Shown: piece by piece, positions 1-33,220 of the stretch
Numbering within the stretch: the first letter of the stretch is position 1
Layout: each line of letters opens with the position of its first letter
DNA from: an uncultured Succiniclasticum sp.
GTDB lineage: Bacteria > Bacillota > Negativicutes > Acidaminococcales > Acidaminococcaceae
DNA length: 33,220 bases
Direction: 5' to 3'
NCBI GenBank assembly: GCA_905235335.1
Contig: CAJOKZ010000008.1
Location: forward strand, 1-33,220
Translations under genes and position numbers: made by a program
The notes under the pieces: generated by a model
Told to the model about the DNA's origin: nothing
Seen by the model: the letters and a program-made list of their open reading frames with translations, nothing else
Databases searched by the model: none

Positions 1-1175
1 ATTCCATGGTTGTGGAGCTCAATAGCGGGATGTATAAAAATGCGTTTACCTGCGGTATCCCCAATACTGCTGAAGTGGGGGCCGGGTTTGCCGCCGCCCT
101 GGGCTATGTGGGCGGAAAAGCCGAAAAGGAGCTGGAAGTGCTGGCGGATATTTCGGAAGCGGAAAATGCCGCTGCCATGGACTTATGGAAGAGTCATGTG
201 ATACAGGTAAATGTCAGCGGGGTCACCAGCCGTCTTTTTATCCGGACGACGGTGAAAACGGCGGAACATACCGTAACGGTTACGATCCGTGATGGGCATA
301 CCAATATTACGGAAATTCGCGTGGACGGGAAGGCGCTGTTTGGCGATGACGCCCTGTACGAATCCCGGCGGGAAGAGGAGGATTCGACGGCGGGAGCTGT
401 TGCCGGCATCCACCGGTTTACCCTGCGGGAGATTCTGGATTATATCGAATCTGTGGACCCGGAAGAAATTGCTTTTGTGAAGGATGCGTATACGGTGAAC
501 CTGCAGCTGTTCCAATGCGGACTGGAAAGCGGGCGGACTGTTTTTGTGAAACGGCTGCTTGCCCGCAACGGGGGCAGGGTAATATCCGAAGACGAGCAAA
601 GGACCGCGTCCCTGTTGTGCGGCGGCGCCATCGAAGCCCGTGTCCTGGGACTGAACCGGGCTGCCATGAGCATTACCGGGTCGGGGGCCCACGGGATCAT
701 CGCCACGCTTCCCCTGTATGCGGCCTGCAAAGTAAAGGGGTATGGAGAAGAACGGCTGCTTCGGGCCACCGTGTTGAGTTTTCTTGTCTGCATGTATATA
801 AAGGAGTATTCCGGCCGTCTTTCCGCTTTTTGCGGCTGCGCCATCGCGGCGGGCGCAGGCGCGGCCTGCGGGCTGGCCTGGCTGCGGGGCGGCAGCGCGG
901 AAGAGATGGGGTCCGTGCTGAACTATCTGGCGGGGAGTATCACCGGCATGATCTGTGACGGCGGCAACAAAGGTTGCACACTGAAGGGTATTACGGCGGT
1001 GGACGCGGCGTATCAGGCGGTGGATTTTGCCATGCACGGTGTCCGGCTGGAAGCGGTGCACGGGATCTGTGGCAGGACGCCGGAAGAGACCATGTGTAAC
1101 ATGGGGATGATCGCTGATCCCGGCATGACAGGGACGGAGCGCGTCATCCTCCAGATTATGGAAAACAAGGGATAG
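1..1175 (+). CDS. L-cysteine desulfidase / UPF0597 (serine dehydratase alpha-like) protein, 5' partial
   Basis: The reading frame is already open at base 3, and the protein lacks the N-terminal ~45 residues of the family, so the true start lies upstream of the window. The family releases sulfide, ammonia and pyruvate from L-cysteine using a [4Fe-4S] cluster. Visible family features are the YKNAFTCGIPNT segment near the visible N-terminus, a GSGAHGI loop, the FCGCAIAAGAGAACG segment and the MICDGGNKGCTLK segment. The last two carry three cysteines in the spacing expected for cluster ligands (one, then two spaced seven apart). The N-terminal catalytic cysteine region is not visible. The gene ends 58 bases before the AlaX-like gene, which has the same orientation and may be co-transcribed. 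The exact substrate (cysteine versus another beta-substituted amino acid) cannot be read from sequence. Confidence 0.85.
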   Translation, partial: SMVVELNSGMYKNAFTCGIPNTAEVGAGFAAALGYVGGKAEKELEVLADISEAENAAAMDLWKSHVIQVNVSGVTSRLFIRTTVKTAEHTVTVTIRDGHTNITEIRVDGKALFGDDALYESRREEEDSTAGAVAGIHRFTLREILDYIESVDPEEIAFVKDAYTVNLQLFQCGLESGRTVFVKRLLARNGGRVISEDEQRTASLLCGGAIEARVLGLNRAAMSITGSGAHGIIATLPLYAACKVKGYGEERLLRATVLSFLVCMYIKEYSGRLSAFCGCAIAAGAGAACGLAWLRGGSAEEMGSVLNYLAGSITGMICDGGNKGCTLKGITAVDAAYQAVDFAMHGVRLEAVHGICGRTPEETMCNMGMIADPGMTGTERVILQIMENKG

Positions 1176-1233
1176 CCTACGCTTTCCGGATCGGACCGGG
1201 AAACGAATTTTAGATAAGAAAGAAGTGGACATT

Positions 1234-2433
1234 ATGACGGAAAAATTATATGAAAAGGATTCCGGCCTGCGGACCTGTGAAGCCACGGTGCTGGAGTGCG
1301 AGCCGTCGCCGAAAGGGTTCGCGGTGGTCTTGGACCGGACGGTGCTGTTCCCGGAAGGGGGCGGGCAGCTCAGCGACACGGGAACCATCAATGGCGCCAG
1401 GGTGGATCATGTTCGGGAGACGAAGGAAAAAATCATCCATAATTGCGCGTCGGAATTTCCTGTGGGCAGCCGGGTTACCGTGGAGGTGGACTGGACGGAC
1501 CGGCTGGACCACATGCAGCAGCACTGCGGGGAGCACATCCTGTCTTATGCTTTCTGGAAGCTGTTCGGCGCCAACAACGTGGGCTTCCACATGAACGAAC
1601 GGCTGGTGACCATCGACCTGGACAAGGAAGTGACGCTGGAGGAGGCGTTCCGGGCGGAGGATATGGCTAACCGGCAGGTGTGGGAGAACCGTCCCGTGAC
1701 GGTTTCCTATCTGCCACATACGGAGCTGGCCGGTCTGCCGATGCGGAAGAAGAACGACAAGCTGACGGGGATCCTGCGTGTGGTGACCGTCAAAGACGGG
1801 GACGTCTGCACATGCTGCGGCACGCACCCGGCCTTCACGGGTGTGGTGGGGCTGGTCAAGGTGACCCGGATCGAACGGCACAAAGGCGGTACCCGGGTGG
1901 AATTTCTTTGTGGGCGCTGGGCCCTGGAAGACGCCCGGAAAAAAATGCGGTACATCCAGGACGCCGGGAACATGCTGAGCACGAAAGAAGAAAAGGTATG
2001 CGAGGCGATTGGGAGGCTGGAAGATGAGATCGGTTCGCTGAAAGAAAAGCTGCGGGCCGCCGTCAGACAGATCCAGGAAGATAAAATGAAAAAAATTCTG
2101 GCCGACGCGCCGCTCAATCCGGCGGGAAGCAGGATCGCGGTGGTGGTGGAAGAACACTACGACGCCCAGTCCGCCAAGGCCATGATGCAGCAGCTCATGT
2201 CCGTGCCTAAGGTGGTGGCGGCCATCGTCTATCGCAGCGGGGAACGGATCAATTATATGTTCGGTCTCAGCGATGACGCCGAAGGGGACTGCAAGAAGAT
2301 CGTCACGGCGGCCAACGGGATCTTCGGCGGCCGGGGCGGCGGAAAAAAGGAATCCGCACAGGGCGGGGCACCCTATGCGGAAGATTGGAAGGAAAAAGCG
2401 GCGAAGCTGGCTGCGTTTATGGAAGAAGGTTGA
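1234..2433 (+). CDS. AlaX-type alanyl-tRNA editing protein with DHHA1 domain
   Basis: Stand-alone relative of the alanyl-tRNA synthetase editing domain, expected to hydrolyse Ser- or Gly-tRNA(Ala) in the cytoplasm. It has the FPEGGGQ motif at residues 39-45, the zinc/editing motif H97-x3-H101 and the matching C193-x3-H197 within CTCCGTHP. A coiled-coil stretch lies at about 245-285. The C-terminal DHHA1-like region ends in a Gly-rich GGRGGGKKESAQGG segment, the usual tRNA-binding tail. The length (399 aa) fits the long AlaX class. I prefer ATG 1234 because AGAAAGAAG sits 9-10 bases upstream; an in-frame GTG at 1225 would place that motif on top of the start. The stop codon overlaps an IS-like palindromic end, see the mobile element at 2430. 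Confidence 0.88.
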   Translation: MTEKLYEKDSGLRTCEATVLECEPSPKGFAVVLDRTVLFPEGGGQLSDTGTINGARVDHVRETKEKIIHNCASEFPVGSRVTVEVDWTDRLDHMQQHCGEHILSYAFWKLFGANNVGFHMNERLVTIDLDKEVTLEEAFRAEDMANRQVWENRPVTVSYLPHTELAGLPMRKKNDKLTGILRVVTVKDGDVCTCCGTHPAFTGVVGLVKVTRIERHKGGTRVEFLCGRWALEDARKKMRYIQDAGNMLSTKEEKVCEAIGRLEDEIGSLKEKLRAAVRQIQEDKMKKILADAPLNPAGSRIAVVVEEHYDAQSAKAMMQQLMSVPKVVAAIVYRSGERINYMFGLSDDAEGDCKKIVTAANGIFGGRGGGKKESAQGGAPYAEDWKEKAAKLAAFMEEG

Positions 2434-2460
2434 CGTACTCCCACGGCTAAAGCCGTGAAC
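2430..2460. mobile_element. IS200/IS605-type palindromic end remnant
   Basis: Immediately after (and including) the AlaX stop codon, the sequence GACGTACTCCCACGGC is followed by a perfect hairpin, CACGGCT (2442-2448) and AGCCGTG (2451-2457). From memory this is the characteristic subterminal palindrome of IS200/IS605-family elements. No transposase or tnpB is adjacent, so this is a solo end or a PATE-like remnant. Confidence 0.5.
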
Positions 2461-2510
2461 TTTCAGCCGGAGTTTTCGTAAGGCAGGATAGTCTTACTGC
2501 GGCAAAAAAA

Positions 2511-2560
2511 TACGGTCCCGCACTCTTGTGAGACTGGAGCGCGGGGCCGGTTTATTTTTT
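2511..2560. terminator. bidirectional intrinsic terminator between convergent genes
   Basis: Imperfect stem CGGTCCCGCACTC / GAGCGCGGGGCCG followed by TTTATTTTTT on the plus strand. The opposite side carries an A7 run (2504-2510), giving a U-tract for the minus-strand dedA transcript. It therefore serves both convergent transcripts. Confidence 0.75.
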
Positions 2561-2603
2561 CTGAAGAAAATCATTAGGACAGCGGTCGTTTGACCGGAAT
2601 CAG

Positions 2604-3254
2604 TTATTCTTTTCCCGTTTTTGCTTTTATGAACTCATAGATGATCGGCAGCACGGAGACAATGATGATGCCTAAGGCCACGTGGGAAAAATTTTCTTTT
2701 ACGAAGGGGATGTTCCCGAAGAAATAGCCGGCCCCGGTGAACAGGGTGACCCAGGTCACGCCGCCGATAACGTTGTAATGCAGGAAGGTGCGGTAATGCA
2801 TGGTACCGATGCCGGCCACAAAGGGCGCGAAGGTACGGACGATGGGAACGAAACGGCAGAGGAAGATGGCCTTGGGGCCGTGCTTTTCATAAAACTTCTG
2901 GGCTTTTTCCACATGTTCCGGCTTGATCAGGCGGTTATGGCTTTCCAGCAGTTTGTTCCCGAACTTTTCTCCGATCCAGTAGTTGCTGGTATCCCCCAGT
3001 ATCGCGGCGACCAGGCAGATGACATACAGGGTGCCGAAGTGCAGGCTGTTGGCGGTGGCAGAAAGGGCGCCGCAGGCGAACAGCAGGGAGTCGCCCGGCA
3101 GAAAGGGAGTGACTACCAGTCCGGTTTCGCAGAAGATGATCATGAACAGGATGAAATAAATCAGGGAACCGTAGGCTGCCATGACGGCGGGAATGTATTT
3201 GTCAAAATGCATGACATATTCGTTGAAATAGAAAAAAAGCTGGCTGGCGTCCAT
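2604..3254 (-). CDS. DedA-family inner-membrane protein
   Basis: 216-residue polytopic membrane protein of the DedA / SNARE-associated (VTT) family, whose members are linked to lipid carrier scrambling and membrane homeostasis. It has the TPFLPGDSLLF motif at about residues 48-58, the CRFVPIVRTFAPFVAGIG motif in the middle, a GDTSNYWIG segment, and hydrophobic segments at both ends. GGAGG lies about 12 bases upstream of the chosen ATG. It is monocistronic on the minus strand, convergent with the AlaX gene and divergent from map. The substrate is not predictable from sequence. Confidence 0.9.
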   Translation of the reverse strand: MDASQLFFYFNEYVMHFDKYIPAVMAAYGSLIYFILFMIIFCETGLVVTPFLPGDSLLFACGALSATANSLHFGTLYVICLVAAILGDTSNYWIGEKFGNKLLESHNRLIKPEHVEKAQKFYEKHGPKAIFLCRFVPIVRTFAPFVAGIGTMHYRTFLHYNVIGGVTWVTLFTGAGYFFGNIPFVKENFSHVALGIIIVSVLPIIYEFIKAKTGKE

Positions 3255-3358
3255 TGGGAAAGGGAACCTCCGTTGTTTATATTTCAGAAGAAGGCTGCCG
3301 GGTTTGATGTCCGGCCGCCGGCAAAAGTCGTTTGGCTGCCAAATTCCGCAGACGGTAT

Positions 3359-3394
3359 GCCGGTGGATACAAAATTACACCGGCTTAATTTTTT
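3359..3394 (+). terminator. orphan plus-strand terminator hairpin upstream of map
   Basis: Perfect 7-bp stem GCCGGTG (3359-3365) / CACCGGC (3378-3384) followed by TTAATTTTTT. No plus-strand gene lies directly upstream: the 3255-3358 interval is the 5' side of minus-strand dedA. It could end a short unannotated transcript. The rest of the 3255-3580 gap holds the map promoter and no convincing gene. Confidence 0.6.
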
Positions 3395-3420
3395 GTGGCA
3401 GCGTAGTATGAATGTATTCT

Positions 3421-3448
3421 ACCACATTTTCCGAAAGAATGATATAAT
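3421..3448 (+). promoter_or_regulatory. putative promoter for map
   Basis: Perfect -10 TATAAT at 3443-3448. The -35 is weak: ACCACA at 3421-3426 with a 16-base spacer. It is placed between the orphan terminator and the map ribosome binding site. Confidence 0.5.
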
Positions 3449-3580
3449 AAATCATTACATTATTTCAATGGTTATTGTAACAGGAAAGCGGTTCAACAAT
3501 GAAGCGGTTGGGCAGCGGACCGATTGATCGGCAAAGCGTCAGGACAACGAATAAACTGAACAGCAAAGTTGGAGGTTACC

Positions 3581-4441
3581 ATGAGTGAAACGTTATGCTG
3601 GTGCGGCAGCGGAAAACCGTACGAAAACTGCCATAAGGGGATCGAGGATGAAATCCGACTGCACCAGCTGGCGGGAGAGGAAGTGCCGACCCGCGGGATG
3701 ATCAAGACCCCGGCCCAGATCGCCGGGATCCGGGAAGCCTGCAAACTGAACACGGCAGTGCTGGACGAGGTGGCGAAGCATATAAGGAAGGGCATCACCA
3801 CGGAAGAGTTAGACCGTATTGTGTATAATTTTACCGTTGCCAACGGCGGCATTCCGGCTCCCTTGAACTTCTGCGGATTTCCGAAGAGCGTCTGCACTTC
3901 GGTAAACGACCAGGTGTGTCACGGGATTCCGTCGGAACAAGTGGCGCTGCGTTCCGGTGATATCATCAATGTGGATGTCTCCACTATTTTAAACGGATAC
4001 TACGGGGACGCGTCCCGCATGTTTGAGATCGGCAGGGTGGATAAACGGGCCAGGGATCTGGTGGCCATTACGAAGGAATGCCTGAAGCGGGGACTGGCGG
4101 CAGTGAAGCCATGGGCCCATCTGGGCGATGTGGGGGCGGCGGTGTCGCAGCTGGCCCATAAGCACGGTTACAGCGTGGTGGAAGAGTTCGGCGGCCACGG
4201 CGTCGGCGTGGAATTCCACGAAGACCCCTTTGTGGCCCATGTGGGAAAAAAAGGAACCGGCATGCTGCTGGTTCCCGGCATGATCTTTACCATCGAGCCC
4301 ATGATCAACGCAGGCAAAAAGGGAGTCTTTATCGATGAGTCTGACAAGTGGTCCGTCTATACGGAAGACGGAAGCCTTTCCGCCCAATGGGAATATACCG
4401 TGCTGGTGACGGAAACCGGCGCGGAAGTGCTGTCCTGGTGA
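3581..4441 (+). CDS. map: methionine aminopeptidase type I with N-terminal SEC-C zinc motif
   Basis: Removes the initiator methionine from nascent proteins. The N-terminal CWCGSGKPYENCHKG (residues 5-19) is a SEC-C zinc motif, a known fusion in Bacillota and others that probably helps ribosome or substrate docking. The catalytic pita-bread fold is complete: HGIPSE with the substrate His, metal ligands Asp in NVDVST and in GDASRMF, His in GGHGVGVEFHEDP, Glu in FTIEPM and Glu in QWEYTV. ATG 3581 is chosen because GGAGG (3571-3575) lies 5 bases upstream; a longer in-frame TTG start at 3569 would overlap the ribosome binding site. Length 286 aa. A strong terminator follows. Confidence 0.95.
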   Translation: MSETLCWCGSGKPYENCHKGIEDEIRLHQLAGEEVPTRGMIKTPAQIAGIREACKLNTAVLDEVAKHIRKGITTEELDRIVYNFTVANGGIPAPLNFCGFPKSVCTSVNDQVCHGIPSEQVALRSGDIINVDVSTILNGYYGDASRMFEIGRVDKRARDLVAITKECLKRGLAAVKPWAHLGDVGAAVSQLAHKHGYSVVEEFGGHGVGVEFHEDPFVAHVGKKGTGMLLVPGMIFTIEPMINAGKKGVFIDESDKWSVYTEDGSLSAQWEYTVLVTETGAEVLSW

Positions 4442-4481
4442 GGATATTTATAGTGTATTAAGAAAAAATTTATAATGATAC

Positions 4482-4521
4482 GGCCCGGGCCATACATGAA
4501 TGGTCCGGGCCATGTTTTTTT
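4482..4521 (+). terminator. intrinsic terminator of map
   Basis: Stem GGCCCGGGCCAT / ATGGTCCGGGCC with a 6-base loop, followed after two bases by a T7 run. The following bases to 4769 are AT-rich and contain only the putative promoter of the racemase locus. Confidence 0.85.
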
Positions 4522-4599
4522 ATGGAGAGATCCTTTCAAGCTGTATTTGGCAATGTATTCTTTCTTTTTAATTTATATACTTATTTACATATAGACAAG

Positions 4600-4628
4600 T
4601 TGACTTTGTGTTTGCGATATGATTAAAT
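4600..4628 (+). promoter_or_regulatory. possible promoter of the N-acyl-amino-acid locus
   Basis: TTGACT (4600-4605), a 17-base spacer and TTAAAT (4623-4628) in a very AT-rich intergenic stretch. The -10 match is only four of six. A TATGAT at 4618-4623 also exists but at too short a spacing. Confidence 0.4.
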
Positions 4629-4769
4629 TAAAGAAAAGACAGAATAGTGTTAAAATTATATTCAATTCTGAAAAAATAAAAAAGTGGAATTTTTTATACT
4701 TGAACGCAAAAATAATAACGTTAAAATTTTATGCTTATGATTGAAAATTATGGTAAGGGGGGACGGCGT

Positions 4770-5882
4770 ATGCGGATCGACAGGATTGACATTTATAATG
4801 TGCATAATCCTTTTAACCATCCGTTTGAGACCAGCTTTACAAAATTTGTGAACCGGGACGCGCTGCTGGTGAAGGTGTATTCGGAAGGCCTGGTGGGCTG
4901 GGGCGAATGCAAAGCATTTTACGGGCCGTTTTACAATCCGGAAGACAACGGCACGGTGCAGCATGTGCTGGGGAATATAATCATCCCGCGGCTGCTGCAT
5001 ACGGAAGTAGGCGGCCCGGAAGATTTTATGGGTAAATTCAAATTCATTGTCGGAAACCGCCTGGCCAAGGCGGCGATTGAAAATGCCCTCTGGGAAATCC
5101 TTTCCCAACGCACCGGGAAATCGATCAAAACCCTGCTGGGCGGTACGCAAAATGAAATCAAGGTGGGGGTGTCCCTTGGAATCGAGAAAGACATCAGCAC
5201 CCTGTTTAAGATGATTGAAAAATATCTGGCATTGGGCTATCACCGGACTAAGATCAAGATCCACCCCGGACAGGACGTGGAGGTCATCCGGGCGATCCGT
5301 AAGGAATTCGGCGATATTACGCTGACCGTGGACGCCAATTCCGCCTATACGCTGAAGGATATCGATGTGTTCAAAGCGATGGACGAATTTGGCCTGCAGT
5401 ATATCGAGCAGCCGCTGGGAGAGGATGATATCGTAGATCATTCCATCCTGCAGAAGCAGATTGAAACGCCTATTTGCCTGGACGAAAGCATTGTGTCCTA
5501 TGAATCGGCGGCGGCGGCCATCCGGCTGGGCAGCTGCAAGGTCATCAATATCAAATCCAGCCGCTGCGGCGGTATGTGGGAGGGAAAACGGATCCACGAC
5601 CTGTGCTTGGAACATCACATCCCCGTATGGTGCGGCGGTATGACCGAGCTGGGAATCGGCCGGGCCCAGAATGTTTCTTTCGCCAGCCTGCCGGGCTTTT
5701 CGGAACTGGCCCACGATGTGGCGGCGGCCAGCCGGTATTTTGAAAAGGATATCACCCGTCCCATGGTGGATATTACGGATCGCTGCACGATCATCGTTCC
5801 TGATGAAACAAACGGTATCAAATATGAAGTGGACGAGGAAGCGATTGACGCTATGGCAGTGGCCCACCGGATCTACAAATAA
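4770..5882 (+). CDS. NSAR/OSBS-family enolase-superfamily enzyme, probable N-acylamino acid racemase (copy 1)
   Basis: Muconate-lactonizing subgroup of the enolase superfamily. The catalytic set is complete: K161 and K163 in KIKIHPG (K163 being the KxK general base), metal ligands D188 (VDAN), E213 (IEQP) and D238 (CLDES), and general base K262 (NIKSSR). The numbering is almost the same as in the Amycolatopsis NSAR/OSBS as I recall it. The arginine three residues after the second catalytic lysine, linked to NSAR activity in that enzyme, is present (R265). Expected reaction: racemisation of N-succinyl- or other N-acyl-amino acids. Menaquinone OSBS activity is less likely because no men genes are nearby. 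ATG 4770 follows AGGGGGG at 7-base spacing; ATG 4731 has no such site. Length 370 aa is usual. Confidence 0.85.
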   Translation: MRIDRIDIYNVHNPFNHPFETSFTKFVNRDALLVKVYSEGLVGWGECKAFYGPFYNPEDNGTVQHVLGNIIIPRLLHTEVGGPEDFMGKFKFIVGNRLAKAAIENALWEILSQRTGKSIKTLLGGTQNEIKVGVSLGIEKDISTLFKMIEKYLALGYHRTKIKIHPGQDVEVIRAIRKEFGDITLTVDANSAYTLKDIDVFKAMDEFGLQYIEQPLGEDDIVDHSILQKQIETPICLDESIVSYESAAAAIRLGSCKVINIKSSRCGGMWEGKRIHDLCLEHHIPVWCGGMTELGIGRAQNVSFASLPGFSELAHDVAAASRYFEKDITRPMVDITDRCTIIVPDETNGIKYEVDEEAIDAMAVAHRIYK

Positions 5883-6142
5883 GTCTTTACAGGAAATCGT
5901 CAAAACAGTTTTGCTTGGTAAGGAAAATCGGAAAACGGGGAAATTGCGAAAGAATTTTGCGAAGCTCACACTTTCGTAAAATAGACATGTTTCGGATTGT
6001 TTTACCGGGTTTTTATAAAGGGGTTGGTGAAAACTGGCGCTTGAAAAGGAAGGCAGGCAGCCGGGCTTGCGTAAAATGAACAGTCTGGAATCATCGATTG
6101 GCAAGTGAGGGTTATTGATTCATTAAAAAGGGGGAGTTATTC

Positions 6143-6850
6143 GTGGATTTAAAACAAGCTATCAACAGTCCGGGCCTATGGATCGCATCTTCGCTGATGA
6201 TCATCGTGGTCCTGACCCAGTGTGCGATTTATCTTAGGGCAGCGATCAAAGAAGCTGACAATCTGGGCATCGCTCCGGAAAGATGGAAGGCGGGCTTCCG
6301 TTCTGCCTGCCTGACGTCCATCGGGCCGTCCCTGTCTCCTGTCATTATCATGATGGCGCTGATCGCCGTACTGGGTACGCCGACCACCTGGATGCGTATG
6401 AACGACATCGGGGCGGCCCGTACCGAACTGGCCATGGTCGCCCTGTCGGCCGGCGTAGCCGGTGTGGATCCGCAGAATCCGGCAGCTTTCGGCCTGAAAG
6501 GTTTCTCCTATGCCCTGTGGGGCATGGCCCTGAATAACCTGGGCTGGATGTTCTTTACGTTAGTGCTGACGCACCGCATGAGCGACGTTGTTGCCAAACT
6601 GAATACCAAATATGATCCGGCCTGGATCAAATACCTGACAGCCGGCGCCACCATCGGTCTGTTTGCGTTCCTGCTGTCACCCCGTCTGGTTATGCCCTTT
6701 AAACAGACTAACTGGTGTGCGGCCGTTGTTTCCGCAGCCGTAATGATGGTCGTTTCCAAAGTATTTGCGAAACACCAGCGCCTGCAGGAATTAGCGCTGG
6801 GCATCGCAATGTTGGCGGGCATGTATGTGACCGTTGCCATTTTCGGTTAA
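6143..6850 (+). CDS. DUF5058-like polytopic membrane protein, putative transporter subunit A
   Basis: 235-residue hydrophobic protein with about six membrane segments (roughly 12-31, 60-78, 115-140, 165-180, 190-207 and 215-234). It starts at GTG 6143 after a GGGGGAG site. It resembles the DUF5058 family from memory, and no biochemical function is known to me. The recurrent N-terminal TSIGPSLSPVIIMMALIAVLGTP region between two hydrophobic segments could be a substrate or ion path. The next gene, 18 bases downstream, is another small polytopic protein, and the two lie between enzymes acting on N-acyl amino acids. I infer a two-subunit permease for those substrates. The 260-base gap before it contains no clear promoter or terminator. 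Confidence 0.7.
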   Translation: MDLKQAINSPGLWIASSLMIIVVLTQCAIYLRAAIKEADNLGIAPERWKAGFRSACLTSIGPSLSPVIIMMALIAVLGTPTTWMRMNDIGAARTELAMVALSAGVAGVDPQNPAAFGLKGFSYALWGMALNNLGWMFFTLVLTHRMSDVVAKLNTKYDPAWIKYLTAGATIGLFAFLLSPRLVMPFKQTNWCAAVVSAAVMMVVSKVFAKHQRLQELALGIAMLAGMYVTVAIFG

Positions 6851-6868
6851 TGGAAAGGAGTGACGATT

Positions 6869-7531
6869 ATGGGAAATCCTGAAGCTTACAGACAAAAATG
6901 TATTAAAATCGGTATTATTACGGTAACCGCAGCGATTATCGCCAACTTTGTGCCGGCCGTTTATTTCTATATTGCCTACGGGGTTATGCCTCCGTTCAGT
7001 GATCTGGTCAAGCTGTGGACCGTAGCGGCCTTTACGTTTGGCGTGTCCTGGTTCATCCAGCCCACCACCTTCTTCAGCCTTATGGGTGTCAGCGGCACCT
7101 ATATCGGCTGGGTTACCGGCAACTGCGCGGACATCCGCTGCCCGGCCATTACCATGGCGCAGAAGGTGGCAGGTTATGAACCGGGCACCCCGGAAGGCGA
7201 CGTAATGGCGACCATGGGGATCACGGCGTCCACGTTTACCTCTATCTGCATCATTACGTTCTTTGCCGTGGCAGGCGGCGAACTGATCAACCAGCTGCCC
7301 CCGTTTATCAAAGCCGGTTTCAAATATATTCTTCCGGCGGTATTCGGGGCTGTTTATACCCAGCTGTGCACCAAGCATCTGAAGGTTGGCTTCTTCACCA
7401 TCATTCTGGCGGTTGTGCTGACCTACCTGTTTAAGACGATGAAGGTTCCCAACTGGATCCTGAACATCGCCATCATCCTGGGCGGCGTCCTGATTGCACG
7501 CATTGACTTCAAGAGTAAGAAGAAGGCGTAG
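6869..7531 (+). CDS. small polytopic membrane protein, putative transporter subunit B
   Basis: 220-residue membrane protein with about six or seven hydrophobic segments, a positively charged C-terminus (KSKKKA) and a conserved-looking central FIQPTTFFSLMGVSGTYIG segment. I do not recognise a named family. GGAAAGGAG (6852-6860) lies 8 bases from ATG 6869, so this start is preferred over GTG 6860, which falls inside the binding site. It overlaps in function and spacing (18 bases) with the DUF5058-like gene, and translation is probably coupled. A terminator-like hairpin follows before the M20 gene, which may set a lower level for the downstream enzymes. Confidence 0.7.
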   Translation: MGNPEAYRQKCIKIGIITVTAAIIANFVPAVYFYIAYGVMPPFSDLVKLWTVAAFTFGVSWFIQPTTFFSLMGVSGTYIGWVTGNCADIRCPAITMAQKVAGYEPGTPEGDVMATMGITASTFTSICIITFFAVAGGELINQLPPFIKAGFKYILPAVFGAVYTQLCTKHLKVGFFTIILAVVLTYLFKTMKVPNWILNIAIILGGVLIARIDFKSKKKA

Positions 7532-7552
7532 GTAACGAACGGGTAAGTGGAC

Positions 7553-7592
7553 GGTTCCGGTATCGGTTAGCGGTATTGCCGGAACGGTTTTT
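7553..7592 (+). terminator. intra-operon terminator-like hairpin
   Basis: GTTCCGG (7554-7560) pairs with CCGGAAC (7579-7585), followed by GGTTTTT. It lies between the membrane pair and the M20 gene, so it may be a partial terminator that lowers downstream expression. Confidence 0.5.
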
Positions 7593-7702
7593 CAGAACAG
7601 GCTGGACGGCGGGATATAATCCGGCCGGCAGGAAAAGAAGCGGAACGTGTCCGCAAATATACGAAGCGAAGGATACTAAAACACAGAAAGGAGTAACATA
7701 GC

Positions 7703-8857
7703 ATGGATGTAAAAGAAAAAGCATTTGCCTGGGTCGACGCGAATAAAGACGGTATTGTCGAACTTTGGAAACAGATGGTATCGATTGATTCCGGTATCGG
7801 TGTAAAAGAAGGCGGCATGGAGATCGGCAACCTGTGCGCCGGTATTCTGGAAGAACTGGGCTTTACCATCCGCCGTTATCATTTTGAAAAATGCGGCGAT
7901 ACGATTATCGGCGAACGGGGCGACCTTTCCAAACCCTACACCCTGTTACTGGGGCACATCGACACCGTATTCTATGAAGGTGAAGTGGCCAAACGTCCCT
8001 TTACCATTAAAGACGGTAAGGCGTACGGCCCTGGCGTACTGGATATGAAAGGCGGCGACTGCATCGCCCTGTCCGCCCTGCGTGCCCTGAAGGACGCCGG
8101 CTATGATTTCCCCTGCAAGGTGATCTTTGTAGCGGACGAAGAACCGGCCCATATTTTCTCCAATAATCCGGAAGTTATCATGAAGGAAGCGAAAGGCGCC
8201 AAATATTGCTTCAATTTTGAAACCGGGTTCCCGGATCATGACATTACCGTACAGCGGAAAGGCTGCTGGCGTTTCTTTGTGGAAACCTTCGGCCGCGGCT
8301 GCCATGTAGGAAACGATCCGGAAAATGGGCGCAGCGCGATCCTGGAAATGGCCCACAAGATCATCGAGATCGAAAAACTGACGGACTTCTCCAAGAATTA
8401 CAACATTAACGTCGGCACCATCGAAGGCGGTACGGTTGCCAACGCGGCGCCGGCCCACTGCAAGGTGGAATGCGATTTCCGTTATATCAACGAAGCGGAT
8501 CTGGTTGAGATGCGTGAAAAAGTGAAGAAGATCGTCGAGACGGTGTATGTAAAAGACGTAACTACCACCATGTCGGAAAGCTGCGGCTTTGCCGCAATGG
8601 AACGGCTGCCCGGCAACATGGAACTGCTGAAAGTTGCGCAGGAAGTTGCGAAAGAAAACGGCTGGCCGGTTCCCGGTCCGAAACTGTGCGGCGGCGCTTC
8701 CGATGCGGCCTATACCTGCAAGGTCGGCGTTCCGTCCCTGTGTTCCATCGGGGTCGAAGGCCGCCGGAACCATACGGTGGAAGAATGGGCGGATGTTGAC
8801 AGCATGTTCGCGAGAACCAAATTGATCGTGGCGTTGATCCTGAAATTGACAAAATAA
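7703..8857 (+). CDS. M20-family metallohydrolase (CPG2/ArgE/DapE-like), probable N-acyl-amino acid deacylase
   Basis: Di-zinc peptidase/amidohydrolase. Metal and catalytic residues are visible: H85 and D87 in GHIDTV, the bridging D114 in GPGVLDMKGG, the E146-E147 pair in ADEEPAH, an acidic ligand near E173 and the C-terminal His in RRNHTVEEW. The lid/dimerisation domain lies between about residues 185 and 300. The enzyme would hydrolyse an N-acyl or C-terminal amide bond, typically with L-stereospecificity. With racemase homologues on both sides, an N-succinyl/N-acetyl-L-amino acid hydrolase is the natural reading; a carboxypeptidase G2-like activity cannot be excluded. AGAAAGGAG precedes ATG 7703. 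Length 384 aa is normal. Confidence 0.85.
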   Translation: MDVKEKAFAWVDANKDGIVELWKQMVSIDSGIGVKEGGMEIGNLCAGILEELGFTIRRYHFEKCGDTIIGERGDLSKPYTLLLGHIDTVFYEGEVAKRPFTIKDGKAYGPGVLDMKGGDCIALSALRALKDAGYDFPCKVIFVADEEPAHIFSNNPEVIMKEAKGAKYCFNFETGFPDHDITVQRKGCWRFFVETFGRGCHVGNDPENGRSAILEMAHKIIEIEKLTDFSKNYNINVGTIEGGTVANAAPAHCKVECDFRYINEADLVEMREKVKKIVETVYVKDVTTTMSESCGFAAMERLPGNMELLKVAQEVAKENGWPVPGPKLCGGASDAAYTCKVGVPSLCSIGVEGRRNHTVEEWADVDSMFARTKLIVALILKLTK

Positions 8858-8919
8858 TCTGCAGGCCGCATCTTTCTTACTCTGGTTTTTGCCGGTTTAC
8901 AACAGTAACAGTACAGGGC

Positions 8920-8947
8920 GGCGGCAGGAAATCGTTTCTGCCGCGCC
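8920..8947 (+). other. intercistronic hairpin before the second racemase
   Basis: GCGGCAG(G)AAA / TTTCTGCCGC with a TCG loop and one bulged G. No T-tract follows, so it is not a terminator. Such hairpins often stabilise or process operon mRNA. Confidence 0.4.
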
Positions 8948-8978
8948 GATGTTAACATTTTGAAATGAGGTAAACAGT

Positions 8979-10115
8979 ATGAAGATTAAAAAAGTTGTGC
9001 TTCGTGAACTGGAATTAAAACATAAAGTAGGGTTCCGCACGAGTTTTGGCGTAAGCACGGTAAAGAATTTTTCTATTGTGGAAGTGCATGACAGTGACGG
9101 GAATGTTGGGTACGGCGAATGCTCTCCCTTCTTCCGTCCCTGGTACAATGAGGAGACTACCGGCGGCGCCCTGATTATTCTGAAAAATTTCCTGATCCCC
9201 GAGCTGTTTACGTTCGGTGAATTTAAAACACCGGAAGAATTCTGGTTCCATACCGGCTGGATCCGCCGGAACCGCATGGCCCGTTCCGCTGTTGACTGCG
9301 CTTTATGGGAACTGTATTCCAAACAGCAGGGCCTGCCCGAATGGAAAGCGCTGGGCGGCGTGAAGACCGAAGTGGAAGCCGGCGTGTCCCTGGGCATCGA
9401 AAAAACTCCGGACGACCTGTGCCGCACTGTGGAAAAATACATGAAACAGGGGTACCATCGTGTAAAATGCAAAATCGGCCCCGGCCATGACATCCAGTAT
9501 CTGGCGGCGGTCCGGAAACAGTTCGGCGATATCATGCTGATGGCTGACGCCAACTCTGCGTATACGTTGGATGATATTCCGGTATTTAAGGAAATCGACG
9601 ACCTGCACCTGCTGATGATCGAACAGCCGCTGGCCGACAACGATATCGTGGATCACCGCCATCTGCAGGCGGCCATCAAAACCCCCATCTGTCTGGATGA
9701 AAGCATCGATTCCCTGGAAGACGCGCGCCGGGCTATCGAGTTGGGAAGCTGCCGCATCATCAATATCAAGGTGGCCCGCGTGGGAGGTCTGACGGAAGCG
9801 CGCCGGATCCAGAAATACGCAGGCGAACACGGGGTGTTCTCCTGGAGCGGCGGCATGCTGGATGCCGGTATCGCCCGTATGCACAATATCGCGGTGGCCA
9901 CGCTGCCGTACTATGTATATCCCAACGATATTCCCAACAGCGACCGGTATTATGCGGAAGACATCGTGACACCGTCCACCTTTGTGGATAAAAACGCAAA
10001 AATCCAGGTGCCGATGGAAGTGGGCACCGGCTTCAAGCCGAACATGGAAGTCATTGAAAAGGCTACCGTGAACAAATGGGAATATGACAGCGCTCCGAAA
10101 GTAGAAGAAAAATAA
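8979..10115 (+). CDS. NSAR/OSBS-family enolase-superfamily enzyme, probable N-acylamino acid racemase (copy 2)
   Basis: Second enzyme of the same subgroup as the 4770 gene, clearly paralogous but strongly diverged. The catalytic residues are intact: K163/K165 in RVKCKIGPG, D190 (ADAN), E215 (IEQP), D240 (CLDES) and K264 (NIKVAR), with the NSAR-associated Arg at R267. The loop after the barrel differs from copy 1 (SGGMLDAGIARMHN instead of CGGMTELGIGRAQN), and so does the 20s loop (TSFGVSTVKN versus TSFTKFVNRD). Both regions face substrate in this family, so the copies may handle different side chains or acyl groups. TGAGG lies 8 bases before ATG 8979. It is the last gene of the locus, with a good terminator at 10139. 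Confidence 0.85.
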   Translation: MKIKKVVLRELELKHKVGFRTSFGVSTVKNFSIVEVHDSDGNVGYGECSPFFRPWYNEETTGGALIILKNFLIPELFTFGEFKTPEEFWFHTGWIRRNRMARSAVDCALWELYSKQQGLPEWKALGGVKTEVEAGVSLGIEKTPDDLCRTVEKYMKQGYHRVKCKIGPGHDIQYLAAVRKQFGDIMLMADANSAYTLDDIPVFKEIDDLHLLMIEQPLADNDIVDHRHLQAAIKTPICLDESIDSLEDARRAIELGSCRIINIKVARVGGLTEARRIQKYAGEHGVFSWSGGMLDAGIARMHNIAVATLPYYVYPNDIPNSDRYYAEDIVTPSTFVDKNAKIQVPMEVGTGFKPNMEVIEKATVNKWEYDSAPKVEEK

Positions 10116-10138
10116 CCGGATAAGAAGAGCATGACGTA

Positions 10139-10184
10139 ACGGGCTCCCGAACCGGGCAATTCGGTTTTGGGGCCCGTTTTTATT
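10139..10184 (+). terminator. intrinsic terminator of the racemase locus
   Basis: ACGGGCTCC (10139-10147) pairs with GGGGCCCGT (10169-10177, one wobble), followed by TTTTTATTG. An inner CCGAACCGGGC...TTCGG fold sits in the loop. Confidence 0.8.
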
Positions 10185-10228
10185 GTTGCCCGGGGAACCG
10201 TGAAAAATTGGATACTTGTACGCATTGG

Positions 10229-10246
10229 ATGTATACGTGTATACAT
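10229..10246. promoter_or_regulatory. palindromic operator candidate ATGTATACGTGTATACAT
   Basis: Perfect 8-base inverted repeat around a GT centre, ending 12 bases before the -35 of the glycine-riboswitch promoter. The shape (NTGTATAC-N2-GTATACAN) is typical of a dimeric helix-turn-helix regulator such as GntR-type. No regulator gene is nearby. Confidence 0.5.
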
Positions 10247-10258
10247 TCGTAACCCCTC

Positions 10259-10287
10259 TTGATTTTTCGGTTTAAATTGTTTAGAAT
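10259..10287 (+). promoter_or_regulatory. sigma-A promoter of the glycine riboswitch / AGCS transcript
   Basis: TTGATT (10259-10264), a 17-base spacer and TAGAAT (10282-10287). Transcription would start near 10294, just ahead of the first aptamer. Confidence 0.75.
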
Positions 10288-10311
10288 TGTCTCATATTAA
10301 AAAATGAAAAT

Positions 10312-10500
10312 CCGGTGGATGAAACATGCGGAAGAATGCAGGGCCAGCAGGCTTTGCATGCCGAAGGAGTAGCACTCTCAGGCGTTCTGATGAACACGAA
10401 ACTGCATGGGGACACAGCTCTGGAGATACTCATTCGATTGAGAGCCGAAGGTGCAAGGAGAAATCCCAATCTCTCAGGCAAAAGGACAGGGCCGGAAGCA
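10312..10500 (+). promoter_or_regulatory. tandem glycine riboswitch
   Basis: Two consecutive aptamer-like units. The first has GCCGAAGGAGTAG ... CACTCTCAGGC and the second has the very typical GCCGAAGGTGCAAGGAG ... AATCTCTCAGGCAAAAGGAC. The first is more degenerate. Glycine riboswitches commonly control gcv operons or Na+:alanine/glycine symporters; the next gene is such a symporter. A rho-independent terminator at 10557-10596 forms the expression platform. Confidence 0.88.
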
Positions 10501-10556
10501 GGCGCTAATACGTCTGCATGGAAACGTGATCGTGTATTGTGTGATAAAACGAACGT

Positions 10557-10596
10557 AACCGGCCTGTTGGGGATAAAACTCCGGAGGCCGGTTTTT
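10557..10596 (+). terminator. riboswitch expression-platform terminator
   Basis: AACCGGCCT (10557-10565) pairs perfectly with AGGCCGGTT (10585-10593) and runs into a T5 tract. Between it and the symporter start lie about 300 bases with no long gene. A minimal 11-codon frame (10629-10664) behind a GGGAGGA site is possible but unsupported. Confidence 0.85.
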
Positions 10597-10893
10597 AAAT
10601 CCGCGGTTTTCGGGCAGGGAGGAATTGGATGAAGCAAAAAGCGATACGGGATGACAGCGGGTAACGCAGCGCAGGTTCTGTTTATTGCAGCGTGTCAGTG
10701 TTTGAAAAGCAAGCGCAGGCTGAGGCGCTCCGCGCGATTTTCTGCAATGGCGCGGGCGGATGAGTCTGCGGTTACATGAAGGAAAGCCTGATCTGACAGG
10801 TTCTGCCTGGCTGTAAGCGGCAGTCGGATGGATCGGTATTTCCATATATTCCGGAATCATGCCGGAAATTCAGGAGGAAAGAAGGAAAGCAAT

Positions 10894-12318
10894 ATGGATA
10901 TGCAACAAATTAATGCTATCGTCAATGACATTGACAGTTTTGTGTGGGGGCCTGTAATGCTGGTCCTGCTGGTAGGTACCGGCGTGTACCTGACCCTCAA
11001 GTTGAACTTCCGTACCTGGCGGAATCTTCCGTATGCGCTGAAGAGCGTACTGGGAAAAGATGCCCGTACTACCAAACGGGGCCATGGCGATGTTTCACCT
11101 TTCTCAACATTGATGACCGCGCTGGCCGCCACGATCGGTACCGGTAATATCGTAGGTGTGGCCACGGCTATGTTCGCCGGCGGTCCCGGCGCCCTGGTGT
11201 GGATGTGGATCTCCGCCTGCTTCGGCCTGACCAGTAAGTTTGCGGAATGTATGCTGGCTGTAAAATACCGTGAAGTGAATGCCAAAGGCGAAATGGCCGG
11301 TGGTCCCATGTTCACGATGAAGAACGCGCTGGAAAATAAATCCCTGGGAAAAACATTAGGTTTCCTGTTTGCTCTGTTTGCCGTGCTGGCGTCTTTCGGT
11401 ATCGGCAACCTGACACAGGCAAACTCCATCTCCTCCGCGTTGGAGCAGACGTTTGAAATTCCTATCGCGGTAACCGGTATCGGGCTGACCATCCTGTCGC
11501 TGGTTATCATTTTAGGCGGCATCCAGACGATTTCCAAGGTATCTTCTGTACTGGTTCCCTCTATGGCGGTCCTGTATGTAATCGCAGGCCTGGCCGGTAT
11601 TTTAGGTAATTTAAGCGCGATTCCCCAGGGACTGTATCAGATCTTCGTAATGGCGTTCAGTCCTGATGCGGTAAGCGGCGGCGTGCTGGGCACCATTACC
11701 GTCAGCGTAATGAATGCGGTGCGCTTCGGCGTAGCCCGCGGCTGCTTCTCCAACGAAGCCGGTATGGGTTCCGCTGCTATTACGGCGGCTGCCGCCCATA
11801 CAGACGACCCGGTCCGTCAGGGTTACATCAACATGACCGGTACGTTCTTCGATACCATCGTTGTATGCTCCATTACCGGTCTTGTCATCGCTTCCTCCGG
11901 CGTGCTGGGCACTACTGCGGCTGACGGAACCCCGCTGAAGGGCATTGCCCTGACCATTGCGGCATTTGAACGGTTTGTGGGTCCGGCTGGCGGATATATC
12001 GTCTCTATCGGTATCCTGCTGTTCGCCTATTCCACCATCCTCGGTTGGGAATACCACGGTGAAAAGGCGTTTGAATACCTGATGGGAAGCCACAAGTTCA
12101 ATATCATCTACCGCGTGCTGTTCTCCCTGACCGCCTATGTAGGCGCTACCCAGACCCTGGAACTGGTTTGGAACCTGTCCGATATCTTCAATGCGCTGAT
12201 GGCCATCCCCAACCTGATCTGCATGATCATGCTGGCCGATGTTCTGAAGTCTGAAGTGGAACGTTTCCAGCCGATCCTGGAAGCGGAAGAAGAGGCGAAG
12301 AAGGCTGTGGAAGACTGA
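10894..12318 (+). CDS. AGCS-family Na+/H+:alanine or glycine symporter
   Basis: 474-residue polytopic protein of the alanine/glycine:cation symporter family. Family signatures include the ALAATIGTGNIVGVATA segment, GGPGALVWMW, the GGPMFTM loop, and the FGVARGCFSNEAGMGSA segment with the adjacent AAAAHTDDPVRQG. About ten membrane segments are visible, and the C-terminus is acidic and cytosolic. ATG 10894 follows GAAGGAAAG; the longer frame from 10828 has no binding site there and adds non-membrane residues. The upstream tandem glycine riboswitch points to glycine (possibly alanine) as the substrate, and its terminator suggests transcription-level control by intracellular glycine. Confidence 0.92.
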   Translation: MDMQQINAIVNDIDSFVWGPVMLVLLVGTGVYLTLKLNFRTWRNLPYALKSVLGKDARTTKRGHGDVSPFSTLMTALAATIGTGNIVGVATAMFAGGPGALVWMWISACFGLTSKFAECMLAVKYREVNAKGEMAGGPMFTMKNALENKSLGKTLGFLFALFAVLASFGIGNLTQANSISSALEQTFEIPIAVTGIGLTILSLVIILGGIQTISKVSSVLVPSMAVLYVIAGLAGILGNLSAIPQGLYQIFVMAFSPDAVSGGVLGTITVSVMNAVRFGVARGCFSNEAGMGSAAITAAAAHTDDPVRQGYINMTGTFFDTIVVCSITGLVIASSGVLGTTAADGTPLKGIALTIAAFERFVGPAGGYIVSIGILLFAYSTILGWEYHGEKAFEYLMGSHKFNIIYRVLFSLTAYVGATQTLELVWNLSDIFNALMAIPNLICMIMLADVLKSEVERFQPILEAEEEAKKAVED

Positions 12319-12357
12319 TACTCGCAGATTCAGTTAAAATTTCAAAATTTCAACGAG

Positions 12358-12390
12358 GAGGCAGAGGCTTTGGCTTCTGTCTCTTTTTTA
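12358..12390 (+). terminator. intrinsic terminator of the symporter gene
   Basis: GAGGCAGAGGC (12358-12368) pairs with GGCTTCTGTCTC (two wobbles), followed by TTTTTTA. Confidence 0.8.
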
Positions 12391-12572
12391 TCCCGGTTCT
12401 CCTTCTGTTTCAGGATTTTTCGCGGTGACACACGGTTGCTTCTTTGCGAAATTTTTCTGCCGCCCTTCCATATTCTGTTTGCGCTTTGTTTGTGGTAAAA
12501 TAAAGAAGTGGTTCGCATTAAAAACAATAACTTTGCAAATGTTCAATTTTTCATAGATCTTTTGGAGGACCG

Positions 12573-14984
12573 ATGGATACTCTTGCAAACCTGAACCCGC
12601 AGCAGCAGGATGCGGTGGAACATATAAACGGCGCCATGCTGATCCTGGCAGGGGCCGGCAGCGGTAAGACCAAGGTGCTGACCTGCCGGATCGCCCACTT
12701 GCTGGAGCAGGGCGTGCCGCCATATAAAATTTTGGCTATTACCTTTACCAATAAAGCCGCCAAAGAGATGCGTTCCCGGGTGGACGCCATGGTCGGGCCG
12801 GCGGCGAAGGATGTATGGCTTTACACCTTCCATGCTTTCTGTGCCCGCTTCCTGCGGACGGAGGTGGAGGTGCTGGGGACCTATAAAGGGAATTTCGCAA
12901 TTTACGATACGGCGGATCAGAAGAATCTGCTGAAGTCGATTTTGAAGGATATGAACCTGGATGAGAAACGGTTCCCGCCCGCGGCGCTGCAGAACGCTAT
13001 TTCCAATGCAAAGAACCAGATGCAGGGCGCGGCTGAATTTGCCCGGCTGGCAGGGGATTTTTTTGAACAGAAGGCGGCGGAGGTTTACGAATTATACGAG
13101 AAACGGCTGCTGGCCAATAATGCCATGGACTTTGACGATCTGCTGATGCTGACGGTCCGGATCCTGGCAGAATTTCCGGAGGTTCGGGAAAAATACCGGC
13201 AGCGTTTCAGTTATATCATGATCGACGAATACCAGGATACCAACCGGACCCAGTACCTGCTGACCCGTTATCTGGCGGGGGATGAGGGGAACCTGTGCGT
13301 GGTGGGCGACGCGGACCAGAGCATTTACGGCTGGCGGGGCGCGGACATCCATAACATTCTGGATTTTGAAAAAGATTATCCCCAAGCGAGGCTGCTGAAG
13401 CTGGAACAGAATTACCGTTCCACTACTGTAATACTGGATGCAGCCAATGCGGTGATCGAAAATAATACGGGACGCAGGCCGAAAAAGCTGTGGACCCGGA
13501 ACCCCGGGGGCGCCCCGATCACCTATTACAACGCCGCGGACGAGCGGGATGAAGCCCGGTTCGTGGTGGAACAGGCGCAAAAGCTGACCGGCCAGGGGCG
13601 GTTTTCCTACGGGGACATGGCGGTGTTGTACCGTACCAACACGCAGTCCCGCGTATTCGAGGAGATCCTGATCAAAAGCGGTATCAGCTACAACATGGTG
13701 GGCGGCATCAAGTTCTATGACCGGAAGGAGATCCGGGACGTGATGGCGTATCTGAAGCTGCTGTATAATCCCTATGATACACTGAGCCTGCTGCGCATCA
13801 TCAACGTGCCTAAACGCGGGATCGGCCAGGCCACCATCAACAAGATGCAGGATTACGCCAATGCCAAGGGAAAATCATTGTTCGAAGTCATTACCAATGC
13901 GGCAGAAGTGCCGGGGCTGGGACCGCGTTTCACTGCCAGGCTGGAAGAGATGAGCGACGTCCTTTTCGGGCTGATGGACGAGACGGATACGGTTCCGGTG
14001 GAGCAGCTCATCGAAGATGTGATGAACAAGACCGGTTATATGGAAGAACTGCAGGCGGAACAGACGCCCCAGTCGGAAAGCCGGGCGGAGAATCTGAAAG
14101 AACTGATCAGTGTGGCCCGGGATTTCCTGAAGGACGAAGGGGAAGAAAAAACGCTGGCCCATTTTCTGGAACATGTGGCGCTGGTGTCCGATATCGATGA
14201 CGCCCAGCTGGACAACGACCGCATTACCCTGATGACGCTGCATTCCGCCAAAGGGCTGGAATTCCCGGTGGTGTTCCTGGCAGGTATGGAGGAAGGGCTG
14301 TTCCCCCATTCCCGCAGCCTGATGGACGACGAACAGCTGGAAGAAGAACGGCGGCTGTGTTATGTTGGGATCACACGCGCCAAGCAGGTCCTGTATCTGT
14401 CAAGCGCAGGCATGCGCACCATTTACGGCCGGACCAGTCCTTCGGAGCCGTCCCGTTTTCTGGAAGAGATCCCGGACAGCCTGGTGCATGAGTACCGTCG
14501 GGCTTCTGCGGCAGGCGGCGGGTACCGCAATACGGAAGGCTATAAAAGCCGTGGCGGATATGGTTCGTCCGGGTATGGGAGCGGCGTATACGGGCAGGAT
14601 TCATTTCATCACGGCAGATTCGGAAAAGATGCTTATAACGGCGCCGGCAGTGACGAAGAAGGCGGAACGGTTATCGGCGGCGGACGCGGAAAGCGGTATG
14701 TTCCGGTCAGCCGTGTCAGCGCGTCCCTCAGTGACAGGTTTAAAGAAGAAAGCAGGAAGACGCAGGGGCTGTTCAGTAAAGTCCATACGGATTTTGTGCC
14801 GGAAAGACCGGAAGGGACCGCCACGGATTTTGCCATCGGCGACCGGGTGAGCCATAAAAAATGGGGCGAAGGAACCATTGTCAGTGTGAAAAACTCCCCG
14901 GATGGGCAGGAAGTGAAGGTCGCGTTTGCCGGCGCGGGAATCCGCAGCCTGCTGACAAAGTATGCTATGCTGAAAAAATTGTGA
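12573..14984 (+). CDS. pcrA: UvrD/PcrA-type superfamily 1 DNA helicase
   Basis: ATP-dependent 3'-5' helicase for repair and displacement of roadblocks. Walker A AGAGSGKT spans residues 26-33, motif Ia is TFTNKAAKEM, Walker B is MIDEYQDTN, motif III is VVGDADQSIYGWRGAD, motif IV is LEQNYRS, motif V is MTLHSAKGLEFPVVFLAG and motif VI is RRLCYVGITRAK. A long Gly/Tyr/Ser-rich linker (about 655-700) leads to the C-terminal PcrA module (FAIGDRVSHKKWGEGTIVSV), which binds RNA polymerase in relatives. The length of 803 aa is somewhat long because of that linker. TTGGAGG lies 4 bases before ATG 12573. It is followed closely by ligA, the usual Bacillota order. Confidence 0.95.
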   Translation: MDTLANLNPQQQDAVEHINGAMLILAGAGSGKTKVLTCRIAHLLEQGVPPYKILAITFTNKAAKEMRSRVDAMVGPAAKDVWLYTFHAFCARFLRTEVEVLGTYKGNFAIYDTADQKNLLKSILKDMNLDEKRFPPAALQNAISNAKNQMQGAAEFARLAGDFFEQKAAEVYELYEKRLLANNAMDFDDLLMLTVRILAEFPEVREKYRQRFSYIMIDEYQDTNRTQYLLTRYLAGDEGNLCVVGDADQSIYGWRGADIHNILDFEKDYPQARLLKLEQNYRSTTVILDAANAVIENNTGRRPKKLWTRNPGGAPITYYNAADERDEARFVVEQAQKLTGQGRFSYGDMAVLYRTNTQSRVFEEILIKSGISYNMVGGIKFYDRKEIRDVMAYLKLLYNPYDTLSLLRIINVPKRGIGQATINKMQDYANAKGKSLFEVITNAAEVPGLGPRFTARLEEMSDVLFGLMDETDTVPVEQLIEDVMNKTGYMEELQAEQTPQSESRAENLKELISVARDFLKDEGEEKTLAHFLEHVALVSDIDDAQLDNDRITLMTLHSAKGLEFPVVFLAGMEEGLFPHSRSLMDDEQLEEERRLCYVGITRAKQVLYLSSAGMRTIYGRTSPSEPSRFLEEIPDSLVHEYRRASAAGGGYRNTEGYKSRGGYGSSGYGSGVYGQDSFHHGRFGKDAYNGAGSDEEGGTVIGGGRGKRYVPVSRVSASLSDRFKEESRKTQGLFSKVHTDFVPERPEGTATDFAIGDRVSHKKWGEGTIVSVKNSPDGQEVKVAFAGAGIRSLLTKYAMLKKL

Positions 14985-17240
<2,256 letters not shown>

Positions 17241-17350
17241 AACAAAAAAATCAGACGGGCAGTGCCGAGTGCAATGGTCCGGATTGGAAAATCATTGAAA
17301 TAAATCTGTGAAAATGAGGAGATTTCTTTTCCCATATATATAATTTATGT

Positions 17351-17356
17351 TATAAT
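17351..17356 (+). promoter_or_regulatory. -10 element of a probable gatCAB promoter
   Basis: Perfect TATAAT in an AT-rich stretch; no good -35 is visible at 16-18 bases. The interval between ligA and gatC (17241-17477) also holds the attenuator candidate at 17374. Confidence 0.4.
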
Positions 17357-17373
17357 AACATGTATGTTTTTTC

Positions 17374-17421
17374 AGCCTTTGGCCGAAAGGACTGTGGGCC
17401 TATCCTTTTGCGGGGCTTTTT
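17374..17421 (+). terminator. possible leader attenuator ahead of gatC
   Basis: Nested stem AGCC...GGCT enclosing GAAAGGA (17385-17391) / TCCTTTT (17403-17409), followed by a T5 tract. It lies downstream of the TATAAT and upstream of the gatC ribosome binding site, so it would act on the gatCAB leader. Confidence 0.35.
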
Positions 17422-17477
17422 GTTTCCGCGCGGGGAAGGGTTCCGGCGTTTTTAATGAAAAGTAGGATGGTGACGAC

Positions 17478-17765
17478 ATGAAAGTAACGGAAAAAGATGT
17501 AAAATACATCGCTACGCTTTCCCGGCTGGAAATTTCCGAATCGGAAATGCCGAAATTTACGGAACAGTTCAACCAGATTCTGAATTACGCGGATATTCTG
17601 CAAAAGGTAGATACCACCGGTATCGAACCGACCTTCAGTATCCTGCCTTTGTACAACGTGCTGCGGGAGGATGTGCCCCAGGCAGGCGTGACCCACGAGG
17701 AAGCGCTGAAAAACGCGCCGGCTGTGCATAACGACGGATTCAAGGTTCCGCGTGTCATTGAATAA
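17478..17765 (+). CDS. gatC: Asp/Glu-tRNA amidotransferase subunit C
   Basis: 95-residue GatC, the clamp between GatA and GatB in the amidotransferase that converts Glu-tRNA(Gln) (and Asp-tRNA(Asn)) to the amidated form. Typical features are the [16 protein letters not shown] start, an [22 protein letters not shown] helix-turn stretch, and the C-terminal PxVIE end (KVPRVIE). First gene of gatCAB; 14 bases separate it from gatA. AGGATGGTGACGAC precedes ATG 17478. Confidence 0.93.
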
Positions 17766-17779
17766 AGGGGGCAAGGACT

Positions 17780-19249
17780 GTGAAGTTATACGAAAGTACC
17801 GTTCATGAGCTGCATGAACTGCTGCAGAATAAAAAGATCAGCTCGGTAGAGCTGACGAAAGCGGTATATGACCGCATCGACGAGGTGGAAGGCAAGGTCG
17901 ACGCCTATGTGACGCTGGACAGGGAGAACGCCATGGCCCAGGCCGCGAAGGTTGACGCCATGATCGCGGCCGGCGAGACTGTGAAGCCCCTGGCCGGTAT
18001 CCCGGGCGCCATCAAGGACAACATCAGCACCAAAGGGCTGCGCACCACCTGCTCATCCCATATCCTGGATAATTTTATCCCGATTTACGATGCCCATGTC
18101 ATCGAAAACCTGCGCAGGGACGAAACGATTTTCCTGGGCAAGACCAACATGGACGAATTCGCCATGGGGTCCACCACGGAAACTTCTTATTTTAAAAATA
18201 CCCACAACGCGTGGAACCTGAACTGTGTGCCGGGCGGCTCATCCGGCGGCAGCGCGGCGGCCATCGCGGCCGGCGAGGCCATCTGGTCTTTGGGTTCCGA
18301 TACCGGCGGCTCCATCCGCCAGCCGGCTTCCTTCAACGGCGTGACGGGCATCAAACCCACCTACGGCCGTGTTTCCCGTTATGGCTGCGTAGCTTTCGCT
18401 TCCTCCCTGGACCAGATCGGGCCCATAACCCGGGACGTGACGGACGCTGCCATCGTGCTGAATACCATTTCCGGCGTGGATGCCCACGATTCCACATCCC
18501 TGCCGGTTGACGTGCCTGACTTTACCAAAGCGCTGCGCCAGGACGTAAAAGGCCTGCGCATCGGCCTTCCGAAGGAATATTTCGGCGAAGGCATCGATGC
18601 CAAGGTAAAAGAGCAGATCATGCTGGCAGTGGAAAAATACAGGGAACTGGGCGCGGAGATCGTGGACATTTCCCTGCCTCATACGGAATATGCCGTCATC
18701 ACCTATTACATCATCGCGCCGGCCGAAGCGTCCGCCAACCTGGCCCGTTACGACGGCGTGCGTTACGGCTACCGGAACAAGGACGCGAGGAGCGCGCCGG
18801 AGATGACGAAGCTGAGCCGTACGGAAGGGTTCGGCAGCGAAGTTAAGCGCCGCATCATGCTGGGCACATATGTGCTGAGCTCCGGGTACTACGACGCATA
18901 TTATAAAAAAGCCATGCAGGTCCGCACCCTGATCCGCCGGGACTTTGACGAAGCATTCCAAAAGGTGGATGTGCTGCTGACGCCGACATCGCCGGTCGTT
19001 GCCTACCCGCTGGACGCGAAGATGGATCCGCTGACGATCTACATGCTGGACGTTACGACCATTCCGGTGAACATGGCAGGCCTGCCGGGCATCTCCATCC
19101 CCTGCGGGTTTGCGGACGGCATGCCGGTAGGGCTGCAGCTGATCGGCAAAGCGCTGGATGAAGAGACCCTGCTGCGGGCGGCCTACACCTTTGAGCAGGC
19201 TACGGAGTTCCACAAAGCGGTAGCGCCTTTGGGAGGTAACAAAGAATGA
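17780..19249 (+). CDS. gatA: Asp/Glu-tRNA amidotransferase subunit A
   Basis: Amidase-signature subunit that releases ammonia from glutamine. The Ser-cisSer-Lys triad is visible: the Lys of [10 protein letters not shown] (about residue 78), the Ser of [12 protein letters not shown] (about 155) and the nucleophile Ser of [13 protein letters not shown] (about 178). Its C-terminal [15 protein letters not shown] segment is typical. Starts at GTG 17780 after GGGGGCAAGG. The last four bases overlap the gatB start (ATGA), indicating coupled translation. Confidence 0.95.
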
Positions 19250-20691
19250 AAAATTACATTACAGTCATCGGCCTGGAAGTGCATGCCGAATTAAAAACAA
19301 AGACCAAGGCGTTCTGTTCCTGCTCAACGGAATTCGGCGCGGAACCCAATACCCATGTGTGCCCGGTGTGCCTCGGCATGCCCGGCGCCCTGCCTGTGCT
19401 GAACAAACGGGTGGTGGAATTTGCCATTCGCGCGGGGCTGGCCTTAAATTGCGAAATCCAGAAGTTTAACAAGTTTGACCGTAAAAATTATTTCTATCCC
19501 GATCTGGCGAAGAACTACCAGATTTCCCAGTGGGATGAACCGATCTGTCTGGGCGGGCATATCGATATCCGGGTAAACGGCGAGAAGAAACGCATCGGCA
19601 TCACCCGCATCCATATGGAAGAAGATGCCGGCAAGCTGGTACACAGCGGCCTGACCATCAGCACCTCCGATTCTTCCGCGGTAGACTACAACCGCGCCGG
19701 GGTGCCCCTGATCGAAATCGTTTCCGAGCCGGATATGCGCAGCGCCGCGGAAGCCAGGGCCTACATGGAACAGTTGAAGGCGATCCTGGAATACACGGAT
19801 GTTTGCGACTGCAAGATGCAGGAGGGCAGCCTCCGCTGCGACGCGAATATTTCCGTCATGCCGGAAGGCGCCACGGAATTCGGGACCCGCGCGGAGATCA
19901 AGAACCTGAACTCTTTCCGGGCGCTGGAACGGGCCATCGAATACGAAGTGGAACGGCAGATCGAACTGGTGGAAGACGGCGGCCATGTAGTGCAGGAGAC
20001 CCGTACCTGGGACGATGCCAACGGGGTGACGCTGTCCATGCGTTCCAAGGAAGAAGCCCATGACTACCGGTATTTCCCGGAACCCGACCTGGTGCCGAAC
20101 AATCTGGACCAGGCGTGGATCGATGAAATCAAAGCGACCCTGCCGGAACTGCCTTCTGCCCGCAAGGAACGGCTGCTGGCAGAAGAGGTGCCGGAAGACA
20201 ACGCGGATATCATCGTGGCCAGCAAAAAGGTAGCGGATTATTTTGATGAAGGCACGAAAGCCACGAAGAACCTGAAGGCCCTGTCCAACTGGCTGATCGG
20301 GGATGTCGCCGGCTTCCTGAACGCGGAAGGCATTGAAATCGACGATCCGGAATTCAAGATCACGCCGGACCATCTGGGCGAACTGGTGAACCTGATCGAT
20401 AAGGGCGTCCTTTCCAGCAAGCTGGCGAAGCAGGTCTTCGCGGAGATGCTGAAAGAAAACGAGGCGCCGGAGGCTCTGGTGAAGAAACTGGGGCTGGAGC
20501 AGGTCAGCGACGCCGGTGAACTGGGCAGGCTGGTAGATGAAGTGCTGGCGGCCAATCCCCAGTCCGTTGCGGATTTCAAGGCCGGCAAGAAAAAAGCGAT
20601 CGGCTTCCTGGTGGGCCAGATTATGAAGGCGACCAAAGGCAAAGCCAATCCGGGCATGGTCAACAAGATGCTGATGGAAAAATTGCAATAA
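19246..20691 (+). CDS. gatB: Asp/Glu-tRNA amidotransferase subunit B
   Basis: Kinase/transamidase subunit that activates Glu- or Asp-tRNA. It has the IGLEVHAEL start, zinc cysteines (FCSCSTEF and CPVCLGMPG), the [14 protein letters not shown] segment, and the YRYFPEPDL motif. The C-terminal YqeY-like domain (from about residue 330) ends with [15 protein letters not shown]. 481 aa is full length. It ends the operon at a strong terminator. Confidence 0.95.
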
Positions 20692-20705
20692 TCATTGTCA
20701 AACAT

Positions 20706-20742
20706 AAAAAGACTGCTGGCAGTTTTGTCAGCAGTCTTTTTT
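20706..20742 (+). terminator. intrinsic terminator of gatCAB
   Basis: GACTGCTG (20711-20718) pairs with CAGCAGTC (20729-20736), flanked by A5 and T6. It is symmetrical enough to work on both strands. Confidence 0.9.
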
Positions 20743-20813
20743 ATCGTTTCCACGGCATCTTTCGCAGAGAAACCGCAAAACATTTTTTCCGCATCCTTTA
20801 ACGGACTCCGATA

Positions 20814-21056
20814 CTACCATCCCATCTCGTTTAATACATAGTCCTTAAACCGGAACAAAGCATATAACGGTATGGACCACACATGCGTATCTCCATCCAT
20901 ATGATCCCCTACGTTTTTCAGGGAAACCTTGATTGTCATCTTTGGTTTGTATCTTTGGCAAAATAAATGCAGGCTCTTGGCTTTAGTATTCGCTGCAGAC
21001 TTTACCTCGACCGGTAAAAGCATATCTTCATCGAGCGGAAATTTCCAAAGCCAAGT
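20814..21056 (-). pseudogene. C-terminal remnant of a DUF4143-type AAA ATPase
   Basis: The open frame on the minus strand has PVEVKSAANTKAKSLHLF at its start and SIPLYALFRFKDYV at its end, with YKPKMTIKVSLKN between. This matches, from memory, the C-terminal end of the DUF4143 domain of prokaryotic AAA-type ATPases of about 400 residues. It is cut off upstream by a stop (21057-21059), and nothing resembling the ATPase core is present in the rest of the 20692-21205 gap. It is treated as a decayed fragment. Confidence 0.6.
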
Positions 21057-21145
21057 TCAAAAAAGTTTTCCATGTTCCTCCTGTCCCACTGTCTAAATCA
21101 TTCTCTTTTTCACATCCGGAAGCACGTGACCGCAGAAACAATCAA

Positions 21146-21188
21146 CGCCCCCTGCCAGCCCGGCTGTGAAGCGGGTTGAAAGGGGGCG
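21146..21188 (-). terminator. terminator-like inverted repeat of lytR
   Basis: CGCCCCCT (21146-21153) and AGGGGGCG (21181-21188) form an 8-bp perfect stem just beyond the response regulator stop codon. Only a poor T-tract follows on the minus strand (TTGATTGTTT). Confidence 0.5.
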
Positions 21189-21205
21189 CTGTTTGTTACG
21201 GCTGC

Positions 21206-21937
21206 CTACAGATTGATAAATTTCTTAAAGTCCTGCAGGTAATGGCGGGAGACCGGAATATCTTTATGGGAACAGTTTTCCAGGGTGAGGATGAACGTAT
21301 CGTTGAACCAGGGGATAATTTCTTTGACTTTATTGATATTCACGATGAAACACTTGTGCGTGCGCAGGAATCCGTGCCCGCTTAACTTTCGCTCCAGTTC
21401 CTTCAGCGGGGTGTTGATCTCAAAGATCCCTTTTTCCGAATAGACCAGGATGTGCTGCTGGTCGGATTTGATGAGGCTGATTTCCGTTTCCGCGTTCAGA
21501 AGCAGCATTTTTTCATTATGCCAGATAGGAAATTTTAAATTCTCTGAAGGCGCTTTGTTATTGGAAAGTTGTTTTTTCAGATTTCGGAACCGCATGATGG
21601 AAGCGAGGATTCGCTCCTGGGAATAGGGCTTCAGAATATAATCGAAAGCGTTCAGCTCAAAGGCCTTGACTGCAAACTGGTCGAACCCGGTGGCAAAGAT
21701 GATATACGGCGGGTTTTGTACTGTCGACTTAATGATCTTCGCAATCTCGATCCCGTTGATCTGCGGCATTTCGATGTCCAGGAAGATCAGGTCCGCGGAC
21801 CCTTTGTGAAGAAAGTCCAGCGCTTCCTGTCCCAGGGAACATTCCGCTACGATCTCCACGTCCCTGATGTTTAAAAGAAAAGAGGAAAGTTCCTGGCGGG
21901 TTGGGAATTCGTCGTCAACAATTATCACTCTAATCAC
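21206..21937 (-). CDS. lytR: LytTR-family response regulator
   Basis: 243-residue response regulator. The N-terminal receiver has the acidic pair in IIVDDE, the phosphoacceptor Asp in LIFLDIEMPQING and the conserved Lys in LKPYSQER. The C-terminal LytTR DNA-binding domain (about 135-243) includes VYSEKGIFEINTPLKELE and FLRTHKCFIVNINKVKEI. Starts at GTG 21937, six bases after AGGAGGAAC, and overlaps the kinase gene by 8 bases. The pair faces away from the nitrilase/symporter genes, which are plausible targets; related systems often control an adjacent transporter. Confidence 0.92.
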   Translation of the reverse strand: MIRVIIVDDEFPTRQELSSFLLNIRDVEIVAECSLGQEALDFLHKGSADLIFLDIEMPQINGIEIAKIIKSTVQNPPYIIFATGFDQFAVKAFELNAFDYILKPYSQERILASIMRFRNLKKQLSNNKAPSENLKFPIWHNEKMLLLNAETEISLIKSDQQHILVYSEKGIFEINTPLKELERKLSGHGFLRTHKCFIVNINKVKEIIPWFNDTFILTLENCSHKDIPVSRHYLQDFKKFINL

Positions 21938-23597
21938 TGTACAGTTCCTCCTGCATCGGTATTTTCATGGAAACGATTGTACCCTTGTTTTTCCGGCTGA
22001 ATATATGCAGCCGGTTTTTGTTTCCATATAGGGTTTTCAGCCGTTTATTGACATTGGATAAGCCGATGGATTTTTTGGGGATGGAGTCATCCAGGGCAGT
22101 CGCCAGGGTTTCCCGGTCAATTCCCAATCCGTCATCGATTACGGTGATCCGGAAGAAAGACCGTCTCTCATCGATCCGTATGGTGATCTTTCCGCCGGAA
22201 ATTTTCGGATACAGGCCGTGCTTGATGGCGTTTTCCACAATCGGCTGCAGGATCAGGGCGGGCACCAGAAAGCTGTTTTCCGTGTCCAGTTCGTATGCGA
22301 CCCGGAGCCGTTCCCCAAAGCGCGCCTGTTCCAGATGGATATAAGCGTTGATGTGCTGCAGTTCTTCCCGGATAGTGATCATGGTATCCGCGTCAGCCAG
22401 GTTTTTGCGGTAGTAATTGGCAAGATCATTGATCAGCGTTTTGGCCGTCTGCGCGTTGGTGGAACAAAAATAGCTGATGGTGCTCAGCGCATTGAACAGG
22501 AAATGAGGGTTGATCTGGGACTGAAGGGCTTTGATTTCCGCCCGCTGCAGAAGATCCGCCTTTTCCTTGATAACATGAAACGTCAGCTGCGTGGATATCA
22601 GCGTGCCGATACCGTTGATCAGGGTTTCCTCCAGCGGGGAGATCCGGTTTTCCAGGATGTGTCCTGCGCAAAGGTAGCCGTACTTTCTTTTGTCTTCATA
22701 AATCGGCACGGTCAGGCAGTCGCGGATCACATCCAGCTTTTTTTCGGGAAAGACAAGTTTATGTTTGAAAAGTGTGTGGAAGTCATTTTCCAGAAACGCG
22801 ACAAAGGGCGCTTCCGTCCGGTACGAGGTGAAACCCAGGACTTCATCCATGGAGGTGATCGCGACAAAATCAAAGGTTTCCGCTTCTTTTATAATAATAT
22901 CCACGGTTTCCGAAGCGCTTTTTTCATTAAGCCCGTTCTGCAAGATGGAAAGGGCGCTGTTGGTAATCTTTAATGCGATCTTGGCGCTGATCCCTTCAAA
23001 TTTTTCCTGCTGGTTGTAAAAATCTTCCAGGATCATCATAAAAGCCCCGGTGCCGAATGTTGCTGAAAAAAGAATCGGGAAGACGCCGTCTTCCAACGTA
23101 TAAGGGGCGGGGCTTGTATCGCGGGCAAACAGCAGCATGGCGCCCATCGTTATGGAAGTGAAAATAAAAGCGATGGCGCCGGAATCGGCATACACGTATT
23201 TTTGTTTCTGCAGCCATTTGGAAAGCAGTCCCGCCCCCAGGCCTTCCGCTACCGTCAGAAATGCGGCAAGCGGGATATAGGGACCGACCAGCGCTGAAGA
23301 AATCAGGGCGATGGCGCAGCCTGTGACAAACCCTGTAACGGGCCCGCCGATCAACCCCGCTGTGATCACAAAAACGCTGTGGTTATTCAGGACTACGGTG
23401 GGAAGGAGAGTTCCGCAGTATATGTCAAGCCCGCCGACAAATGAAAAGAACAGGATAATACGCAGTTTGCTCCACGATTTTTTCTGCAGTGTGATAATCG
23501 TATTCCGTAACAGCGCAGTGCGGCACAGGAGTGAGAAAACAATCAGGGCGAGATAGATCCTGGCGCACAGGTGGATCAGCGTTTCATACCATGCCAT
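21930..23597 (-). CDS. lytS: LytS-type sensor histidine kinase
   Basis: 555-residue membrane kinase. The N-terminus holds the 5TM-LYT receptor region (about 1-190) with the GLDIYCGTLLPTVVLNNHSVFV and GLIGGPVTGFVTG segments that mark LytS/BtsS/YpdA-like sensors. A GAF-like domain spans about 210-340. The phospho-His lies in INPHFLFNALSTI, and the ATPase has the N-box PIVENAIKHGL and the G-box DDGLGID. Relatives sense pyruvate or related small molecules, or membrane state; the ligand here is unknown. Translation is coupled with the regulator by an 8-base overlap. Confidence 0.92.
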   Translation of the reverse strand: MAWYETLIHLCARIYLALIVFSLLCRTALLRNTIITLQKKSWSKLRIILFFSFVGGLDIYCGTLLPTVVLNNHSVFVITAGLIGGPVTGFVTGCAIALISSALVGPYIPLAAFLTVAEGLGAGLLSKWLQKQKYVYADSGAIAFIFTSITMGAMLLFARDTSPAPYTLEDGVFPILFSATFGTGAFMMILEDFYNQQEKFEGISAKIALKITNSALSILQNGLNEKSASETVDIIIKEAETFDFVAITSMDEVLGFTSYRTEAPFVAFLENDFHTLFKHKLVFPEKKLDVIRDCLTVPIYEDKRKYGYLCAGHILENRISPLEETLINGIGTLISTQLTFHVIKEKADLLQRAEIKALQSQINPHFLFNALSTISYFCSTNAQTAKTLINDLANYYRKNLADADTMITIREELQHINAYIHLEQARFGERLRVAYELDTENSFLVPALILQPIVENAIKHGLYPKISGGKITIRIDERRSFFRITVIDDGLGIDRETLATALDDSIPKKSIGLSNVNKRLKTLYGNKNRLHIFSRKNKGTIVSMKIPMQEELYSD

Positions 23598-23721
23598 AAT
23601 TTCACCTGTTCTTTTCAGATTCTGACGTTGCAGTGTCAGGTAAGGTCCGTATCTCCGGAAAGCCGTGTCTGTGATAAAAATATATATTTTTTCAATTCAA
23701 TCATTTACATCCCTGGTATTA

Positions 23722-23750
23722 ATTTTATCGAATCATTCCCGCAATGTCAA
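23722..23750 (-). promoter_or_regulatory. sigma-A promoter of lytSR
   Basis: On the minus strand TTGACA (23750-23745), a 17-base spacer and TAAAAT (23727-23722), a near-consensus promoter. It gives a leader of about 115 bases to the lytS start. The rest of the 23598-23969 gap is AT-rich, with weak plus-strand -10-like elements (TATGCT 23895, CATAAT 23855) and one LytTR-like half site ACAGTTTAT (23842-23850). Confidence 0.75.
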
Positions 23751-23969
23751 AACATATCGGGTAATTGTATACGCTAAAAGGCGTTTTTCGGTTCGATGTC
23801 GTTTTTCCTTTCGCAACTAAAATTGAAATACCGCACAAAAAACAGTTTATTTGTCATAATAAAGCCCAAAAAATTTTTCCCGGAAAATCTGTGCTATGCT
23901 TAAAATGGCAAAAGCTCAATGGAGCATTCAGTCGATCTGTAAAAAGTATTAAAAATGGGAGGCGATAGG

Positions 23970-24782
23970 ATGAAAATGAAAGTTGCTGCAATCCAAATGA
24001 ACTGCGAGCTGGCCAATGTTGATGCAAATCTTGCCAAAGCAGAAACCCTCTTGAAAGAAGCCGTAGAAAAAGGAGCCAAATGGGTCGTTTTCCCTGAGCT
24101 TTTTAATACGGCATACTGGATCCCCAAACAGGATGTGGAACTGGCGGAAGACATCCCCGGCGGGCGTACCACCCAGTGGATGATCGAACAGGCCAAAAAA
24201 TATCAGATCCTGGTTTCCGGCTGCATCCTGGCTACCACACCCAATAAAGGCATTATTACCGATACGGCTCTTACCGTTGATGAAAACGGCGTGCTCGGAA
24301 CCTACGACAAGGTCCATCTGTGGGACAATGAGGAACTCCGTTTCCAGAACGGTTCCAAAGTACCGGCTCCCGTTTCTTACGGCGACCTGCATATCGGCAT
24401 GCAGATCTGCTATGAGATCGGATTCCCCGACATTTCCCGCCTGATGGTCTTAAAAGGCGCCAACGTGATCATCTATCCGGCTGCCTTCGGCCGCGCCCGC
24501 TATTACGTATGGGATATCCAGTCCAAAGCCCGGGCGCTGGAAAACGGCATCTATGTAATCGCCGTCAACCGGGCGGGCGTGGATGACAACACCGTGTTCC
24601 TGGGCGGCCATTCCCGCATCGTAGCGCCGAACGGAGATGTACTCTGTGAAGCGGGAAGGGATGAAGACGCGGTCCTGGTGGCCGAGATCGATATCGACAA
24701 ATGTACCGAAGCCCGCCGCACCGTTCCGTATCTTCGCGATCTGAACAAGGCGCTCATCAAATCGGAATGGGAAAAAATTTAA
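23970..24782 (+). CDS. nitrilase-superfamily amidohydrolase
   Basis: 270-residue carbon-nitrogen hydrolase with the E-K-C triad: Glu in VFPELFNTAYW, Lys in YDKVHLWDNE and Cys in QICYEIGFPD. It hydrolyses a small amide, such as an omega-amide or N-carbamoyl compound. GGGAGG (23957-23962) precedes ATG 23970. A Na+:solute symporter follows 36 bases later, suggesting uptake and hydrolysis of the same amide. A LytSR system is divergent. The specific substrate cannot be told from sequence; members closest in style are often named N-carbamoylputrescine amidase-like or omega-amidase-like. Confidence 0.85.
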   Translation: MKMKVAAIQMNCELANVDANLAKAETLLKEAVEKGAKWVVFPELFNTAYWIPKQDVELAEDIPGGRTTQWMIEQAKKYQILVSGCILATTPNKGIITDTALTVDENGVLGTYDKVHLWDNEELRFQNGSKVPAPVSYGDLHIGMQICYEIGFPDISRLMVLKGANVIIYPAAFGRARYYVWDIQSKARALENGIYVIAVNRAGVDDNTVFLGGHSRIVAPNGDVLCEAGRDEDAVLVAEIDIDKCTEARRTVPYLRDLNKALIKSEWEKI

Positions 24783-24818
24783 ATGCGGTAAAAAATACAC
24801 AGTGAAGGAGGAAAATCA

Positions 24819-26294
24819 ATGTCACTCAATACCTGGATGATATGCGGCCTGGCCCTTTACGTATGTTTTGTAATTTACGTCGGCTTTCTGGGCGCAAAAA
24901 AGATCAAGGGCTTAAGCGATTTTGCCGTAGCCGGCGAATCCATGGGCCCGATTCCGCTGGGACTTGCGTTTGCCGCTTCGTTCTTCTCTGCGGCAACCTT
25001 TATGGGATATGTGGGCTTCTGCTATGCATGGGGCGCCACCGGTTTATGGATCTTCCTGGCCATCTTCGGCGCATCCACCCTGGGGTTCATCCTGCTGGCC
25101 AAAGGGGTCCGGAACAGTAACGTGGAACTAAAATCAATATCCATGGCAGACTGGCTTGCCAAACGGTATAACAGCGACGTGCTGCGCGGCCTGTGCTCCA
25201 TCGTGTTCATCATTCAGATCTTCTACATTGCCGGTCAGTTCTCCGCAGGCGGATCTCTTCTGTCCGGCATGATCAGCGGACTTGATTACACCACGGCGAT
25301 CATCGGCGTGACCGTCATCACTGTTTTATACGTAACCGTCGGCGGACTTTTCGCAGACGTTTACACCAGTATCGGTCAGATGTGCCTTATGATTTTCGCC
25401 GGCGTGTTTGTCTTCCTGTCCGGCCTGACCCTGTTCAAAGGCGGTCTGACGGAAGTATCCGACATCCTCGCAGCCCAGAATCCGTTCTTTGTAACGGCGA
25501 CCAATCCCGGTTCGCTGCATATGTACAGCTACGCCGCGATTTTCGGCGTCATGTTCATCGAGTTCGCTTTTGCGGGCCAGCCTCAGCTGCTGAATAAGAT
25601 CATGGCGTTAAAGAATCCCAAAGATATGTCCAAGATGATCTGGACCTGGATCTTCGCTTCCTTCTGCTGCCTGCTGGTTATGTTCGGCGGCCTGTACATG
25701 AGAGCGCTGGATCCTACCCTGAAGGTAGCGGATAATGCGGTTATTGAATATGTAAAATTATTCCACCCCATCATCAGCACCATCTTATCCGTCGCGATTG
25801 TTGCGGCCCTGATGTCCACTGCATGCGGCCTGATCCTGGTTATTACGACCTGCATCAGCAACGACCTGTTCTTAAAGACCCTTGTCAAACATAAGATCAT
25901 CGATATGGATGAAGAAAAGGCGGAGAGCGTTGCATACGGCATGACAAAGATACTGCCGGCCGTCATCGGCGCCATCTCACTGTATCTCGTATTTAATCCG
26001 CCCCCGTTCATGGGTGTTATGGTGTGGATCGGCATTTCCGGCGTATCCGCGGCGACCCTCGCCCCCCTGATCTTCGCGCTGTTCTTCCCGCAAATCGCAA
26101 ATTCCAAAGCAGCTATCATCGGCGCCATTGTGGGTGAAGGCGTGTACTTCTACCTGTATCTCATCGCCCACATTGAACGCAGCGTTATGGCAGCCGGCGC
26201 CTGGGGCGTTTTAGTCAGCTTTGTGGTAATGTTTATCCTTGGCAACCTCTGGAAGAGCGATCTGCCCGAGGTAGTCAATAAGGGCAAGAAATAA
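24819..26294 (+). CDS. sodium:solute symporter (SSS family)
   Basis: 491-residue polytopic protein with about 13 membrane segments. Family signatures are the DFAVAGESMGPIPLGLAFAA start, the SAATFMGYVGF segment of TM2, a GGLFADVYTSIGQM segment and AALMSTACGLILVITTCISND in TM8-9. It imports a small organic substrate with Na+. AAGGAGG precedes ATG 24819. It is grouped with the nitrilase upstream and a 30-residue membrane peptide downstream, and all three share one terminator at 26461. I would not name a specific substrate; pantothenate- and proline-type relatives are equally possible by eye. Confidence 0.9.
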   Translation: MSLNTWMICGLALYVCFVIYVGFLGAKKIKGLSDFAVAGESMGPIPLGLAFAASFFSAATFMGYVGFCYAWGATGLWIFLAIFGASTLGFILLAKGVRNSNVELKSISMADWLAKRYNSDVLRGLCSIVFIIQIFYIAGQFSAGGSLLSGMISGLDYTTAIIGVTVITVLYVTVGGLFADVYTSIGQMCLMIFAGVFVFLSGLTLFKGGLTEVSDILAAQNPFFVTATNPGSLHMYSYAAIFGVMFIEFAFAGQPQLLNKIMALKNPKDMSKMIWTWIFASFCCLLVMFGGLYMRALDPTLKVADNAVIEYVKLFHPIISTILSVAIVAALMSTACGLILVITTCISNDLFLKTLVKHKIIDMDEEKAESVAYGMTKILPAVIGAISLYLVFNPPPFMGVMVWIGISGVSAATLAPLIFALFFPQIANSKAAIIGAIVGEGVYFYLYLIAHIERSVMAAGAWGVLVSFVVMFILGNLWKSDLPEVVNKGKK

Positions 26295-26310
26295 AGGAGG
26301 GCGATCCGAT

Positions 26311-26403
26311 ATGTTATGGCATAGTCCGATGTTAACAATCTGGGCAGGGCTCTGTGTGTTTACCGTTATACTTTCCTACATCCTCCTGAAAAAATGGTAC
26401 TGA
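26311..26403 (+). CDS. 30-residue single-pass membrane peptide, probable symporter accessory subunit
   Basis: Small frame missed by length cut-offs. AAAGGAGG (26293-26300) overlaps the symporter stop codon and lies 10 bases from ATG 26311, a stronger site than most in this window. The peptide begins MLWHSPMLTIW, has one hydrophobic helix (about 8-26), and ends KKWY, giving an inside-positive C-terminus. Tiny accessory proteins of this size occur downstream of some SSS symporters (symporter small accessory protein), which this resembles in place and length. Coding status rests on the ribosome site, hydropathy and position. Confidence 0.7.
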   Translation: MLWHSPMLTIWAGLCVFTVILSYILLKKWY

Positions 26404-26460
26404 CCTTCAGACACGGTAATACCATGATAACCGTATTCACACCATCCGTCTGACCCGGTT

Positions 26461-26560
26461 AATGGCCCCCAATTGTATTCGGTGACACGGCCGATATATT
26501 TTCTGTCCGCTGTCATTGATTGAAAACCAGACCTAACAATCAGGGGCCATTATATTTTTT
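26461..26560 (+). terminator. long structured terminator of the nitrilase-symporter operon
   Basis: AATGGCCCC (26461-26469) pairs with GGGGCCATT (26543-26551), continued inward by ATTGT/ACAAT across a 2x2 internal loop. A second hairpin in the loop pairs GTGACACGG with CCGcTGTCAT. A TATATTTTTT tract follows. The remainder of the 26404-26719 gap has an inverted repeat AAAGACA-GGAC-TGTCTTT at 26605 and no gene. Confidence 0.75.
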
Positions 26561-26719
26561 ACCTTTTTTCGCCCTGAAGCGGGGAAGAAAAGACACTTAT
26601 CAGGAAAGACAGGACTGTCTTTTGCCCCGGGCGTTCAGAAGAAAATAGGATCATGAGGCTGCAACAAACTGCTTTTAAAAGAAATTAAGGAAAGACACGG
26701 CAAATGCGAGGAAGCATGC

Positions 26720-28003
26720 ATGGATCAGACAACTTTCTATCAGGCGATTTGTATTTTTCTGATAACCTATATCGCGATTATTTCCGAAAAAATTCCCCGG
26801 ACCATCTGTGCTCTTGTCGGCGGCGGTATGATGATCTATCTCCGTCATGTTACACAGGATATGGCGGTCAAAGAATTTATTGATTTCAATACGCTGGGCC
26901 TGCTGGCAGGCATGATGATCCTGATCTCCATCGTCAGGCAATCCGGTTTTTTCGAGGCGATGGCGCTGTGGGCCGTAAAGAAAAGCCGCGGAAAAGCAAA
27001 AACGCTGCTGGTACTGCTTTCGGTGATCACCGCTGCGGGCGCTGCGCTGATCGACTCCGTGACGGCGGCGCTCCTCATCGCGCCGATGACGATCTCCATC
27101 TGCCGTATGGTGAGGATCAACCCGACGCCTGTCCTGATTTCCGAGGTCCTGATGGCCAACATCGGCGGGACTGCGCTGATGATCGGAAATCCGCCCAACG
27201 TGATGATCGGTTCCTCTGCGAAACTGGATTTTATGCAGTTCCTTGTCAATCTGGCCCCGATTGTTTTGGCGACCGCTTGCTTGACCATCGGTATCCTTCT
27301 TCTGGTTTACCGAAAGTCGTTGAGTTCCCGTGAACTTACCGAAAAAGAACTGCAGGCCATCCGGATCCGCTCCGCGATCCGTGACATGAAGTCGCTGAAG
27401 CGGTCTCTGGCGGTCCTGACCCTGACCATATTCGGGTTTGTGATCCACGGAAGCTTCGGGCTCCAGTCGGCTACGATAGCCATGACCGGCGGCGTCTTGG
27501 CCATCATCATCTGCGGCGCGGATGCTGAAAAAGCGCTGAAGGAGATCGATGTGGATACACTGCTTTTCTTCATGGGGCTGTTTGTGCTGGTGGGCGGGCT
27601 GGAAACCGCGGGCGTCATAAAAGCAATGGCCGAGCGGGGGATCGCCTTAGTCGACGGCGATGTGAAAGTAATGACATTTGTGATCCTGGCCCTGTCCGGC
27701 ATCGCTTCTGCCTTTGTGGACAATATTCCGTTTACGGCGACCATGATACCGCTGATACAGGATATGCAGAACCTGATGGGCATCCAGGCGGATTATCTCT
27801 GGTGGGCCCTTGCGCTGGGCGCCTGCTACGGCGGGAACGGAACGCTGATCGGCGCGTCGCCGAATGTCATCATCATGGCGGAATCTGCCAAATCCGGCTA
27901 CAATGTTTCCTTTGTCGGATTTATGAAGGTCTGTTTCCCCATCATGCTGTTTACCCTGCTGGCGGCGGGAATTTATCTGTACCTTCGTTTCTTCCTATTA
28001 TAG
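26720..28003 (+). CDS. ArsB/NhaD/SLC13-type ion-transporter superfamily permease
   Basis: 427-residue polytopic transporter with the duplicated hairpin architecture of this superfamily. The first half carries DSVTAALLIAPMTI and GGTALMIGNPPNVMIG. The second carries VDNIPFTATMIPLIQDM and ACYGGNGTLIGASPNVIIM, the paired N-P-P-N-like and SPN motifs that hold ion and substrate. About 11 membrane segments. Such proteins export arsenite, antiport Na+/H+ or transport carboxylates. Neighbouring ars genes are absent, so arsenite export is not favoured. GAGGAAG precedes ATG 26720. Confidence 0.85.
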   Translation: MDQTTFYQAICIFLITYIAIISEKIPRTICALVGGGMMIYLRHVTQDMAVKEFIDFNTLGLLAGMMILISIVRQSGFFEAMALWAVKKSRGKAKTLLVLLSVITAAGAALIDSVTAALLIAPMTISICRMVRINPTPVLISEVLMANIGGTALMIGNPPNVMIGSSAKLDFMQFLVNLAPIVLATACLTIGILLLVYRKSLSSRELTEKELQAIRIRSAIRDMKSLKRSLAVLTLTIFGFVIHGSFGLQSATIAMTGGVLAIIICGADAEKALKEIDVDTLLFFMGLFVLVGGLETAGVIKAMAERGIALVDGDVKVMTFVILALSGIASAFVDNIPFTATMIPLIQDMQNLMGIQADYLWWALALGACYGGNGTLIGASPNVIIMAESAKSGYNVSFVGFMKVCFPIMLFTLLAAGIYLYLRFFLL

Positions 28004-28021
28004 ATAAAACTGTGCCTGTTA

Positions 28022-28027
28022 TATAAT
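28022..28027 (+). promoter_or_regulatory. possible -10 for the thioesterase-like gene
   Basis: Perfect TATAAT 18 bases after a weak TTATAG (27998-28003). The 110-base leader has a GCCGG/CCGGC hairpin. Confidence 0.35.
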
Positions 28028-28137
28028 TAAACTGCAGGCGGCCGGTTTCGCGATCCGGCAGGTTGCGGCCTGTCGCCCTGAATCCTGTCAGACCGCAAAA
28101 CGGGTTTTGAAATTAAGTTAACACAGGAGAGGATTTC

Positions 28138-28587
28138 ATGATTAACCTGAATGAGTATCTGTCAATCGGGCAAAACGCCGTTGTCCAAAAAGTTGTAAGT
28201 ACCGAAGACGCATCGGATAAATATATCAGCGCTTTTAAAGAGCTGCTGTCTGCCCCCCGACTGATCCACTGGGCCATTGACGCATCTTTGGATGCGGTGG
28301 ACCCGTATCTTCCGGAGGAATATTCCAGTATCGGCGCGATGATCGAATTTTCCTGTACGGCCCCTACCAGTGTGGGCATGACGGTAACGGTACACGCCAA
28401 AATTAAAGAAATTGGCGAACGGGATGTGGTCCTTGCGTTGGAAGCCTGGGATGAACAGGGGATCATCGGCACCGGCACCCACAGGCGAATCGTAGTGGAA
28501 GCAGAATCAGTGCTTAATAAGGCAAGGGAAAGGGTAAAAACGATTTCTTCCAGAAGAATTCTGAACTGGGCGAAGAAGAAACCGTGA
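28138..28587 (+). CDS. hot-dog fold thioesterase-like protein (FlK-like)
   Basis: 149-residue single hot-dog domain. The GMTVTVHAKIKEIGERDVVLALEAWDE sheet and the GTGTHRR end resemble acyl-CoA thioesterases of the fluoroacetyl-CoA thioesterase type. By hand alignment to FlK from memory, the triad T42/E50/H76 corresponds to A39, I47 and C73 here, so the classical catalytic residues appear to be replaced. It may use another mechanism or only bind acyl-CoA. GGAGAGG precedes ATG 28138. It follows the permease by 134 bases and ends in an unrelated gap; a terminator at 28750 may belong to it. Confidence 0.75.
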   Translation: MINLNEYLSIGQNAVVQKVVSTEDASDKYISAFKELLSAPRLIHWAIDASLDAVDPYLPEEYSSIGAMIEFSCTAPTSVGMTVTVHAKIKEIGERDVVLALEAWDEQGIIGTGTHRRIVVEAESVLNKARERVKTISSRRILNWAKKKP

Positions 28588-28749
28588 TCCGGGACAATTA
28601 CGGGAAACTGTCCCAGACCCCTGCGTCGCGGAAAATGATGCTGCGGAAGCAATGCTCTGTCTAAATTATCTGTCTAAAGTGAATAAAAGCAAAATAGTAA
28701 TACTCAAAAACAGTAATTTATTCCTATGCGAAAACTTCAGGTTTTTCTC

Positions 28750-28780
28750 ACAGCCGTGGAATTTCTTCGGCTGTTTTGTT
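28750..28780 (+). terminator. intrinsic terminator upstream of the RiPP region
   Basis: ACAGCCG (28750-28756) pairs with CGGCTGT (28768-28774), then TTTTGTT. It is overlapped by the next -10 element. Confidence 0.7.
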
Positions 28781-29097
28781 ATAATATAATACAAAAGAAT
28801 TAGAAATCTTGAAGGGTTAGGGTGACAGCCTTGCCATAGATTCAATTTGAAAGATGATACTTTTACCGGAGAGGTCCATGATGGTATCCTTGTCAGGGAC
28901 AGGGTGTTGCAAAGCAGCAGCCACAGTGCAACTGCGGGAAATATCTTTGGGTATTTCTGCTGCGCCCTTATGGTAGCGGGAGGCGTCTACCTTGTTGCAA
29001 GATCCGATTAAGGGGAAACTTTGCCTGATTCAGGGAACCATTGATTAATTCATTGGCACGCTGTTTTTTCTATCAGGTAAACAGGAGGAAGATTGCT
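28780..29097 (+). other. leader region of the radical SAM gene: TATAAT, structured RNA and/or small hidden frame
   Basis: Two overlapping TATAAT sequences (28780-28785, 28785-28790) start this interval. Stems are visible: GATAC/GTATC with an ACC/GGT core near 28855-28890, GCAGCAG with CTGCTGC bracketing a GAAATA/TATTTC hairpin, and GGTAG/CTACC. The same stretch holds an open frame from TTG 28847 to TAA 29011 (54 aa) whose end reads GNIFGYFCCALMVAGGVYLV, like a membrane helix, but without a ribosome site. I recognise no known riboswitch. Only one of the two readings is likely to be right. Confidence 0.3.
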
Positions 29098-31023
29098 ATG
29101 GAGATAAACCGGGAAGGTACTGTGGATGTGCTTTTTGTTTCCATGCCCTTCTGCGACGAATATATGCCCTGCCTGACTTTGGCCCTGTTCAAGTCGGTAC
29201 TGGCACGGGCGGGTATCAGAAGCCGCGTGGAGCACGAATATCTGTATTATGCCGTCCGTATCGGGCTGGAAAACTATCGGCGTATCATGCAGGTGTGTAC
29301 CATCGGTTATGGTCATGATTATTTTGCCTGTGAGACGATTTTTGCAGAGGCGGCCCACGGCAAAACACTTTCTTCGTTTGACGACTATATCCGCTGGATG
29401 CAGGAAAAACATCTGCCGGGGAAGGCCTTTGCCGGCCAGCAGCGGGAGGATACCCTGCGCAGCCTGACCCTGTTTCAGGAAGCCCACGCTATGGCAGAAG
29501 CCTATCTGGAAGAAGCCTGCGCCCGCATTATGGAACAACATCCGAAGATCGTAGCTTTCCTTTCCATGTTCCAGCAGCACAACGCGATGATCGCCCTGGC
29601 CCGGCGCCTGAAAAAGGAAAAGAACGCCCCCCTGATCCTGGCGGGGGGCGCTAACTGCGAAGGGGATGCGGGGGCGGCGCTGGCAGAATATGTGGAAGCC
29701 TTTGATTACGTTTTTACCGGCGAGGCCGATGAAATCCTGGCGCCGTTGTGCGCGCAGCTGTTGCGTGAGGGCGTTGTGCCGGACAGCCAGCTGCCGCCCG
29801 GCGTGGCATCCCGTACCAGGCTGAAAGCGGAGCCGGCGCGGGTCACGCAAAACCTGGACGGACTGCCTCTGCCGGATTTCAGCGATTACTACCGGGAAAG
29901 GGACGCATTGCTGCCTGAGATGAAGGGACAGTATATCGTTTTGGCGGAAGGTTCCCGGGGCTGCTGGTGGGCGGCCCGGCATCCCTGCCGCTTCTGCGGG
30001 CTGAACGGCAGTACGGCTCACATTTACCGGGCAAAAAGTACGGATCGCTTTGCGGATGAACTGGCGGAACTGGCCGGCCGTTATCCCGGCGCCCAGTGTT
30101 ATTTTTCCGACAACATCCTGAGCCTGGTCCATCAGAAGGAACTGCCTGCCGCGCTGTTGCAACGGGAGAAGTATCGCGAAAACAGGCTCCGGCTGTTTAC
30201 GGAAATCAAATCCAATATGCCGGAAGAGGACGTAAGACGTCTGGCAGAAGCCGGCTTTTTCTGGGTGCAGGCAGGCATTGAAAGTTTCTCCGACGGGATT
30301 CTGCGCCTGATGGGCAAGGGGGTTACCGCCATCCGGCAGGTGCAGACCCTGAAGCACTGCAATGCCTATGGGGTTGAAGTACTGTGGTACATCCTGGCAG
30401 GTACGCCGGGGGAAACCGAAGAACTCTGCCGGGAAGTCAATGAGGTACTGCCTAAAATTATGCATCTGTCCCATCCGGAAACGATAGCCCATATCATGTT
30501 CCACCGCTACAACGACTACATGCTGCATCCGGACGACTCTGTTCCGGCTCTGCGGCCGGACCGGGGTTACGATTTTGTATTTCCCGACAGGGACTTTATC
30601 CGCCGGACGGCTCACCTGTTCGCACCGGTGGATGAGGCGGAACTGGCCCGGTATTATGATTACCGGCGGATCGGGCCTGCCTACGAAACCCTCCATGAGC
30701 TGTTTGAAACCTGGAACAGTACCAGACAGCTTCTGTTGCTGAAGGACAAGGGCGACACGGTGAAAATTCTGGATACCCGTCTTATCGCACGGAAGAATTT
30801 ATATTATCTGCAGGGCGCCGAAGCAGAGGTGCTGCGGGCCTGCCGGAGCGTGATGCGGGAAGAAGAGCTGGTGAAAAAGTTAGCGGGGAATTATGGGGAA
30901 GCAAAGATAAAAAATGCGCTGGCATGGCTGGAGCAGGAAAATCTTCTGCTCCACATCGGCCCGGAATACCTGGCCCTGCCCATTGACCGGGACGCCGTAA
31001 AGCAAATCGGGACAACCGTATAA
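29098..31023 (+). CDS. B12-binding radical SAM RiPP maturase (rSAM_ocin_1-type)
   Basis: 641-residue protein with an N-terminal cobalamin-binding-like domain (start VDVLFVSMPFCDEYMP; LAGGANCEGD at about 180) and a radical SAM barrel. The cluster cysteines are C289, C297 and C300 in GCWWAARHPCRFCGLNG. This CX7CX2C with CWW and FCGLNG is the mark of ribosomal-peptide maturation radical SAM protein 1 family, whose members act on RiPP precursors, often as C-methyltransferases. A winged-helix-like tail (LVKKLAGNYGEAKIKNALAWL) may handle peptide. ATG 29098 follows AGGAGGAAG; an upstream in-frame ATG at 29041 has no site. The probable precursor lies about 1 kb downstream. Confidence 0.88.
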   Translation: MEINREGTVDVLFVSMPFCDEYMPCLTLALFKSVLARAGIRSRVEHEYLYYAVRIGLENYRRIMQVCTIGYGHDYFACETIFAEAAHGKTLSSFDDYIRWMQEKHLPGKAFAGQQREDTLRSLTLFQEAHAMAEAYLEEACARIMEQHPKIVAFLSMFQQHNAMIALARRLKKEKNAPLILAGGANCEGDAGAALAEYVEAFDYVFTGEADEILAPLCAQLLREGVVPDSQLPPGVASRTRLKAEPARVTQNLDGLPLPDFSDYYRERDALLPEMKGQYIVLAEGSRGCWWAARHPCRFCGLNGSTAHIYRAKSTDRFADELAELAGRYPGAQCYFSDNILSLVHQKELPAALLQREKYRENRLRLFTEIKSNMPEEDVRRLAEAGFFWVQAGIESFSDGILRLMGKGVTAIRQVQTLKHCNAYGVEVLWYILAGTPGETEELCREVNEVLPKIMHLSHPETIAHIMFHRYNDYMLHPDDSVPALRPDRGYDFVFPDRDFIRRTAHLFAPVDEAELARYYDYRRIGPAYETLHELFETWNSTRQLLLLKDKGDTVKILDTRLIARKNLYYLQGAEAEVLRACRSVMREEELVKKLAGNYGEAKIKNALAWLEQENLLLHIGPEYLALPIDRDAVKQIGTTV

Positions 31024-31084
31024 GGAGACATAAAAGAGGCGTTGCTGCCAGGCGTTAGACCGTGTATCAAACTTCTCAAGAATA

Positions 31085-31186
31085 TCCCGTTTCTATAAGC
31101 GGGAGAGGTTCACTTGCTTACGCAAATTCGCCAGACCCGCCTTCATCCCCCACCTAAGAGGTGGAGGACTTCTGGCGGATTAGGTT
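31085..31186. mobile_element. IS200/IS605-like end, solo remnant
   Basis: Outer stem CGCCAGA (31129-31135) / TCTGGCG (31171-31177) encloses CCACCT (31150-31155) / AGGTGG (31159-31164). A further TCCCG/CGGGA hairpin lies upstream around 31085-31103. The layout recalls the structured right ends that overlap tnpB guide RNAs. No transposase or tnpB is next to it. It sits between the radical SAM gene and the sigma gene. Confidence 0.45.
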
Positions 31187-31193
31187 AAAAAAA

Positions 31194-31222
31194 TTGAATC
31201 GCATCGGACAGGATGATATAAT
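31194..31222 (+). promoter_or_regulatory. sigma-A promoter of the ECF sigma gene
   Basis: TTGAAT (31194-31199), a 17-base spacer and perfect TATAAT (31217-31222). It starts only eight bases after the IS-like remnant, so the element may have shaped or placed this promoter. Confidence 0.8.
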
Positions 31223-31322
31223 AAATTATTCAAGATTTTGTATTTTACGGTACGCATTTTAGCGTTCCATGGCTGGGGGCATAAAGCGTAAAAAGGACGC
31301 TCTTGGAAAGAGGCTGAACCGG

Positions 31323-31844
31323 ATGAATCTCTTTTTCACTCTTGATGCCGAGACGGTTTATCGGAAATATTACCGGAAGGTTTATAACTACGTATATGGA
31401 CAGCTTCGCCACCGCGAGGCGGCAGAGGACGTGACGGCGGATGTGTTCGTCGCCGTGCTGGAAAAATCCGGCCAGTTTCGCGGACGGGAGGGAGCCGGCT
31501 TATCCACGTGGATATTCTCTATTGCGCGGAATAAGACCATAGATTACCAGCGGCGGGCGTCCTTTCATCGGGAGGAAAGCGTCTGGCTCGTGCCGGAGAA
31601 ACCTTCCGAAGTTATGGGGTGGACGAAAGCTGACAACTCGCTGCGGGAACCCGGGAATCCCGTAATAGGGCGCGTCATGGAAAAACTCTCCAAAGAAGAG
31701 CGCACTCTTATTGAACTGCGTTACGGGCTTGGTCTTACCAACGATGAGGTGGCAGGCATCATGGACATGAAAGCGAACACTGTCAGCCATCGTTACGGGC
31801 GTCTTTTAGCGAAGTGCCGGAAAATCGCCGGCGACATGGAATAA
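31323..31844 (+). CDS. ECF-type RNA polymerase sigma factor
   Basis: 173-residue sigma-70 family factor with only regions 2 and 4. Region 2 includes YRKYYRKVYNYVYGQLRHREAAEDVTADVF and LSTWIFSIARNKTIDYQRR. Region 4 includes LSKEERTLIELRYGLGLTNDEVAGIMDMKANTVSHRYGRL, the DNA-binding helix pair. No anti-sigma gene with a membrane segment is seen next to it. I choose ATG 31323 because GAGG (31310-31313) lies nine bases upstream; ATG 31269 has no ribosome site. An ECF-like promoter lies 27 bases after its end and probably drives the RiPP genes. Confidence 0.85.
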   Translation: MNLFFTLDAETVYRKYYRKVYNYVYGQLRHREAAEDVTADVFVAVLEKSGQFRGREGAGLSTWIFSIARNKTIDYQRRASFHREESVWLVPEKPSEVMGWTKADNSLREPGNPVIGRVMEKLSKEERTLIELRYGLGLTNDEVAGIMDMKANTVSHRYGRLLAKCRKIAGDME

Positions 31845-31870
31845 AAAAATTTGAAAATTTTTCAAAAAGC

Positions 31871-31896
31871 GTCCCTTTTTTGAAAGATGATTCGTC
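31871..31896 (+). promoter_or_regulatory. ECF-sigma-like promoter for the precursor gene
   Basis: GTCCC (31871-31875) and CGTC (31893-31896) are 17 bases apart, preceded by an A/T tract (GAAAATTTTTCAAAAAGC) and followed by TATATAAGTGAGAGG. CGTC in the -10 position and a long T-tract near the -35 are hallmarks of ECF promoters. The nearby sigma factor is the natural candidate to read it. Confidence 0.6.
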
Positions 31897-31958
31897 TATA
31901 TAAGTGAGAGGCAACTTTACATGACAAACACGGAGCAAAAAAGAAAGGAGCGGAGGCG

Positions 31959-32366
31959 ATGAATAATATGAATGAAACGGACGCCGTCCGCGAAATGGAT
32001 GCTTTTTTCCGGCGAGAGTTCAGGACCATGGATTTCGCCGCCGAAAATTCTGGCTTGGAAGGACGTCTCTGGCAAAAGATACAGGAAAGAATGTGCAAAG
32101 AAAAAAGGGAGGATTTTACAATGGCAAACACTGACAAAAAAGAATTTACGAAGGAACAGATTGAAATGGCGTTGGGCTGCGAGACCGTCGAGGAACTTCT
32201 GGCGCTGGCCAAAGACGGGGGCATCGAGATGACGAAAGAGGAGGCCGAGGTGTACATGGCAGAACTGGAGGACTTCGAACTGGATGACGCATCGCTCAAA
32301 AACGTGGCAGGCGGCCACCACCCGGGCACCGGAGTTCGCATTCCGCGTAAAAGATATGGCGGATAA
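31959..32366 (+). CDS. Nif11/NHLP-type RiPP precursor peptide (with in-frame N-terminal extension)
   Basis: The open frame encodes 135 aa from ATG 31959 (AAGGAG eight bases upstream). The last 81 aa can also start at ATG 32121 behind an optimal GGGAGG site. In that form it is a classical leader: charged helix with VEELLALAKDGGIEMTKEEA, then ELDDASLKNVAGG, a double-glycine leader end (G64-G65), and a 16-residue core HHPGTGVRIPRKRYGG. The core has His, Tyr, Thr, and many Arg/Lys but no Cys or Ser, so lanthionine or thiazole chemistry is not expected. The first 54 aa look coding and may be a separate small protein or a longer leader. The downstream Cache gene may be in the same operon. Confidence 0.75.
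   Translation: MNNMNETDAVREMDAFFRREFRTMDFAAENSGLEGRLWQKIQERMCKEKREDFTMANTDKKEFTKEQIEMALGCETVEELLALAKDGGIEMTKEEAEVYMAELEDFELDDASLKNVAGGHHPGTGVRIPRKRYGG
32107..32123 (+). promoter_or_regulatory. internal ribosome binding site deciding the precursor start
   Basis: GGGAGG (32107-32112) lies eight bases before ATG 32121, inside the longer open frame. This is stronger than needed by chance and suggests the 81-aa precursor is made from 32121, in addition to or instead of the 135-aa form. Confidence 0.6.
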
Positions 32367-32404
32367 ATAAAACATTACTCTAAAACGAAGGACTGACATT
32401 TGTC

Positions 32405-33220
32405 ATGGAAAAATCGCCAGACCGTTTTGGAATACAAAAATTTTTATTTAAGAGAAAATACGGCATAAGAGCACAGATACAGCGGATAATTTTTATCTGC
32501 TGTATTGTGTCTTTTTTGACAGTAAGCGTAATCGCTCTGGCGGGAATGTTCACGGCGCGGAAAAATACAATCGAGGACGGCAGTGAAATGGGCGGTCGGG
32601 CTGCCGAAATCACCGCCGATAAACTGGAAAACGCAGAGCGAAGGCGTATTTCGCTCTTGGCCCGCGAACGGGCAAAGGTGGTTTATTCCCAGCTCAAACG
32701 GCTGGAAGACCGTACAAGGCTTTTGTCCGGATGGATAAGCCATATGCTTGACCATCCCAATGATTACCCGCCGTATCCGATTTCTTTCCCGCGGGCGGAA
32801 AATGCGGGAACCGTTACGGCGCAGCTTGAGCTTGCTTCCAATACCGACTACGCTGGGTTGAAAGACGATATCGGACTTGTTGCCAATGTTTCGCCGTTTA
32901 TGGTCCGCCTGTCGGAGTATACCGGTGAAGGAACGGTAGTCTCTTTGGGGGATGAACAAGGATTTTACATTTCTGCCGATTCGGAGTCGGACAGGCATCT
33001 GACAACCGATGGCAGGCCCCTGCCTTTTGACCCGAGGACCCGTCCCTGGTACAAAAAGGCCAAAGAGGCTGGGGATTTTGTATTTACCGATGTATATAAC
33101 GATCTGTACAGCGGTCGGATGCGCCTTGGCTGCGCGTCGCCCTATTATCGGAACAACAAATTCAGCGGGGTTGCCGTGATCGCTTTCTATCTGTCTGCCA
33201 TGAACGATGCAGAGGCAAAG
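32405..33220 (+). CDS. membrane sensor with Cache domain, 3' partial
   Basis: The frame is open from ATG 32405 to the window end (272 codons seen). A membrane segment at about residues 25-45 (QRIIFICCIVSFLTVSVIAL) is followed by a long extracytoplasmic region. The FDPRTRPWYKKA ... FVFTDVYNDLYSGRMRLG stretch is typical of a dCache ligand-binding domain. The output domain lies outside the window. In related clusters such sensors often end in a SpoIIE-type phosphatase, but a GGDEF or chemotaxis output is just as possible from what is visible. GAAGGA lies 12 bases before the start. It probably follows the precursor in one transcript. Confidence 0.8.
   Translation, partial: MEKSPDRFGIQKFLFKRKYGIRAQIQRIIFICCIVSFLTVSVIALAGMFTARKNTIEDGSEMGGRAAEITADKLENAERRRISLLARERAKVVYSQLKRLEDRTRLLSGWISHMLDHPNDYPPYPISFPRAENAGTVTAQLELASNTDYAGLKDDIGLVANVSPFMVRLSEYTGEGTVVSLGDEQGFYISADSESDRHLTTDGRPLPFDPRTRPWYKKAKEAGDFVFTDVYNDLYSGRMRLGCASPYYRNNKFSGVAVIAFYLSAMNDAEAK

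Follow-up and report, generated by a model that had tools for sequence, protein, structure and literature searches.

A strictly paired membrane system encoded with NSAR-type racemases and an M20 hydrolase: a candidate salvage route for N-acylated amino acids in a rumen-type Acidaminococcaceae genome

Introduction

What cargo would be handled by a locus that combines two racemase-like enzymes of the enolase superfamily, an M20 metallo-hydrolase and two small membrane proteins? The question is raised by a 33,220-nucleotide stretch of DNA, here termed the window, from a rumen-type Acidaminococcaceae MAG (G000; 2.08 Mb, 96% complete). A search with a single protein returned three close relatives, and the closest named relatives of the genome are MAGs from the guts of goat and roe deer. 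The Geobacillus-type route for N-acyl amino acids consists of NSAR plus an L-specific deacylase. The locus in the window resembles this route in that an NSAR/OSBS-subfamily racemase is situated beside an M20-type hydrolase. It differs in the presence of two racemases, in a hydrolase that is carboxypeptidase G2-like, and in the linkage to an uncharacterised membrane pair. A preliminary description of this DNA had read the gene order as uptake of N-acyl amino acids by the membrane pair, their racemisation, and their hydrolysis to free L-amino acids.

Organization of the locus

Five genes, all on the plus strand, lie between two terminator hairpins in the order NSAR1, DUF5058, PART, M20 and NSAR2; all five genes of the preliminary description are present and had been placed correctly. 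The upstream hairpin (4482..4511, plus strand; -28.2 kcal/mol, z -4.95) ends the preceding methionine aminopeptidase unit. NSAR1 (4770..5882) begins with the ATG at 4770, which is accompanied by a GGGGGG ribosome-binding stretch, the longest open reading frame starting at 4731. It is followed by the DUF5058 gene (6143..6850), by PART (6869..7531; its mechanical open reading frame begins at 6860), by the M20 gene (7703..8857) and by NSAR2 (8979..10115). The strong hairpin at ~10138..10180 on the same strand (-30.1 kcal/mol, z -3.86), matched in stability by 0 of 200 shuffles, bears out a terminator at the end of the cluster. The further idea that a single terminator closes the whole set is weakened by wide intergenic gaps of 260, 171 and 121 nt and by another hairpin 3' of PART that resembles a terminator and carries a U run (~7549..7594, plus strand; -21.6 kcal/mol, z -2.65). 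Because of these gaps and this hairpin, which is absent from the three close relatives compared, a single transcript is no more than plausible.

We also note a short hairpin, GCGGAA..TGTCCGC, at 7640-7654 before the M20 gene, which is kept in all four same-genus loci aligned. Beyond the cluster-closing terminator, a glycine riboswitch aptamer (RF00504, 65.8 bits; the single aptamer above the gathering threshold) is located at 10410-10499, 5' of an AgcS sodium:alanine symporter gene (10894-12318).

The membrane pair

The DUF5058 protein belongs to PF16481 (1e-49; 169.6 bits against a gathering score of 28.2), and PART matched no Pfam or NCBIfam family. Searches of the PDB and Pfam at weak thresholds with both membrane proteins gave chance-level matches only, and no relative of either was found among solved structures. 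No paper mentioning DUF5058 was found in a literature search, and no relatives of the pair in the viral contigs searched.

In all 48 loci compared, which come from 18 Bacillota families and include the window, PART and DUF5058 are immediate neighbours on one strand; a few of these loci end at contig edges, and in one (L073) a stop codon interrupts DUF5058. Of a sample of 398 Bacillota genomes, all those with DUF5058 above the cut-off have PART as well, and in the sole clear PART-only genome PART is cut by the end of a contig, on the side expected for DUF5058. The two genes also occur together in the seven plasmid records examined, from haloarchaea, Paracoccus, Vibrio and Arthrobacter/Paenarthrobacter, with DUF5058 in two frames in Vibrio and PART fragmented in two Micrococcaceae records. 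The two partners proposed for the transporter are strictly paired, with no real exception. Judged from gene content, bacteria and archaea share an unnamed membrane system, linked to amide hydrolases, whose two proteins occur strictly as a pair. PF16481 takes in just one member of this obligate pair, PART falling outside any family.

A second DUF5058-PART pair (L019, 8409-9804 of G000:C35) is present in the same genome, its proteins being ~42% and 37% identical to those of the window; it is followed by a class III CoA-transferase and by a sensor and regulator of the LytS/LytTR type.

Both proteins are predicted to possess about six transmembrane helices. Hydropathy averaged over alignments, from which the helix boundaries were set, reveals some six hydrophobic segments for DUF5058 and, for PART, five peaks of which one is double. 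In each protein the second segment is followed by an extended region of lower hydrophobicity, and this region contains an invariant Arg/Lys position (R85 in DUF5058, R93 in PART). With these hydropathy-set boundaries the positive-inside charge bias is opposite in the two proteins, N-out in 46 of 46 DUF5058 sequences and N-in in 47 of 47 PART sequences. This suggests that the pair is an antiparallel two-subunit carrier whose subunits take opposite membrane orientations. Adjacent genes with small membrane products predicted to be oppositely oriented are also found in antiparallel heterodimers of the YdgE/YdgF type (PMC3962082), from which the present pair differs in having about six rather than four predicted helices in each protein and in showing no detectable sequence relation.

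The case for homology between the two partners is not robust and varies with the alignment used. One alignment gave an hhalign P of 0.0008, above 60 of 60 controls, and a larger alignment gave a P of 0.018, which was equalled by controls; the hhalign probability ranged from 3 to 25%. Structure models were too poor to be of use (mean pLDDT of 40 for PART and 47 for DUF5058), their alignments consisting of four nearly identical sequences. We put forward only tentatively the fuller proposal that DUF5058 and PART constitute a hitherto undescribed family of transporters for amide-linked amino acids, common to bacteria and archaea, in which an inverted repeat would be split into unequal, antiparallel six-helix halves, neither of which would work alone.

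Gene neighbourhood of the pair

Of 46 loci, 26 have a same-strand M20 gene immediately downstream of the pair, and 30 of 48 have one no more than two genes from it; none of the 263 slots at distances of three to six genes holds one. These counts were scored with a profile built from neighbours at distances of up to four genes and run identically on the control slots; the background in this genome is ~12 M20 matches in 2.08 Mb. In five further loci a different amide hydrolase (C45, M42, M24 or amidohydrolase) adjoins the pair. The M20 subfamilies vary from locus to locus, which argues against the inheritance of pair and hydrolase as one block. The association extends to M20-type amidohydrolases (TIGR01891), which adjoin the pair in one haloarchaeal and one Paracoccus locus. 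In haloarchaeal plasmids, DUF5058 and PART are followed by a gene of the M20 or "amidohydrolase" type, with genes for glycine cleavage or lipoate alongside. Such neighbours, on plasmid loci L122, L123 and L127, may point to N-acylglycines as the cargo there. An MscL mechanosensitive channel gene is located 5' of the pair in several genomes of one Bacillota family (loci L081, L082, L085 and L098).

Linkage to NSAR is rarer than linkage to M20. NSAR/OSBS-type genes above the cut-off were found in 7 of 59 genomes of the family, all seven of which carry the pair. They adjoin the pair and M20 in five Acidaminococcaceae loci from two genera, namely the window, three same-genus genomes and L035; since these genomes are related, the five are not independent events. 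L035, from the other genus, combines NSAR1 and M20 with membrane proteins ~60% identical to those of the window. In two relatives the NSAR1 orthologue is separated from the pair, and no M20 gene was seen near it either. The linkage anticipated by the preliminary description accordingly recurs with M20 in most pair loci and with NSAR plus M20 in a second genus, the NSAR part being confined to those five loci.

In nine Acidaminococcaceae loci the pair is accompanied by class III CoA-transferases instead, and seven of these also contain a LytS/LytTR-type two-component system. On account of these nine loci the substrates of the pair are probably broader than N-acyl amino acids, and the family as a whole probably calls for a wider name than "N-acyl amino acid permease". 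Judged by its neighbours, amide hydrolases and class III CoA-transferases, the family would seem to carry amide-linked carboxylates and possibly others as well. The same loci, together with the invariant Arg/Lys of both proteins, which would suit any carboxylate, lend some weight to a general small-carboxylate carrier, or an exporter, for which N-acyl amino acids would be one of several substrates or, in the window, none. We regard this as unlikely, though the most serious of the alternatives, given that amide hydrolases are by far the commonest neighbours of the pair and that the window locus holds three enzymes of a single coherent pathway.

The racemase-type enzymes

Two MR_MLE domains, PF02746 and PF13378, are matched in both NSAR1 and NSAR2, which are 45% identical to each other and belong to the NSAR/OSBS subfamily according to TIGR01928 (339 bits, 2.2e-101, and 319 bits, 2.2e-95, respectively, against a cut-off of 200.65), a model that does not separate OSBS from NSAR. 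The best solved-structure match of NSAR1 is the Amycolatopsis N-acylamino acid racemase (1sja), and that of NSAR2 is Listeria lin2664 (1wuf). The motifs KIK (160-162) or KCK (163-165), DAN, IEQPL, LDES and NIK are present. An arginine three residues past the second lysine, which we take to be a position important for NSAR activity, is retained in both enzymes. The D, E and D metal ligands and the two catalytic lysines are likewise kept, the lysine pair acting as bases (PMC8142540). The retained arginine and the lack of menD and menB above cut-off in the genome would, indirectly, favour N-acyl amino acid racemases over OSBS.

Could the imported substrates be dipeptides or short peptides, on which the racemases, as dipeptide epimerases, would act ahead of an M20 peptidase? 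M20, M24, M42 and Xaa-Pro dipeptidase-like enzymes do flank the pair elsewhere, and dipeptide epimerases do match both racemases. Their models and structures score only ~57-110 bits, compared with 319-339 bits for the NSAR/OSBS model and 288-312 bits for NSAR/OSBS structures, and we consider the peptide alternative improbable.

The M20 hydrolase

Both the catalytic (PF01546) and the dimerisation (PF07687) domains are matched in the M20 protein, which places it in the family. No NCBIfam equivalog cut-off was reached; the match to PRK06133 (3.4e-66) lies below its cut-off. The nearest solved structure is carboxypeptidase G2 (1cg2, 2.9e-44), with which the motifs GHIDTV, DMKGG, DEEP, FETG and RNHT align, the metal-binding motifs being kept. 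In the proposed route the enzyme would be specific for the L form and would hydrolyse N-acyl-L-amino acids.

In Escherichia coli, p-aminobenzoyl-glutamate is imported by AbgT and hydrolysed by AbgAB (PMC5082436). AbgT-AbgA-AbgB and the present locus share a membrane importer, putative in the window, that is genetically tied to an M20 amide hydrolase cleaving its cargo (PMC5082436). AbgT is one long protein, whereas here two short proteins give no more than chance-level matches to Pfam transporter families. On this comparison, DUF5058-PART would work with M20 as AbgT works with AbgAB. This precedent (PMC5082436) and the carboxypeptidase G2-like nature of the hydrolase might also be taken to indicate salvage of folate breakdown products, in which p-aminobenzoyl-glutamate imported by the pair is cleaved by M20 and the racemases are incidental. 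That account is a poor prospect, as it leaves unexplained both the two racemases flanking M20 and the recurrence of NSAR1 with M20 in another genus.

Menaquinone OSBS enzymes in a genome with men genes had been named beforehand as an outcome on which the pathway would fail. In the 96% complete genome neither menD (best match 64.9 bits against 244.2) nor menB (104.8 bits against 342.7) was found above its family cut-off, so that an OSBS would be without its substrate; an identity of the racemases as MenC was rejected on this ground, and a menaquinone role for both enzymes is unlikely. That the two are menaquinone o-succinylbenzoate synthases in an accidental neighbourhood is the weakest alternative by far, since their scores above the menC_lowGC_arch cut-off come from a model that does not split OSBS and NSAR, two copies lie within one cluster, and NSAR recurs with M20 at the second-genus locus.

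Proposed pathway

On balance we favour a salvage route for N-acylated amino acids that comprises two-protein import, racemisation and M20 deacylation. DUF5058 and PART would form one carrier, most likely as two adjacent six-helix subunits of opposite orientation, and this carrier would import an amide-linked carboxylate. The two NSAR-type racemases would interconvert the D and L forms of the imported substrate, and the M20 enzyme would hydrolyse the L form to a free amino acid and the acyl group. At the sequence level the route builds on gene identity, retained catalytic residues, strict pairing, strong M20 linkage and the absence of menD and menB above cut-off; transport and the direction in which it runs, the assembly of the two proteins into a complex, the acyl group and the stereospecificity of the M20 enzyme are inferred. 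The original uptake-racemisation-deacylation scheme thus gains from the pairing, from the M20 linkage and from the lack of menD and menB, and loses from the limited NSAR linkage, including the two relatives with a detached NSAR1 orthologue, and from the nine CoA-transferase loci. That neither DUF5058 nor PART has a known function also counts against it.

Significance

The analysis proposes a specific function for DUF5058 and for the family-less PART, whose pairing holds across two domains of life. If the proposal is true, the pair would be an importer for the salvage of N-acyl amino acids or peptides in gut and rumen anaerobes, and it may represent a natural case of a transporter in which two halves of opposite orientation have remained on separate genes.

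Follow-up and report, generated by a model that had tools for sequence, protein, structure and literature searches.

A sigma-linked segment on a Nif11-like peptide precursor of Succiniclasticum that may act on its own ECF sigma factor

Expression of a secreted-peptide gene in the rumen bacteria Succiniclasticum appears to be turned on by an alternative sigma factor. The window, i.e., the 33,220 nucleotides from an uncultured Succiniclasticum sp. analyzed here, holds on its forward strand a gene for an ECF sigma factor, an ECF-type promoter motif and the gene of a RiPP precursor, and judged from sequence comparisons these three elements are a conserved unit. The precursor carries an N-terminal segment that follows the sigma factor everywhere, so that production of the peptide may be partly under the peptide's own control. 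We see about an even chance that this segment is a sigma-binding, anti-sigma-like domain by which sigma activity is tied to precursor processing. To our knowledge, the regulation of RiPP families with dozens of precursors is poorly understood.

The sigma factor gene (positions 31269 to 31844, forward strand) encodes a protein that scored 86 bits against TIGR02937 (cut-off 42.9) and matched PF04542 (region 2) and PF08281 (region 4) over cut-off, its only two sigma regions; the gene is single-copy in this genome. ATG 31323 is a likelier start than 31269, and the conserved part begins there. Upstream, on the same strand, lies a sigma-70-type promoter-like site (TTGAAT-17-TATAAT, 31194 to 31222) that is kept in the related genome G013, and from this housekeeping-type promoter the sigma factor would be made. 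The gene is followed by a bipartite ECF-type motif on the forward strand, GTC..TTTT and GTCTATA 23 nt apart (31864 to 31904). It has four sites in this genome, each 5′ of a precursor, with no match in the controls, and whole-genome scans found two motif forms solely in front of precursors. Across 29 loci, the motif stood 5′ of the segment at exactly 23-nt spacing in 20 and at the other spacings from 18 to 28 nt in none (shuffling expectation 0.000), and in two families this fixed-spacing motif appears linked to the sigma gene. We infer that the ECF sigma factor uses the motif at 31864 to 31904. The ECF-like promoter noted in a first-pass annotation, and the suggested expression of the precursor under the sigma factor, are thus supported by where the motif occurs, and the sigma factor would transcribe the precursor 3′ of it and at least three further ones in this genome. 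Alternative sigma factors drive bacteriocin or lantibiotic genes also in the UviA, MibX/MibW and PspX/PspW systems, which resemble the present one in placing antimicrobial-peptide genes under such a factor. The anti-sigma factor of MibX/MibW and PspX/PspW is a membrane protein in its own right, whereas the anti-sigma candidate here is part of the precursor.

The precursor comprises 135 amino acids, with a 54-aa segment (31959 to 32120, forward strand) fused in frame to a Nif11-like leader that ends in VAGG (32121 to 32315, forward strand). Its frame starts at 31959; the leader has its own start codon and Shine-Dalgarno sequence, giving a second good, in-frame start at 32121. In most loci an internal start would also yield segment-free precursor, an observation that counts against sigma control by the segment. 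The core HHPGTGVRIPRKRYGG occupies 32316 to 32363, as first annotated, and ends with its stop codon at 32366 (forward strand). Against TIGR03798, the precursor scored 26.2 bits and a Selenomonadaceae homologue 30.5 bits, both under the cut-off of 32.3, and another precursor reached 22.6 bits against PF07862 (cut-off 23.8). We therefore regard the precursor as a divergent Nif11-like relative and not as a scored TIGR03798 member; the Gly-Gly, Nif11-like leader proposed earlier is recognized through some 130 relatives that have it too. The leader motif ELxxxxLxxVAGG, a Gly-Gly site, paralogous expansion and an NHLP exporter in the genome all agree with the Nif11 type. Prochlorosin and Nif11-type expansions (Haft, Basu and Mitchell 2010, PMC2887384) share the many paralogous precursors per genome, conserved leaders, variable cores, the Gly-Gly site, the NHLP exporter set TIGR03794/03796/03797 and maturation in trans. 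They differ in host, being from cyanobacteria and not Negativicutes, and in maturases, which are LanM for prochlorosins but radical SAM and B12 radical SAM enzymes here. The proposed ECF control and the sigma-linked precursor segment are likewise particular to the present family; the word sigma is absent from PMC2887384.

The segment tracks the ECF sigma factor in 14 of 14 Succiniclasticum genomes, seven with both and seven with neither (Fisher p 0.0006). A sigma gene lies 5′ of it in 20 loci from two families, half of which (10) are directly 3′ of an NHLP ABC2 exporter gene. Fusion to the leader is in frame in all seven fused Succiniclasticum loci, including one on contig C127 of G013 that has lost the internal ATG, and is also found in one Selenomonadaceae genome; in the more diverged pairs, dN was below dS across the segment. 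Anti-sigma genes are usually near their sigma gene (PMC8103513), and the segment is likewise encoded beside its cognate sigma gene and co-occurs with it. In class II anti-sigma systems such as CnrH-CnrY and EcfG-NepR, a small partner is also encoded beside the sigma gene and behind a sigma-type promoter, and the class II domains wrap around the sigma factor from outside (PMC8103513). The segment showed no sequence similarity to these systems and, unlike CnrY or NepR, the partner here is a RiPP precursor fusion or a protein with a leader-like tail. Profile searches of Pfam and the PDB with the segment gave no match, and viral contigs contained no relatives for a deeper alignment. A single-sequence AlphaFold run with the ECF protein and the precursor read through as one chain was uninformative (pLDDT 36.5). 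Word matching in open-access papers found no report of a precursor with a sigma-linked segment.

In Selenomonadaceae, the segment is a separate small protein, whose gene usually follows that of the sigma factor and often that of the NHLP exporter. These proteins end in a leader-like motif. Aligned by eye to the leader motif described previously (PMC2887384), the Gly-Gly position reads GG in 8 of 8 fused proteins and, in 21 separate proteins, AA in 20 and AG in one, counts that are not independent because the source genomes are related.

In the mechanism that we propose, the segment would most likely be a small helical, anti-sigma-like domain, and the unprocessed precursor would bind the sigma factor and hold it off. 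The amount of free segment would shift as the leader is bound, the precursor modified and its Gly-Gly site cut by the NHLP exporter, and would in turn tell the sigma factor in what state the maturation and export machinery is. The separate protein of Selenomonadaceae would do the job of the fused segment, with its leader-like tail docking and Ala-Ala replacing the cleavable Gly-Gly. While gene order, the promoter motif, the co-occurrence, the in-frame fusion and the leader-like tail are read directly from sequence, we infer the sign of this feedback together with the binding and the parts played by the exporter and the Cache-PP2C sensor. The flagellar apparatus exports the anti-sigma factor FlgM; in analogy, sigma activity would here be coupled to what an export machine is doing, although other proteins and another exporter are involved and the coupling is a proposal. 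C39-type cleavage takes place on the cytosolic side, so cleavage alone would not export the segment. The more specific version, in which the precursor doubles as anti-sigma factor of its own sigma factor, processing or exporter occupancy sets transcription as with FlgM, and the uncleavable Ala-Ala leader mimic of Selenomonadaceae senses the exporter, is tentative, and we rate it somewhat short of an even chance. If true, a precursor with its own sigma partner would be a compact feedback linking peptide making, cutting and export to transcription, and such systems could be searched for by a sigma gene, a promoter with 23-nt spacing and an EMDxxFRxxDF segment.

Alternatively, the segment might merely lengthen the leader, for docking of the precursor on an exporter or a modifying enzyme, with no sigma role. 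That it is joined to a RiPP leader at 8 loci would fit, as would the leader-like ends of the separate proteins and the CefB-like radical SAM/SPASM gene that comes next in several segment loci. However, the segment tracks the sigma factor and not precursors or maturases: precursors occur also without ECF and segment, those of the sigma-free genomes G001, G002 and G011 never carry it, and neither do the majority in sigma-positive genomes. We consider docking alone rather unlikely and prefer a sigma-binding segment.

The first-pass annotation had read this stretch as the start of a RiPP cluster. The radical SAM maturase, ECF sigma factor, Nif11-like precursor and Cache sensor that it named are all there, but no cluster begins here: on the contig, which extends past the window to 42252, a TPR protein and housekeeping-type genes follow the sensor gene. 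An exporter, suspected beyond 33220, exists in this genome as an NHLP exporter, but on another contig, while the maturase adjoins the sigma gene. The maturase gene (29098 to 31023, forward strand) encodes a cobalamin-dependent radical SAM RiPP C-methyltransferase of TIGR03975 (rSAM_ocin_1; 480.9 bits, cut-off 281.85, profile positions 1 to 606 of 606 covered), in agreement with the family assigned earlier from its CWW...FCGLNG signature; CWW...FC[GA]LNG was kept in each of the 11 full-length sequences in the comparison. It matched PF04055 with 58.7 bits and PF02310, a test for cobalamin binding, with 25.4 bits, under the cut-off of 32.1. The best PDB matches of its AlphaFold model (pLDDT 70) were cobalamin radical SAM enzymes, with OxsB, TsrM, TokK and CysS as structural neighbors. 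Family score and cobalamin radical SAM architecture are thus common to the maturase and the TIGR03975 C-methyltransferases, and the CX7CX2C spacing, shared with every homologue found here, sets it apart from these known enzymes.

We regard it as improbable that this enzyme modifies the adjacent core HHPGTGVRIPRKRYGG and that sigma factor, precursor, maturase and sensor are one biosynthetic cluster. Maturase and precursor are adjacent on the same strand, a Nif11-type leader is in common, and no second TIGR03975 enzyme exists in the genome, so any substrate that the maturase has here must be modified in trans. Relatives, however, separate the two genes in both directions: G013 has sigma factor, precursor and sensor but not the maturase, and in G003, G005 and G012 the maturase is directly 3′ of another precursor, with the Cys-rich core [VI]KTCYMVDGC[AS]FKCGTLKDC, and 5′ of the NHLP exporter. 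The observation named beforehand as weakening the pair, a maturase present in relatives while the precursor is missing, is therefore partly made, as these three genomes have a different precursor. Moreover, the nearest relative's core is RKGGGGSFPKVY, so the window core is not kept even there. A hairpin-capable repeat (31114 to 31186, no strand assigned; second copy on contig C57, 86% over 79 nt) looks like a mobile-element end, perhaps of the IS200/IS605 type, and ends precisely where similarity to G013 starts (31187), which suggests that the maturase was inserted beside the sigma gene. We take its gene to have been moved out of the exporter operon, and the enzyme probably acts in trans on other precursors in the genome, although a methylated basic peptide from the putative substrate core HHPGTGVRIPRKRYGG is possible. 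The precursor on contig C65 is an attractive candidate substrate by resemblance of its core, REVCYTNGCALKCDTLGR, to the relatives' cognate core, but is weakened in this role because the maturase-free G013 has a similar one, RDVCYTNGCALKCVNNL. A hairpin-promoter 5′ of the maturase (ACAGCC...GGCTGTTTTGTTATAAT), considered as an operator common to maturase and precursors, is instead a genus-wide repeat. An Rfam scan of 28500 to 33220 gave no match, and PADLOC no convincing one.

The window ends within the dCache part (32405 to 33220, forward strand) of a 740-aa phosphatase, which confirms the Cache sensor beside the precursor and continues into HAMP-SpoIIE/PP2C, the output domain sought past 33220. 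That the C-terminus of the sigma-linked gene is a pheromone sensed by this Cache-PP2C protein, which would feed back on the sigma factor, is very improbable: Cys is lacking in the window core, the nearest relative's core and several tails from Selenomonadaceae, all of them short and basic, as opposed to the Cys in 107 of 113 complete precursors, [FLIM]P[KR] is frequent among these sequences (RIPRKRY, SFPKVY, GKLPKY, GKFPKN, KMPRKK), and the Cache-PP2C gene is 3′ of the precursor in G000 and G013, but other sigma-fused cores have Cys (TCTLEGTSCWTLSN, ICWTDCPKFTHICQSDC), the gene was not seen in the fetched flanks of clade B loci, and the motif was spotted after the fact.

Throughout the precursor family, leaders are conserved and cores nearly unrelated. 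Thr occurs once in HHPGTGVRIPRKRYGG, and Ser and Cys are absent; the core lacks the combination of Ser/Thr and Cys and is, as proposed at first, unlike a lanthipeptide. The clade B locus on contig C6 of G005 (Succiniclasticum ruminis DSM 9236) has the predicted core TCNLEGTSCWTLSS, and Succiniclasticum offers about a hundred predicted cores from rumen bacteria.

All four genes named by the first-pass annotation are present in the window, namely the maturase (29098–31023), the ECF sigma gene (to 31844), the precursor (31959–32366) and the Cache gene (from 32405). The maturase scored 480.9 bits with TIGR03975 against a cut-off of 281.85, and the ECF sigma factor was above the TIGR02937 cut-off. 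The precursor's leader is of a divergent Nif11 type, scoring 26.2 bits with the cut-off at 32.3. The Cache gene in the window encodes the front part of a 740-aa dCache-HAMP-SpoIIE/PP2C phosphatase. Solved structures nearest to the maturase, as judged from an AlphaFold model for which ten homologues were used, include OxsB, TsrM, TokK and CysS, and all full-length homologues compared keep the stretch CWW.....C..FC[GA]LNG. The window takes up positions 1–33220 of its contig (C8), which comprises 42252 bases of a 2.08 Mb assembly with 96% completeness. Succiniclasticum is a rumen genus, and Succiniclasticum ruminis DSM 9236 is among the nearest named relatives of the maturase.

The proposal that these genes make a methylated basic peptide was only partly right, since the genes are there but the maturase does not seem to belong to the adjacent precursor. 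Only three other genomes of 100 searched contain the maturase, all of the same genus and with 83–84% identity. In all three, a precursor with the core [VI]KTCYMVDGC[AS]FKCGTLKDC lies directly upstream of it, and HlyD, NHLP HlyD, ABC1 (with C39 peptidase) and ABC2 directly downstream. The window's genome has this exporter operon (HlyD, NHLP HlyD, ABC1, ABC2) on contig C43, without the maturase. Behind the maturase stop lies a repeat (31114–31186) with a second copy on contig C57. From 31187 onward the window can be aligned with the region upstream of the ECF gene in the related genome G013; there, such a maturase is absent, and its place is taken by another precursor and by the end of a CefB-like radical SAM gene. 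On the simplest reading, the maturase was brought to its position beside the sigma gene by a move. A hairpin followed by a T run and a TATAAT box (28750–28796) precedes the maturase and forms a genus-wide repeat that unites terminator and promoter.

The point of interest is the sigma-coupled precursor, located between maturase and sensor inside the stretch marked initially. Its first 54 residues (31959–32120) form a segment of the pattern EMDxxFRxxDFxxEN...LExRxW. ECF homologues occur at seven further loci in six genomes of the genus, each followed by a segment-bearing gene. In seven of the eight genus loci the segment, 37–54 residues long, is in frame with a Nif11-type leader and core; in G008 a distinct 107-aa protein contains it, and a CefB-like radical SAM/SPASM gene comes next. 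At one G013 locus (C127), ATT stands in place of the leader's own ATG, which leaves the fused form as the only one with a normal start. In the window gene, each of the two starts (31959 and 32121) has a good ribosome-binding site, and the gene may thus yield both fused and short precursor. Of the 14 Succiniclasticum genomes, seven have sigma factor as well as segment and seven have neither (p 0.0006); three of the latter contain precursors. A segment profile matched in 27 of 380 Negativicutes genomes, one match (G329, within a 455-aa frame) being probably spurious. Beyond the genus, the segment occurs mainly in family f15, with Selenomonadaceae as the nearest named records, and there it makes up separate proteins of 80–108 residues; in G237 of this family (L210) it is again joined to a Nif11 leader. 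The sigma gene lies upstream of the segment on the same strand in 20 loci, in ten of which an NHLP ABC2 gene directly precedes it.

Between sigma gene and precursor, the two groups of Succiniclasticum loci carry distinct motifs, AAAAAGCGTCCYTTTTTTGAA...CGTCTATATAAG in clade A, which includes the window, and CCTGTCAATTTT...ATTCGTATATATAA in clade B. With up to three mismatches allowed, genome-wide searches found four clade A sites in the window's genome (C8, C43, C71, C80), all upstream of precursors, C80 apparently being the cut front of the C60 gene. The clade B motif had one site in each of five genomes, always between sigma gene and precursor, and reversed control patterns gave no matches in the same searches. 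Upstream of the segment, 20 of 29 loci, from both families, have G[TGA]C..TTT and GT.TATA at a spacing of 23 nt, and no other spacing occurs among these 29. The sigma gene has a sigma-70-like promoter site (31194–31222) conserved in G013.

Gene order, co-occurrence and promoter give us good confidence in the proposal that the precursor gene is a target of the sigma factor and the segment the dedicated partner of this factor. Given the usual position of anti-sigma genes relative to the sigma gene (PMC8103513), its small size and its probably helical make-up, we infer that the segment binds and inhibits the sigma factor. If so, the fused precursor would be a feedback device: accumulating unprocessed precursor would hold the sigma factor off, and inhibition would change as the exporter takes precursors. 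The separate segment proteins end in ELSEDELxxLAAAG or similar; according to Haft and co-workers, Nif11-type leaders share the conserved ending ELSDEELEAVAGG (PMC2887384). Aligned by eye, the two positions of the cleavable Gly-Gly hold Ala-Ala in 20 and Ala-Gly in one of 21 separate proteins, in contrast to Gly-Gly in all eight fused ones, which is a strong hint but, with related genomes over-represented, not a statistic. This leader-like tail is probably uncleavable and would fit the same feedback idea, with docking replacing cleavage.

Protein searches found 17 leader matches in the window's genome, among them fragments cut by contig ends, and 2–31 in each of nine other species of the genus. 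The 113 complete precursors read have 99 distinct cores, with a median identity of 0.67 in the leader and 0.25 in the core (shuffled cores, 0.23). Cys is found in 107 cores; those of the window and, correspondingly, G013 are among the six Cys-free ones. In two lineages (G013:C107:4970 onward, L176; L210:630-1334), a Hint (hedgehog/intein-type) autoprocessing domain comes after a Nif11-type leader, the L210 gene lying directly behind a segment-fused precursor. Longer C-termini are joined to Nif11-type leaders at G003:C48:46923 and G003:C40:45739, one resembling an HNH nuclease end (VHHVIWLSRGDK) and the other an unidentified domain; perhaps larger secreted proteins captured the leader. A further gene resembles a precursor but has another kind of leader (MKKIALKDFIQTLL...GITGGDTWEYVYFDSWKWENNR) and lies just before a Nif11-type precursor (C36:17613-17873; L026:8614-8874). 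The sequence before the first C15 precursor (C15:1-110, L025) appears to resemble a group II intron 3' end.

The Cache-PP2C phosphatase encoded beside the clade A loci may supply an external signal. A loose link between it and these clusters comes from a Schwartzia assembly (L114), in which maturase, SPASM-like gene and Cache-PP2C follow in this order. A protein with a SPASM-like C-terminus is encoded within the NHLP exporter operon or close to it (C43:22921-24999; L027:16922-19000) and has homologues in L074, L112 and L114, all about 560–690 aa. No radical SAM CxxxCxxC motif was recognisable in the two Succiniclasticum copies read, and the protein is possibly a pseudo-enzyme partner. On C43, the SPASM-like gene is immediately followed by a 35-bp stretch (C43:22873-22907) that is 91% identical to window 32402–32436 and repeats the first codons of the Cache-PP2C gene, apparently left over from an earlier SPASM-Cache order.
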